IMG/VR virus record: IMGVR_UViG_3300030098_001480
Location: 1 to 40,196 of that record
Length of the DNA: 40,196 nt
Strand: one strand, 5' to 3'
DNA from: a virus
Notes under the pieces: model-generated
The model's database searches: none
What the model was told of the DNA's origin: nothing
Seen by the model: the letters and a program-made list of their open reading frames with translations, nothing else
Position numbers and translations under genes: made by a program
Shown: piece by piece, positions 1 to 40,196 of the stretch
Position numbering within the stretch: the first letter of the stretch is position 1
Layout: the number at the start of each line of letters is the position of its first letter

Positions 1-73
1 CATTGTAAGTATTACCACTTGTGTCTAAGACAGAGAAGGTTCCGTTTTTAATTGATTGTCCTATGTATGCCAT
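1..73 (-). CDS. Tail-fibre-like protein, N-terminal fragment
   Basis: An ATG at 73 opens a frame that runs off the left edge; 24 codons are visible, beginning MAYIGQSIKNGTF. The start overlaps the TAA of the preceding gene by one base (TAATG), the coupling used repeatedly in this tail module. The opening residues resemble those of the protein at 1626-2492 (MSYIG...), a common N-terminus of marine phage fibre or tail-surface proteins. The rest is outside the window, so the function is by analogy only. Confidence 0.6.
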   Translation of the reverse strand, partial: MAYIGQSIKNGTFSVLDTSGNTYN

Positions 74-390
74 TATTTACTCCAAACACTATGTGTTAAA
101 TTTCCATTTTCATCTGTTGCTAATAATTTATCATATTCTGTTTCAGTTGTATAATTAGCAGGTATATCTCTCATGGCTTGTCTCCATGTTTTTACATCGT
201 CAGGCATAGTGTAATCAGAGTTTGCCATGTAATCTGTTTCTTGTAATTTTATACTTCTAATTTGTTTTATTCTCTCAAGTTTTCTATCTTTAGCAGCATC
301 TTCCCATGCTTTTATCTCTAAGTCTCTTGCTGTTTCTTCTTCTGCGGTGTATTGAATTTTTACACCATTTATATTTTTATACCTAGGCAT
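73..390 (-). CDS. Tail assembly chaperone-like protein (105 aa)
   Basis: This small soluble protein has an N-terminal charged helical half and a C-terminal segment around residues 53-78 (YMANSDYTMPDDVKTWRQAM, then RDIP). That segment matches the pattern of phage tail-fibre assembly chaperones, in which a 'D-W/Y ... P ... W..YRQ.LRDIP' block is typical. Such proteins help fold or trimerise fibres and are usually encoded beside them, as here. Start and stop overlap both neighbours by one base (TAATG). The motif match is from memory of the family, so the role is probable rather than proven. Confidence 0.55.
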   Translation of the reverse strand: MPRYKNINGVKIQYTAEEETARDLEIKAWEDAAKDRKLERIKQIRSIKLQETDYMANSDYTMPDDVKTWRQAMRDIPANYTTETEYDKLLATDENGNLTHSVWSK

Positions 391-1001
391 TATGTTTTTT
401 TCACTCCATATAGTTCTGCTGAGCCACTAAAATTGCCACTGCCAGATATTGTCCATTTCAAAGCATTTAAAGCGACATCTTGTAATACCATCATGTGGAC
501 TAATCCTAATTCACTGTAATTTCCTGTTCTTGAAAAAGAGTTATTAAAAAATATATTAGTATATCTATTAGCATGGTTGAGATTATAAAAAGTCATCTCA
601 ATATTTGTTGTTTCAGCACTATCATTACCACCACAGTTATAAGCAATAGGCTGAGCAGATGTACCAGTTGCACCATACAAGGTGCTACTAAAGTTGTCAT
701 CTCCAGCACCTCTATTATTTTTTAGACCAGCTGTTCTTTTATTATATGCTGCATAGGTAGAACCACCATCAGCACTTACATCAAAATTTAAATTAACATC
801 ATCTTGTGTAAACTGAACATCATAGAAAAATAACTTGTAAACTTCATAATCACTAAAAGTCCTTGCTATTTGAAGATTATCAACACCTGTCCAAGTATAT
901 TGTTGAATAAAATCCATTCCAGAGGCACCACTAACTGTGCCTGTAAATGCAAATGTGTCACTTAAATCTATACCTGTTGATGCTACTGTTGTCTTACTCA
1001 T
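390..1001 (-). CDS. Fibre/tail-surface protein, paralogue A (203 aa)
   Basis: No known domain is recognised. The protein is rich in Ser, Thr, Asn, Gly and aromatic residues and is predicted to be mostly beta, as expected for an exposed virion protein. Residues about 11-27 (IDLSDTFAFTGTVSGAS) match the N-terminus of the next gene (IDLTASFAFTGTVTGTS), and both end in a Val/Leu-Tyr-Gly-hydrophobic-Lys strand (ELYGVKK; VRVYGIK). The two are therefore tandem paralogues. The shared N-terminus probably attaches to the particle while the middle part diverges. A receptor-binding or decoration role is inferred. Confidence 0.6.
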   Translation of the reverse strand: MSKTTVASTGIDLSDTFAFTGTVSGASGMDFIQQYTWTGVDNLQIARTFSDYEVYKLFFYDVQFTQDDVNLNFDVSADGGSTYAAYNKRTAGLKNNRGAGDDNFSSTLYGATGTSAQPIAYNCGGNDSAETTNIEMTFYNLNHANRYTNIFFNNSFSRTGNYSELGLVHMMVLQDVALNALKWTISGSGNFSGSAELYGVKKT

Positions 1002-1009
1002 CTATCCTC

Positions 1010-1624
1010 CTATTTAATTCCATAAACTCTAACTGTAGCTTGTTCTATATTTCCAGAACCACAAACAAATTGAAATCCATTACACACTATTGAAGCATTA
1101 TAAAAAGTTGATGTGTTAATATCAAACACATAAGCAGTTGTGGTGTTATCTCTATTACTTCCATGTGATTGTATTATTTGATAATTAGATACACTAGGTT
1201 TATCTATAAAAATTCTTGCAAAGCCAGTTTCAGTAGCAGTTGAGTCAAGGTTTTCTAAAACTTTATGAGATGTTCCTGTGTTTAAAGTATCGACACTTGA
1301 ACTTGAGCCATTATATCCAGCTCTTGTTGATACACTTCTATAACTACTTGATTTAAAAGAACTTCCTGCATCATCTGATATTCGTAGTAGTAAGTCTTGT
1401 CCTGCACTACTTATATTTACATCACTAATTATAATCTCATAAGTATTATATGTACTATCAAAAACTAAACCATCTACACCATTTGCAAAATCTATTGAGG
1501 ATACTGCACTAGTAACAGTTTTTGTTTGTAATAATACTATATCACTTGTACCAGTCACGGTTCCTGTAAAGGCAAATGATGCTGTTAAGTCTATTGAGGC
1601 GGGTTTAATTTTACTAAGTGCCAT
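1010..1624 (-). CDS. Fibre/tail-surface protein, paralogue B (204 aa)
   Basis: This is the paralogue of the gene just downstream in the operon. It shares the N-terminal IDL..FAFTGTV block (residues about 11-26) and the C-terminal YGIK strand, with an unrelated-looking middle. It has no signal peptide or membrane segment and a high Ser/Thr content. It sits between a C1q-like fibre gene and paralogue A. It is most likely a minor virion surface protein; the exact location on the particle is unknown. Confidence 0.6.
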   Translation of the reverse strand: MALSKIKPASIDLTASFAFTGTVTGTSDIVLLQTKTVTSAVSSIDFANGVDGLVFDSTYNTYEIIISDVNISSAGQDLLLRISDDAGSSFKSSSYRSVSTRAGYNGSSSSVDTLNTGTSHKVLENLDSTATETGFARIFIDKPSVSNYQIIQSHGSNRDNTTTAYVFDINTSTFYNASIVCNGFQFVCGSGNIEQATVRVYGIK

Positions 1625-1625
1625 G

Positions 1626-2492
1626 TTATACTCCTATTAACCTGTATGCACCAAATGTGCATCGTTTACCACCACCACCTGCATTAATTGCAGGACTACC
1701 TGAACTATCGAGACATTGTGCATAAATTTCAAAATAATCACCTGTGCCATTTGCCTCTATTATATTTGCAATAGATACGTTAATGTGATTAGCATTATTA
1801 CCGCCTTGTTGATTAGTTACTTCAGAATATGAACTTCCATTTTTATATATAAATACAAAACCTTGTTGAAAGTTACTTGAACTTGCGTCTAAAGCTATAC
1901 TTGCAAAAATGTAGTATTTACCTGCGGTTGTTGGTGTAAATCTGTTTGAAGCAAAATTTGAATCTGTATCAAAATCCTCTACACTAAACTCAACTTTTGT
2001 TGCTGTATTACTAGAAATAGTTTGATTTGTGCCATCGCCTTTATAAGCAAAAAAAGCAGGTGTGTTTGATGCTTTAATATAAGAGTAATCAATTCTTTTT
2101 ATTGTACCTGCATCTGATATTAAAAACTCATCTGTATCTGCGGGAGTTGCAGCTAACTCTGTTTGACCAGATATAATATTACTTGCTAAACTTGCAGGCA
2201 CGACACTACTAGCAGGAACATCAATAGTTCCTACAGCCTTTGCTTGATGCACTACATAAATGTTATTTGTACCAGAGGGAGGTGCTCCAGTAAATGTAAG
2301 TGTAGTTCCGCTTATGCCATATGCAGAGTTTGGGTCCTGTCTAACATTTTCTACAAAGACTTCTATGTCAAATACTGAACTAGGTGCAATGTCTAATGTA
2401 AAAGCAGTTGTACTGCCATCACCACTAAACCTTTTACCTTGTAAAGATTGAAATTGATTTTGTGTATCTATAGGTGTGCCAATGTATGACAT
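1626..2492 (-). CDS. Tail fibre with C-terminal jelly-roll (C1q-like) head (288 aa)
   Basis: Residues 1-85 have the tail-fibre N-terminal pattern: a short MSYIG start, a GDGSTTAF beta hairpin, an FVENVRQDP segment, then GTTLTFTGAPP and YVVHQA. Residues 85-140 form a linker with SNIISGQTEL and TPADTDEFLISDAG. Residues from about 145 to the end (AFFAYKGDGTNQTISS..., GKYYIFASIALD, FIYKNG, CTFGAYRLIGV) have the strand order of a C1q/TNF-like jelly roll, used by phages for receptor or glycan binding. The domain call rests on motif appearance only. Confidence 0.7.
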   Translation of the reverse strand: MSYIGTPIDTQNQFQSLQGKRFSGDGSTTAFTLDIAPSSVFDIEVFVENVRQDPNSAYGISGTTLTFTGAPPSGTNNIYVVHQAKAVGTIDVPASSVVPASLASNIISGQTELAATPADTDEFLISDAGTIKRIDYSYIKASNTPAFFAYKGDGTNQTISSNTATKVEFSVEDFDTDSNFASNRFTPTTAGKYYIFASIALDASSSNFQQGFVFIYKNGSSYSEVTNQQGGNNANHINVSIANIIEANGTGDYFEIYAQCLDSSGSPAINAGGGGKRCTFGAYRLIGV

Positions 2493-2493
2493 T

Positions 2494-2841
2494 CTAGGTT
2501 ATCTCCATAATTGATACAGCAATATCTGATGCACCTGAAGCTGTCAATGAAAGCGTGTCAGTTGTTTCCATAACTACTTTATTACCTGACAATAATTCAA
2601 GTGTACCACCCACAGGTATGGGTGCGTTAGTTACTAACTCAACTGTCTGATTAGCTTCATCATTTGCACCTGCTCTGTTGGAAGTATCTGATGCTAAACT
2701 TACTGTTGCAGTGACTTGTGATGTTGTTGTGTTACCTACCATAATACCAAGCACTACAGTTGTAGTAGAACTCGCTACGGTATAAATAACATCAGCACTT
2801 GTTACACCCGCCTTTGTTACTAATTTAAAAGTATTTGCCAT
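2494..2841 (-). CDS. Small beta-rich structural protein (115 aa)
   Basis: The composition (many Thr, Val, Ser, Ala; no Cys) and alternating hydrophobic strands suggest an immunoglobulin-like or similar beta fold. It opens MANTFKLVTKAGVTSADVIYTV and ends with an SIMEIT strand. The family is often seen in fibre clusters of marine phages, without known function. It lies between two fibre genes in the same operon, so a virion protein is inferred. Confidence 0.55.
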   Translation of the reverse strand: MANTFKLVTKAGVTSADVIYTVASSTTTVVLGIMVGNTTTSQVTATVSLASDTSNRAGANDEANQTVELVTNAPIPVGGTLELLSGNKVVMETTDTLSLTASGASDIAVSIMEIT

Positions 2842-2858
2842 TTACCCTCCTTTATATC

Positions 2859-3962
2859 TTACCCTAACGCTATTGCAAGAGCCGTAGGATCTTCGGTACT
2901 AAATCCTGCACTAGTTAAGTATGTTTTTACGTCTGATAAAGCAACTTGCTTCATCGTTCCTGCATCATTAGTAACAACTCTGTCAGCATCTACTAAAGTT
3001 GTAGATGAAGCAGATGTATTACCATCCATAATATTTAATTCTGTAGCTGTGGTAGTCACACCATCAAGTATGTTTAATTCAGCGGCTGTTGAAGTTACAC
3101 CGTCTAAAATATTTAATTCTGCAGTTGTCGAAGTTACGCCATCTAATATATTTACTTCTGTAGCTGTGGCTGTAATGGCTACATCTTCATTTAGTTTTGG
3201 TGAAGTCAATCTTTTATTTGTGAGTGTTTGTGTAATATCAACAGCAACTAAATCTTGTGTATCACTACTTCCACTATTAGGTAACCTTAAAGTATTACTT
3301 GCACTAGCAGATTGTGGTTGTAATGTTTGAAAGTGAGCATTTGATGATTCACAATACATTTTAAGAGAGGCGGGAGAACCACTATTTGATTTAAAATCAA
3401 TGACACCACCTAGAACTGTAAGATCATCTCCTACACTGATATCACCTGTAAAAGTATTATCACCAGATAAACTAGCAAAGGTAGAAGATAAAGCGGTTCC
3501 ATTTAATGTAATTGCATCAGCTTCTAATGTGCCATCAATATCTGCATTACCTGAAATATCTAAAGAGGCAGCATCTAATTCACCAGACGCAGTAAGATTT
3601 GTAATGCCCGTTACAGCACCAGCAAATGCAACATTATTACTGCCGTCCTCAAAAATTAATTTGCTAGCAGGTAAAGTACAAAAAATATCTTTTGTGCCAG
3701 CACTAAAATCAACAGCACTATCACTGTTAGAACTAGAAATTACTGTGGTTCTAGTTAGATCGGAGCTATCTCCGTCCAATGTTCCTAAACCTACTTCAAA
3801 CTCATCTTGATCTTGATGTGCTATACAATAATAAGTTGTATTAGAATTTCCTACTCCAGCTGCAAAAGTTTCAAAACCTGTTACTGCACCACCTAAGGAT
3901 ACAGCACCTGTGCCTGTTGTAGTTGTAGTTTCTTTAACTCTATCATTAATGACTAATGCCAT
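2859..3962 (-). CDS. Tail fibre with four 13-residue ELNILDG repeats (367 aa)
   Basis: The N-terminal 100 residues (MALVINDRVKETTTTTGTG, GFETFAAGVG) follow a pattern common at the base of phage fibres. Residues about 110-200 have a repeating GNADIDGTLEA / GDNTFTGDISVGDDL pattern typical of beta-helical or triple-beta fibre shafts. Near residue 266 a block of four 13-residue repeats begins (xTAELNILDGVTS), followed by a short C-terminal region. Such repeats occur widely in phage and environmental fibre proteins. It is likely a trimeric adsorption fibre. Start ATG with AGG-rich leader TAAAGGAGGG. Confidence 0.75.
   Translation of the reverse strand: MALVINDRVKETTTTTGTGAVSLGGAVTGFETFAAGVGNSNTTYYCIAHQDQDEFEVGLGTLDGDSSDLTRTTVISSSNSDSAVDFSAGTKDIFCTLPASKLIFEDGSNNVAFAGAVTGITNLTASGELDAASLDISGNADIDGTLEADAITLNGTALSSTFASLSGDNTFTGDISVGDDLTVLGGVIDFKSNSGSPASLKMYCESSNAHFQTLQPQSASASNTLRLPNSGSSDTQDLVAVDITQTLTNKRLTSPKLNEDVAITATATEVNILDGVTSTTAELNILDGVTSTAAELNILDGVTTTATELNIMDGNTSASSTTLVDADRVVTNDAGTMKQVALSDVKTYLTSAGFSTEDPTALAIALG
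3012..3167 (-). repeat. Four tandem 39-bp repeats inside the fibre gene
   Basis: Four consecutive 39-base units encode the 13-residue motif T-x-x-E-L/V-N-I-L/M-D-G-V/N-T-S/T. Units differ at many third positions, so they are kept by protein selection rather than recent slippage. The length is a multiple of three, and gain or loss of units would keep the frame. Confidence 0.85.
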
Positions 3963-3971
3963 TTATTTCTC

Positions 3972-4403
3972 CTATGCTAATCTTAATATAGCGTTACTAG
4001 CGTCAGCAGTTGGAAACTGTATTGTAAATGTACCGCTTGTAGATGTTTTATCTCCACCAAAATCTAAAACTGCTACAGCTTTATTAGAATCGCTACTATT
4101 ATAAATTAAAGCTCCTCTTGCTGTTATGGTTGCAGAAGTAAAAGATATGTCTGAAAAATCACAAATAGCGGTTGTACCAGATGTAGTTGGTGTAACACTT
4201 GTTAGTGAACCACCACCAGAACTGTAAGTTCCTGAATTAGATACCTCATTAGACGTGCTAAAAGCAGTTGTTGAAGCATCCAAAGAAGCTGAACTTGTAT
4301 ACAATGCAATCTTAAAGGTATCACCTGTTGTTGCTGTAAAGTTATGAGTGCCAGTTAAAAGTTCTTGCTTAAAACTTGTACACACAGCTTGTGTTATTGC
4401 CAT
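3972..4403 (-). CDS. Tail/virion surface protein (143 aa)
   Basis: The protein opens with a short helix (QAVCTSFKQELLTG) followed by TGDTFKIALYTSSASLDAST, then GGSLTSVTP, ARGALIYN and AVLDFGGDK. This order is typical of a family of 130-200 residue tail-associated proteins found in marine podo- and myophages. All of it is predicted beta except the first helix. SD AGGAGG lies upstream of the ATG. The location on the virion is not known. Confidence 0.6.
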   Translation of the reverse strand: MAITQAVCTSFKQELLTGTHNFTATTGDTFKIALYTSSASLDASTTAFSTSNEVSNSGTYSSGGGSLTSVTPTTSGTTAICDFSDISFTSATITARGALIYNSSDSNKAVAVLDFGGDKTSTSGTFTIQFPTADASNAILRLA

Positions 4404-4414
4404 TTTTATCCTCC

Positions 4415-5098
4415 TTATGGACTTGTTGATTTAATAGGCAATCTTATTGCCCCGTGCATGTATTCATCTCTACGATGTCTACCTTGTTGCTCTATAGCTA
4501 ATTCTTGTATAGATCTTTGATATGACTGTTCGTAAAGTTGCAGCATTTCTGCTGGGCCTTTTAAAAATTTAAAGGCTTCGGCAAGACATCCGTATAACAA
4601 AGCACTTGGTGCATTACTGCCTATCCAAGATGAAGTGTTAGTACTAGATAACCTTGTTGGTAATCTTGTAATTCCCAGTTCCACATTATATGCAAGATCT
4701 GGTGTAGGTGCAACTATTAAAGAGTTATGATCCCACCATGCCCAATATACAGGCTCACCTGTGGCTGTCCTATCAGGTGCATACTCTGTCATAAAAGATA
4801 CGTCTCTTTGTTCTAACATTGTTCGAGTAGGTGTGCCCGTTGCAGGAAAAATATGCATGGTTCTTATAGTACCTAAAGATGTTGGATCTGGTGCAGAGCC
4901 ACCTGGTAATGATACAAAAGGATTAGATGCAGTTAAATTTGCTGTTTGATTAGATTTAAAAACATCTATATCAACATCTCTAAATATTCTATTTTCAGTA
5001 TGTTCTATAAAATCATTAATTCTTATATCTGTTAAAACATCTGAGCTTACTTCTGTATAGTCTCTAATTTGTGTAACTAATTCTGAATATGTTGTCAT
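4415..5098 (-). CDS. Head-tail adaptor-like protein (227 aa)
   Basis: This mostly helical protein has an N-terminal segment (TYSELVTQIRDYTEVSSDVL..RINDFIEHTENRIFRDVDI) that matches phage adaptor proteins of the gp4/gp6-like class, which dock under the portal. The C-terminal helix (SALLYGCLAEAFKFLKGPAE..QLYEQSYQRSIQELA) is also typical. It begins inside the stop of the upstream gene (ATGA overlap). It likely forms a ring of the neck. Together with 5418-6086 it gives two adaptor-like proteins. Confidence 0.65.
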   Translation of the reverse strand: MTTYSELVTQIRDYTEVSSDVLTDIRINDFIEHTENRIFRDVDIDVFKSNQTANLTASNPFVSLPGGSAPDPTSLGTIRTMHIFPATGTPTRTMLEQRDVSFMTEYAPDRTATGEPVYWAWWDHNSLIVAPTPDLAYNVELGITRLPTRLSSTNTSSWIGSNAPSALLYGCLAEAFKFLKGPAEMLQLYEQSYQRSIQELAIEQQGRHRRDEYMHGAIRLPIKSTSP

Positions 5099-5418
5099 GA
5101 TATACTCACTGTTACTTCGCTTACACTAACTTTTACTATCGCAGGTTTATGTTTTTGAGGCACCATAGTATTATTTTGATCAAAAAAAGTTCTACCTAAA
5201 AATACTAAAACAGGCTCAGATCTATCTGGCCTGGCGTCTTTTAATGCCTCTGCGTCTGCTCTATGTGTTGCAGGATTATCCTCTTGAGGATGTTCTGGTT
5301 CAAACTCTGATTTATGTACGAATGCACCATCATGTTCTTTAATCATTTCTTTATATGGAAACGCAAAACCACTTCGATCAGATATTGCTTTTGCATATTT
5401 GCCACTAGCTCTAGCCAT
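5095..5418 (-). CDS. Small structural hypothetical between the adaptors (107 aa)
   Basis: The protein begins MARASGKYAKAISDRSGFAF and has a central Pro/Glu/Asp-rich stretch, ending in beta strands (PAIVKVSVSEVTVSI). The N-terminal 'GKYA.AISDRSG..FPY.EM..E..G..VH.SE.E..HPQ' pattern recurs in marine phage genomes next to adaptor genes, without known function. One-base TAATG overlap with the upstream adaptor and ATGA overlap with the downstream one argue for tightly coupled translation and a neck or head role. Confidence 0.6.
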   Translation of the reverse strand: MARASGKYAKAISDRSGFAFPYKEMIKEHDGAFVHKSEFEPEHPQEDNPATHRADAEALKDARPDRSEPVLVFLGRTFFDQNNTMVPQKHKPAIVKVSVSEVTVSIS

Positions 5419-6086
5419 TATATTACTCCTACATCAGGAACTATTTTTATACCTGACCTTGTACTATCTTCTGATGATGCTCTCATCCACTCATCTTCAT
5501 AAACTTGTTTTAATAAACCTATTCTTTCTGGTGCTTTTTTCATAGCAATATAATATGCTAAACCTGATACTAAACATGGTAAAAATCTAAATGGTATCTC
5601 TGGATTATTTGTATAAACTCCAGCATCTTGTATTCTTGTCATCGCATAATATTTAAAAACATCAGCAGAATCGGGTGTGGGATAAACATATAATTTTGGT
5701 GTTATGGTTCGCTCAATATAAAACTGTGTTGGAGATCCAGAAGTGGATTTTTTCGATATGTTTAAATACTCAGCTCTACTAATTCTTTCTATTTGCCTGT
5801 CTACTGTGGTGTCACTAGCCTCAGTCACTACAGCAGATAAGATATCTACTAAATCTTCATCTAGATCATAAGATGACGTTCCAGATGACAAAGTTTTTGT
5901 TCTTTGTTCTATTGTCCAAAGATTTAAACCTCTGTTCGCCCACTCCGCAAACAACAAATTTAAAGAACGTCTAGACGTTTTTAAATCATATCCTGTCCTA
6001 ACAAATAAACCACATCTTTCATATGATTCTGCTATAACCTCTTCAATTGTAAGAGTAAATGCGTTAGTACCTGAGTATGTAGGCAT
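5418..6086 (-). CDS. Head-tail adaptor / DNA-stabilisation protein, gp4-like (222 aa)
   Basis: Residues 10-60 (TIEEVIAESYERCGLFVRTG, then DLKTSRRSLNLLFAEWANRG) match the N-terminal helices of P22 gp4-like packaged-DNA stabilisation or adaptor proteins in marine phages. The C-terminal helical segment (PCLVSGLAYYIAMKKAPERI) is likewise characteristic. It probably binds the portal after packaging and forms the first ring of the tail. The neighbouring gene 4415-5098 looks like the second ring protein. Confidence 0.7.
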   Translation of the reverse strand: MPTYSGTNAFTLTIEEVIAESYERCGLFVRTGYDLKTSRRSLNLLFAEWANRGLNLWTIEQRTKTLSSGTSSYDLDEDLVDILSAVVTEASDTTVDRQIERISRAEYLNISKKSTSGSPTQFYIERTITPKLYVYPTPDSADVFKYYAMTRIQDAGVYTNNPEIPFRFLPCLVSGLAYYIAMKKAPERIGLLKQVYEDEWMRASSEDSTRSGIKIVPDVGVI

Positions 6087-6095
6087 ATTTTACTC

Positions 6096-6515
6096 CTAAT
6101 AATTCTTTAAAAATTCTGCTATACAAGTATATGTGTTTCCAGAATCAGCTGCTCCAGGTACAACAAAATTAACGTCATTTTGATTAGAATTACTACTAGT
6201 GTTTGCTGGTATTCCACCAAACTCTCTAAAATCCCAATAACCAGAATCTATCAAAGTTACTATTGGAATATCTCCGTCAGAGTCCTCATAGTCTAAACGA
6301 GCAAAAGAATCTCCTCCGTCTCCATTAGCACATGACCACCATAATCTTTGTAATGAAATTGTTGATACTGATTGACCTTCTTTGTTATTTGCTAAACTAG
6401 AGACGTCACCAAATACTGTAGTTCCGCCTGTTCCATCAGATTGAACTACAATTTTAATAGTAACTCTTTTATCGTTTTGCTGTAGGATTGTCGGTCCTGT
6501 TACTGTGTCTGCCAT
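6096..6515 (-). CDS. Minor structural protein (139 aa)
   Basis: This beta-rich protein has a VTIKIVVQSDGTGGTTVFGDVSS opening (hairpin with Gly-rich turn) and a Trp-Trp-rich centre (LQRLWWSCANGDGGDSF). No catalytic motif is visible. It lies between an adaptor gene and another surface protein, preceded by SD AAGGAGGG. It is probably a tail or head surface component; no family name is claimed. Confidence 0.55.
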   Translation of the reverse strand: MADTVTGPTILQQNDKRVTIKIVVQSDGTGGTTVFGDVSSLANNKEGQSVSTISLQRLWWSCANGDGGDSFARLDYEDSDGDIPIVTLIDSGYWDFREFGGIPANTSSNSNQNDVNFVVPGAADSGNTYTCIAEFLKNY

Positions 6516-6536
6516 GTTCCCTCCTTAATCAAGAAC

Positions 6537-6556
6537 AGTGGGGCTTATGCCCCACT
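6537..6556 (-). terminator. Hairpin after the 6561-7184 gene
   Basis: An 8-bp perfect stem (AGTGGGGC / GCCCCACT) with a TTAT loop lies 4 bases after the stop of the upstream gene. On the minus strand it is followed by TGTTCTTGATT, a weak U-tract. It could be a partial terminator or a 3'-end stabiliser that sets relative expression of the genes below. Confidence 0.55.
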
Positions 6557-6560
6557 AATT

Positions 6561-7184
6561 TTAAAATACAGAATACTCTAATTCAACGGTAAATCTACCT
6601 GCTGTAACGTCTGCATTTACAGTTGTTGTTGCAAAAGCGTATAAATTTTTACTTGCAATAGCCGCTGTAATATTTGGAGCAAACACATGATAGTTACCTG
6701 CTGTGTTGTTAAAGTTAATGTCTACCTCTGTTACTGAATCCGTAGCAGAAATTCTTGGATTAAAAGATGCAACACCTGCACCAACTATTTCTGTTCCAGA
6801 TGATACAGCTGCATTTGTAGCTGTGCCAGAAGTTGCACTTAATGATAATCCACCAACTAAAGTTTGACCTGCAGCTGTGGTTATACCAATTAATGCTTTA
6901 TGTATAAAAAATTTGCTTGGTGTTACTAAGCCGTCAGGTGCGTCTGTATTTAATGCGCCTAATTCCACAAGAACATCACCATCAGCATATGCTGTTGATG
7001 CTGCATCTGTGCTAGCTAATGTACCTACAAATGATTGTATTTTTCTAGTTCCCATAGAAACTAATTGACCAGTAGAGTTTACAGAAAAACCTGTTTCTGT
7101 AACAGTGCCAGTATCAGTAGCTTTATTAATTACGTTAAAACCACCTTCTGATCTTACTGGACCGCTAAATGTTGAGTTAGCCAT
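6561..7184 (-). CDS. Virion structural protein (207 aa)
   Basis: Begins MANSTFSGPVRSEGGF, then FSVNSTGQLVSMGTRKIQSF; Ala/Thr/Ser-rich with repeated hydrophobic strands and a TVELEYSVF C-terminus. Abundant structural proteins of this composition often follow the major capsid gene in marine phages. It is the first gene after its own promoter (7265-7292) and is bounded downstream by a hairpin, which suggests high, separately set expression. A tail-tube-like or head-surface role is possible, but there is no direct evidence. Confidence 0.6.
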   Translation of the reverse strand: MANSTFSGPVRSEGGFNVINKATDTGTVTETGFSVNSTGQLVSMGTRKIQSFVGTLASTDAASTAYADGDVLVELGALNTDAPDGLVTPSKFFIHKALIGITTAAGQTLVGGLSLSATSGTATNAAVSSGTEIVGAGVASFNPRISATDSVTEVDINFNNTAGNYHVFAPNITAAIASKNLYAFATTTVNADVTAGRFTVELEYSVF

Positions 7185-7212
7185 TTTAAACCTCCTTGGT
7201 TATATAGACCTT

Positions 7213-7255
7213 GTTACATAGTCTCTATATCGTCTGCATGAGCAGTCTATGTAAC
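7213..7255 (-). other. Inverted repeat in the leader of the 6561-7184 gene
   Basis: A 9-bp perfect inverted repeat (GTTACATAG / CTATGTAAC) with a 25-base loop sits between the promoter at 7265-7292 and the start codon at 7184. In RNA it would form a stem a short way upstream of the SD (CAAGGAGG). It may stabilise the 5' end of this abundant mRNA or be a protein-binding site. Confidence 0.5.
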
Positions 7256-7264
7256 TATGTTTAA

Positions 7265-7292
7265 TATATACTTTTTTTGAAATATTTTGCAA
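7265..7292 (-). promoter_or_regulatory. Sigma70-like promoter, TTGCAA-16-TATATA
   Basis: On the minus strand TTGCAA is followed by 16 bases and TATATA (then TTAAAC). It lies just after the capsid terminator hairpin and about 80 bases upstream of the 6561-7184 start. The TTGCAA -35 variant is the same as in the promoter at 36000-36027. This would restart transcription for the tail region. Confidence 0.55.
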
Positions 7293-7294
7293 GA

Positions 7295-7321
7295 AAGAAT
7301 GGGCGGTTAACGCCCATTCTT
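7295..7321 (-). terminator. Terminator hairpin after the major capsid gene
   Basis: An 11-bp perfect stem (AAGAATGGGCG / CGCCCATTCTT) with a GTTAA loop begins 11 bases after the capsid stop codon. On the minus strand it is followed by TCTTGC and then AT-rich sequence, so the U-tract is short. The stem itself is the strongest in the structural region. A terminator just after the capsid gene parallels the arrangement in T7, where it limits expression of the downstream genes. Confidence 0.75.
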
Positions 7322-7331
7322 ATTTTAGATA

Positions 7332-8240
7332 TTATGCGCCTGGTGATCCAAAGATACCTCTAGGATCAGAGAATCCAAATGAATATCTCTCTCTAGCTTT
7401 GTATCTTACATTACCTGTATCAAAATCGCCTTCCATAGAAGTTTTGATTGGGGATCTGCTAAAATGCTTTAAACCATTTGGAGCATCAGTTTTTAAGAAA
7501 AATGCGTCTGTATCTGTCAAATAGTGATTGATAACGTATCCGCCAGGGATCATACCCATGTTATTGATAGCGTTAAGGTCATTATCTGAAGTTGCAGTTC
7601 TTAACTGACTCTTCATTAATCTTTCAGCTACGAACTGAAGATTAACAGGGATAATCATTTTAGTTGCCTTTACAGCAATTTTTAGACCACGATTGTCAAT
7701 GAAATTAGCAATGTCAATTAATGATTGCTCTAAAGAAGTTTCATTGAGGTCAGCAGATGTTGCTAGTTCATTAGCATAATTGCCACCGCCCACTGTTAAG
7801 TGTGCATCTGAACATAATTCAACACCATCTCCGCCTGTAAAAGAAGAGTTAAATGCTCTGTTTAGAACATTCGCACCCTTAATTTCTTTAGCGTTAGCCA
7901 TTGAACGTGCTAAAGCCTTTGTATATCTAGAACTTAGGCTGTCATAGAGATTATCCTCTACGGCTTCCTCAGTAATAGCAAATGCTAAAGCAATTGTTTC
8001 GTGTGAGTAACGACTAGTGAAAGCTTCTGTAGCATCGTCAAATTGTACGCTTGCTCCTTCAGCTTTTACTGGTGCACTACCAAAGCCAGAAAGTTCTACT
8101 TCTTCTTCAAACGCTCTGTCTGAAGTTTCTGTGTCAAAAATTTCTGCCCATTCCTGCTCGTATCTACCATATTCTAGACCAAATAGAGCGTTAAGACCAG
8201 GTTCTAACTCTTTTACGAGTTGACTTCTTGATATAGCCAT
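7332..8240 (-). CDS. Major capsid protein (302 aa)
   Basis: This is a full-length capsid-type protein that opens MAISRSQLVKELEPGLNALF and GLEYGRYEQEWAEIFD. It has the central 'ALAFAITEEAVEDNLYDSL..RYTKALARSMANAKE' helix (spine helix of the HK97-fold family in marine phages) and a C-terminal 'GNVRYKARERYSFGFSDPRG' strand. It would form the icosahedral shell. It lies directly after the decoration-like gene and before a strong hairpin, consistent with the highest expression in the operon. The family assignment is by pattern, and the position in the head operon supports it. Confidence 0.85.
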   Translation of the reverse strand: MAISRSQLVKELEPGLNALFGLEYGRYEQEWAEIFDTETSDRAFEEEVELSGFGSAPVKAEGASVQFDDATEAFTSRYSHETIALAFAITEEAVEDNLYDSLSSRYTKALARSMANAKEIKGANVLNRAFNSSFTGGDGVELCSDAHLTVGGGNYANELATSADLNETSLEQSLIDIANFIDNRGLKIAVKATKMIIPVNLQFVAERLMKSQLRTATSDNDLNAINNMGMIPGGYVINHYLTDTDAFFLKTDAPNGLKHFSRSPIKTSMEGDFDTGNVRYKARERYSFGFSDPRGIFGSPGA

Positions 8241-8256
8241 TTTTTAGTCCTTCCTA

Positions 8257-8841
8257 TTAAATACCAGCAGTATTAGCGTAGTGAAGACCTTCATTAATTC
8301 TAACAAGATAATTTCCGTTAGCGCTAGAAGTTTCGCTGTTGTATTCGTCAGAAACAACATCCACTATTCTAAATTGTGCTGTAGCAGCAGTGATTGTGCT
8401 AGAATCTAGTTCCATACCAGATCTACCAGTTTTTACACTACCTGCGTGTGTTGATACTAAGTCAGCATTCGACCCTCTATTGGCAGGCCATGAGGCTCCA
8501 ATATCGGTGCTGTCCTCTTGTACTTCAAAAACAATGTTAGGATCGTCTAAAACGAACGCTACTGCATCACTTGCAACAGTGCTTGCAGGCCAGTGTTTTG
8601 AATATGTCGGTTTACCATTTGTGTCAGTGTAAAAACATCCATTAAATACACCAATTATGTTAGTTGCTCCTGCTGCGGCTACAGTGATTGTACCATCTGT
8701 ATGCAGTTCAACAGCATCGCCTGTGAAAATATTACTAGAAAATCCACTTGCGATATCATAACTTGTTTGGCCGTTATTAAAGGGTGCTCCACCCAACATC
8801 TTTGCAGGTCTAAAACCGAACGGTGCGTCTTTATTTGCCAT
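8257..8841 (-). CDS. Capsid decoration-like / head structural protein (194 aa)
   Basis: Begins MANKDAPFGFRPAKMLGGAP, a very common opening of the structural protein encoded just upstream of the capsid gene in marine podophages. It then has beta strands (DAVELHTDGTITVAAAGA, NIIGVFNGCFY) and a C-terminal NYLVRINEGLH. No enzymatic motif. Probably decorates or stabilises the shell; the exact place is unknown. SD AAGGAGG is well placed before the ATG. Confidence 0.65.
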   Translation of the reverse strand: MANKDAPFGFRPAKMLGGAPFNNGQTSYDIASGFSSNIFTGDAVELHTDGTITVAAAGATNIIGVFNGCFYTDTNGKPTYSKHWPASTVASDAVAFVLDDPNIVFEVQEDSTDIGASWPANRGSNADLVSTHAGSVKTGRSGMELDSSTITAATAQFRIVDVVSDEYNSETSSANGNYLVRINEGLHYANTAGI

Positions 8842-8889
8842 GGTTATAAGTCCTCCTTAACCAGTTAGTTTAAAAAGTGATAGGACTCA

Positions 8890-8910
8890 TAACAAAAATT
8901 TAATTTTTGT
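8890..8910. other. AT-rich palindrome over the 8900-9373 stop codon
   Basis: ACAAAAATT, one base, then AATTTTTGT gives a 9-bp AT-only-core palindrome directly at the 3' end of the small structural gene, on the way to the decoration and capsid genes. It could act as a weak bidirectional pause or terminator. Support is sequence symmetry only. Confidence 0.35.
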
Positions 8911-9373
8911 CGTTGCCTCTACCACTACCAAAAGTAACCCTACTTTGCCTGTCAGCAGAAATAGGCATACTTCTATGCTGCTCTTTGAATAGATTGTTTT
9001 CTACAGATTCTTCTTGCGTTCTAGTTTGTTCAGCAAAATATTCTGATCTTTGTTCAACAATTTCTTCTGGTATGCGAGCAAGCAATAATCCACCAACTCC
9101 GATGACACCAGCATGCGTTCCATTTTCTATTGTAGGTGCGTGAAAATCAGGAAATTCGTCAGCTCGAACTAGCTCAAATCCTTCACGAAGTCTTCCAGCC
9201 ATGTTCTTTCTGTCTTCAGTTCCTAATGTTTCAGCTCTTATCCACCTATGTTTAAATCCTGGAGGCGCAGGTGGCGCTTCTAAGCTTGACGGTGGGCGCC
9301 AAGGTTGTGCCCTCTTTGTTTTTTCACGAGTGACATCTGTGCGTGAGGTCTTCTTGGTTGTTTCTTTTTCCAT
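8900..9373 (-). CDS. Conserved structural-module protein (157 aa)
   Basis: Highly charged and probably largely disordered at the ends. The core around residues 36-100 (APPAPPGFKHRWIRAETLG, AGRLREGFELVRADEFPD) is a block I recognise from marine phage head operons between scaffold and capsid genes. A GVIGVGGLLLARIPEEIVEQR segment follows. No assigned function in the family; the position suggests a head assembly or minor virion protein. One could mistake it for a second scaffold, but it lacks long coiled coils. Confidence 0.6.
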   Translation of the reverse strand: MEKETTKKTSRTDVTREKTKRAQPWRPPSSLEAPPAPPGFKHRWIRAETLGTEDRKNMAGRLREGFELVRADEFPDFHAPTIENGTHAGVIGVGGLLLARIPEEIVEQRSEYFAEQTRTQEESVENNLFKEQHRSMPISADRQSRVTFGSGRGNDKN

Positions 9374-9377
9374 GCTA

Positions 9378-10286
9378 TTACTCCTTCACGTATTTAGCGT
9401 ATTCCTCCAGAGGTACTCCAAGTCTTTTGGCGATATGGACTTGGCTCGGAGATAGTCTAACTGTTTTGCGTCCTGATGTTGATTGCGTTGTAGAACGACC
9501 AGCAGAAGCTACGGGTTGGACGGGTCTCGTAGATTCCGAACTCTCTACCCCAAATTTATGGGGAAACTCTTCTCTCATCCTTTTATCGACTGCGGCATAA
9601 TATTCATCCGAATTAGGATTCATTTGTTTTTCTTCTACTAGATTCTTATGTATGCCGAAACTAGCATAAGTCATTGCCTCGTCTTTACCGAACCACGGAT
9701 TTTTTTCTGCCCATGCTTCGGCTTTAGGATCTATTTTTCTAGGAGCATCTTGAGGCGGTTGTGTGACATCCTCCTCTTGATCTTCCTTTTTACTTTCCTT
9801 AGCTTCTTTTGTAGCCATTAGACGCTCATTGTCAATAGATAATCTTGCAATAGCTTTTTGAGCTGCGACTTGCGCCTCAGCATCACCAGCTTGAATTGCG
9901 TTTTGCAAATCTTGCTCTGCCTTTTTTGTTTCTATTTGTGTACGAGCTTCAAACTCTTGAATATAAGATTGATCTAAGCTATTTGATTTTGCTTTTAATT
10001 TCTTATTTTCATCAGCTACCCTTTTAGCATATTGAAAAGAAGCTTGTTCTCTTCTCTCTGCCTCTCGAAGCTTACCAGTAAGTTTATCAATTCTTTTTTT
10101 TACTTTGTCACTATACTCTTCTAACTCTTCACCTTGTGGTGTTTCTTCTGTGACTACCTCAGGTGATGCTTCTTCTTTTTTTTGTTGTTTAGTTTCCTCT
10201 TGTAAATTTACATCGACTGATTCACCTTCACTTGGAATACTAACAACAGGTTCATCTTGAAGTGTGTTTATTTGTTGCTTTTGCAT
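9378..10286 (-). CDS. Capsid scaffold protein (302 aa)
   Basis: The first 60 residues are acidic and disordered. Residues about 60-165 form a long Lys/Glu/Gln coiled coil (SDKVKKRIDKLTGKLREAER, ADENKKLKAKS). Residues about 185-240 hold a small conserved block (AEAWAEKNPWFGKDEAMTYA, NSDEYYAAVDKRMREEFP), and a basic C-terminal tail ends in a helix (SPSQVHIAKRLGVPLEEYAK) likely to touch the capsid. This layout and the position before the capsid genes are typical of phage scaffolds, which guide shell assembly and leave the prohead. Confidence 0.75.
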   Translation of the reverse strand: MQKQQINTLQDEPVVSIPSEGESVDVNLQEETKQQKKEEASPEVVTEETPQGEELEEYSDKVKKRIDKLTGKLREAERREQASFQYAKRVADENKKLKAKSNSLDQSYIQEFEARTQIETKKAEQDLQNAIQAGDAEAQVAAQKAIARLSIDNERLMATKEAKESKKEDQEEDVTQPPQDAPRKIDPKAEAWAEKNPWFGKDEAMTYASFGIHKNLVEEKQMNPNSDEYYAAVDKRMREEFPHKFGVESSESTRPVQPVASAGRSTTQSTSGRKTVRLSPSQVHIAKRLGVPLEEYAKYVKE

Positions 10287-10301
10287 GGCTCCTCCATGTT
10301 A

Positions 10302-10733
10302 TTAATATAAATGCAAGATATCCTCTGGATTCTCGATTGTTGCTAAAATTTCATCATCATTTAAAATACGAATTTCTCCGCCCTCTATACTTAATCGAGA
10401 GCCAGCGTATCTTCCAAAGATGACCCAGTCTTTCTCTTTACACCACGGACCTTCCGGGAATCTGTTTGTATCTTTGTATGCATCAGGTCCTACACCTAAC
10501 ACATATCCACATGTTGTGCTTACTGATTGCATTTCAACTGTTTGATCTGATAATATCACGCCACCTTTTGTCTTACCTGTACCTTTGTAAGGTAAAATTA
10601 TTATTCTCCAACCAGTGGGTTTAGGTAATCTGTCTTTTAATTTTTGGTTAATTTTTGCTACGTCAGGTTGTTCTTCCTGCTCTTTTTTGACCGTGCCAAA
10701 GTTCAGCACTTTATCTGGTATTGGTTTATTCAA
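10302..10733 (-). CDS. GroES-like co-chaperonin (143 aa)
   Basis: After a 35-residue extension, residues 36-140 follow the Cpn10 fold: PTGWRIIILPY strand, a mobile-loop-like KTKGGVILSDQTVE, GYVLGVGPDAY, then DWVIFGRYAGSRLSIEGGEI and RILNDDEILATI. These match the GroES order (K/R-V/I-L-V, T-K-G-G-I-I-L, G.V.AVG, V.f.kYaG..i, i.e.DIla.i). It should cap host GroEL to fold phage proteins, as T4 gp31 does for its capsid protein. It sits in the head operon just before the scaffold. The last residues deviate from cellular GroES. Confidence 0.85.
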   Translation of the reverse strand: MNKPIPDKVLNFGTVKKEQEEQPDVAKINQKLKDRLPKPTGWRIIILPYKGTGKTKGGVILSDQTVEMQSVSTTCGYVLGVGPDAYKDTNRFPEGPWCKEKDWVIFGRYAGSRLSIEGGEIRILNDDEILATIENPEDILHLY

Positions 10734-10923
10734 CTTGTATTCTCCTTTTTTGCAAGAACTCTTTAAATTCTTGTTCTACATTATCTAATGATTTTAATTT
10801 ACCCATTAAATACATATAATTATTATAGTCTGAAGCACCACCTGTCAATACAACATCGGTGACTAACTTTCTATTATTCTTAAGTATTTTATTTAATTCT
10901 TCTATTAATTCTAATGGATCCAT
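10726..10923 (-). CDS. Small helical hypothetical (65 aa)
   Basis: Begins MDPLELIEELNKILKNNRK and is predicted all-helical, with a basic C-terminus (FKEFLQKRRIQVE). It overlaps the GroES-like gene by 8 bases, so the two are probably co-translated. I do not recognise the family. A helper or subunit in head assembly is possible only by context. Confidence 0.6.
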   Translation of the reverse strand: MDPLELIEELNKILKNNRKLVTDVVLTGGASDYNNYMYLMGKLKSLDNVEQEFKEFLQKRRIQVE

Positions 10924-10926
10924 TCA

Positions 10927-11322
10927 TTATTTCTTTTTACTAATCATTCCTTTTATGCCAGGTGCAGCCCTAACCCCCAGACTGACACTGCAAGCCAAAT
11001 ATAAGAGGTGAGTATAATAATCAGGGAGTGTCGATAAAATTTCAAACCCACGTGCTATATGTGGTTGCATAAAAGGCAGGAAGCTGCAAATCGCAGGAAC
11101 CATCAGGGCCAGAAGAACAAATTCGTCTTTCCAGCTGCCCTTCATTTGATCAACAGCGCTTTGTTCCCACTTAATTTTACCCGCAGCTATGTCTTCGTTT
11201 TTCTTTTTCTCTGCTTCTATTTGTGCAATTTTAACTTCGCTTTTTAATTTTTTTGTTTGCACATAACCTTTCACGGAGTCTGTTACGACTCCGAGAAGAG
11301 GCTTAGCTAATAGTTGCCACAT
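10927..11322 (-). CDS. Holin, GTA-type three-TM family (131 aa)
   Basis: The N-terminal 55 residues are an amphipathic, Lys/Glu-rich helix (VQTKKLKSEVKIAQIEAEKK). The conserved WKDEFVLLALMVPAICSFLPF block begins near residue 63 with the first membrane segment, and a second hydrophobic segment covers about 104-120. This is the pattern of the GTA_holin_3TM group. It would permeabilise the inner membrane at the end of infection. A 39-residue membrane protein is encoded immediately upstream. No endolysin gene is visible in the window. Confidence 0.7.
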   Translation of the reverse strand: MWQLLAKPLLGVVTDSVKGYVQTKKLKSEVKIAQIEAEKKKNEDIAAGKIKWEQSAVDQMKGSWKDEFVLLALMVPAICSFLPFMQPHIARGFEILSTLPDYYTHLLYLACSVSLGVRAAPGIKGMISKKK

Positions 11323-11442
11323 TTAGATTGATCCTAAAATCATGATAACGATAACACATATGATACCAGCTTTAATCCAGTCTTTCATATTCCAATCGTT
11401 CCATTCTTTAAGCCACTCTATTACATCCTTGATAAGTTTCAT
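11323..11442 (-). CDS. 39-aa membrane miniprotein
   Basis: ATG at 11442 with a strong SD (AGGAGG, 6 bases upstream). The sequence starts MKLIKDVIEWLKEWNDW, a Trp-rich amphipathic helix, and ends with a membrane segment (AGIICVIVIMILGSI). Its stop directly abuts the holin start. The location next to the holin suggests a lysis accessory or antiholin, but that is inference. Confidence 0.6.
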   Translation of the reverse strand: MKLIKDVIEWLKEWNDWNMKDWIKAGIICVIVIMILGSI

Positions 11443-11451
11443 GATATCCTC

Positions 11452-11721
11452 CTATGTAATTGTTACTTTTTTGTTGTAACCTTTATGACCTTTAGCAGCT
11501 ACTGTTAATGATTGTCCTAATTTTGGTGTTGCTATTTCTTGTGGCATTTTAAGAACTTCTACGCCAGGCGAACCACCTGCTTTGTAGCCCATCATTCCGC
11601 CACCCATCATTTTTTTAGTCATACCACCTTTTTTCATGTAGCCCATTCTTTTTGTAACATCTGGTCTTTTCTTTTTTAAAGCTGCGAGACCAGGTTGTTT
11701 TTCTGCGTCTATTTTTTTCAT
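11452..11721 (-). CDS. Basic Gly/Met-rich miniprotein with GG motifs (89 aa)
   Basis: The start is taken at the ATG at 11721 because it has a clear SD (AAGGAGAT); an upstream ATG would overlap the previous gene by 29 bases. The protein has a charged N-terminus (KPGLAALKKKRPDVTKRMGY-like), then Gly-Gly-Met clusters (KKGGMTKKMMGGGMMGYKAG) and a C-terminal strand. Short 'KxGGM' segments are shared with other small proteins of this virion module. No known function; a virion-packaged or DNA-binding role is inferred. Confidence 0.6.
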   Translation of the reverse strand: MKKIDAEKQPGLAALKKKRPDVTKRMGYMKKGGMTKKMMGGGMMGYKAGGSPGVEVLKMPQEIATPKLGQSLTVAAKGHKGYNKKVTIT

Positions 11722-11731
11722 TTTTATCTCC

Positions 11732-11959
11732 TTAATGTAAAGTGCGATTTTCATCGCCAAAGCTTTGTCTCATAACTTCAAGTAAAAGACTAGTTGCTAC
11801 CTCTTCACCTAGCGCTTGAGTATATAGTATTTTTGTTGCATTGAGAAATGCATTTGCAATAAAAATTGTATCTTCATCAGAGTTAGAGTGTTCTTTATGT
11901 ATTCTAGTGGCTTGTCTAATAACCTCTTGAGTAACCTTCGATATCTTTGCATTATCCAT
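11732..11959 (-). CDS. Small helical hypothetical (75 aa)
   Basis: An all-helical acidic protein (MDNAKISKVTQEVIRQATRI) with a hydrophobic centre (IANAFLNATKILYTQALGEE) and no Cys. It differs from the basic small proteins around it. ATG is one base after the stop of the neighbour. It resembles short unassigned proteins often found here in marine phages. Confidence 0.55.
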   Translation of the reverse strand: MDNAKISKVTQEVIRQATRIHKEHSNSDEDTIFIANAFLNATKILYTQALGEEVATSLLLEVMRQSFGDENRTLH

Positions 11960-12241
11960 TTAACAATTCCATTTTCTTAATGATTTGTTTATTCTTGAAT
12001 TAGGGTCATTTGCTGTCTTTTTGCTTGTTAATTTTTTCTTCATACCTGACATTCTAGCACAAAAAGATTTACGTCTATTAGCTGCTTTCGAGCCTTTTTT
12101 TAATTTAGAAGGTTTTGTAGTTACAGCTGTTTTAAGTTTTGAGCCAGGATTTGCTTTTCTATAAGATTCAACACCTTTTTTATTTAATCCGCCAGATTCA
12201 CTTTTACCTTCTTTGCGTTGCCATGCTGGAGTTTTAGCCAT
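11960..12241 (-). CDS. Conserved basic small protein, DUF6321-like (93 aa)
   Basis: Contains the characteristic series AWQRKEGKSESGGLNKKGVE, SYRKANPGSKLKTAVTTKPS, AANRRKSFCARMSGMKKKL and the C-terminal DPNSRINKSLRKWNC. I recognise this from many phage genomes, where it is annotated as a domain of unknown function (DUF6321-like; number from memory). It is strongly basic with two Cys. It starts one base inside the stop of the previous gene (TAATG type). A DNA- or RNA-binding virion protein is inferred. Confidence 0.7.
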   Translation of the reverse strand: MAKTPAWQRKEGKSESGGLNKKGVESYRKANPGSKLKTAVTTKPSKLKKGSKAANRRKSFCARMSGMKKKLTSKKTANDPNSRINKSLRKWNC

Positions 12242-12513
12242 TAAGCCACCTTTTTATTTTTCTTCTTTTTTAATATTGTTGCTACGTTGGTTGGCTTACC
12301 ACCAGGATTACCAGCTTTTTGTTTACGTCTTACAGCACTAGCTTTTTGACCCTTTGACATAGCTCTTGCTTTTGCTATTGGCACACACTTAGGATAATTT
12401 TTTCTTTTTTCGCCACCACTACGACCACATTTTGGATATGATCCATCAGATTTTTTGTTGGCAATATCAACCCAGTTGTCTTTTACCCATTTACGTAATC
12501 CGTTTTTTGCCAT
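12241..12513 (-). CDS. Conserved basic Cys-containing small protein (90 aa)
   Basis: Begins MAKNGLRKWVKDNWVDIANK, then DGSYPKCGRSGGEKRKNYPK, CVPIAKARAMSKGQ and a Lys-rich tail. The block 'W..WVDI..KK.DGS.P.CGRS..RK.YPKCVP..KA..MS..Q' is widespread in cyanophage, pelagiphage and other marine genomes, without assigned function. Two Cys pairs could bind metal. One-base overlap with the next small gene. Confidence 0.7.
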   Translation of the reverse strand: MAKNGLRKWVKDNWVDIANKKSDGSYPKCGRSGGEKRKNYPKCVPIAKARAMSKGQKASAVRRKQKAGNPGGKPTNVATILKKKKNKKVA

Positions 12514-12781
12514 GTTGTTTCCTTATGCTATTTTTACCAGTTTTAAAAATAGATGCTACTTTATTTTTACCCATTACTTTTGCTCTTTGTTCTCCAACAG
12601 TAAGGATTTGAATTTTTCGTGCAAACGGTTTTTTAACTTTACGCACCTTGGCGACTGTTTTGCGTGCATCACTAGGAGTAGTGAACTTAATACCGACAGT
12701 GTCTTTAGGATTTTCATCTGTGTAAAGTCTTCTACCAGATCCTTTTGGTTTTTTACCCGTTCCTTTTTTTGGATCCGCCAT
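12491..12781 (-). CDS. Conserved basic small protein, GKKPKGSGRRLYT type (96 aa)
   Basis: I start this at ATG 12781 (MADPKKGTGKKPKGSGRRLY); a TTG at 12799 would add six residues. No strong SD exists for either. The TDENPKDTVGIKF segment and the following DARKTVAKVRKVKKPFARK are shared with proteins of many marine phages. It is very basic and ends overlapping the next gene by 23 bases. Function unknown; probably a packaged or nucleic acid-binding protein. Confidence 0.65.
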   Translation of the reverse strand: MADPKKGTGKKPKGSGRRLYTDENPKDTVGIKFTTPSDARKTVAKVRKVKKPFARKIQILTVGEQRAKVMGKNKVASIFKTGKNSIRKQHGKKRIT

Positions 12782-12902
12782 TTGATTTTTTATTACCAAT
12801 TACTGATTTCAAAGTTTTAGCTTGACCAGCATGTAATTTTGAAGCTTTATTTAATCCTTTTATTACTTTTTTTACTTTAGTTTTTTTATTTTTATTAAGC
12901 AT
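12753..12902 (-). CDS. 49-aa Lys-rich miniprotein
   Basis: An ATG at 12902 overlaps the end of the previous gene; the frame begins MLNKNKKTKVKKVIKGLNKA and continues SKLHAGQAKTLKSVIGNKK. The 'LNKASKLHAGQAKTLKS' segment is one I associate with small marine phage proteins. It overlaps the start of the 12491-12781 gene by 29 bases in another frame. It is in the run of basic miniproteins. Confidence 0.6.
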   Translation of the reverse strand: MLNKNKKTKVKKVIKGLNKASKLHAGQAKTLKSVIGNKKSNGGSKKRNG

Positions 12903-13167
12903 ATGTAGTTACCTTTCTTTTGGATTCCATGACTGCTCCGCAACCTCTAGCGACACCACCACTATTCATATGTGATACTTTTTTTCTTGATTGTGATAGT
13001 TTATTACCATTACCAATCATACCACCATCGGCTTTTTTATCTTTTTTACCGCCTGGTGTAATTTTACCACTACAAACAGCACTAGCGTACATATTAGCAT
13101 ACGCTGAGGGGTATACTTTAAATTTTCTTTTTGCTGCAGCTTTACCTCTTGGACATAATTTACCCAT
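12895..13167 (-). CDS. Conserved basic small protein, YPSAYANMYA type (90 aa)
   Basis: The N-terminal half (AAAKRKFKVYPSAYANMYAS, AVCSGKI) is a strongly conserved motif in small proteins of marine and cyanobacterial phages. The second half carries KADGGMIGNGNKLSQ and MNSGGVARGCGAV, Gly-Gly motifs shared with the 89-residue and 1387-residue proteins. Basic, with four Cys. Function unknown; found near portal genes, so likely part of the virion or DNA-packaging set. SD AAGGAGAAG before the ATG. Confidence 0.7.
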   Translation of the reverse strand: MGKLCPRGKAAAKRKFKVYPSAYANMYASAVCSGKITPGGKKDKKADGGMIGNGNKLSQSRKKVSHMNSGGVARGCGAVMESKRKVTTYA

Positions 13168-13169
13168 TT

Positions 13170-13298
13170 TTACTTCTCCTTACTAGGTTTCCACCCTGTT
13201 TTACGTAATGTACCATATACATAAGCATTTTTAGCTGATTTTGACAAGTTTTTCTTATTTGCTCGTTTTTTTAGCTTAGCTTCTAGTTTTTTTGGCAC
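13170..13298 (-). CDS. 42-aa conserved basic miniprotein (YGTLRKTGWKP)
   Basis: A GTG start at 13298 has an SD-like AAGGATAGAA just upstream. The product begins MPKKLEAKLKKRANKKNLSK and ends AYVYGTLRKTGWKPSKEK. The block '(L)K..A.KK.LS..A..AY.YGTLRKTGWKP' occurs in many phage small proteins. It overlaps the last 23 bases of the portal gene in another frame. Its strong family look makes it likely real despite the size. Confidence 0.65.
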   Translation of the reverse strand: MPKKLEAKLKKRANKKNLSKSAKNAYVYGTLRKTGWKPSKEK

Positions 13299-15717
13299 TT
13301 CTATCCTTATCTGCCTTATCTAAGGCAACATTTGCACGTAATTGAGCTATATCTTCCTGACTTTCTATCTTTTCACGTGTTAATTTATCTGTTTGCTGTA
13401 ATTTTTTCTCATCTAAGGCTTGTTTTTCACCCATTGCAAACGCTTTTAGCTCTAAATCGTCTTTTCTTAAGTCAATTTCTTGTTGTTTTAAGTCAACTAG
13501 GGGGTCATTAGCAACATTATCCATCATTTCTTGTTCTTCAGCCACCATTTGCTCTGTTATTTCTGCTATTCTTATAGCTACGCCACTTTCTGTGCGTTGT
13601 GCTAACTGTTGTTGTTGCTCTGGTGTCATTTGTCCACCTGTTTGAGCCATCATTTGCTCCATTTCAGGCCTTAATTCTTCTTGCACTATTGATCTAGCCA
13701 TAAATCCTACATGCTCTGATATGTGTGACTGTAAAATTTGCATCGCAGCGGGGTTAGTTTTGACTAAAGCTGATGACATGAACGCTCTATGTGCACGAAT
13801 ATGTGCAGAATGATCTTGTTCTGGAAATGGTAAAGGTGGTAAACCATTTAATGTACCTGCATTTTCTATTGCTGGATCTTGTGGTTGTGGTTCAGATGGT
13901 GGTGGTAATAGTTTTTCAATGTCTTGCACACCTAATGCTGAATACATTCTAGCGTAAGCCTCTCTTAAATCATGCATTTCTGGATTAGATTGTGCTAATT
14001 GTAATTGTGACTGAGCTAATGTAACCCTTTGAGCCATAGAAAATATGTTTGGGTCAGATACAGGTATAACATCTACTCTATCATCAAAGTCTGATTGTTT
14101 AATATTTTGTTCTCCACCTGAAACCATATAAGGATAATTAGGTGGTAAGTAATCTGCAAATACTTTAGCTAGTAAATTAAATTCAGTTTTTTGTGCATAG
14201 TGTAATCTTTTGTGTATGGCAGACATAACTTTCATTCCACGCTCTAATATTGCCATCGTGGTTCCAACAGGTTGTTGTTGACTACCTGCATTCTCACCGA
14301 TCATCATATCAGCGACACCTGCAAATCTTCTACCTGCATCAACTACAAAACCTAATAAACTAAATAGTGTTGCACTAGGTTCTTTGTAAGGTAAAGGCAT
14401 CAAAGATTCACGTAGATTACCGCCAGGTGCATCTACATCTCTCCATTCGCCAGGATTTATAGCCTCATCATCATCTCTGATTCTTAAACCTCTAGCTTTG
14501 AAACCAGCTGGTAAGTTTGACAAAGTTCCTGCGTCCACAAGTTGACGTAATGCTGCAGTGGCAGTTCTAGATAAACCACCTAGCATATGTATTAAACCAA
14601 AACCATAAAATCCTAAACCAGGTAAAAATTTGAAATGTGTGAAAAATTCTTTCTTTTTTCTAAGCGGATCACCTTGTGTCCAGTTACGGTAAATAGACAA
14701 AACTTCACCAGAATCTTCATCTATGGTAACAATATACGGAACCATAATACCTGTTTTTTTATTATTAGGTCCCATGTCTTCGAAACCGGGTAAATCTAAA
14801 TCAACATGCATCTCTAAGATATTGTGTTCATCCTCAGCAAAAGATATTTGCTCTACTCCTGATAACTCATCTTGCTTTTCTTTTATTTCATCTGTATTGA
14901 CTGAGCCACCAGATAAATCAATATCTCTATAAAATCCAGACACTTGATTTTTTCTTAGATCATTGTGTTTCATTTTTACAATGTGTGTGATTCTGTTACA
15001 TGATTCTAGGTCTGTAATAAAATAAGGAACCACCAAATCTTCTGCTGGTACAAATTTAGAAACTGCTCTTTCTAATGTTGAGTCATAGTAAACTTTTTTG
15101 AAAGCAGAACCTGCTAAAGGTAAATGAAATAGCATTTGATCTAGCTCAGGATCAAACTCCTGCATCTCAGTAGTTATTTGATAGTTCATAAAGTTTTTTA
15201 TTCTTTCAGCTTGTTGTTCTACAGCTAATGAGGGTGAACCTAATATTTCTGTTCTGACGGGTCCGCCAGGTGGTAATAATTCTTTGTAAGCTTGTGCTTG
15301 AAATTGTGTTACTGCTTCAGCTAACAACGGATGTGTTACACCTGCAGCACCTGCGAAAGGTTTTGATCTTTCTTCGTATTTAAATCCTAATAAGTCTAAA
15401 CCATCCTTATATGTTTTTTCCCAATCGGATCTTGAATTCTTATCATCTTCATAATTTTTTTGTAAATCTGATGACAACTTTTGTAATACATCATCATCCA
15501 TAAATTCTGCCAAGTTTGCAAAATAATCACCTTCTGATTGTTTTTTTGTAGGATCAAAATCTAGTGTTACGCCACCATCTTCTTCTTGTATAACTTCTAC
15601 TTCTTTAGTGGTGTTTTCTGGTTCACGTAATTGTATCTCTTCTCCAACACCTTCAACCTCTAAATTTTCATTTGGCGATATGTCAATCGCTGTATTTTGT
15701 ATACGCTTTTCTACCAT
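13276..15717 (-). CDS. Portal protein, P22-like (813 aa)
   Basis: Residues 1-75 are acidic and disordered. From about residue 80 the P22-like portal pattern begins (DWEKTYKDGLDLLGFKYEER, PFAGAAGVTHPLLAEAVTQF, AQAYKELLPPGGPVRTEI). A central segment covers the wing and stem (FKKVYYDSTLERAVSKFVPA; FTHFKFLPGLGFYGFGLIHM; AGTLSNLPAGFKARGLRI). A long Gln/Glu-rich coiled tail follows residue 690. It forms the dodecameric ring for DNA entry and tail attachment. The start overlaps the upstream gene by 7 bases. The size fits P22-type portals in marine phages. Confidence 0.85.
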   Translation of the reverse strand: MVEKRIQNTAIDISPNENLEVEGVGEEIQLREPENTTKEVEVIQEEDGGVTLDFDPTKKQSEGDYFANLAEFMDDDVLQKLSSDLQKNYEDDKNSRSDWEKTYKDGLDLLGFKYEERSKPFAGAAGVTHPLLAEAVTQFQAQAYKELLPPGGPVRTEILGSPSLAVEQQAERIKNFMNYQITTEMQEFDPELDQMLFHLPLAGSAFKKVYYDSTLERAVSKFVPAEDLVVPYFITDLESCNRITHIVKMKHNDLRKNQVSGFYRDIDLSGGSVNTDEIKEKQDELSGVEQISFAEDEHNILEMHVDLDLPGFEDMGPNNKKTGIMVPYIVTIDEDSGEVLSIYRNWTQGDPLRKKKEFFTHFKFLPGLGFYGFGLIHMLGGLSRTATAALRQLVDAGTLSNLPAGFKARGLRIRDDDEAINPGEWRDVDAPGGNLRESLMPLPYKEPSATLFSLLGFVVDAGRRFAGVADMMIGENAGSQQQPVGTTMAILERGMKVMSAIHKRLHYAQKTEFNLLAKVFADYLPPNYPYMVSGGEQNIKQSDFDDRVDVIPVSDPNIFSMAQRVTLAQSQLQLAQSNPEMHDLREAYARMYSALGVQDIEKLLPPPSEPQPQDPAIENAGTLNGLPPLPFPEQDHSAHIRAHRAFMSSALVKTNPAAMQILQSHISEHVGFMARSIVQEELRPEMEQMMAQTGGQMTPEQQQQLAQRTESGVAIRIAEITEQMVAEEQEMMDNVANDPLVDLKQQEIDLRKDDLELKAFAMGEKQALDEKKLQQTDKLTREKIESQEDIAQLRANVALDKADKDRSAKKTRS

Positions 15718-18700
15718 GCATTAGCTCCTATAGGAGATAGTAAATCATTTAATGAAACTATCGGTGTGTATAATATACTTTTTTTCACTAGACCTCCATC
15801 CTTTTTATAAGCTTTATATGGAGTTAACATATCAGGTGTCAACTCTATCATAAAAGTATCTACACCAGAACCTGCATGACCCATATCTACTTTGCCTACT
15901 TCTACTTTTGAATTTTTCATATTAGCTATTTTGTTTAGTGTTTCTTCAACATTACTTGTAAAGTGTTGACCTGTATGATCGTTTAGATTAGGACCACCGT
16001 ACTGCATGTCATAAGCCACCATTTTACCACTTCTTCTATCAGCGTCTGGTGGCACCTCTACGCCTCTACCACCTTGATAAGCTTTGACAGCTTTAGATGG
16101 CACAACGGCATAATGACTTGGTGCGCTTTGATTAACAACTAAATTACCTGATTCGTCAAAACTAAATCTAGCCTTAGCTGCGTGATAAATGTCATTTTTT
16201 ATTATAGCATCTACCCAATCTTTTTGATCTTTTAAAGGTATATTAGGAAATAAATCAGTAGAATCTATGTTATCAATAGTAGAGTTAATTCTTTCAAGAG
16301 CTAAATCTCTTTTAGTTGCAGCCTCACCTAATTCTTTAAAACTAGCTTTAGTTATATCATCCATCTCCATTTTACCTATCCTTTGAAAGATGGCATCTGC
16401 TTCTATTAACTCATCAATAGATTTTTTTAGCTCAGCAAAAGTAGCTGGCATTGGTCGAAACACATTTTCTAATCTTTTGTAAAGTTCATCTAATCCTATT
16501 CGTTGTCCTGGTGTATCAGTCATATCATTTATATATCTTCTAATCTGTGCTTTTATATCAGATTTTAAACTTGCTGCTTTTTGTAAAAAGTCAGATTGAA
16601 TTTCGTCAGCTATGTTAACTTTTATAGATCTGTTGTTTAAAGTTGCGTTTCTATGACTACTCAAAGACCAACCCACAACATACGGCTCTCCTACTAATGT
16701 ATTATTTTGTGCTCCAAAATCTGGACTTGTGTCTACACGTCTCATGTTACCATGACCCTCATATTGTCTTATTTCCTCAGGTAATGATCCCACGTCTCCT
16801 CTTATGTCTTTAGAGTCTATCCATAAAACTCTTTCTGTTCTTGTGCCGTCTATATAATTTGAGTGTCTACCAGAATCACCATATTTCAAAGTTCCCGTAG
16901 CATCACCGTAGGATACCGTTTGTAAATAATTTGTTGGTGATGTATCAACTAGTTCTTTAATTTCTGCATAAGAAATTTTTTGATCATTTGTAAACTGACC
17001 TGTTTCTCTGTTAAAACCGCCTTTTTTGTTCAAGTAAGATCTAATATAGGAATCGTAAAGTTCACTTTCTTTTATACCTTTAGATCTAAACCAGTCATGC
17101 CAATCTTTCGCTGACATGCTAACTACTTCTGATGATAAATTTTTTCCTCTAATATTTAAAGTTGATTGATTTATAACATCGTCTAATTCAGAATAAAATA
17201 ATTTATTATTACCTGAACCTATAATTGTTTCTGGTGTCACTGTCGGAACTAATGCTGTGCCAGGTTTAGTAGTAGGTTTCTTTTTTACTTTTACAGGAAC
17301 ATCAACCTCTTTAACTGTAAATGTTTTACCTTCTAAGTCTCCTAAGCGTAACGCTTTTTGTTGTGCATCATCTAAGCTTTTTGATTGAAATACTTTCTTG
17401 CCAGTGTCGTCATAAATATCATATCGCTTTTCTAGTACGGGTGCCTCTGGTGCTGGTAATTCTAATTTGGTTTCAACTTTTTTTGTAACTTGCGGTGTGT
17501 TACCTAATAAAAAATTTTTTGGTAAAGGTAATGCTTCTGCTTTTGGTACTAATAAGTTTCCTATGGCTGACGCTGCTTTTGATACAATAGATTGTTTTTC
17601 TTGCTCAGTTTCTACATCACCCCCCTCTACAAAGTTTGTGGGCTTACCTTCTCCTATGTATGGGGCATCACCTTTAATAAACATTTCATCAGAGGATGCA
17701 TCGCCTGATTTAGGTCTTGCATTTGATATTTTAAATGAAGATGGGTTATTAACATAACCATCCATTCTCATATCAAAAAAAGCTATATTATCCTCTAATG
17801 AAAAAGATTTTTCACCAATGTATAAACTTTTTACTCCAGCTTGTTCTGGTTCTACTTGTGCTTTATTTCCTACTTTTGCTTTTAATATTTTAAAAACATT
17901 ATCTGGCATCTGTTTATCAGAAAATCTAAGATAAGTTTCGAGTCCTCTCTCAGTCATTGATTTATTAACATCAACAAGCTTGTTTAGATTTTTTTCAACA
18001 TTCTTTCCATTTTTAATCTCTGACACAATTTTTCTAATAATATTTTCATATTGTTTTTGTGTTCCAATATTATGGGCAGCAAAATTTACGTTAAGAAAAG
18101 GTGCTTGAAACATCTGACCCTCTAAATTTTTTGCTAATTTAAACTGTTCACCTTTGACAGGTGTTGTAGCTTTCGTAGCTCCGATAGGCATAATATGTGA
18201 CATTTGTGCGTTAAAGTGTGTGGTTGCGTAATCGAATGCCATGCCCTCTACATCGTCATTTATTGACGCAGTTCTATTTGGATATTTAGATTTGTATTGA
18301 GATACAAATTGATTTCTAAATCCTTCATTATTTTTAACAGTGTCAACAAATTTTTTTATAGCATAGTCTGTTAAATTTTTTGCATGTGCTACTTTTGATA
18401 AATATTCTTCATATGATCCTGGCTCTTTAAAATATTCATCTTTAATAAAAGCAAATAATTTATTTCTTTTCTCTCGCATCGCTGTTTTATCATACTCAGG
18501 ATTAATATCATAAATAGGCTCACCCTTTTCATTTAACACAGCTTTACCGTCTGCGTCTAATCTTTTAATTCTATTTGGAACAAAACCATACTCGTCCATT
18601 AATTTTAAAAACTCTTCTTCATTACCAAAGCCACCTGCTCTGTACATATCTCTAATTATTGTGTGTTGTGCTCGTGCCTCAACTGTTGATTCTCTAGTAA

Positions 18701-19874
18701 AACCAGGAAAATAAGAATAAAATTGACCTATTGCTCTTTCACCACTTACCTCTCTTGCCCCTACCAGTTGTGCTAATTCAGATTCAGGATTATCATTTAA
18801 AATTCTTGTCAAGGTTGTTCTAGCTATCGGAGTGTTGTTTTCCTTAAGAATATTTACTGCTTCTAATTTATTTAATTTACCACCTTTTGTTTGCACTGCA
18901 TTTCTTAATATTTCTAAAACCTCTTCAGTTACCTGCTCTCCTCTTTCAACTTGCACTGGTGCTTTGAATTTTGCAATAAAACTATTTGGATTATTTCTTG
19001 CATATTCTTCTATAACTTCTACTTTAGTTCCAACATCTCCTGCCATAGTAGTAGGTGCTATGCTATTATTTGCACCTCCGTAATAAAGACCTAACGCACT
19101 GTCATACTTATCTATTTTTGCAGTTTGTTTGGCTTTATTTGTTTTTTTTATTTTTTCTTGAGTTACTGGATCTTGCGTTCCATATTTTCTTTCAACTCCA
19201 GTTGATATAGTTTTTGTTACATCATCTCCTGCATCAACTAAAAACTTTTGTGCCAATTTATTTTTACCTGCTCTTGCAGCATTTATCGCCATACGTATTG
19301 GAACAGTAATAGGGGTAATTAAACCAAGTGTAGAAATATCAACTGTATCTATAATACCAAACAAATAGTTTGTTAAATCATCACCCCTTAAATCACTTAC
19401 TCTAACTTCACCGTTTGCTACTTTTCTATGTATGTCCGCAGTATCATTAAAGAAAAAACCTCTAAACTGTTTAAATCTATCTCCTAATGTTAAAGGATTA
19501 AAATCCGTGTCTCTTCTGATTTCATTATATAATTTTTCTAATTCTGGTTGTCTTCGTTGCGGTATTAATTTGTTAATCTCATCTATTCGATCTGCATAAT
19601 ATTTTTGACTTAGTATATTTTTATTTAAGTCGTCACGTTCTCTGAGTGCAGTTCTTTCCTCTTCTGGAATATCTACTAAATTTAGTAAACCTGTTGTAAC
19701 TCCGCTTTTAGCGGGAGCCGCTGTCACTTCTTCAACAGCATCTTCCATTAAATTTGTAAGCACATTATTTTTTTCATTTTGCTTTGCAGTTAAAAAAGAA
19801 GGTAACTGATTTACCCCCTCAGCTGCATTATCGAAGAAAGGTTTTATTGAACTGTTAGTATCGGGTCTAGCCAT
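15711..19874 (-). CDS. Giant virion-associated / polyvalent-type protein (1387 aa)
   Basis: No full-length function is recognised. Residues 1-260 are helical with an amphipathic stretch (GIIDTVDISTLGLITPITVP). Residues 280-600 form a helical region with YGGANNSIAPTTMAGD and GQFYSYFPGF motifs. About 730-900 is a Pro/Lys/Thr-rich linker with NFVEGGDVE. The C-terminal 480 residues carry TERVLWIDSKDIRGDVGSLP, KVNIADEIQSDFLQKA, KDWVDAIIKNDIYHAA, SHYAVVPSKAVKAYQGG and FMIELTPDMLTPYKAYKKDG. The EIQSD...W...A block recalls 'polyvalent' proteins of podophages, which may be ejected with DNA. It lies between TerL and portal, and overlaps both. Confidence 0.55.
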   Translation of the reverse strand: MARPDTNSSIKPFFDNAAEGVNQLPSFLTAKQNEKNNVLTNLMEDAVEEVTAAPAKSGVTTGLLNLVDIPEEERTALRERDDLNKNILSQKYYADRIDEINKLIPQRRQPELEKLYNEIRRDTDFNPLTLGDRFKQFRGFFFNDTADIHRKVANGEVRVSDLRGDDLTNYLFGIIDTVDISTLGLITPITVPIRMAINAARAGKNKLAQKFLVDAGDDVTKTISTGVERKYGTQDPVTQEKIKKTNKAKQTAKIDKYDSALGLYYGGANNSIAPTTMAGDVGTKVEVIEEYARNNPNSFIAKFKAPVQVERGEQVTEEVLEILRNAVQTKGGKLNKLEAVNILKENNTPIARTTLTRILNDNPESELAQLVGAREVSGERAIGQFYSYFPGFTRESTVEARAQHTIIRDMYRAGGFGNEEEFLKLMDEYGFVPNRIKRLDADGKAVLNEKGEPIYDINPEYDKTAMREKRNKLFAFIKDEYFKEPGSYEEYLSKVAHAKNLTDYAIKKFVDTVKNNEGFRNQFVSQYKSKYPNRTASINDDVEGMAFDYATTHFNAQMSHIMPIGATKATTPVKGEQFKLAKNLEGQMFQAPFLNVNFAAHNIGTQKQYENIIRKIVSEIKNGKNVEKNLNKLVDVNKSMTERGLETYLRFSDKQMPDNVFKILKAKVGNKAQVEPEQAGVKSLYIGEKSFSLEDNIAFFDMRMDGYVNNPSSFKISNARPKSGDASSDEMFIKGDAPYIGEGKPTNFVEGGDVETEQEKQSIVSKAASAIGNLLVPKAEALPLPKNFLLGNTPQVTKKVETKLELPAPEAPVLEKRYDIYDDTGKKVFQSKSLDDAQQKALRLGDLEGKTFTVKEVDVPVKVKKKPTTKPGTALVPTVTPETIIGSGNNKLFYSELDDVINQSTLNIRGKNLSSEVVSMSAKDWHDWFRSKGIKESELYDSYIRSYLNKKGGFNRETGQFTNDQKISYAEIKELVDTSPTNYLQTVSYGDATGTLKYGDSGRHSNYIDGTRTERVLWIDSKDIRGDVGSLPEEIRQYEGHGNMRRVDTSPDFGAQNNTLVGEPYVVGWSLSSHRNATLNNRSIKVNIADEIQSDFLQKAASLKSDIKAQIRRYINDMTDTPGQRIGLDELYKRLENVFRPMPATFAELKKSIDELIEADAIFQRIGKMEMDDITKASFKELGEAATKRDLALERINSTIDNIDSTDLFPNIPLKDQKDWVDAIIKNDIYHAAKARFSFDESGNLVVNQSAPSHYAVVPSKAVKAYQGGRGVEVPPDADRRSGKMVAYDMQYGGPNLNDHTGQHFTSNVEETLNKIANMKNSKVEVGKVDMGHAGSGVDTFMIELTPDMLTPYKAYKKDGGLVKKSILYTPIVSLNDLLSPIGANAW

Positions 19875-21334
19875 TAATAATATTCTTTTCGAATCTTGGG
19901 CACTGGATCATCGACAAAGTCATCCTTCAATCTTAAGAAGTTACCTTGTCTAAAACGCATTACGGCTTGTGTCATGCTATCCACCAAGTCATCATGATCT
20001 CCATAAGGGAACGCTGCGCACTCCTCAATTACATCCTCCGACCATCTTGTGTCGGGTGTCCATATCATACCACTTTCGAACAACGGTGCAACTGAATTAA
20101 CTCTAACATGTTTATCTTGTCCTTTGCTTGGTGTAAAATTTACAACAGGGACTCCTATCTGTCTTAACTCGTGTGTAAGCGGTAGCCCTGATGCTTTAGC
20201 CTCAATTATAACTGTTTCGGGTTCCCAGTACTTGTATTCTTTGTACGCTATCTTTTTTAATTCAGGAAAGTCCCACCGACCACGTTTCGCATCCATTAGT
20301 ATTAAGTGTGGTACATTGTTAGCTTTAGGATAGAATACTCCCCATGTAGTAATGGCAGAGTAATCAGCTGTTTCTCTTTTACTAAAAGCTGTATCATAAC
20401 TTTGAATTATGTGATGTAAATCAGGTATATCTTTCTCCTCCCACACTTGCCACCACTCTCGTTTGATAATACTACCCTCTTGAGATACGGGAGACTGTTG
20501 CCATTGTGCGTTCCATTTACTTGCTGATAGTGACGCTTTTACTGACTCTAGTTCTGGTAATGACCAGAAACCAGGCCATACTGGTTTACCACTAGGCATG
20601 ATTGCAGGAAACTCTACAACTTCCCATTGATCTGCTTTAATCTCTGATTGTTTTTTTATCAACTTTCCTGTTAAGTCTTTCACGGACCAACGGGTCATAA
20701 CAATGACTATTGCACCACCAGGCTGTAAACGCTGACGAGGACCAGAGGTATACCACTCATAAGCTTGATCGAGGGCCGTGTCGCTTAGTGCGTCTTGCTC
20801 GGAATGCGGATCATCGATAATGAGCAGATCGGCACCACGACCAGTAACCGCACCGCCTGTACCAGCAGCAAAGTATTCACCACCTTGAGCCGTCTCCCAC
20901 CGACCAGCTGCCATGCTATCGGGTTGTAATTCAGTTTTAAAAATTTTTTTATACTCTTGCGTTTCCATAAGGTTCCTGACTTTACGTCCAAAGCGAATAG
21001 CAAGTTCTCCTGTGTGAGTGGTTTGCATTATCTTTGCTTTTGGGTTTTGGCCTACGAACCACGCAGGAAATAAGAAGGACGCAAACTCTGACTTAGTGTG
21101 TCTAGGAGGCATGTTAATGATCAATCGTTTTAGTTTACCAGATGCAATATCTTCAAATTTTTTAGAAATTATTTTGTGATGTGAACCCTCTTTGAACTCT
21201 GGCCAAACAGATCTTACGAATGGTAAAAAATTTTTTTGTGACTGCTCTTGAACAGAATATTCTAATTTTTTTATTTTTAATTTTTGAGCTAGAAGTCTCG
21301 CTTCTTCTTGAGTTAATGTCTCTATTGATTCCAT
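19874..21334 (-). CDS. terL: Terminase large subunit (486 aa)
   Basis: ATPase domain: Walker A-like MPPRHTKSE at 75-83, adenine-binding region upstream (FLPFVRSVWPEF), Walker B DLLIIDDPH at 169-177, and coupling motif TRW near 214. Nuclease domain: acidic residues in SYDTAF (D314), VIIEAKASG (E378) and GDHDDLVDSMTQA (about 445-460), with the RNase H-like order. It cuts concatemers and drives DNA into proheads, with the small subunit at 25174-25644. The missing classical GKT (here HTKS) is common in this terminase group. The ATG overlaps the start of the 1387-residue gene's operon by one base. Confidence 0.95.
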   Translation of the reverse strand: MESIETLTQEEARLLAQKLKIKKLEYSVQEQSQKNFLPFVRSVWPEFKEGSHHKIISKKFEDIASGKLKRLIINMPPRHTKSEFASFLFPAWFVGQNPKAKIMQTTHTGELAIRFGRKVRNLMETQEYKKIFKTELQPDSMAAGRWETAQGGEYFAAGTGGAVTGRGADLLIIDDPHSEQDALSDTALDQAYEWYTSGPRQRLQPGGAIVIVMTRWSVKDLTGKLIKKQSEIKADQWEVVEFPAIMPSGKPVWPGFWSLPELESVKASLSASKWNAQWQQSPVSQEGSIIKREWWQVWEEKDIPDLHHIIQSYDTAFSKRETADYSAITTWGVFYPKANNVPHLILMDAKRGRWDFPELKKIAYKEYKYWEPETVIIEAKASGLPLTHELRQIGVPVVNFTPSKGQDKHVRVNSVAPLFESGMIWTPDTRWSEDVIEECAAFPYGDHDDLVDSMTQAVMRFRQGNFLRLKDDFVDDPVPKIRKEYY

Positions 21335-21364
21335 ATTTTTTCAGACCCTGACTGACAGAGTCAA

Positions 21365-21390
21365 ACTTGCCTAGCCTTCGGCAGGCAAGT
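21365..21390. other. Strong stem-loop in the TerL leader
   Basis: An 8-bp outer stem ACTTGCCT / AGGCAAGT encloses GCC-TTC-GGC, almost a continuous 11-bp hairpin with one unpaired A. It lies about 30 bases upstream of the TerL start on the transcribed strand and is followed there by TTTGACTC. It could be an attenuator between the upstream unit and the late operon or protect the 5' end. Confidence 0.6.
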
Positions 21391-21400
21391 ACCTGCCGCT

Positions 21401-21427
21401 GCATTTAGGGGGTAACCCCTATGGCAG
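21401..21427. other. Second stem-loop in the TerL leader
   Basis: TAGGGG-GTAA-CCCCTA, a 6-bp perfect stem with a GTAA tetraloop, is bracketed by TGC and GCA bases that can extend it. Together with the hairpin at 21365-21390 it makes the leader of the late operon highly structured. Confidence 0.5.
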
Positions 21428-21454
21428 CATACTATATATGGTGGTTTTTGGCAA
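21426..21454 (-). promoter_or_regulatory. Candidate late promoter, TTGCCA-17-TATGCT
   Basis: On the minus strand TTGCCA is followed 17 bases later by TATGCT, preceded by an AT-rich TATATAG. It would begin transcription about 80-90 bases before TerL and include the two leader hairpins. Hexamers match 5/6 and 4/6 to the sigma70 consensus, so support is moderate. It is the only good candidate between the preceding terminator and TerL. Confidence 0.35.
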
Positions 21455-21540
21455 ATAGGAAATCTTCTACCAGGTAATACCAGTAAAATCCAGCTCGTTA
21501 CAGGTGGTAAATTAGTTGTGGATAAGTATGGAAAGAAAGT

Positions 21541-21571
21541 AAAAATCCTCCCTATGCACAAATAGGGAGGA
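21541..21571 (-). terminator. Rho-independent terminator after the 88-aa gene
   Basis: A 10-bp perfect stem (TCCTCCCTAT / ATAGGGAGGA) with a 6-base loop is followed on the minus strand by TTTTTACTTTC. It begins 16 bases after the stop of the gene at 21587-21853. It is the clearest classical terminator in the window and isolates that gene from TerL. Confidence 0.85.
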
Positions 21572-21586
21572 CTAGATTAGAGATTA

Positions 21587-21853
21587 CTAGAGACGTTCAG
21601 TAATACCGAACTTTTGTGCAAGTTCTGACATTAGCTTTTGACCGAATGCTCTGACTTCAGGATTATTACTAGTTTGGACAAACTCAAAGATAGCATAATC
21701 CATGTGCTGACAAACTGCTTTATAGTTGATTGATTTAGTCCATTTGTCATTAGAAGTTGACTCAAGGATTTCTCGCTTGAGTTTTTGAACTTCAGACTTC
21801 ATCGCCTCATCTACGACAGTCTTGATGTCAGTTAAAGTTAGATCGTTTGACAT
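21587..21853 (-). CDS. Single-gene unit: helical hypothetical (88 aa)
   Basis: An all-helical acidic/basic protein (MSNDLTLTDIKTVVDEAMKS, EVQKLKREILEST; IFEFVQTSNNPEVRAFGQKL). It has its own promoter (21875-21904), a good SD (AAGGAG, 6 bases before ATG) and its own terminator. I do not recognise the family. Single-gene expression before the late operon suggests an early or regulatory protein. Confidence 0.7.
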   Translation of the reverse strand: MSNDLTLTDIKTVVDEAMKSEVQKLKREILESTSNDKWTKSINYKAVCQHMDYAIFEFVQTSNNPEVRAFGQKLMSELAQKFGITERL

Positions 21854-21874
21854 GTCATTCTCCTTTCTACTTTC

Positions 21875-21904
21875 TATTTAACAACATTATGGGATTACAG
21901 TCAA
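21875..21904 (-). promoter_or_regulatory. Sigma70-like promoter, TTGACT-18-TAAATA
   Basis: On the minus strand TTGACT, 18 bases, TAAATA, then AGGAG and the ATG at 21853 within 25 bases. The 5' leader would be very short. It is the promoter of the 88-residue gene. Confidence 0.6.
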
Positions 21905-22200
21905 ACACTTTATAAGAGGAAAAAAATTCTTCACAGCTTTCGCTGTCCACCTGCTGCATGCTCCAATACCCTATATGGTAAGAGGGAAGATTCGTGGGCA
22001 TCACCTGATGGAGAATGGACTCGTGGGCGAGATTATTCACACCCATCTGGACGCCCGGGTAGCTTTGACCTAGTATACTTGGCTAGGAATCGTGAGAACT
22101 TGACTAATGCAGAATAAGTGTTGACACTGCACCAACAACTCGTGCCGCCTGGGACAGCAGCACGAGGCCAACTATAGTAGCAATGAAAGTGAAAATTTGC
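21905..22200. other. Intergenic, GC-rich start of the repeat island
   Basis: No gene of normal quality is seen. It holds a copy of the ATGGAGAA repeat at 22008, an AGTATACT palindrome at 22072, CTCGTGG repeats around 21990-22025 and a 7-bp hairpin at 22139-22166. On the minus strand a 33-codon hydrophobic frame (22104-22205) starts with ATT directly at the previous stop; I do not call it as a gene. Confidence 0.5.
22139..22166 (-). terminator. Weak hairpin after the 22201-22512 gene
   Basis: CTCGTGC and GCACGAG form a 7-bp stem with a 14-base loop about 35 bases downstream of the stop codon. On the minus strand it is followed by TTGTTGG, so the U-tract is poor. It may end this single-gene transcript or be part of the repeat island. 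Confidence 0.4.
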
Positions 22201-22512
22201 TTAATGGGGAATCAACTCCTGCATTTGTGTCCACGGCTGTGACCCAGGACTTACCAGCAGAGACGCCCCGTCAAACCAATCAAGGAACCAGTATTCTAGA
22301 CGATGCAGCTCTTTGTGCTCGTTTACGAAACCTCGAAGCTCGTCACCTGGTCCGCCCCAACTAAATTGCCAGCGCCAGTAGCCTTCTGGCTGCTTGTTAA
22401 ATGTATTAGGTTCTACATAATCAAACGCAAGAGCCTCATAATGCGGGTCTGCAAGATCCTGCTGACGGGACTTCCATTCTTTTTTAATTCTTTGCTTACA
22501 GCTTTTATTCAT
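22201..22512 (-). CDS. Conserved hypothetical (103 aa), strong own promoter
   Basis: The N-terminal 25 residues are basic. The C-terminal part carries a block (YWRWQFSWGGPGDELRGFVN, then LHRLEYWFLDWFDGASLLV) that I associate with small proteins of plasmids and phages with no known function. Trp-rich, soluble. It has a near-consensus promoter at 22533-22561 and SD AAGGAG, and so is probably made strongly and early. The role is unknown. Confidence 0.75.
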   Translation of the reverse strand: MNKSCKQRIKKEWKSRQQDLADPHYEALAFDYVEPNTFNKQPEGYWRWQFSWGGPGDELRGFVNEHKELHRLEYWFLDWFDGASLLVSPGSQPWTQMQELIPH

Positions 22513-22532
22513 CTTCGTTCTCCTTTTTCCTA

Positions 22533-22561
22533 AATATATGGGACTTTAAAAGTGTTGTCAA
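22533..22561 (-). promoter_or_regulatory. Strong sigma70-type promoter, TTGACA-17-TATATT
   Basis: A perfect -35 hexamer, a 17-base spacer and TATATT (5/6) face the gene at 22201-22512, whose SD and ATG follow within 25 bases. It is one of the best host-type promoters in the window. Confidence 0.8.
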
Positions 22562-22674
22562 GCACCCATTGCAACTACGTTACCTGGTCACGCTCCAGCT
22601 CACCTAGTATACTACCTGTGCCAGTCGTGGGTCGGTGGCGATGGAGAATGGAGAAAGAAGAACAAACTACGAAC

Positions 22675-22694
22675 AGCAGCAGCATGCTGCTGCT
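22675..22694. repeat. Perfect 20-bp palindrome AGCAGCAGCA/TGCTGCTGCT
   Basis: Both halves are exact reverse complements with no spacer, built from AGC/GCT triplets. It is far longer than expected by chance in this region. It might be a protein-binding site, a cleavage site or a slippage product. It is not in a called gene. Confidence 0.7.
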
Positions 22695-22721
22695 CAAATT
22701 TTTCCTTACACACCTCACTTC

Positions 22722-22824
22722 TTCGCAAAAGCCTCGCTAATGGAGAACAACTCCACGGGCTGGGGACAGTGCACCACTTTTTTCCTTTTATCGAAAGATT
22801 CGCAAAATCAAGCGTAATGGAGAA
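22722..22824. repeat. Two diverged 26-base repeat units (third at 23024-23049)
   Basis: Units at 22722-22747 and 22799-22824 share TTCGCAAAA, six variable bases, then TAATGGAGAA (20 of 26 identical). A third copy at 23024-23049 lies inside the 3' end of the nuclease gene (19 of 26 identical to the second). The conserved flanks with variable middle look like a bipartite recognition site. Confidence 0.65.
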
Positions 22825-22936
22825 TCAGGAGGATGGCGATCCAAGCAGCAGGACGCCTGGTCTGAGGAAACCTTATGAGTATGGCAATAGACACGGCAGC
22901 TGTGCCCAGTAGCCAATGGAGAAGTATACTAATCAT
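22808..22936 (-). CDS. Possible 42-aa membrane miniprotein
   Basis: ATG at 22936 opens a frame of two hydrophobic segments separated by a basic stretch (MISILLHWLLGTAAVSIAIL; RFPQTRRPA; AWIAILLILHYA). No SD is visible, but a promoter with perfect hexamers ends 9 bases upstream, so a leaderless message is possible. It lies within the repeat island, and the TTCTCCATT repeat encodes its Leu-His pairs. It may be spurious. Confidence 0.35.
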   Translation of the reverse strand: MISILLHWLLGTAAVSIAILIRFPQTRRPAAWIAILLILHYA

Positions 22937-22944
22937 GTCCCAAT

Positions 22945-22971
22945 ATTATAGGATCTTTCCGCAGCTGTCAA
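22945..22971 (-). promoter_or_regulatory. Consensus-hexamer promoter, TTGACA-15-TATAAT
   Basis: Both hexamers are perfect; the spacer is 15 bases, shorter than the usual 16-18. The -10 is followed by ATTGGGACATG. The element overlaps an 8-bp inverted repeat (AGGATCTT / AAGATCCT at 22950-22980), which could be an operator. It fires into the repeat island, suggesting an RNA or the miniprotein there. Confidence 0.5.
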
Positions 22972-23005
22972 GAAGATCCTGACCCGGTACCTCAGCTCCA
23001 TGAGC

Positions 23006-23461
23006 CTATGGTTCGGTGGCGATGTCGCAAGATTCACGGTAATGGAAAAACGATTCCATCACCTGCAGCAGCTTACCTGGATCCCAAGGATAGGGGATAA
23101 TGGCCAGGGGCTCTGTGTCTAAACCCGTAATGGAGAGTTCACGGGCCATGCCACCTGAATATATATACAAGGCTCTATTAGGGAGGGTCGCAGCCATAAT
23201 AAAATTCAGTCCACCTGCTTCATTGTAGCTGTAATTCCACGATATTTGACGTGGAGTCAATGCTATTTTTTTCAGCTTAGTACATTTTAATTCTACAAAA
23301 AAGCTTATTGGATATCCGTCTTTACCACGAAAAACTCCATGTAAATCAGGAACACCAGGCGAACTGAAAGATTCTATTCTAGTCCAATGAACTTCGGGAG
23401 TAATCTCCTTCAGTTTTTTCCAAAATTTAGTTTCTGGTTTTGCTGTCATATGGTACACCAT
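23006..23461 (-). CDS. VRR-NUC-like PD-(D/E)XK nuclease (151 aa)
   Basis: The core GVPDLHGVFRGKDG (catalytic D) and SFFVELKCTKLKKIALTP (ExK) around residues 47-80, followed by a Q residue in TPRQISWN, match PD-(D/E)XK/VRR-NUC nucleases. These process branched DNA or resolve junctions in phage recombination and packaging. The start is set at ATG 23461; 23449 is an alternative, and an earlier non-ATG start would lengthen overlap with the 58-residue frame. The C-terminus contains a copy of the island repeat. Confidence 0.75.
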   Translation of the reverse strand: MVYHMTAKPETKFWKKLKEITPEVHWTRIESFSSPGVPDLHGVFRGKDGYPISFFVELKCTKLKKIALTPRQISWNYSYNEAGGLNFIMAATLPNRALYIYSGGMARELSITGLDTEPLAIIPYPWDPGKLLQVMESFFHYRESCDIATEP

Positions 23462-23603
23462 CTTCGTTTGCAATGATGCTTTTTGAGAGTATCTTGCCAA
23501 AAACATTAAACCAAAAATGCTTAAACGCAGTTGACTTGGCTGCGTGCATAGCTTTCAATGCTCTTTGTTGACGCTCAATACTCAATGTTATTTTGTCATC
23601 CAT
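23427..23603 (-). CDS. 58-aa hypothetical overlapping methyltransferase and nuclease
   Basis: ATG at 23603 has a strong SD (AAGGAG, 7 bases upstream). The frame begins MDDKITLSIERQQRALKAMH and ends DGVPYDSKTRN. It overlaps the end of the methyltransferase gene by 16 bases and the start of the nuclease gene by 35. Basic and helical at the N-terminus. The family is unknown to me. Confidence 0.55.
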   Translation of the reverse strand: MDDKITLSIERQQRALKAMHAAKSTAFKHFWFNVFGKILSKSIIANEDGVPYDSKTRN

Positions 23604-24532
23604 AACATATCTCCTTTCTTAATACTCATTCCAATACAATAAGGTATCATCGGAACTAAACTGTTGCCTAATGATTTAAGTCTGTCCACCCTTTTGGGTA
23701 CCCCATGAGCCACTCTACCCACGTTGGGTTCAGACTGCCACCACTGTGTCCAGCTAACCTGCCCTTCTTCTTGACTTTCTCGTAATTCACATTCGGACCT
23801 GCGTCTCGCCAATCCCTCGCTGTCGGTGTCGGGAACCTCTGTTGTTTCCCCTCCACCAACTCTTTCAATCCCCGACCATAACCCACGGTTGTCCTCCCTG
23901 GCTCCTTTGCTCTTGGTGTTGGCCACATCAGATTCGGATGTCTGACTTGGTCGTTCAAACTGATAGGTAGGTTCTTTTCCAATTTCATTTTCATCCTGGT
24001 TTCCGAACAGGGTCCTCTCATGCTGTGTGCATCTGGAGTGCGCCAATATCCAGACCCTTTCTCTTTGGTGGTTTGCACCGATGCTCGAAGCTGAAATACT
24101 AAACGCCCTTGTGGCGTAACCTTCACTCTCCAAGTTCTCAAGTACGGTGTCCAAACCGAGTTTAATGTGTCCACTAACATTTTCTCCAATAACCCAAGTC
24201 GGCCTGAGTTCTTTGACAAGTCTAAACATCTCTGGCCAGACGTGTCTCGGATCTTGCTCGCCTTTTTGGCGTCCAGCGATGCTGAACGGCTGACACGGAT
24301 ATCCTCCTGTGATGATGTCGACTTCAGTATGTCCATTTGCTGATAATCTTTCACTATTTAACTCCTTTACATCGTCATAAATTGTAACCCACGGCCAATG
24401 CTTACGTAAAACTTTTTGACAGTATTGATCGTAATCACAAAACGCTACAGTTTCAAATGCACCTGTAGCTTCTAAACCTAAACTAAATCCGCCTATACCT
24501 GAAAACAAATCTAAGTGTTTATACTTCTTCAT
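23588..24532 (-). CDS. dcm: DNA cytosine-5 methyltransferase (314 aa)
   Basis: Start at ATG 24532 (MKKYKHLDLF); an upstream start would overlap the previous gene by 50 bases. Motif I LDLFSGIGGFSLGLE (7-21), motif IV GGYPCQPFS with catalytic Cys80, motif VI ENV (117-119), motif VIII QRERVW (156-161), target-recognition region about 165-265, motifs IX-X RVDRLKSLGNSLVP (281-294). It methylates C5 of cytosine in a specific site, probably to resist host restriction. No cognate restriction enzyme is seen. The 3' two-thirds carries a second open frame (23668-24354) and is more GC-rich than its 5' end. Confidence 0.95.
   Translation of the reverse strand: MKKYKHLDLFSGIGGFSLGLEATGAFETVAFCDYDQYCQKVLRKHWPWVTIYDDVKELNSERLSANGHTEVDIITGGYPCQPFSIAGRQKGEQDPRHVWPEMFRLVKELRPTWVIGENVSGHIKLGLDTVLENLESEGYATRAFSISASSIGANHQRERVWILAHSRCTQHERTLFGNQDENEIGKEPTYQFERPSQTSESDVANTKSKGAREDNRGLWSGIERVGGGETTEVPDTDSEGLARRRSECELRESQEEGQVSWTQWWQSEPNVGRVAHGVPKRVDRLKSLGNSLVPMIPYCIGMSIKKGDMLWMTK
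23668..24354 (-). CDS. Nested same-strand overlapping gene inside dcm (228 aa)
   Basis: A second frame on the same strand lies wholly inside the methyltransferase gene. It starts at GTG 24354 with an excellent SD (AAAGGAG, 7 bases upstream) and runs 228 codons. It contains SGYWRTPDAHSMRGPCSE, NLMWPTPRAKEPG, FPTPTARDWRDAGPN and GGSLNPTWVEWLMGYPKGWT. The 'WPTP', 'PTPTARDW' and 'LNPTWVEWLMG.P.GWTDL' blocks are ones I recognise from phage proteins annotated around DNA methylases. Both frames therefore look protein-like. The product could be a partner or specificity protein; its function is unknown. Confidence 0.65.
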   Translation of the reverse strand: MKDYQQMDILKSTSSQEDIRVSRSASLDAKKASKIRDTSGQRCLDLSKNSGRLGLLEKMLVDTLNSVWTPYLRTWRVKVTPQGRLVFQLRASVQTTKEKGSGYWRTPDAHSMRGPCSETRMKMKLEKNLPISLNDQVRHPNLMWPTPRAKEPGRTTVGYGRGLKELVEGKQQRFPTPTARDWRDAGPNVNYEKVKKKGRLAGHSGGSLNPTWVEWLMGYPKGWTDLNH

Positions 24533-24923
24533 TATTTTCTTCTGGTATAAATATCGGACTTTTACCACCTTTTGCTGCTAAATCTTTATCTATGTAATCA
24601 AGCTTGTTATCATTTCGCACACTATGTCCTTGATATATACTATCCATTAACTGATTTGGTGTTAACATCTCATGTGTGCGATCTGAAAAAATAATTACAT
24701 ACACATGTGTTTCACTTGTCTTAGTCAAGACTTTCCATCTTTTAAATCTATGTATTGCCTTACCAAAAGATTTAGATATGTATTCTTCCATTTTATGTTT
24801 ACCTAACAATCTTTCTTCTTGACCTTTCAATGTTATTTTCCAAATAGGTTGTTCATACATACCAGTTCCAGGATTAACTGCGCCTTCATCTAGCTGTTCT
24901 AATGCTACTATTATTTTAGACAT
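24519..24923 (-). CDS. Hypothetical protein (134 aa)
   Basis: Mixed alpha/beta protein beginning MSKIIVALEQLDEGAVNPGT and containing WKITLKGQEERLLGKHKMEE, YVIIFSDRTHEMLTPNQL and an acidic tail. No motif identified. It overlaps the upstream gene (24916) by 8 bases and the methyltransferase start by 14, so all are in one operon. The N-terminal part may bind nucleic acid, but that is speculation. Confidence 0.65.
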   Translation of the reverse strand: MSKIIVALEQLDEGAVNPGTGMYEQPIWKITLKGQEERLLGKHKMEEYISKSFGKAIHRFKRWKVLTKTSETHVYVIIFSDRTHEMLTPNQLMDSIYQGHSVRNDNKLDYIDKDLAAKGGKSPIFIPEENNEEV

Positions 24924-25119
24924 CTTTTAATTTTCTCTTTCCTCCTTTCTTTGCTTCTTGTTCTAATGTGTATTTGATTTTTGGTAAAAAGATTTTTACC
25001 AAAGGATTTTTGAGATTGTTTCTACCAAACAAAGACATATCTAGCACGTTGCACATAATATCAAACTCTGTTTTATCAAGATCAATCCTTACAAATGTTT
25101 TTTTATAAGTTCTCGTCAT
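24916..25119 (-). CDS. Small hypothetical (67 aa)
   Basis: Basic protein, helical second half (MTRTYKKTFVRIDLDKTEFD, then VLDMSLFGRNNLKNPLVKIF, ending KKGGKRKLKDV). SD AAGGAGAATC before the ATG. First gene of the methyltransferase operon, preceded by a candidate promoter. Function unknown. Confidence 0.6.
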   Translation of the reverse strand: MTRTYKKTFVRIDLDKTEFDIMCNVLDMSLFGRNNLKNPLVKIFLPKIKYTLEQEAKKGGKRKLKDV

Positions 25120-25142
25120 TCTAGATTCTCCTTATTCTTTAT

Positions 25143-25171
25143 AAGTTATCCCATAAAGTTATAAATTGCAA
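25143..25171 (-). promoter_or_regulatory. Candidate promoter, TTGCAA-17-TAACTT
   Basis: TTGCAA on the minus strand is followed by TTTATAACTTTATGGGATAAC; the same combination TTGCAA...TATAA...TATGGGATA occurs at 36 kb. The exact -10 is uncertain (TAACTT at spacing 17, TATAAA further down). It would drive the methyltransferase operon. Confidence 0.4.
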
Positions 25172-25173
25172 GG

Positions 25174-25644
25174 CTAATCTTCTGGTGTAATGTCAATAAC
25201 GTCTGTATTTATGCTAAATTGTTTTTCAATTTCTTTAAGTTTTTCTTCTACTTCAGCCTTAGATAGCTGATCTATTGAGCCTGTGAGTATTTCTTTTCTA
25301 TCTATATATAATCCTGCTGCCTGACCTCTTGACTTCTCAGCGGCTACAGCGGCAGCCCAATTGCCTGCTTCTTCTGCACCACGAGATAAATCGTCCAATC
25401 TGCGAATATGTCTACCGTAAGTTACTTTGTATTTTTGTTCCCATTCTCTACGTAATCTTTCTATTTCACTAACAACTAACGGAAACATTTTAGGATTTGT
25501 CAGATTAGCTGCTGCTTGTTGTGCTGACTTTTCAGAAAAACCAGCTTCAATTGCACACTCTTTTGCAGACATCCTATCGCCTTTGGTAACTAGTAACACT
25601 GCAAACTTATGTTGTTTTGTTGTTAACTTTCTTACATTGCCCAT
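25174..25644 (-). CDS. terS: Terminase small subunit (156 aa)
   Basis: The N-terminal helix-turn-helix (LTTKQHKFAVLLVTKGDRMS, AKECAIEAGFSEKSAQQAAA, NLTNPKMFP; about residues 7-55) is the DNA-binding domain of small terminases (Terminase_2-like). It is followed by a central oligomerisation coiled coil (VSEIERLRREWEQKYKVT) and a C-terminal acidic region (VEEKLKEIEKQFSIN). It recognises the packaging site and loads TerL. It is unusual in lying 3.8 kb from terL, separated by the methyltransferase operon and repeat island. No good SD is seen. Confidence 0.85.
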   Translation of the reverse strand: MGNVRKLTTKQHKFAVLLVTKGDRMSAKECAIEAGFSEKSAQQAAANLTNPKMFPLVVSEIERLRREWEQKYKVTYGRHIRRLDDLSRGAEEAGNWAAAVAAEKSRGQAAGLYIDRKEILTGSIDQLSKAEVEEKLKEIEKQFSINTDVIDITPED

Positions 25645-25869
25645 ATCAAAATCATATATAGTTGTTTTATATATACATTATTATTATTATTTATCACCAT
25701 TTATTTTGCAAGGCATGTATAGTAAAAGTTACTGAGTAACCTATAAGTTACCTATAAGTTACCTACAAAAGATAGTAGAATCAATAACTTATTATAAAAG
25801 TAACCTAGGTAACCTCATATTAAGAAAAAAATTGTAAAAGATAAAATAAAATATATTCTAGACAACTAT
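25645..25869. promoter_or_regulatory. Divergent control region with six GTWAC boxes
   Basis: Between terS (minus) and the plus-strand island. GTTAC or GTAAC occurs at 25728, 25736, 25747, 25758, 25800 and 25809, in two palindromic arrangements (GTTACTGAGTAAC; GTAACCTATAAGTTAC), with an 11-base tandem repeat ACCTATAAGTT. The remainder is very AT-rich (TATATATA, TTATTATT). It probably holds divergent promoters and a repressor or initiator binding array. A TTGCAA at 25706-25711 on the minus strand could serve terS. Confidence 0.6.
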
Positions 25870-25992
25870 ATGCCTATTTCACGATCACAAATACCAAAGC
25901 AATTGACTGGTGGTAAAAAGAAAAAGTTGAAACGCCAGGCAGCAATTGCCATAAATATGAAAAAACGTGGTAAAAAACCGAAAGGAAAATAA
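25870..25992 (+). CDS. 40-aa Lys-rich miniprotein
   Basis: ATG at 25870 begins MPISRSQIPKQLTGGKKKK and continues LKRQAAIAINMKKRGKKPKG. The 'MPISRSQ.P.QL..G..K' opening recurs in short proteins of marine phages. It is the first plus-strand frame after the GTWAC region. No clear SD is present. It is extremely basic and so a likely nucleic acid binder. Confidence 0.6.
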   Translation: MPISRSQIPKQLTGGKKKKLKRQAAIAINMKKRGKKPKGK

Positions 25993-25994
25993 TC

Positions 25995-26087
25995 ATGCCT
26001 TATCACTATGATGAAAAAGATAAAGAAAAAAAGAAAAAGAAGAAAAAAAAGAAAAAGAAAAAGAAAAAAGATAAGAAGAAAAAATAG
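25995..26087 (+). CDS. 30-aa poly-lysine miniprotein
   Basis: ATG at 25995, preceded by AAAGGAAA, gives MPYHYDEKDKEK and then an almost uninterrupted lysine run (14 consecutive Lys at residues 12-25, then Asp and four more Lys). Both AAA and AAG codons are used, so it is not a simple A-tract. Its stop overlaps the GTG start of the next gene (TAGTG). Translation of long Lys runs stalls ribosomes, which may regulate the next gene. Confidence 0.6.
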   Translation: MPYHYDEKDKEKKKKKKKKKKKKKKDKKKK

Positions 26088-26437
26088 TGAAACCCCCAAA
26101 AAGACCTGATGTTATTGAAATAGGTCCTTTTAAAGTTCATTTAAAGCTTGTCAGTCACGATTTAGCCTACGAAGTAGGTGAACAGCAAGGCTCTTTTCAT
26201 TCTAAACCACCACTTACAATAATTCTTGATGAGAACATCATGTTATTAGAGAATGAAAACACCTTTAATTTGTTGGTTCATGAACTATTTCATTGTTGTT
26301 ACTATCAATATAATTTAGAGAAAGCCAATGATGAGGAGAATGTTGTAAACGCCTATGCTAACTTTGTCACAGAGCTATTTACCAGGAGTAATGTTAAAGA
26401 TTATCTCATGTATTTAACAAGAGATAAATTAAATTGA
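26087..26437 (+). CDS. HExxH zinc peptidase-like protein (116 aa)
   Basis: GTG at 26087 shares its first G with the preceding stop (TAGTG). The protein has a short beta N-terminal part (DVIEIGPFKVHLKLVSHD), a LTIILDENI strand and then a helix LLVHELFHCCYYQYNLEKAN with the HExxH zinc motif at about 66-70, followed by EENVVNAYANFVTELF, in which a third-ligand Glu is plausible. It resembles a minimal ImmA/IrrE- or SprT-type metalloprotease but is only about half their length. Cleavage of a repressor or host regulator is possible; no target is visible. Confidence 0.65.
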   Translation: MKPPKRPDVIEIGPFKVHLKLVSHDLAYEVGEQQGSFHSKPPLTIILDENIMLLENENTFNLLVHELFHCCYYQYNLEKANDEENVVNAYANFVTELFTRSNVKDYLMYLTRDKLN

Positions 26438-26649
26438 TTGTAAAATATTTTTTAGTAGGAGTGTTTTGTATAACACAGCCATACGATGATTGCATTCGTG
26501 TAGCAGGAGAGAGATATTTTGATACTAAAGAATCTTGTGAACTAGCTGCACAAAAATTTGGTGACATAATGATAGCACAAAATCCTACAAATACTGTAGC
26601 TATACAATGTGTAGACGCATATCCTGTTATTTTGAATCAGGATGTGTAG
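26434..26649 (+). CDS. Small secreted or membrane-anchored protein (71 aa)
   Basis: A TTG start overlaps the upstream TGA (TTGA). The first 14 residues (MIVKYFLVGVFCIT) look like a short signal or lipoprotein-type segment. The rest has three further Cys (DDCIRVAGERYFDTKESCEL; VAIQCVDAYPVI), probably disulphide-linked outside the cytoplasm. Such Cys-spaced small proteins occur in many phages. Role unknown; perhaps superinfection exclusion. Confidence 0.55.
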   Translation: MIVKYFLVGVFCITQPYDDCIRVAGERYFDTKESCELAAQKFGDIMIAQNPTNTVAIQCVDAYPVILNQDV

Positions 26650-26857
26650 ATATAAGTTTATCTAAATACCATTTTGCTTTTTTTAAATCTTCTAATCCGT
26701 TTTTGAATTTTTGCCTAACGACATACTTAATCACATTTCCACTGAAATAATCTAATTTAAACTCTGAAATAAAATCTGACACTTGAATACGTGCACCGAC
26801 ATAATATGGCGGATTAATTTTATCTAAAATCTTGGACTCTTTATTTTTCTCCACCAT
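26627..26857 (-). CDS. DUF3310-type protein (76 aa)
   Basis: Residues 17-70 (PPYYVGARIQVSDFISEFKL, DYFSGNVIKYVVRQKFKNG, LEDLKKAKWYLDKLI) match the DUF3310 pattern, a small helical protein in many phages that sometimes lies next to nucleotide metabolism genes. Its 3' end overlaps the plus-strand gene at 26434-26649 by 23 bases, and its start lies inside the upstream gene. Function not established. Confidence 0.85.
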   Translation of the reverse strand: MVEKNKESKILDKINPPYYVGARIQVSDFISEFKLDYFSGNVIKYVVRQKFKNGLEDLKKAKWYLDKLISTHPDSK

Positions 26858-27030
26858 TCTTCTTCTTTTCCTTGTTCACCGCACTTACATCTTTTTTCAT
26901 GTAGCTCACCATTAATTTTACGTAAAAAATCATTTATTTCTATTTGATCTTTGACCTGGTCCGTGAGCCGTGCAACTTGCTCTTTTAATGATTTAACTTC
27001 GTCTTTTATTATTTCTATTTCTTGTAACAT
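26824..27030 (-). CDS. Coiled-coil protein with Cys pair (68 aa)
   Basis: Residues 1-40 form a heptad coiled coil (IEIIKDEVKSLKEQVARLTD), and the end has HEKRCKCGEQGKEEEWWRKI. It overlaps both neighbours (16 and 34 bases), all in one operon. No known family; probably an oligomeric small regulator or a partner of the DUF3310 protein. Confidence 0.6.
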   Translation of the reverse strand: MLQEIEIIKDEVKSLKEQVARLTDQVKDQIEINDFLRKINGELHEKRCKCGEQGKEEEWWRKIKSPRF

Positions 27031-27140
27031 TGTATCAACCTATCTCTATGAACTTTAGCCTGGCGATCACCGATCACCCACACCATATAACCAATAAATA
27101 ATAATATTATAGTATTTAATATTAACAATCCTAAAATCAT
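27015..27140 (-). CDS. 41-aa single-TM miniprotein
   Basis: ATG at 27140 overlaps the preceding stop (ATGA). Residues 1-25 are hydrophobic (MILGLLILNTIILLFIGYMV), followed by a basic tail (GDRQAKVHRDRLIQCYKK). It would be a single-pass inner-membrane protein with the tail in the cytoplasm. Compact overlaps on both sides support that it is translated. Confidence 0.55.
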   Translation of the reverse strand: MILGLLILNTIILLFIGYMVWVIGDRQAKVHRDRLIQCYKK

Positions 27141-27241
27141 TTGCGCCTCCTATTTTTATATCTACTAGATCTACGCCTTCTTTTTTTAGATCCTATTTTT
27201 CGTCTACCTTTATGAAACCCCGCTCTTCCTGTGTGAGCCAT
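27137..27241 (-). CDS. 34-aa Arg-rich miniprotein
   Basis: ATG at 27241 shares a base with the stop of the oxygenase gene (TAATG). It begins MAHTGRAGFHKGRRKIGSKK and is then nearly all Arg/Lys/Ser (RRRRSSRYKNRRRK). Such a peptide would bind nucleic acid or fold with a partner. Its overlap with both neighbours supports expression. Confidence 0.55.
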   Translation of the reverse strand: MAHTGRAGFHKGRRKIGSKKRRRRSSRYKNRRRK

Positions 27242-27900
27242 TACTTATCAATACCCTTGCCAACATCTTGTCCGAGAACCTTAGATCTTAAATGTATATT
27301 AAATGCCATAGATCTACGCTCACCCTCACTACGAAACGGATAAACCTGGTGCGATAACCAACTAGGAAATATATACAGATCACCTATCTGTGGTTTAGCC
27401 ATGTGTGAATGCTTACTAAAAGTATTTGGTACACTACCTAAAAATTCTAAACAACCAACACTAGGATAATGATCCTCTCTTCTAAACTCTTCTTCGTAAC
27501 CTGGCGGTACTTTTAAAAAGAATACACCTGATAGCTGCGAGTCGTGTATGTGTACAGGATTAAAATCACCTGCGTACTGACTTACAACCCATGAAGTATA
27601 AGTCATATTAGTATTTTCTGGATTAAATTGATTACCAACAGTTTTTAGTATATACTCCGTCACTAATTTATTTATTACTAACTCCAGTGACTTAACTTCA
27701 CCTAAAGACAATGCTATTTCTTTTTTTACGTTACCAGCTAAATTAGAGCTATAATCTAACTGCTCTGATCTTTTATCATCGTTTAATATATCGTCAGCTT
27801 TCTTATTTACTTCATCAACTATATTTTGTGGCACAGAACTCTTCATAATCCGTGGTCCGAAAGGCGTGAACATATCATAACTAATTTGTTTCTCTTGCAT
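27241..27900 (-). CDS. 2OG-Fe(II) oxygenase, 2OG-FeII_Oxy_5 type (219 aa)
   Basis: Double-stranded beta-helix signature: FNPVHIHDSQLSGVFFLKVP (His/Asp metal ligands, about 114-133), then KPQIGDLYIFPSWLSHQVYP (distal His) and GERRSMAFN (Arg that binds 2-oxoglutarate). This matches the phage-rich family of putative 2OG-Fe(II) oxygenases (PF13759-like). It would hydroxylate an unknown substrate, using host 2-oxoglutarate and oxygen. It lies first in an operon after a structured 180-base leader. Common as an auxiliary gene in marine phages. Confidence 0.85.
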   Translation of the reverse strand: MQEKQISYDMFTPFGPRIMKSSVPQNIVDEVNKKADDILNDDKRSEQLDYSSNLAGNVKKEIALSLGEVKSLELVINKLVTEYILKTVGNQFNPENTNMTYTSWVVSQYAGDFNPVHIHDSQLSGVFFLKVPPGYEEEFRREDHYPSVGCLEFLGSVPNTFSKHSHMAKPQIGDLYIFPSWLSHQVYPFRSEGERRSMAFNIHLRSKVLGQDVGKGIDK

Positions 27901-28082
27901 TTATACTCCTTGAAGGTGAGGGCAAAGGATAAAAAAATAAAAAACTTTGCCCTCGGTCATGTTCAGAAAGGTGCTAGTCTCTCCTAGCCGTCACACCACT
28001 TCCTATCTTTATCAGGTAAGGATCAAGTATTACATTCAATGAACTGCGAAGATAAATAGAGTAGTAATACTTGCGTTTCATT
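27901..28082 (-). ncRNA. Structured leader/intergenic RNA upstream of the oxygenase
   Basis: Three paired elements in 180 bases: CAAGTATTAC/GTAATACTTG (28024-28033 with 28064-28073), GCTAG/CTAGC around 27973-27988, and GAGGGCAAAG/CTTTGCCCTC (27918-27927 with 27945-27954, A/T-only loop). The last stem ends about 18 bases before the oxygenase start. It may be a regulatory 5' element or a terminator plus leader. Comparison with the glutamine riboswitch consensus failed. Confidence 0.5.
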
Positions 28083-28568
28083 CTAGGTGTCAGATGAACC
28101 CCCTTCGCTGTGGGGATTAGGTCTAAGGACTATTTCTTTTACAACAACGTCCTTAATCTCGAATTCGGCAAACGGAGGGATTGGCTTATAGTTTGGAGAC
28201 CCAGGAGGAAATGCTAGTAAGTCATCCCAATCTCTCTCGTCTACCCTTTTTTGCACTCTCTCTACGGCCTCCTGTAAAGTGTCATGCAAAACTTTGTAAT
28301 GTATTGTCTCTGTTCTTTGAACAGCTACATCATAATATTTTGGAAAATTGTTATCCGTAATAAAATCAGTGTCATTTTTTTTGGCTTTTAAGAAGGATAT
28401 AGCCTGTTGTAAACTTTCGTCTGCATGATCCTTCTCTGCATATTTAATTAAAATTGATATTGCTTCTTCATTTGTCATTCTATGTTCTCCTATATAAATA
28501 CATCCACACCATATGCACGAGCTACCATGATGCTCTGGGCAATAACAAAGTGGACATAAATCATTCAA
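28083..28568 (-). CDS. Zinc-finger protein with internal start (161 aa)
   Basis: The N-terminal 30 residues contain two Cys pairs in CPLCYCPEHHGSSCIWCGC, a probable zinc site. From residue 31 (MTNEEAISILIKYAEKDHAD) a helical region follows, then an alpha/beta part (VAVQRTETIHYKVLHDTLQE) and an acidic-basic C-terminus. A strong SD (AGGAGAA) lies just before Met31 at 28478, so a 131-residue form without the zinc finger may also be made. It overlaps the upstream gene by 8 bases. Function unknown. Confidence 0.65.
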   Translation of the reverse strand: MNDLCPLCYCPEHHGSSCIWCGCIYIGEHRMTNEEAISILIKYAEKDHADESLQQAISFLKAKKNDTDFITDNNFPKYYDVAVQRTETIHYKVLHDTLQEAVERVQKRVDERDWDDLLAFPPGSPNYKPIPPFAEFEIKDVVVKEIVLRPNPHSEGGSSDT

Positions 28569-28707
28569 TGTTTCTCTTCTTACACTCTTGCATCGTCAAA
28601 AACTCTATGACTTTACCTACAGATCTAAAGTCATTAGCTCCTAATTTCTTTAACAGTTGCCAAACATCTAATTTAACTGCAACTGATTTATATTTTAAAG
28701 CATTCAT
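28561..28707 (-). CDS. Ribbon-helix-helix-like miniprotein (48 aa)
   Basis: ATG at 28707 with SD AGGAG. The sequence MNALKYKSVAVKLDVWQLLK, KLGANDFRSVGKVIEFLTM has the strand-helix-helix order of CopG/RHH repressors (SVAVKLD strand, VWQLLKKLG helix, SVGKVIEFL helix). It likely binds DNA as a dimer. Its stop overlaps the next start (8 bases). Confidence 0.6.
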   Translation of the reverse strand: MNALKYKSVAVKLDVWQLLKKLGANDFRSVGKVIEFLTMQECKKRNIE

Positions 28708-28717
28708 TATCTTTCTC

Positions 28718-28819
28718 CTAAAAAAGTATGGTAAATACAGCTATAGCAATTAAAATTTGCTTCCAAAATATAGCTAGAAATACTAGCACTATAAATATAT
28801 TTAACCAATGTATGCCCAT
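28718..28819 (-). CDS. 33-aa hydrophobic miniprotein (uncertain)
   Basis: ATG at 28819 gives a single membrane segment (WLNIFIVLVFLAIFWKQILI) with few charges. The stop overlaps the SD of the RHH gene. However, the promoter at 28820-28848 would start RNA inside this frame, so it could only be translated from a longer transcript. Given this conflict it may be noncoding. Confidence 0.35.
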   Translation of the reverse strand: MGIHWLNIFIVLVFLAIFWKQILIAIAVFTILF

Positions 28820-28848
28820 AATTTAAACAATTATATGGGATTTGTCAA
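28820..28848 (-). promoter_or_regulatory. Sigma70-type promoter, TTGACA-17-TAAATT
   Basis: A perfect -35, a 17-base spacer and TAAATT followed directly by ATGGGC, the same '-10 then ATGGG' context as the pair at 36.0 kb. It lies at the end of the 62-residue zinc ribbon gene and would drive the RHH and zinc-finger genes. Confidence 0.65.
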
Positions 28849-29033
28849 TGAATTGTATCATTTTTTGGATCCTCTTCTTCATATTCTATAGTAAATTCAA
28901 TGTGAAATGTGCTTCCACAATTAGGACATGAATATACCTTTTTGCCATCTTCTTTTTCTTGTTCATCTACTGGTATCACAATATCTTTACAATTGTAACA
29001 CTCAGCAGTTACGTGCTTTTTAGTGTCCCCCAT
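28845..29033 (-). CDS. Zinc ribbon protein (62 aa)
   Basis: Two CxxC knuckles, CYNCKD at about 12-15 and CPNCGS at about 36-39, separated by a charged linker, form a classic zinc ribbon. The C-terminus is acidic. The gene overlaps the 3' end of the DNA polymerase gene by 25 bases. It may bind nucleic acid or a protein of the replication complex. Confidence 0.7.
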   Translation of the reverse strand: MGDTKKHVTAECYNCKDIVIPVDEQEKEDGKKVYSCPNCGSTFHIEFTIEYEEEDPKNDTIH

Positions 29034-30883
29034 GACTCTCCTATCTTTGGATCTACCTTACTTGGCACCTCTAAATCAATACAATTTTCCATAATCTCTT
29101 TAATTTGTTTGACTTGATCCATATCTTCACACGAACAATTTAGCTCATCATGCACCTGTATGTGTGGTGTAATACCCGCTTTGTATACTTCAATCATAGC
29201 CTTTTTTGTTTGATCAGCCGCACTACCTTGTATAAGTTTGTTTAGTGCCTTGTATGTAAATGCTCTTTTAAGATTGCTACCATATTTTCTTAAGGCTTCA
29301 TCACGTGGTAATGGTTTATGCACACCCCATTTAGTTGGTTCATACAAATCAAAATGACAAATACGTCCGAGTATAGTTCTGACCTGACCATTATCATTAG
29401 CTGACTTACTTGCTAAACTCATTAACTGTTTAACAAATGGCACACGAGCGTGATATTTTTCAAATAATTCTTTTGTATCATCTTCGCCTAGTCCTAACTC
29501 ACTTCCTAATTTTTTCTGACCCATACCATAAAACAATCCTAAGTTCATAGTTTTAGCTGTCTTACGGTCAATACCTGCCATTTCAGCAGCTATCTGATGA
29601 AAGTCTGTGTCTGTTTTATCTTGATAAGAATGTACAAACTCATCTGCACCTGACAATCCACCATGTGTTAAAGCAGCAAAATGTACAACTAATCTAGGCT
29701 CTTGTTGTGAATAATCAAAACTACCCCACATATGATTACCTTCTGGTATAAATAATGACCTGATCATTGGTCCAATGTTCTCGTTCCGTGCTGGTATCTG
29801 CTGTAAATTAGGATTCGACATGCTTAATCTACCTGTAATTGTACCGCCTTGATCTGACTTTAATTGATTAATCTCACCATGTATACGACCATTCTGTTCG
29901 TGTTTTAATAATGAGTCTATAAAAGTAGATCTAGCCTTAAACAATTCCCTTGATTCTACTATCTTTTTTGACAAAGGATCTTGTAATGTTGCTAAAAAAT
30001 TTTTATCAAAGGATGGCAAACCTGTAGGTGTTTTGTTATAAGGTATCTTTTTCTTGTCAAATGCTTTTGCTACAGACAGTGGTGCAAACACTTCTACTTC
30101 AAATCCTACATCTTTTTTAATTTCTAATAATAATTTTTTTTCTTTTGCAATTATTTGTTTTTTTAATTTATCTGCCTTATCTAAATCTACTCTTACACCT
30201 TTCCATTTCATCTCGACCAAGACAGGTAAAAGTTCTGACTCTAAATAAAATATGTGGTGCAACTCTTGTCTATTCATTTCTACTTTCAATGCTTGCCATA
30301 ATCTTAGTGTAAGATCTGCGTCCTGCTCTGCGTAGGGTCCGACATACTGATAAGGTAGTTTATACATTTCTGCCTTAGCATCGATCTGCCAAGCTTGTGC
30401 TGCTTCATATAATAAACTTTCATCTTTCTTTTCTTGAATGTAATCTTTAGCAACAGCGTTTAAGTTGTATTGACCTGGCATTCTGTTCTCATCAATCAAT
30501 GCTGCAGCTATCATCGTATCAATTATCCTACCCTTAACATTGATACCCCATCTCTTTAGCCACCCTATATCATAACTAGCATTGTGAAATATTTTATCGA
30601 CATCATTTTCAAAATATTTTTTTAAATGTTTCTTAAGTATTTCTTCTTCAAAGTTACCACCACCCTCGTGTCTTATTGGATAATAACCTTTGAACCCATC
30701 TACAGCCACAGCAATACCAACAACGTGACCTTTACCTGTAGCCCAGCCTGGTCCAGTGTCCTTGATTCCTGGGTCGTAAGTTTCTAAATCTATAGCTATC
30801 TCTTTGGCCTGTGATAAATCAGGCAAAGTTTGTGGTGGATTCCATTCTTTTGGTGGTTCAAACAGTGGTCTCTGGGTCGACAT
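29009..30883 (-). CDS. polA: DNA polymerase I, family A, with 3'-5' exonuclease (624 aa)
   Basis: Exonuclease: DLE at 32-34, NASYD at 101-105, and D in YAEQDADLT (about 184-192) give the DEDD set. Polymerase: TITGRLS (348-354), motif A FDYSQQEPR with D390, motif B RKTAKTMNLGLFYGMG (440-455), motif C VHDEL with D579. The residue that aligns with E. coli Phe762 is Leu448. No 5' nuclease domain is present. It should be the main replicase. It starts inside the end of the nuclease gene, in the operon with primase and helicase. Confidence 0.95.
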   Translation of the reverse strand: MSTQRPLFEPPKEWNPPQTLPDLSQAKEIAIDLETYDPGIKDTGPGWATGKGHVVGIAVAVDGFKGYYPIRHEGGGNFEEEILKKHLKKYFENDVDKIFHNASYDIGWLKRWGINVKGRIIDTMIAAALIDENRMPGQYNLNAVAKDYIQEKKDESLLYEAAQAWQIDAKAEMYKLPYQYVGPYAEQDADLTLRLWQALKVEMNRQELHHIFYLESELLPVLVEMKWKGVRVDLDKADKLKKQIIAKEKKLLLEIKKDVGFEVEVFAPLSVAKAFDKKKIPYNKTPTGLPSFDKNFLATLQDPLSKKIVESRELFKARSTFIDSLLKHEQNGRIHGEINQLKSDQGGTITGRLSMSNPNLQQIPARNENIGPMIRSLFIPEGNHMWGSFDYSQQEPRLVVHFAALTHGGLSGADEFVHSYQDKTDTDFHQIAAEMAGIDRKTAKTMNLGLFYGMGQKKLGSELGLGEDDTKELFEKYHARVPFVKQLMSLASKSANDNGQVRTILGRICHFDLYEPTKWGVHKPLPRDEALRKYGSNLKRAFTYKALNKLIQGSAADQTKKAMIEVYKAGITPHIQVHDELNCSCEDMDQVKQIKEIMENCIDLEVPSKVDPKIGESWGTLKST

Positions 30884-31139
30884 ACTCTATCTCAATATTC
30901 ATTTCTTGTTGTTTTTTTGTTTGCATTCTATTTATTCTTTGACCTGTTTGTTTGCCACTTTTACGAATTGATACAGTTTTTGCGTCTATAAGTTTACAGT
31001 TTCCCTTCTTATCTACAACTACTAAATCAAAAGGACTATGAGGACACATAGCCATGGCTACATAATATCCTTTTCTAATATATTTAGCAGCTATAGTTAA
31101 CTCACCCATAACGCCTTTTGCACTTTTAGATCTATTCAT
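30858..31139 (-). CDS. PD-(D/E)XK resolvase-like nuclease (93 aa)
   Basis: Start at ATG 31139 (MNRSKSAKGVMGELT), which overlaps the helicase stop; a TTG 15 bases earlier is possible. The E in GELTIAAKYI, then SPFDLVVVDKKGN (catalytic D) and KLIDAKTVSI (DxK), are the three parts of the archaeal Holliday-resolvase-like fold. It probably cuts branched or junction DNA. This is the second such nuclease here (see 23006). Confidence 0.75.
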   Translation of the reverse strand: MNRSKSAKGVMGELTIAAKYIRKGYYVAMAMCPHSPFDLVVVDKKGNCKLIDAKTVSIRKSGKQTGQRINRMQTKKQQEMNIEIEYVDPETTV

Positions 31140-32718
31140 GAAACATCTCTGCAAACTCTCTATCGGTATCTGATCTGACTAAATGTAAATTTTTCTTAGC
31201 TCTTGTTATACCAACATAAAATACTCTTCTTTCATTATCAGGATCTTTATAATAAGCCTCATCAGCTTTTCTTGGTAAGTCAGATAACAAAGCTACATTG
31301 TCAGCTTCACCACCTTTGGCACCATGTATCGTTGACAAATTTATCCGTGGTTCCTGATTCAATTTTTCATTTCTACGCAACAAAGACACTATATAAGTAA
31401 CCTCATGTGTTGGCATACGATCTAAAGCATGATGCCATATTCTATGTGCAGGAACTAACAAACCATGATACACACACAAATCTTCATAAGTAAAAAACGC
31501 CTCTGGATCTGCATGAATCAAACCTTTATGTCCATACTCAACACCTCGTCTTACTGTCATGTAATGATACATGGTCTTTGCTTCATCATACGATATAGCT
31601 TTTTTATGTTTAGCTAAATTAGTCCAAGCCAATATAGCTGTTAGTCTTTTTTTACTTACTGAGGGTTGACCATGTACAGAAAAATAAAAACCTTTAGTTT
31701 TCATTTCGTCTGCTATTTGATCTAAAGTATAATTATCTCTTGCCAAGACTAACCATTCACCTTTATCTCTTTGTATCTGTTGGTAAACAGAATTACGATT
31801 TACATGATGATTTACAGTGCCCCGATTTGTGCCCTCTGCATCTGCAATTATACCGTATTTAGTTACTCTAGTTTTAGGCATCCATACTTTAGGTATTCTA
31901 TTATCTACTTTATTAATTAAATTAACAGCTACTTTATGTATAGCTTCAGGTACCCTATGTGATTTATCAAGTATATATCTTTCACCCTGCAAGTTAATTA
32001 AATCACTGGGATTAGCACCAGCCCACTTAAATATAGATTGATCATCATCACCAGCAATATATATCTCTTTAGACTTATTCATAATTTTTTTTACCATCTC
32101 CCACTGTATAGGTAACAAATCCTGTGCCTCATCTATAATTAAAACATCAAGACCGGGTACAATATCATCACGATTAGATTTACTAAACTCTATGATCATA
32201 TCAGTAAAGTCATATAGTTTTCTTGTCTTTTTATATTCTGTAATACCATCGGATATATATTTAATTTTCATCCACCCACCTTCCATATGTGGCATCTCTT
32301 GATATTGTTGTTTTAAAGTTATGTTTCTAACTCTTGCCATGTCTATAACTTTAGCAAAAATATCGTCTTGCATTTGAAAACCATTGTTATCCATCTTACG
32401 ATTAGTATTAGATAGTTTTATACCTAGTAATTCTGATAATTCTTTGTAATGATTATCTTTCATAACATCATCTTTACTTAAACCTAATTGTTTAAATGCT
32501 AAACTATGTAAGGTTCTAAAATAATTAAAATCTTTTTTATCAAGATTAGTAAACTTTTTTATGGCCCTGGTCCGTGCCTCATTAGCAGCTTTTACTGTGT
32601 ACGCAAAGTATCCTATACGACTAGGTTTAATACCTTCCTCTAATTTTTTTTCTACTTTACGTAACAAATATTCTGTTTTACCTGTGCCTGGCGGTCCTAA
32701 AATAATTTTAGTAGACAT
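31132..32718 (-). CDS. UvrD/PcrA-like SF1 helicase (528 aa)
   Basis: All SF1A motifs are visible: Walker A GPPGTGKT (8-15), Ia AYTVKAANEAR, Ic TLHSLA (69-74), Walker B IIDEAQD (194-200), III GDDDQSIFKWAGA (223-235), STIHGAKGGEAD (V) and RRVFYVGITRAKKNLHL (VI) near the C-terminus. It would unwind DNA at the fork, with the primase encoded next to it. It is shorter than bacterial UvrD (about 720 residues). No DnaB-type helicase is seen. Confidence 0.95.
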   Translation of the reverse strand: MSTKIILGPPGTGKTEYLLRKVEKKLEEGIKPSRIGYFAYTVKAANEARTRAIKKFTNLDKKDFNYFRTLHSLAFKQLGLSKDDVMKDNHYKELSELLGIKLSNTNRKMDNNGFQMQDDIFAKVIDMARVRNITLKQQYQEMPHMEGGWMKIKYISDGITEYKKTRKLYDFTDMIIEFSKSNRDDIVPGLDVLIIDEAQDLLPIQWEMVKKIMNKSKEIYIAGDDDQSIFKWAGANPSDLINLQGERYILDKSHRVPEAIHKVAVNLINKVDNRIPKVWMPKTRVTKYGIIADAEGTNRGTVNHHVNRNSVYQQIQRDKGEWLVLARDNYTLDQIADEMKTKGFYFSVHGQPSVSKKRLTAILAWTNLAKHKKAISYDEAKTMYHYMTVRRGVEYGHKGLIHADPEAFFTYEDLCVYHGLLVPAHRIWHHALDRMPTHEVTYIVSLLRRNEKLNQEPRINLSTIHGAKGGEADNVALLSDLPRKADEAYYKDPDNERRVFYVGITRAKKNLHLVRSDTDREFAEMFHE

Positions 32719-34244
32719 TAGAATGGCACCTGCGGTTCTAAATTTGGTATTGGTAAGTCTGATTTATCACCCTCTTCTGGTCTAGGTATGTACCACAAAT
32801 GATAAACTTTACCTCTAATTTTTTTCTTAGTTGAGTCTCCGTTTAGTTCTCTTATTCTTGCACACATTTGTGTTGAGCTAAAATTACTAAATCTTTTTTT
32901 CGTTAAGTAATTTTCTAATGATGACAATCTGAAATAAGTTACCTGTTCATCCTCTGGTGACCATGCTTTATCAATTAGTATCTCGTCTATCGTCATAGCC
33001 TCACCTTGATCATTTAAAAAAGATTCTAAATAATTATCAAATCTACCTACCTTAGTAACTTCCTCTGGCATTTCTATTACCTCTACTAGCGCCAACAAAG
33101 ATTGTATTCTAGCATCCCAATCCTTTGCAGTCATTTTGTTTGGTAAAATATTTAGTGTGTTCATACATGCTTTTCTGAATTTACTTTGATCAAAGAACTC
33201 GTCTGTATTAATACACAGTCTTCTGCCATCTACATTTAAAAACCATACTGACTCGTCAGATTCATACTTGGTCAAATCTGTAACATCGTGATCATAATCT
33301 TGACCTATACCAAACTTGCGAGTCCTACATAACTGTGAGTTACATACAGAACACATGGGCTGATCTTTACATTTATACTGATATTCTTTTTTTTCGTGTT
33401 GATTTACTGTCTTTAAAACCTGTTTAGATAATAGTATCGGATCCATAAATGTGTGATTAAACTCATCTATTTTGTCTTGCCATTGATCTGGCCATTTTTT
33501 CTTAGCGTAGACTGCGTATTGATATAAAGTATTATCCCTTCCCCCCTCTGGTATTTTCTCATTCATTAAGTGTTCTAGACAGGGGGGACCGTCAAAAACA
33601 TTTGTATTCTTTTGTGTGGTTGATAACTCTTTTAGTTCTTGTTCTGTTAGTGCGAGTTTATTGTGAAGTGCGAAGAACTCTGTTATACTATAGGGTTTGC
33701 CATTATTATCTATCGCATATCTGTTATTAGATTCTTTGTGTGCACCAAAGTAAGGTAAGTTTAAAAAATTACCTGTGTCGCCTCTATCAGCACGTATCTC
33801 AATTTGTTTAGGAAATATTTCACAATTAGCAAAACCTAAAAAAGCTGCAAAGTCTGCTAACTTATCTCTCATTATAGATGCACTAACAGATTCTTTTGCA
33901 AATAAAAATATATGTGCACCACCAGATTTTGACCTACATACCACTAATGGCAGAGACTTCTTATTAATTTTTTGTACTAATTCTTTTAAATTTAAAGGAT
34001 ACATATCTACATCAATACAACCCCAATAACATTTAGAGTCATCCATGATAGGTATGATACCTAGGCTAGGATCTTTACCATCAAGATGATCCTGCCACAT
34101 TTGATCAGTAATCTGACCTTTTGTTATGTAAGCTTTACCGCCTTGCTTACCGTTTTCTTTTTGTTCACCAACACGATATTGACCATAGGCTCTGTCCAAG
34201 CCTCTAAAAATATTTTTAAATGTCGCAATATCGTACTCTAACAT
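32718..34244 (-). CDS. AEP-family primase, TOTE-type (508 aa)
   Basis: The N-terminal half has the AEP catalytic pattern: WGCIDVDMYP with DxD at 78-80, VVCRSKSGGAHIFLF with His111, and FLNLPYFGA near 180. This arrangement is typical of TOTE conflict system and related phage primases. A PriCT-like helical region follows (about 225-275), then a Cys cluster (CKDQPMCSVCNSQLC) and a C-terminal winged-helix-like part. It synthesises primers and may also polymerise. It lies directly upstream of the helicase (shared TAATG-type junction). Confidence 0.85.
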   Translation of the reverse strand: MLEYDIATFKNIFRGLDRAYGQYRVGEQKENGKQGGKAYITKGQITDQMWQDHLDGKDPSLGIIPIMDDSKCYWGCIDVDMYPLNLKELVQKINKKSLPLVVCRSKSGGAHIFLFAKESVSASIMRDKLADFAAFLGFANCEIFPKQIEIRADRGDTGNFLNLPYFGAHKESNNRYAIDNNGKPYSITEFFALHNKLALTEQELKELSTTQKNTNVFDGPPCLEHLMNEKIPEGGRDNTLYQYAVYAKKKWPDQWQDKIDEFNHTFMDPILLSKQVLKTVNQHEKKEYQYKCKDQPMCSVCNSQLCRTRKFGIGQDYDHDVTDLTKYESDESVWFLNVDGRRLCINTDEFFDQSKFRKACMNTLNILPNKMTAKDWDARIQSLLALVEVIEMPEEVTKVGRFDNYLESFLNDQGEAMTIDEILIDKAWSPEDEQVTYFRLSSLENYLTKKRFSNFSSTQMCARIRELNGDSTKKKIRGKVYHLWYIPRPEEGDKSDLPIPNLEPQVPF

Positions 34245-34262
34245 AACCTGACCTTGAATTTT

Positions 34263-34297
34263 TGTAGGGGCGAGGCGTGAAGATGCTCACCCCCACA
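34263..34297 (-). other. Intercistronic 12-bp hairpin between SSB-like gene and primase
   Basis: TGTGGGGGTGAG pairs with CTCGCCCCTACA on the minus strand (12 pairs, two G-U), loop of 11 bases. It is followed by A-rich rather than U-rich sequence, so it is unlikely to be a Rho-independent terminator. It may be an RNA processing site or stabiliser that sets primase levels. Confidence 0.6.
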
Positions 34298-34303
34298 ATA
34301 GAC

Positions 34304-35092
34304 TTAAAATGGATTTGGACTTCCAACAGTTTGATCTTGTTCTGGTTTAGCCGTAACTTCACCAGCAGCTATACTTTTATGAAACACTTTTGCTTCATTA
34401 TATAGTTGCATATCTGTAACAGGACCAAGTAAGTCTATCTCCCAACCGAACCATTTACCTTTTTCATTGTCTTCTTTTTTAACTTTTAAAGAATACATGT
34501 GGCTAAATGAAGGAGGATTAAAAGGACCTTTCGATCCAGGTACTCTGATGTTTAACATCATAGAGTTCCATTTCCTACTTTTTTTAAGTTGGGTTGCTTT
34601 CAATGTGATCAAAGCAGGACTGCCAACGCCTGTCTTTTGATCATAGAGAATTACAAAGTGGTTTGCATTAGTTTCTACGTAATTACCGTTTTCAAGATAA
34701 TCTCTATTATCTTCTTTATTCCTAGTTGTTTTTGATAAAATATCACTATTTGCATCATAAACATTAACTGGAGGTTGATTCTTACCTCTGACAGGTAGCC
34801 ATTCAGCATATTGTCTTTGATAAGCACACGGCACTACTACTATTCCCTCCTTTCCGTCATAAGCTTGACCTGTGACAGTATTAAATATCTGTCCCATTTT
34901 TAGATTGTCATCTTTATCAAGCTCTTCAGATCCATTCATTAAGATCTTAAGTCTTGGTGTGGCTAAGTCTTCATTAGTGAGACCACCTAGACCAGCACCA
35001 GCATCAGACTCTAGGTCTGTCATAGCTAAGACTGCATCCACTTTTTTTTCCACAACCTCTTGCTGAGGTTTCTTTTGTGCGTTATCCGTCAT
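34304..35092 (-). CDS. Candidate ssDNA-binding-like conserved protein (262 aa)
   Basis: Begins with a Gln/Lys-rich tail, then GAGLGGLTNEDLATPRLKIL (about 34-53) and beta strands GIVVVPCAYQRQYAEWLPVR, FVILYDQKTG and WFGWEIDLLGPV. This 'NEDLATPRLKIL..MS' type is frequent in marine phages beside replication genes and is sometimes predicted as an SSB-like OB-fold. No acidic C-terminal SSB tail is evident (ends TVGSPNPF). Most likely it takes part in DNA replication or recombination; the function is not proven. Confidence 0.5.
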   Translation of the reverse strand: MTDNAQKKPQQEVVEKKVDAVLAMTDLESDAGAGLGGLTNEDLATPRLKILMNGSEELDKDDNLKMGQIFNTVTGQAYDGKEGIVVVPCAYQRQYAEWLPVRGKNQPPVNVYDANSDILSKTTRNKEDNRDYLENGNYVETNANHFVILYDQKTGVGSPALITLKATQLKKSRKWNSMMLNIRVPGSKGPFNPPSFSHMYSLKVKKEDNEKGKWFGWEIDLLGPVTDMQLYNEAKVFHKSIAAGEVTAKPEQDQTVGSPNPF

Positions 35093-35115
35093 TCGTTTCT
35101 CCTTATTCGTTGTTA

Positions 35116-35667
35116 TTATTTTCGTTTCTGTACGAGTTTTGTTTTATTGGCTACGTACACACCAAATTCGTCTGGCAAAGACACACCTTTTTTGTGTTGC
35201 TCAGTTACGAATGCTTTCATGGTTTGATAGTGAACATCTTCTTTATCAGTGCTCACCATACCCAAATCTTGTATTGCAGCTTTAAGCTTTATTGCTTGTG
35301 CATCTTCACCCATAGCAAAAGCTACAGTGACATTACTTTTTACTAAATCACCATATCCGTTGTCCCTGAGCCATGCATAACAATACCCTCTATCTGCTAC
35401 TTTAATTCCTGGTCTTACCTCTTCGGTAATTTTTACTTCAGTGCCATTATCAAGCGTAATGCTTGATAAACCTTTTTCTGCTAAAAATTGTGGTATCTCC
35501 TCTTCAGATAATTTTCTTACACCTTCTTTTTTTTCTTTAAGTGTATCCTCAAGTTCTACAACTTCTTGCTCTGCTATTTCAAGTCGCTTACATTTATCAG
35601 CTAGGGCTTTTAATGAGGAATCATCGACATCAGAAAAGACATCATCTTCAAAGTTTATTTTCGTCAT
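35116..35667 (-). CDS. Conserved early protein with coiled coil (183 aa)
   Basis: Acidic N-terminus (DDVFSDVDDSSLKALADKCK), a coiled coil (EIAEQEVVELEDTLKEKKEG), then a compact alpha/beta part (GTEVKITEEVRPGIKVADRG, YAWLRDNGYGDLVKSNVTV). Marine phages often encode such a protein between replication genes, without known function. SD AAGGAGAAA before the ATG. A role in DNA metabolism is inferred by position. Confidence 0.65.
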   Translation of the reverse strand: MTKINFEDDVFSDVDDSSLKALADKCKRLEIAEQEVVELEDTLKEKKEGVRKLSEEEIPQFLAEKGLSSITLDNGTEVKITEEVRPGIKVADRGYCYAWLRDNGYGDLVKSNVTVAFAMGEDAQAIKLKAAIQDLGMVSTDKEDVHYQTMKAFVTEQHKKGVSLPDEFGVYVANKTKLVQKRK

Positions 35668-35980
35668 TCTTATTTCTCCTTATATCTATCTCAATAGGAT
35701 GATACTTCTCACGTTTTCTATCCCATTTAAGAACTTTATAATATCCCATATTTATATCAGATGCAACAGAACATGCAATACCAATTATTGAGGGATCACC
35801 AATTAATAATAAATAATCATCGTTAGAAAAATCCTTCAGTCCATCTTGCAACTGTTGCACGACAGAATCAGAACTTAATAATAATTGAAAACCTGGTGGT
35901 ATGAGGGGAACTAATTTACCATACTCCTCAGCACTGAGGATATCTTTATATGGCATCTCTTGTATAACGTAAACTGTCAT
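35648..35980 (-). CDS. Early hypothetical (110 aa)
   Basis: Start set at ATG 35980 (MTVYVIQEMPYKDILSAEEY) because the promoter at 36000-36027 would begin RNA at about 35993, inside a longer frame that opens at 35998. The intervening GGGAGAAG can serve as SD. The protein is a mixed alpha/beta with GKLVPLIPPGFQLLLSSDSV, LLIGDPSIIGIACSVASDI. First gene of the early minus-strand operon; function unknown, conserved in marine phages as I remember. Confidence 0.65.
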   Translation of the reverse strand: MTVYVIQEMPYKDILSAEEYGKLVPLIPPGFQLLLSSDSVVQQLQDGLKDFSNDDYLLLIGDPSIIGIACSVASDINMGYYKVLKWDRKREKYHPIEIDIRRNKNDENKL

Positions 35981-35999
35981 TCTATTTTCTTCTCCCATT

Positions 36000-36027
36000 A
36001 TTATACACTTGATTTATTTTTTTGCAA
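36000..36027 (-). promoter_or_regulatory. Early promoter (minus), TTGCAA-16-TATAAT
   Basis: TTGCAA, 16 bases, a perfect TATAAT, then AATGGGAG. It would drive the replication operon. It is physically interlocked with the plus-strand promoter at 36009-36036. Confidence 0.75.
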
Positions 36028-36036
36028 GTATATAAT
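36009..36036 (+). promoter_or_regulatory. Early promoter (plus), TTGATT-16-TATAAT
   Basis: TTGATT, 16 bases, a perfect TATAAT, then TATGGGATAC and an AAGGAG SD 8 bases before the SNF2 start. The plus and minus promoters share the same 38 bases, so only one polymerase can bind at a time. This may be a switch. Confidence 0.75.
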
Positions 36037-36060
36037 TATGGGATACAAGGAGAATTTAGA

Positions 36061-37506
36061 ATGTATGATTATAAGTATAAAACAGAACCCTTTCAACATC
36101 AAAAAACTGTATTAGAAAAATGCTGGGATAAAAAAACTTTTGCATTTTTTATGGAAATGGGTACAGGCAAGTCAAAAGTTTTGATAGATAACCTGGCCAT
36201 ATTACACGAAAAAAGAAAAATAAATGGTGCCTTGATTGTTGCACCAAAAGGTGTGTACAGAAACTGGATGATATCAGAGTTACCTAAACATCTACCTGAT
36301 AGCATAGATCACTCTGTCATATGCTGGACACCAACACCAAATAAAAAACAAAAAGCTTTGTTAGATTCGTTGTCCGTGTTCTCTGAAAAATTAAAAATAT
36401 TTTTGATAAATGTTGAAGCGTTAAGCACGACTAAAGGATATACTGCAGCTTTAGAGTTTTTGAAAAATCATGCAGTGCTCATGGCAGTTGACGAGTCCAC
36501 CACAATTAAATCACCCGCAGCGACAAGAACCAAGAGTGCAATAAAACTAGGAGCATATGCTAAGTACAGAAGAATACTTACAGGATCACCAGTTACTAAA
36601 TCACCTTTAGATTTGTATACGCAGTGTGCATTTTTATCTGAAGACTTGTTAGGATATACATCTTTCTGGGCTTTCAAAAGTCGTTACGCACTAATGGCAC
36701 AAAGAAATGCAGCAGGTGGTGCACACACTTATCAGCATGTTATCAAGTACATTAGACTTGATGAGTTAAATGAAAAACTAGAAAAGTTTTCGTCACGAGT
36801 TTTAAAAGAAGATTGTCTTGACTTACCAGAAAAATTATACACAAAAAGATTTATTGAGTTGACTAAAGAACAACAAAAAGCATATCAAGAAATGAAACAG
36901 TTTGCCATAGCAGAATTAGAAGGTGATACTATGACTGCTTTTTCTGGTCTCACACAATTGATGAGACTACATCAAATAACTTGTGGTCACATGACTACAG
37001 ACGAAGGTAAGTTAATAACTTTAAAAAACAATAGGATAAAAGAGTTACTTAACTTTTTAGATGAAACAGATGGTAAAGTAATCATTTGGGCAAATTATAG
37101 ACATGACATAAAAACAATAACAAAAGAACTGGAGAATAAATATGGAACACAAACTGCGTGTAGCTTTTACGGTGATACGGCTGTGGACGATAGGGATCAG
37201 ATTGTATCTAGGTTTCAAGATAAAGAGGATGATCTTAAATATCTCGTTGCTAACCCAAAGACTGGAGGGTACGGACTTACTCTTACTGCTAGTCACACTG
37301 TCGTGTACTACAGCAATAGTTACGATTTAGAAATACGTTTACAATCAGAGGACAGAACACACAGGATTGGTCAGAACAATAAAGTAACTTATGTAGACTT
37401 TATTGCAGAAAAAACTGTTGATGAAAACATTGTTAAATGTCTAAGATCTAAGATTGACATTGCGACAGAGGTGCTGGGTGAAGACTTGAAAAGCTGGCTA
37501 GTATAA
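36061..37506 (+). CDS. SNF2-family helicase/translocase (481 aa)
   Basis: Start ATG 36061 with SD AAGGAG. Motif I MEMGTGKSKV (31-40), Ia IVAPKGVYRNW, II MAVDESTTIK (144-147 DEST in place of DEAH), III LTGSPVTKSP, then IV-VI: VIIWANYRHDIKTI, LVANPKTGGYGLTLTASHTV and SEDRTHRIGQNNKVTYVDFI. It is an ATP-driven dsDNA translocase; phage versions may remodel DNA, help recombination or overcome host DNA-bound proteins. It is the lead gene of the plus-strand operon and divergent from the replication genes. Confidence 0.9.
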   Translation: MYDYKYKTEPFQHQKTVLEKCWDKKTFAFFMEMGTGKSKVLIDNLAILHEKRKINGALIVAPKGVYRNWMISELPKHLPDSIDHSVICWTPTPNKKQKALLDSLSVFSEKLKIFLINVEALSTTKGYTAALEFLKNHAVLMAVDESTTIKSPAATRTKSAIKLGAYAKYRRILTGSPVTKSPLDLYTQCAFLSEDLLGYTSFWAFKSRYALMAQRNAAGGAHTYQHVIKYIRLDELNEKLEKFSSRVLKEDCLDLPEKLYTKRFIELTKEQQKAYQEMKQFAIAELEGDTMTAFSGLTQLMRLHQITCGHMTTDEGKLITLKNNRIKELLNFLDETDGKVIIWANYRHDIKTITKELENKYGTQTACSFYGDTAVDDRDQIVSRFQDKEDDLKYLVANPKTGGYGLTLTASHTVVYYSNSYDLEIRLQSEDRTHRIGQNNKVTYVDFIAEKTVDENIVKCLRSKIDIATEVLGEDLKSWLV

Positions 37507-37520
37507 TATAACTTTTATAC

Positions 37521-38156
37521 ATGGCTTATCTTAATCATAATCTACCTCCTTTCAGTGCTTATATAAGAGACGAATATTTATATGACCACGAGAAAGGACA
37601 CGGTCAATTTACTTTTGCTGACGTGCATACTGTAAATAGTCTTGAGCGCAGAGCACTTTTATTTGAGTGTTTATTACCCAACGGTGTAAATTGGACTAGA
37701 AGACCAATACATGCTTTTTGTTGGAAAAAAGATGCACCTAAACATCCTTTAAATATACATCAATATTGGGACTGTTTTTCACCTTATGTGGACGTACAAA
37801 GAAGAAACAGGTTAGCTAATTGTAGAGCAGAATTAGTAGACTACAAAGGCACAAAAAGAAAAGGCACTTACATGTTTACTATAGATTGGGCATGGGAAAA
37901 CAAAGCTGGTATGTTAGATACTAACTTTAGTGAAGATCCTGAACATAAATGTGCACACATGTTTCGTATGGATGACGGTAATTTTTTTGCATATCCAAAT
38001 AATAGAACTATTTGGTATGATGACGCTTTTATGGAAGAGAGATTAGTAAAGAACCCAGGATATAAGATTGATCAAAACTTTTACACAGTAGAAAACACTA
38101 GAGAAGAAGACACTAAGACTGATGACTCTTACATGACTCAGTTTGAACGCCCTTAG
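37521..38156 (+). CDS. Conserved phage hypothetical (211 aa)
   Basis: Begins MAYLNHNLPPFSAYIRDEYL and YDHEKGHGQFT; then many aromatic residues (CWKKDAPKHPLNIHQYWDCF). It has the pattern of a marine phage protein family without assigned function, seen from memory next to SNF2 or replication genes. It has no evident SD, with the ATG 15 bases after the helicase stop. The stop overlaps the start of the next gene (TAGTG). A soluble beta-rich protein. Confidence 0.7.
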   Translation: MAYLNHNLPPFSAYIRDEYLYDHEKGHGQFTFADVHTVNSLERRALLFECLLPNGVNWTRRPIHAFCWKKDAPKHPLNIHQYWDCFSPYVDVQRRNRLANCRAELVDYKGTKRKGTYMFTIDWAWENKAGMLDTNFSEDPEHKCAHMFRMDDGNFFAYPNNRTIWYDDAFMEERLVKNPGYKIDQNFYTVENTREEDTKTDDSYMTQFERP

Positions 38157-38929
38157 TGAAAATATTTTTTGATCATATTACTGGTAAATTAACACACTAC
38201 GATTTACTTTATAGTTTACCATTAGCAGAGTTTGAAAAACATGAGTATGACTATGCATTTAACAATGGCTGGTTACCTCTTTCTTGGTACTATACAAAGA
38301 TAAATCACATTACATGGATTAATGCCAGGTCCAGTAGACTGCAGCTTTCAAAGTTTACATTCTCTAAAAAACAAAAATATACATTAAATAAAAAAAATAT
38401 AAGTGTTCATACTTACGATAAGTTACCTACATATTTAGTAGATGATATTGCAGAAATATATAAAAAATATATTCGTCAAAAAAATTACTATGAAATAAAT
38501 AATGAGAAAGAAAGTGAAGAGTTTATGCGTGATGATCCGATTGATTGGAAGTATTTTATTTATTTTTACAAAGATAAACCTATCGCTTTTACTGAAGCCA
38601 TGATGATTGACAATCATTTTATGACAGGACAATTTGCATGGGATTATGAAAATCCTAAATTAGGCATGGGCACCTACGCTACCTTACACGAGATAAAATA
38701 TTGTATGAACTGGAATTACCAGTATTATTATTTTTCTTACAGTTATGAAAATAGCAGTGCATATAAATCAAAGTACGATGGCTTTGAGTTTTGGACAGGT
38801 AGAGAATGGTGTAAAGACAAAAATGTCTATAATCAACTATGTAAAAATGATAGTAATATAAAAAATTTAGCTGATCTTAATGATAATCAACAAAAGTATT
38901 TTGATTTAGTTTTTGGCGCTCATGTTTGA
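38156..38929 (+). CDS. Aminoacyl-tRNA-protein transferase-like (ATE/Bpt-like, 257 aa)
   Basis: GTG start overlapping TAG (TAGTG). The sequence follows bacterial leucyl/arginyl-tRNA-protein transferases: HEYDYAFNNGWLPLSWYYTK (E.xYD.l...GWR), INARSSRLQLSKFTFSKKQK (..R..v..F..s.sqRR.l), then EIYKKYIRQK and the C-terminal domain YFYKDKPIAFTEAMMIDNHF, PKLGMGTYATLHEIKYCMNW (LGtYa.L.eIe) and SSAYKSKYDGFEFWTGREW (.mayK..F.P.e). The N-terminal Cys pairs of Bpt are missing. The GNAT-like fold would add Leu or Arg to protein N-termini, marking them for ClpS/ClpAP decay. The assignment is by motif order from memory. Confidence 0.6.
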   Translation: MKIFFDHITGKLTHYDLLYSLPLAEFEKHEYDYAFNNGWLPLSWYYTKINHITWINARSSRLQLSKFTFSKKQKYTLNKKNISVHTYDKLPTYLVDDIAEIYKKYIRQKNYYEINNEKESEEFMRDDPIDWKYFIYFYKDKPIAFTEAMMIDNHFMTGQFAWDYENPKLGMGTYATLHEIKYCMNWNYQYYYFSYSYENSSAYKSKYDGFEFWTGREWCKDKNVYNQLCKNDSNIKNLADLNDNQQKYFDLVFGAHV

Positions 38930-39364
38930 CAAAGGATTATTTAAAGCCTTATTTATTTTTAGGTCAAGACTTTCCTCTAATAATTTCATCTCATCTAGTA
39001 GTTCTCTAGCATCTTCCTTTTGTCTATCCTCAACATCATTTACAATTTCTGTAATGTGTCTGATGTCACCATTCATTTGACGTAAATCAGCTTTCATATC
39101 AGAACGCATATCTCTAGCGACATCTGATATTATAGTTATTTCCTGAAGTATCATATCAATCTCAGACTTCAATACAGCCATACCTTCATCATAATGAGAT
39201 AAGTCTGGCTCAGTGTACAGAGTTATCTTTTCCTTCATATCAAGATAATCCTGATAAAAAGTAAAGCCAGTCCACGCAGCACCACCTAGAGCACCTAATA
39301 GAGTAAAGATGGCAAACACCTTCCCCCCGGTAACCTTCATACCGCTATACTCAATACTGGGCAT
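38906..39364 (-). CDS. Membrane-anchored coiled-coil protein (152 aa)
   Basis: A short N-terminus, one membrane segment (KVFAIFTLLGALGGAAWTGF, about residues 14-33), then a long helical, Met/Asp/Glu-rich coiled coil to the end (KADLRQMNGDIRHITEIVND; DARELLDEMKLLEESLDL). The topology suits an i-spanin-like or virion-membrane protein. Its 3' end converges with the plus-strand gene at 38156-38929 (24 bases overlapped). It is adjacent to the truncated acidic gene. Confidence 0.6.
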   Translation of the reverse strand: MPSIEYSGMKVTGGKVFAIFTLLGALGGAAWTGFTFYQDYLDMKEKITLYTEPDLSHYDEGMAVLKSEIDMILQEITIISDVARDMRSDMKADLRQMNGDIRHITEIVNDVEDRQKEDARELLDEMKLLEESLDLKINKALNNPLSNMSAKN

Positions 39365-40196
39365 TTATCATCTCCTGAATTGTATCTTCTTGTGCCATGT
39401 TAAATAACATACCATACTGATCATCTATTGTCTTGTTTAAATATTGATCTACATTTTTATCTTGTATGACAGATTGACTGTCAAAAAATGTTTTTGTATT
39501 ACCTAAAATTTGCATAACTATTAATGTTTTGGTTTGTGCAGCGTCATCATATCTAGCCTTATCGTCAATTTTCTTTACAATTTTTGTAGCAGCTTTTTCT
39601 TTATTTGATACTTTAGGCTCAGATGGTTTCTCTTCTTCTGTTGTTTCTTCTGGATCTTCTTCTTTTTGTGGTGTTTGTGGTTGCTCTGGTTCTGATTCCT
39701 GTGGTTCTTCTTGAGATTCTTCGATAATCTCTTCTTCAGGTTCAGCCTCTACAACTACAATCTCCTCCATTTCCATTTCAATCTCTAACTCGATCTCCGT
39801 TTCTATTTCAACAACTTCTATCTCAGGCTCTGGTAAATTTATTTCTATCTCAGCTATTTCTAATTCTACGCTAGCCATAGTAATTTCCTCTACAGGAGCT
39901 TCTATAGGTGCAAACTCTATCTCACCATCATTCATACTTACATCATTAAATTCAAACACCTCTTCTACAAAATCTAATTCAACAGAATCAAAAAGATTTA
40001 AATAGTATATTTCTTCTATTGTTGTGATTTGTTGTGTTATAATTGTGTTAATTACATTATAAAACACATTAACAGTCACATCATCAAACAAGGGACCTAT
40101 TGCAAGATTGATGTCTCGTCCACCTACCTCAACAGTTATTCTATTTAAAACACCACTGAAATCGAAAGACCCAGTGTATGATTGGTAACCTGATGC
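39351..40196 (-). CDS. Acidic protein, 5' end beyond the window (at least 281 aa)
   Basis: The frame is open to the right edge: 35 more codons precede a TTG at 40091, so the true start lies outside. Those codons read SGYQSYTGSFDFSGVLNRIT, EVGGRDINLAIGP, reminiscent of a lectin-like module end. A Glu-rich stretch of about 130 residues follows (EIEINLPEPEIEVVEIETEI; EEEIIEESQEEPQESEPEQP), then a helical C-terminal domain (DQYLNKTIDDQYGMLFNMAQ, ending INAQY). Probably a virion or tail-associated protein; very acidic. Confidence 0.6.
   Translation of the reverse strand, partial: ASGYQSYTGSFDFSGVLNRITVEVGGRDINLAIGPLFDDVTVNVFYNVINTIITQQITTIEEIYYLNLFDSVELDFVEEVFEFNDVSMNDGEIEFAPIEAPVEEITMASVELEIAEIEINLPEPEIEVVEIETEIELEIEMEMEEIVVVEAEPEEEIIEESQEEPQESEPEQPQTPQKEEDPEETTEEEKPSEPKVSNKEKAATKIVKKIDDKARYDDAAQTKTLIVMQILGNTKTFFDSQSVIQDKNVDQYLNKTIDDQYGMLFNMAQEDTIQEMINAQY

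Follow-up and report, generated by a model that had tools for sequence, protein, structure and literature searches.

Between the two terminase genes of the virus record IMGVR_UViG_3300030098_001480 (40,196 bases, analysed at its full length and here called the window) lies a GC-rich island, positions 21905-23140, with many copies of a short directional repeat. The repeat is over-represented, biased to one strand and confined to one island, it has a 7-nt periodicity, it is coupled to promoter-like boxes and it shows extra synonymous conservation. Our preferred explanation, put forward tentatively, is that regulatory DNA sites, specific to each lineage, form an array in a control region that is itself hypervariable. 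The island would then be a cis-acting control region with many copies of one short site, here TTCTCCATTA, built on the 7-nt unit CCATTNN and set next to promoter boxes, which would be active promoters. A phage or host protein might bind several of the copies and, once bound, switch the nuclease-like gene, TM1, P103 and their neighbours during one specific phase of infection. The sequence of the site would drift in concert within a lineage and differ between lineages (CCATTNN, GCTTGNN and others). Altogether this suggests a fast-changing switch region, with copying slippage as the alternative.

Judged by its TerL, which is 65-67% identical to that of phage 023Pt_psg01 and of Pelagibacter phage HTVC027P, the window phage belongs near the HTVC023P-type pelagiphages, as a relative of HTVC027P and HTVC023P. 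Its host, by extension from these relatives, is probably SAR11. HTVC023P-type phages have been described as occurring widely and as belonging to the most abundant in nature (PMC9599517), and the expression study of HTVC027P gives the function of its early genes as unknown throughout (PMC12753301). One control island of conserved place and variable sequence offers a concrete test site in the cultured HTVC027P, where promoters, regulators and packaging can all be addressed at the island. Should a protein bind these repeats and change along with them, they would form a natural series for the co-evolution of site and binder; if they are products of slippage only, they show how closely neutral repeats may come to resemble a regulatory array.

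The repeat island in the window

All main genes around the island are on the minus strand. In the order of transcription these are TerS (25174-25644), two small genes, a C5 DNA methyltransferase, a small gene and a 166-aa nuclease-like gene (23006..23506), then the island with TM1 and P103, followed by an 88-aa gene (21587..21853), TerL (19874-21334), a large protein and the portal. The first-pass annotation had located the island between the terminase genes, which is correct, with the methyltransferase, the nuclease-like gene and small ORFs sharing this interval. Its estimate of about 50% GC was slightly high, the island having 47.9% against 35.4% elsewhere. The six exact copies it had named are all present where it had put them: ATGGAGAA occurs six times in the whole window, always on the plus strand (2.1 expected). 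Allowing up to one mismatch, TAATGGAGAA is found nine times on the plus and never on the minus strand of 21905-23140, whereas 1000 dinucleotide shuffles of the island gave 0.044 on average and never more than 2, so that the dispersed repeat is confirmed. Five further one-mismatch occurrences in the rest of the window correspond to the chance level. In the direction of the genes the word reads TTCTCCATTA, a degenerate CCATTNN heptamer. There is a single tandem heptamer pair; the remaining copies are dispersed.

Following transcription, and thus descending coordinates, the first two copies, both on the plus strand as are all others, lie in the 3' end of the nuclease-like gene: TAATGGAGAG (23128..23137), which codes for LSIT and shows extra synonymous conservation, and TAATGGAAAA (23040..23049), coding for FHY. 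Two more are located in TM1 (22808..22936, minus strand), a small membrane-protein ORF of 42 aa conserved in the relatives of the window group, one within its start (CAATGGAGAA, 22914..22923) and one within its end (TAATGGAGAA, 22815..22824). Another TAATGGAGAA is at 22738..22747, and the tandem pair ATGGAGAATGGAGAA at 22641..22655 is non-coding. TAATGGGGAA (22202..22211) overlaps the stop of P103, a 103-aa protein of PHROG 36747 (22201..22512, minus strand), and is followed by TAATGCAGAA (22105..22114) and TGATGGAGAA (22006..22015). Coding copies make up about half of the total and use two different frames (SIT, LHY), and several copies are non-coding; a single coding frame across the island, raised earlier as a possible explanation, does not account for them. 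Bipartite 26-base units had also been proposed and are less well supported. Two such units ending in the repeat exist, at 22722-22747 and 22799-22824, both with TTCGCAAAA, and a third differs in having GTCGCAAGA. The TTCGCAAAA half is mostly missing from relatives and was discarded as part of the site.

Promoters overlapping the island were seen at first pass and are also found here, as matches to consensus sequences. On the minus strand there is a sigma70-like TTGACA-N-TATAAT upstream of TM1 (22945..22971), a promoter-like TTGACA-N-CATATAT upstream of P103 (22534..22561) and a promoter-like element upstream of the 88-aa gene (21883..21905), the first gene past the island. Furthermore, three palindromic boxes accompany motif copies, AGTATACT at 22072..22079 with the motif at 22105, ACTATAGT at 22171..22178 with the one at 22202, and again AGTATACT at 22606..22613 with the pair at 22641-22655; the statistics of this pairing come from relatives. 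Because the boxes are palindromic, the direction of a promoter, if any, could be either.

TM1, which has its own promoter-like element, is absent from an ORF list in which the cut-off was 50 aa. Another possible small membrane ORF, TM2 (22104..22205, minus strand), is uncertain and has no standard start codon. The motif copy at 22006 adjoins the 3' remnant of a tRNA-Cys gene (22016..22034, minus strand), and this copy is kept in two close relatives, L004 and L005, beside an intact tRNA-Cys(GCA) gene (L004:3437-3510, L005:7247-7320) which directly precedes it. In the window no intact tRNA gene was found, only this 3' end, and hence the gene was lost or replaced there. A search of the island for DNA similarity to known phages returned nothing. 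An RNA element was considered and dropped, as the island had no Rfam match at E values up to 1 and 73 aligned repeat units yielded no consensus RNA fold.

Repeat families and the neighbouring genes in related phages

One scan by TerL and two by the nuclease-like protein brought together about 240 loci. Similarity was the criterion for picking them and they are mutually related, therefore all counts below refer to non-independent events, and many of the contigs are fragments. At the position just after the nuclease-like gene, between TerS and TerL, a repeat island is found in most relatives. Where enough sequence was available 3' of the nuclease gene, one 10-mer reached 6-10 copies downstream of it in most loci, compared with 2-5 in shuffles and 3-6 upstream. 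A look at related phages had been suggested earlier, and its outcome favours the repeat: where the neighbouring genes are retained in relatives, so is the repeat, with its sequence drifted. L004, L005 and L006, the close relatives in which the island is homologous, can be aligned across it. This alignment is a mosaic of alternating conserved and replaced blocks, and the motif persists in the latter; the L006 copies show a joint drift to GTTTTCCATT.

Two families, CCATTNN and GCTTGNN, comprise nearly all repeat-bearing loci. The former consists of the window group together with a broader one carrying TCTCCATTGC, the latter is the HTVC027P group, in which tandem arrays occur. Autocorrelation peaks at 7 nt in both (7.8x and 3.8-3.9x), and the CCATT family has an additional spacing of 77-99 nt. 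In HTVC027P, 16 of the 17 genomic GCTTGNNGCTTG pairs lie at 16506-17726, on the plus strand, so the repeat is restricted to one island in this genome as it is in the window. Other islands are built differently: 22-24 nt units AATTACTGAACTNACTCC, several of them in tandem, in L025:4046-5052 (where the units are AATTACTGA), seven long inverted-repeat units around ACTTGACCCC in L077:78-1150, and 58-nt units in HTVC023P. A search of open-access papers on the HTVC023P and HTVC027P phages met with no earlier description of these repeats.

In both main families the repeat starts inside the 3' end of the nuclease-like gene. From a GxPD..ELK..Q pattern, the assignment to PHROG 2165, sub-threshold Hjc matches of its relatives and a very weak profile match to the phage nuclease 4qbn (E 0.79) we infer a PD-(D/E)XK nuclease of VRR-NUC/Hjc-like type, although PHROG 2165 bears the label DNA helicase. 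We take 4qbn to be the structure of a phage VRR-NUC. Among nuclease genes from the window group (14 after dereplication), a set of related sequences with few codons to compare, synonymous identity was 0.917 in the motif codons versus 0.69 in the other codons (permutation p 0.0075).

The repeat families also differ in a linked gene. P103 is present in 56 of 58 CCATT-family loci and GP88 in 65 of 69 GCTTGNN-family loci, while neither occurs in 20 of 24 loci without repeats; shared descent may account for this association. The model of P103 has one alpha helix, five strands and a further alpha helix (pLDDT 86). Its best PDB match by Foldseek is a uracil-DNA glycosylase inhibitor (probability 0.93, but E 0.38), a weak likeness which we treat as a lead and not as a finding. 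The fold search with the GP88 model matched nothing.

Strand bias and promoter-like boxes

The repeats keep almost entirely to one strand. Over about 110 kb of islands per family, the GCTTGNNGCTTG pairs of the GCTTGNN family stand at 846 versus 0 and TCTCCATT in the CCATT family at 258 versus 5, compared with 8 versus 8 in about 255 kb elsewhere. In the window the repeat has one orientation relative to transcription; in the GCTTG family its strand stays constant while gene direction varies both ways.

The first-pass annotation had offered a packaging region, a replication origin or a set of regulator sites. Among these, regulator sites fit best, because the repeats adjoin promoter-like boxes in both families; packaging is less well supported, and a specific sign of an origin is missing. 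Past the nuclease gene, TGTCAA, the reversed -35 box TTGACA, occurs within 30 nt in 58 of 92 GCTTGNN patches (2.8% at random positions), in many of them with a -10-like sequence further on. In the CCATT family the motif is found 15-48 nt upstream of TATAGT/TATACT boxes in 63 of 108 and 33 of 70 cases, as opposed to 10% and 15% of positions, with distances peaking at 22-27 nt and 26-35 nt. Genes in the island of HTVC027P may point in the same direction. According to the sequence record gp33 and gp34 lie between and beside the GCTTG patches, and in an infection study these two formed a separate expression cluster at 6-9 h (PMC12753301). The same study assigned a Pdase_C33_assoc domain to gp34; our domain scan found it, weakly, in gp33 of the record, so the published numbering may be off by one.

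Several findings speak against a regulatory role. The distance from CCATT to the box varies by several nucleotides, more than a fixed protein contact would lead one to expect; the boxes of the CCATT family have no clear -35 beside them in either direction; and the placement of the repeat relative to the promoter differs between the two families. The loci being related, part of the promoter coupling may simply be inherited. No DNA-binding protein for the repeat was found, the models of P103 and GP88 giving no clue of this kind as neither has a significant fold match, and no repressor was recognised in the part of the phage proteome scanned. Moreover, GCTTGNN-type heptamer arrays exist in many bacteria, where their function is not known.

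As a regulatory array, the island may be compared to the stoperators of Cluster A mycobacteriophages (PMC3029335). Both have many copies of one short asymmetric site (nine with at most one mismatch here), which are mostly intergenic or overlap gene ends and are lineage-specific in sequence; in the window they also have one orientation. However, stoperators are distributed genome-wide, follow the direction of transcription and are bound by a known repressor, whereas the sites described here are confined to one island in the window and in HTVC027P and, in the GCTTG family, keep their strand whatever the gene direction.

Other explanations for the repeats

The strongest competitor, and a possible one, is that the heptamers arose when the polymerase slipped in a spacer under little constraint and in the adjoining nuclease 3' end. 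Such an array would then decay by mutation and short duplications, leaving the scattered copies as relics with little function. We retain this possibility because unrelated bacterial genomes, for instance Pseudomonas and Halomonas, commonly contain GCTTGNN arrays, because slippage has been suggested for heptameric repeats, which are over-represented in bacteria (PMC4692102), and because about half of the copies in the window are coding. The 7-nt periodicity of both families, the differences between lineages and a hypervariable spacer in which a tRNA gene was gained and lost are also in line with it, and those bacterial arrays that were inspected show no sign of promoter contact. Slippage is, however, at odds with repeats on one strand only, with their strong coupling to -35 or TATA boxes, with single copies about 77-99 nt apart that are retained while their flanks diverge, with motif codons more conserved than the neighbouring ones and with one island per genome in HTVC027P. 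Heptameric repeats of bacteria such as GGGAATC in Xanthomonas, GGGGA(T/C)T in Nostoc and TAACTGA in Beggiatoaceae (PMC4692102, PMC4679880), resemble those of the phages in their periodic, degenerate and mainly intergenic seven-nt units, but they occupy many loci per genome, in contrast to one island with fixed strand and promoter coupling. The tandem repeats of Borgs (PMC9879509) are likewise fast-evolving, lineage-specific and found between genes and at ORF ends; unlike the degenerate, GC-rich repeats at a single place here, they are perfect, A-rich and genome-wide.

A packaging start (pac or cos), with TerS binding the repeats and TerL cutting in or near the island, is doubtful. Its location between TerS and TerL, next to a nuclease-like gene, and a strand polarity suited to a directional process would agree with it, and the pac of SPP1 also has several sets of direct repeats near the terminase genes which span promoters and vary among related phages (PMC4737164). 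But the SPP1 site extends across the beginning of the TerS gene, whereas the island follows the nuclease-like gene, with about 2 kb and several genes between it and TerS. Nor does TerS similarity predict the type of repeat, which indirectly speaks against the repeats as TerS sites: L046 and L024 have a TerS 73% and 66% identical to that of HTVC027P, yet no arrays. This argument is indecisive, since TerS and repeats need not match, as shown by SF6, a relative of SPP1 that lacks one set of pac direct repeats (PMC4737164). Contig ends (L003-L082) cluster away from the island, 31 within 1 kb upstream of TerL versus 6 within 1 kb downstream, a count confounded by contig selection and discarded as a packaging signal; the clustering may be an assembly break or a selection effect.

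On a further, unlikely reading, nuclease-like gene and island could be one functional unit, the repeats being targeted by the nuclease or by the linked P103 or GP88. Protein and repeat would then be matched to each other in each lineage, for instance so that packaging or recombination begins on its own DNA only.

It is improbable that several small genes have the repeat as a common 3' end which was copied from one gene end to another and retained because of the peptide it encodes (LHY or SIT). The copies in the nuclease gene, in the conserved TM1 and at the P103 stop would suit this idea, as would the similar C-termini of P103 and the nuclease (PWTQMQELIPH, PWDPGKLLQV). Against it stand the two different frames, the several non-coding copies, the conservation of synonymous positions as well and, in the GCTTG family, a repeat strand that is constant on oppositely directed genes.

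Least likely is a replication origin whose iterons an initiator or the host DnaA would bind: the repeats are directional and a perfect DnaA box, TTATCCACA, at 21517-21525 between the 88-aa gene and TerL is kept in L004 and L005, but a single box is about the chance level and is absent from L006, the island is GC-rich instead of holding an AT-rich unwinding element, neither the island nor its HTVC027P counterpart has a GC-skew switch, and the replication genes are located elsewhere.

Finally, the HTVC027P record (L247, MN698241.1) leaves the nuclease-like gene at 16189-16587 unannotated; gp32 is annotated instead on the opposite strand, across the 3' end of this gene.

Follow-up and report, generated by a model that had tools for sequence, protein, structure and literature searches.

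A gene nested in the +1 frame of a phage cytosine methyltransferase gene very probably encodes the second half of a split C5 enzyme

The DNA analysed here (the window) is a virus contig of 40,196 bases, and terminase, portal, DNA polymerase, helicase and primase genes mark the neighbourhood of the genes described below as that of a phage genome. On the minus strand lies a methylase open reading frame that starts with ATG at 24532 and stops at 23588, an alternative GTG start being possible at 24568. This gene, which we call alpha (23588..24532, 314 aa), is assigned to the large subunit of a C5 cytosine methyltransferase on the basis of PF00145, phrog_363, an AF2 model and Foldseek. A reading of the open frames reveals a second gene, beta (23668-24354, minus strand), which lies wholly within the methylase frame in the +1 phase, one base out of step with alpha. 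Beta starts with GTG at 24354, comprises 228 codons and a stop, and is preceded by AAAGGAG-TTAAATA-GTG, in which the internal Shine-Dalgarno sequence (24362..24368, minus strand) stands 7 bases before the start codon. An earlier note on this DNA had described the nested frame, its coordinates, its GTG, its AAAGGAG at 7-base spacing and its different phase on the same strand, all of which proved exact. The rise in GC content that it reported is likewise present: 0.45-0.56 in the nested part vs 0.30-0.38 upstream of the methylase gene and over its 5' end.

Other genes in the window deserve mention in their own right. The gene just downstream of the methylase (23006-23506, minus strand) matches phrog_2165, labelled DNA helicase (E 2.1e-13), and has no Pfam match; the sequence of its product looks nuclease-like. 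A 2OG-Fe(II) oxygenase family protein is encoded at 27241-27900 (minus strand; PF13759, E 1.1e-20). At 38156-38929 (plus strand) lies a gene for a predicted protein with the arginyl-tRNA-protein transferase C-terminal domain (PF04377, E 4.9e-9, above the curated cut-off), a domain unexpected in a phage genome. Between the portal gene (13276-15717) and the gene of the terminase large subunit (19874-21334), an open reading frame of 1387 aa (15711-19874, minus strand) has no PHROG match at 1e-3.

Alpha has the catalytic large domain of a C5 cytosine DNA methyltransferase, with motifs I, IV (PCQ), VI (ENV), VIII and X, and it matches phrog_363 with E 3.5e-77. Its invariant residues are G12, G14, G15, P79-C80-Q81, E117-N118-V119, R157, R159 and G289-N290. 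The match to PF00145 (E 8.1e-41) spans residues 5-203 of alpha and only positions 2-189 of the 324 in the profile. In the AF2 model, residues 1-170 form a mostly confident catalytic domain, residues 171-272 are nearly all below pLDDT 50 and predicted to be disordered, and residues 281-313 are helical, giving a confident C-terminal region that holds motif X. Foldseek aligns the model with M.HhaI (E 1.2e-14) over only about 170 columns, of 327 residues. A small domain with TRD and motif IX was not found in the alpha chain. Since the profile match is partial, the M.HhaI match short and residues 171-272 predicted to be disordered, alpha appears to have neither TRD nor motif IX. The earlier note's statement that the main frame retains all C5-methyltransferase motifs thus has to be given up, as alpha lacks motif IX and the small domain.

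Beta matches phrog_1008 (E 7.5e-28), a methylase-associated phage family, in keeping with the note's remark that its motifs occur in phage proteins near methylases. Searches of beta against PDB, Pfam and NCBIfam returned no significant match. Modelled alone by AF2, beta reaches pLDDT 66.5 and pTM 0.33, with a predicted N-terminal helix and hairpin, and Foldseek found no significant match for this low-confidence model. The C-terminal segment, LNPxWVEWLMG, contains nine columns that are invariant in 83 sequences, and repeated TPxAxD units precede it. In the window the motif-IX-like segment, LNPTWVEWLMGYPKGWTDL, is encoded at 23677..23733 (minus strand), DNA that in the alpha frame encodes the residues running up to motif X (around NVGRVAHGVPKRVDRLK). 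The variable, mosaic TPT modules (WRTPDA..., WPTPRA..., FPTPTARD...) occupy 23734..24045 (minus strand), which also encodes most of the linker predicted to be disordered in alpha. Aligned by hhalign with the methylase of Mycobacterium phage Phasih, the beta segment gives a probability of 95.9 over 22 columns; a profile of the IX-X region searched against PDB places DRM-type C5-methyltransferases at the top, weakly (E 0.017). At the level of sequence and position, the invariant columns, the low third-position change in alpha and the mycobacteriophage counterpart show that the C-terminus of beta conforms to motif IX in both its motif and its place in the order.

Shuffling the synonymous codons of the methylase introduced a mean of 10.7 stops into the nested frame at the window locus, and 0 of 300 shuffles were free of stops. 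The same procedure over 87 loci (the window locus, six annotated loci from phages or plasmids, and 80 viral contigs retrieved by a search with the nested protein) gave a mean of 9.0 nested stops per locus. Yet both frames are open in all 87, while the third frame has 5-35 stops across the same stretch; the single nested stop counted, at one locus (L003), marks where beta naturally ends. As these loci had been picked by beta, a second set of 154 viral loci was picked by alpha alone. In every one of the 154 the +1 frame is long, with a median of 252 aa and a minimum of 187 against a median of 40 for the third frame, and the motif-IX pattern was matched in 145. Seven of the nine misses were inspected, and each bears a close variant, EWLMAYP, EFLMGYP or EWLMGYP after LNC; in one locus (L353) the variant sits further inside the frame. 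Stops interrupting the nested frame in close relatives, for which the earlier note had advised looking, are therefore absent from the interior of beta in both sets.

The pattern of substitution points to the same conclusion. Among 787 pairs of relatives, which are not independent of one another, the change at third positions of alpha is 0.43 upstream and 0.50 downstream of the overlap vs 0.27 inside it, whereas change at first positions, the wobble positions of beta, rises from 0.215 to 0.296 inside. In 32 of 32 disjoint pairs the third-position share is lower within the overlap, with the mean falling from 0.733 to 0.435 (sign test p 4.7e-10), indicating that synonymous change in the main frame is clearly suppressed. 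The suppression is strongest over motif IX (0.094), where residues of beta are more conserved than those of alpha (0.88 vs 0.81). Likewise, beta is the more conserved in the module region (0.50 vs 0.43), whereas alpha is the more conserved over motifs IV-VIII (0.83 vs 0.76). Synonymous shuffling and the substitution pattern together rule out a chance open reading frame. The earlier note was thus right that two proteins are encoded by one stretch: openness in relatives and the substitution pattern show that the nested frame is genuine.

The start signal of beta is conserved as well. Of the 52 loci whose start codon falls at the aligned position, 42 have AAGGAG, and in 57 of 61 loci the start codon lies exactly 7 bases past the site. 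At the two alpha codons of this site, AAG is used in 57 of 63 cases and GAG in 50 of 59, against 23% and 34% elsewhere in alpha. Biased codon choice in alpha evidently keeps the internal Shine-Dalgarno sequence, which is hence under selection. Together the substitution and codon patterns show selection on both alpha and beta, the latter with a conserved internal initiation signal of its own.

Relatives reveal how the segments of the two frames belong together. In the methylase of Phasih (YP_009961062.1), a single open reading frame holds motifs I-VIII, LPTP units, LHPAFPEWMMGWPAGWV and motif X (GNGVVP), which is the canonical order of VIII, TRD, IX and X. Single-ORF mycobacteriophage methylases of this type carry a motif-IX-type segment (WMMGWPAGWV) and LPTP units between VIII and X. 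At one locus (L152) alpha stops after motif VIII, and the TPT units, IX and X are found together in beta; in two mycobacteriophages (L204 and L205) the TPT units, IX and X are likewise in the +1 frame. That this block occurs in either frame among relatives is what is expected if it is part of one enzyme.

Two further variants were seen. At L158 (2694-3742) and L161 (2703-3712) the motif IX segment is read in the alpha frame and motif X in the third, which gives these copies a frameshifted look; they may be broken. Phasih (L177, 1306-1881) and similar single-ORF loci also contain a partial +1 open reading frame with a beta-like N-terminal domain (TSGPTYGKQF...SETWPKTGYMSDGRAFELP...LPTPR).

The overlap layout was found in several hundred viral and bacterial sequences and is not special to this phage. 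Beta has 344 relatives in the genome collection, and the record titles of the best 80 name Bacteroidetes, Clostridia and other Firmicutes, several proteobacterial classes, Synergistaceae, Acidobacteria, Planctomycetes, Anaerolineales and others; many of these records are metagenome assemblies, where phage contigs may have been wrongly placed. At 76 of the 77 loci analysed on genome contigs beta lies at +1 inside alpha; at the exception, L152, it overlaps the end of alpha. The possibility that beta also occurs as an independent gene away from a methylase was considered and rejected, as each of these 77 relatives overlaps alpha. On the chromosome of a Roseovarius MAG (OX638333.1, L132-L136), five positions match an alpha/beta locus with identical statistics. 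In Paenibacillus larvae phages such overlaps are annotated as two methylases; the passages retrieved from the genome survey leave the overlap unmentioned, and no description of an alpha/beta overlap in phages was found in the literature searched.

Each beta contains 1-6 TPT modules, and 116 module orders were counted among 239 distinct sequences, with the modules clustered by single linkage, the largest cluster chained and the counts of module types accordingly approximate. The window locus and a relative (L008) have nearly identical flanks and a different middle module, and a module inserted at another locus (L012) is identical at 32 of 50 positions to one in a Bacteroides phage. In the multispecific methylases of Bacillus phages, tandem target-recognition domains are exchanged in like manner. 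TPT modules are thus swapped between relatives as target-recognition domains are, suggesting that beta is probably the specificity subunit.

Taken together, these sequence comparisons make it very probable that the two overlapping frames specify a single split C5 DNA methyltransferase, which would act as a heterodimer. Alpha would provide AdoMet binding and catalysis through motifs I-VIII and X, and beta would provide motif IX and recognition of the DNA sequence, binding alpha and so restoring the small domain. The linker of alpha could be dual-coded because it would only have to stay open and flexible. Methylation by this enzyme probably protects the phage's own DNA from host restriction; a partner nuclease was not identified next to the methylase.

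It is quite unlikely that beta, although translated, is instead an independent protein such as a regulator, an anti-restriction factor or a methylase partner. Such a protein would fit the lack of Pfam and PDB matches, and the predicted N-terminal helix and hairpin has no assigned role, but the constant overlap of beta with alpha argues otherwise, as does the fact that alpha lacks exactly the segment that beta carries and that in other phages this segment shares a frame with motif X or with the entire methylase. Of the methylase-partner system that the earlier note considered possible, the two products stand, but beta is probably no independent partner and is most likely the missing IX/TRD half. 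Highly improbable, too, is programmed frameshifting or slippage that would join alpha and beta into a single fused chain. Beta has its own Shine-Dalgarno sequence, conserved at a fixed 7-base spacing, its frame extends far upstream through motifs IV-VIII, and two shifts would be needed to include motif X, even though the frame of TPT, IX and X differs among relatives and frame junctions hence move in evolution. A last alternative, that the nested frame has no translation product and that nothing but codon or composition constraints on the methylase keeps it open, has next to no chance of being right: a shifted frame could be held open by GC-rich repeats (ADTDSE in alpha, WPTPTA in beta), and codons are constrained in motif-rich regions, but synonymous shuffling yields about 9 stops per locus, the third-position share falls in every disjoint pair, beta exceeds alpha in conservation over the modules and motif IX, and the Shine-Dalgarno sequence is under selection.

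The split methyltransferase may be part of a broader picture, which we put forward tentatively. It is possible that the dual-coded enzyme is ancient and spans phyla, and that beta is its combinatorial specificity subunit, with an array of exchangeable recognition modules overprinted on the disordered linker of alpha. Recombination would then swap specificity in one frame and only filler in the other, and movement of the block between frames would give rise to monomeric, AquI-like or EcoHK31I-like enzymes.

Same-strand overlaps of more than 200 codons with both products under selection have rarely been established in prokaryotes. In the present case both frames can be tested across hundreds of relatives, and the frame switches among them present one enzyme as a monomer or as a split protein. 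Pfam has no family for beta, and annotations often miss it or list it as a second methylase; many C5 methylases of phages have therefore probably been described as complete although they are half enzymes. Alpha expressed alone would then show no activity or an altered one. Furthermore, the swappable modules offer a route to reading the specificity of these methylases.

Enzymes of this kind have precedents. M.EcoHK31I is a heterodimeric C5 methyltransferase of Escherichia coli with the target YGGCCR and a small subunit of 176 aa, and M.AquI recognizes CYCGRG. The gene for the small subunit of M.EcoHK31I is reportedly nested in another frame of the large one, an arrangement said to have been described by Lee, Kam and Shaw in 1995, and the nesting of beta out of frame would resemble it. 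The large subunit of M.EcoHK31I carries motifs I-VIII and X and the small one motif IX, with the predicted TRD placed in the large subunit (PMC3404938). M.AquI is a two-subunit C5 methylase divided after motif VIII, and its motif X is in the small subunit (PMC3404938).

By this published motif layout the window locus appears to be of the M.EcoHK31I type, with I-VIII and X on alpha and IX on a separate beta. It differs in belonging to a phage, in having no identified partner nuclease, in the size of beta (228 aa) with its variable TPT modules, and in that the recognition region is apparently in beta: residues 171-272 of alpha are predicted to be disordered, and the TPT region of beta corresponds to the position of the TRD in Phasih. 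The split after motif VIII is shared with M.AquI, but motif X is in alpha at the window locus, and an AquI-like division was found only in L152, L204 and L205. The single-ORF mycobacteriophage methylases have the same units between VIII and X, but all their motifs are in one frame and their +1 frame is only partial. PHROGs labels both phrog_363 (alpha) and phrog_1008 (beta) DNA methyltransferase and keeps them as separate families, the labels being silent on the overlap and on whether the two form a single enzyme. Because the motif arrangement matches that of M.EcoHK31I, we place the locus with this known kind of split enzyme and not in a new system; what is new is how widely it occurs, in viruses and in many phyla of bacteria, and the make-up of beta, with its 1-6 exchangeable TPxAxD modules.

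Follow-up and report, generated by a model that had tools for sequence, protein, structure and literature searches.

Gene B of the 40,196-nucleotide viral DNA analysed here (IMG/VR record IMGVR_UViG_3300030098_001480; hereafter the window) encodes a member of the ATE/Bpt superfamily of aminoacyl-tRNA-protein transferases. Homology over both domains, a fold like that of ATE1 and co-occurrence with gene A were shown by computation, and tests for four features of Bpt/ATE1 proper came out negative, which makes the protein a new viral branch rather than a Bpt. In our judgement there is an even chance that the protein, from a Cys-cluster-free viral ATE/Bpt branch, is active as an aminoacyl-tRNA-dependent protein transferase, whose acceptor would most likely be the product of the adjoining gene A or a protein presented by it. 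If this reading is true, the B family and its candidate partner A would show a virus redirecting charged tRNA into the modification of proteins. The relevant features of the window are as follows.

36022..37506, + strand: SNF2-type helicase, in the same + strand island as genes A and B; not a conserved neighbour
37521..38156, + strand: gene A, 211 aa, phrog_3704 (PHROGs E 2.2e-54)
38154..38158, + strand: TAGTG, in which the start of B overlaps the stop of A by 1 nt
38156..38929, + strand: gene B, virus-specific ATE/Bpt-superfamily protein of 257 aa, GTG start
38156..38176, + strand: MKIFFDH, N-terminal signature of B (D6 invariant; H7 in 47/49 and F5 in 45/49 members)
38303..38338, + strand: N50-R61 of B (NHITWINARSSR), aligning with the Bpt C..C..C...R segment
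38348..38407, + strand: basic segment of B, residues 65-84, containing helix 71-77; putative contact to the tRNA acceptor stem
38450..38791, + strand: ATE_C/GNAT core of B, residues 99-212 (Pfam ATE_C match)
38762..38809, + strand: Y203-K204 to W218 of B (YKSKYDGFEFWTGREW), equivalent to the Bpt YK..(F/Y).P.E...W block without the preceding KM

The GTG start of gene B is supported by the MK[IL][FY]FDH N-terminus common to its relatives and by the 1-nt overlap with the stop of gene A. This overlap may couple the translation of both genes, and the spacing between A and B is near zero in most relatives too. Gene B is under purifying selection, with dN of about 0.3 and near-saturated dS.

The assignment of 38156-38929 as ATE/Bpt-like had been made in the initial annotation and was borne out by the profile searches, by alignment with Bpt over both domains and by the best fold match, ATE1. 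Among Pfam families ATE_C (PF04377) scored best (37.3 bits, cut-off 25, E 4.9e-9; residues 99-212 on profile positions 3-120 of 122) and was matched by 48/49 members of the B family (E <= 0.1). Of the two profiles proposed for checking the assignment, ATE_C thus stood above its cut-off, whereas ATE_N (PF04376) gave no reported match to the window protein and one (E 0.023) among the 49 members. Alignment of the B family with 17 bacterial Bpt proteins by hhalign spanned 190 columns and both domains (residues 25-220, 98.5%, E 1.5e-15). Seven NCBIfam arginyltransferase models matched the window protein, six with E values no higher than 2.1e-4, the best one (NF002346) over residues 19-218; the equivalog cut-offs of these models, 170 bits or more, lay above its best score of 35.1 bits. 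Yeast ATE1 in the PDB was retrieved with E 1e-4 from the single B sequence and 2.3e-8 from the family profile (hmmsearch). The blocks described earlier as LGxxTYAxLxEI- and AYKxxFxxFEFW-like were located as LGMGTYATLHEI (residues 169-180) and AYKSKYDGFEFW (residues 202-213), and G38, R61, Y105, G172, Y192, Y203-K204, E211 and W218 are near-invariant in both B and bacterial Bpt. FastTree grouped the phage proteins into a single clade (support 1.0), which sits among bacterial Bpt at the end of a long branch.

No unrelated GNAT family, Fem-like ligases included, scored better than ATE_C, and the ATE_C core was aligned. The runner-up Pfam family for the window protein was Acetyltransf_6 (PF13480), with 13.3 bits against a cut-off of 22 (E 0.097), seven orders of magnitude behind ATE_C. 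We therefore think it very unlikely that B is a GNAT acyltransferase of the acetyl-CoA type and came to resemble ATE by drift, although Acetyltransf_6 matches 9/49 members (best E 4.7e-5) and several acetyl-CoA GNATs reach Z 11-13 against the B model. ATE1 has the highest Z score, over both domains, and by inspection the [QR]xxGx[GA] loop is missing ahead of helix 171-185.

Structure prediction, proposed earlier as a check, returned ATE1 as the closest fold. The AlphaFold model of B, built on a 49-sequence alignment, had a pLDDT of 90.4 and a pTM of 0.88, and human ATE1 came top both in Foldseek (E 1.4e-9) and with a second aligner (8tzv; Z 16.2, 4.0 A over 222 residues, model residues 10-257). 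The following matches were mostly aminoacyl-tRNA users, namely A-PGS (Z 14.0-14.2), MprF and FemX (Z 11.5-12.2), all within Z 11-14, and LFTR (Foldseek E 5e-6). The fold of B is thus most like that of eukaryotic ATE1 (PDB 8tzv, 8e3s, 7wfx) over both domains, but B is half as long and lacks the CX2C-Xn-CC metal site and the variable domain. With FemX, LFTR (Aat) and MprF/A-PGS it shares the GNAT core, a similar fold and, presumably, an aminoacyl-tRNA donor, whereas the sequence families of these enzymes match it weakly or not at all (LPG_synthase_C in 1/49 and Leu_Phe_trans in 2/49 members, all weak) and their acceptors differ. The closeness of A-PGS and FemX behind ATE1 could suggest a FemX- or MprF-like aminoacyl-tRNA transferase with a non-protein acceptor (peptide, lipid, nucleotide or DNA base). 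The altered N-terminal domain of B, which would imply an altered acceptor site, and the frequent presence of nucleotide or DNA genes close to A in B-less phages are consistent with such an enzyme, but the profile and sequence similarity of B is to ATE and not to FemX or MprF, and we regard this possibility as unlikely.

With bacterial Bpt (PRK01305; NF002341-NF002347; ATE_N PF04376 and ATE_C PF04377) the B protein has in common the domain order, the ATE_C core, the GNAT fold and the basic segment 65-84. Unlike Bpt, it lacks the four invariant cysteines, RH..G.M and KM, scores below the equivalog level and carries a C-terminal GFE[FW]WTGR.W block; it occurs in phages only and is paired with A. 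The missing N-terminal Cys cluster was noticed in the initial annotation and is a property of the whole family: CxxC or CC occurs in the first 95 aa of 0/49 members, and C11, C55, C58 and C61, invariant in the 17 bacterial Bpt, are all absent in 49/49. Within N50-R61 the invariant W54, R58 and R61 form a W...R..R pattern that replaces C..C..C...R. As the Bpt signatures RH..G.M and KM.YK are likewise replaced or missing in the family, B falls outside the canonical Bpt/ATE enzymes. In cellular ATE1 the cysteine cluster coordinates zinc, and the stability and function of the enzyme reportedly depend critically on it (PMC10115844); the B family therefore keeps the ATE fold although it has lost this metal site.

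Having lost several signatures invariant among Bpt, B could also be a non-catalytic ATE descendant that binds tRNA or A, either a pseudo-enzyme or an inhibitor of host Bpt. We consider this highly improbable, since the core residues W162, G172, K204, F210, E211 and W218 are strongly conserved in relatives down to 27-40% identical.

Residues 65-84 are the most basic part of B (net charge +6 in the window protein, family mean +5.3) and align with the basic SRSQKRVLKKN segment of Bpt. ATE1 grips tRNA by a Lys/Arg-bearing helix of its GNAT domain (PMC10115844). Because the segment matches the tRNA-contact region of ATE1 and stays basic across the family, it is a putative tRNA contact in B. With the basic segment kept and the cysteines lost, the tRNA-binding side of B looks preserved, and the acceptor side may have been rebuilt.

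Gene A is the conserved neighbour of gene B. Among 45 B clusters (90% identity) collected by B-only searches, A adjoins B in 40, usually with overlap: 32 have A upstream of B on the same strand, 7 are convergent and one has B upstream of A. In four further clusters (L024, L027, L034, L103) A was not detected despite sufficient room, and the remaining one is located at the edge of a contig. The B of L034, the most divergent one, is overlapped not by A but by a methyltransferase gene in its 116-kb record. The genes flanking the pair are wholly different among contigs (e.g., L018, L055, L067, L074, L078, L082), and the persistence of the A-B adjacency in three arrangements and in unrelated genomes is new here. 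Relative to the window, A showed dN of 0.03-0.04 with dS of 1.7 to saturated (L019, L067, L074, L078, L082), B having dN of about 0.3 in the same contigs; hence purifying selection acts on both genes, with an exceptionally strong constraint on A.

The tagging of proteins with N-terminal Asp/Glu for ClpAP by the N-degron pathway, suggested in the initial annotation, found no support as a specific claim. A strict phage Bpt/ATE that leucylates or arginylates N-terminal Asp/Glu and so directs proteins to ClpS-ClpAP would agree with the superfamily membership and the fold of B, as well as with the 347-kb record G061, in which the A-B pair is accompanied by a ClpS homologue (45.6 bits, cut-off 23; L376:1500-1799) and ClpP (252 bits), located about 100 and 150 kb from the pair. 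Jumbo phages with their own ClpS and ClpP have also been described (PMC7824862). Against it stand the loss of the four cysteines, RH..G.M and KM throughout the family, scores far under the equivalog cut-offs, and a conserved genetic link to A and not to a protease system. ClpS was not found in 14/15 B-bearing records, the window record among them, which is weak evidence as most of these may be fragments. Taken together, we find such a function improbable.

Under the reading that we prefer, an active protein transferase with A as its partner, A and B would be made from one overlapping cistron pair, and residues 65-84 of B would bind a charged host tRNA at its acceptor stem. The amino acid would be placed into the GNAT cleft and then passed on to an amino group of the acceptor protein. 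This acceptor would most likely be A, or else a phage or host protein presented by A, and not just any protein with N-terminal Asp/Glu. The pair may move among marine phages as a cassette. A further-reaching proposal, which we put forward tentatively as a possibility, is that A-B constitutes a mobile two-gene phage system, in which a metal-site-free ATE-like enzyme conjugates the amino acid of a charged tRNA onto A or onto targets that A recruits from the host, a post-translational aminoacylation outside the N-degron pathway.

The B family is virus-specific and occurs in hundreds of uncultivated viral contigs, being abundant in marine ones. Successive IMG/VR scans for relatives yielded 12, 33 and 224; with a divergent member at the head of the query the number was 370. 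A scan with conserved family stretches did not find the family in 84,980 bacterial and archaeal species genomes, and the window protein as query retrieved no relative from named phages at E up to 1. Queries with seven other members (L024, L023, L034, L107, L217, L162, L105) returned from named phages nothing but a mislabelled bacterial contig and one chance-level match. The former, assigned to Acinetobacter phage MD-2021a, was rejected, since the contig CAKLQH020000030.1 comes from a bacterial chromosome (ftsK, trxB, aat, bpt), with aat beside bpt; CAKLQF020000028.1 in the phage collection likewise bears the name Acinetobacter phage MD-2021a. PHROGs held no family matching the window protein, and the 49 members gave two single-member weak matches. 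In BFVD the closest structure belonged to an uncharacterised protein (143 aa) from an uncultured phage. No canonical Bpt was found in viral contigs by one pattern scan of low sensitivity, and in the open-access literature searched no ATE-type aminoacyl-tRNA-protein transferase from a phage was described. Two large records (L025, 221 kb; L035, 206 kb) each carry two B paralogues, and A was found in neither. PolA of the window record is nearest to that of pelagiphage-type phages (48-56% identity), which makes a SAR11-like host likely for the window phage.

Gene A of the window is a member of phrog_3704, the family of cyanophage T4-GC 171 'PurM'. In more than 100 named phages, most of them cyanophages or pelagiphages, A is present without B, which indicates a function of A that is independent of B; no difference was seen between the N-termini of A with and without B. 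In cyanophages A has been labelled PurM or ferredoxin. No AIRS/PurM domain was detected in 26 aligned A proteins or in five A proteins of named phages, and no ferredoxin domain in any A tested (window 37521-38156; L100, L360, L361, L099, L098). These domain results suggest that the widely used purM label of cyanophages, and with it the auxiliary-metabolic-gene reading of phrog_3704, is wrong. The predicted structure of A is weak (two small beta barrels, pLDDT 69), and its Tudor/SH3-like matches are weak as well; with Z of 7.2 or less on such a model no claim of a Tudor/SH3-like fold is made. An overlap with SET or 2OG-Fe(II) oxygenase genes is seen for some A genes. For A of Synechococcus phage Sf-CH1b, the overlapping gene upstream encodes a SET domain, and the one downstream, annotated as DNA endonuclease V, is 2OG-Fe(II) oxygenase-like (L098:3642-4013, L098:4627-5172). 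A role of A as a general adaptor for protein-modifying enzymes was considered and dropped, its other neighbours being ribonucleotide reductase, MazG, DNA polymerase and glycine dehydrogenase.

Gene B had been placed earlier in an early operon after the SNF2 helicase. The two genes share a + strand island, but gene A lies between them, and the term 'early' was not upheld, the promoter-like site at 36009-36036 being not above chance. No other promoter above chance was found. The SNF2 gene was also discarded as a functional partner of B, being absent from most other B contexts. On the - strand, at 39351-40196, a very Glu/Pro-rich protein with no clear family match runs off the end of the window. 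As for the SNF2 gene itself, its start is probably the ATG at about 36061, which follows AAGGAG, and the listed TTG at 36022 is probably too early.
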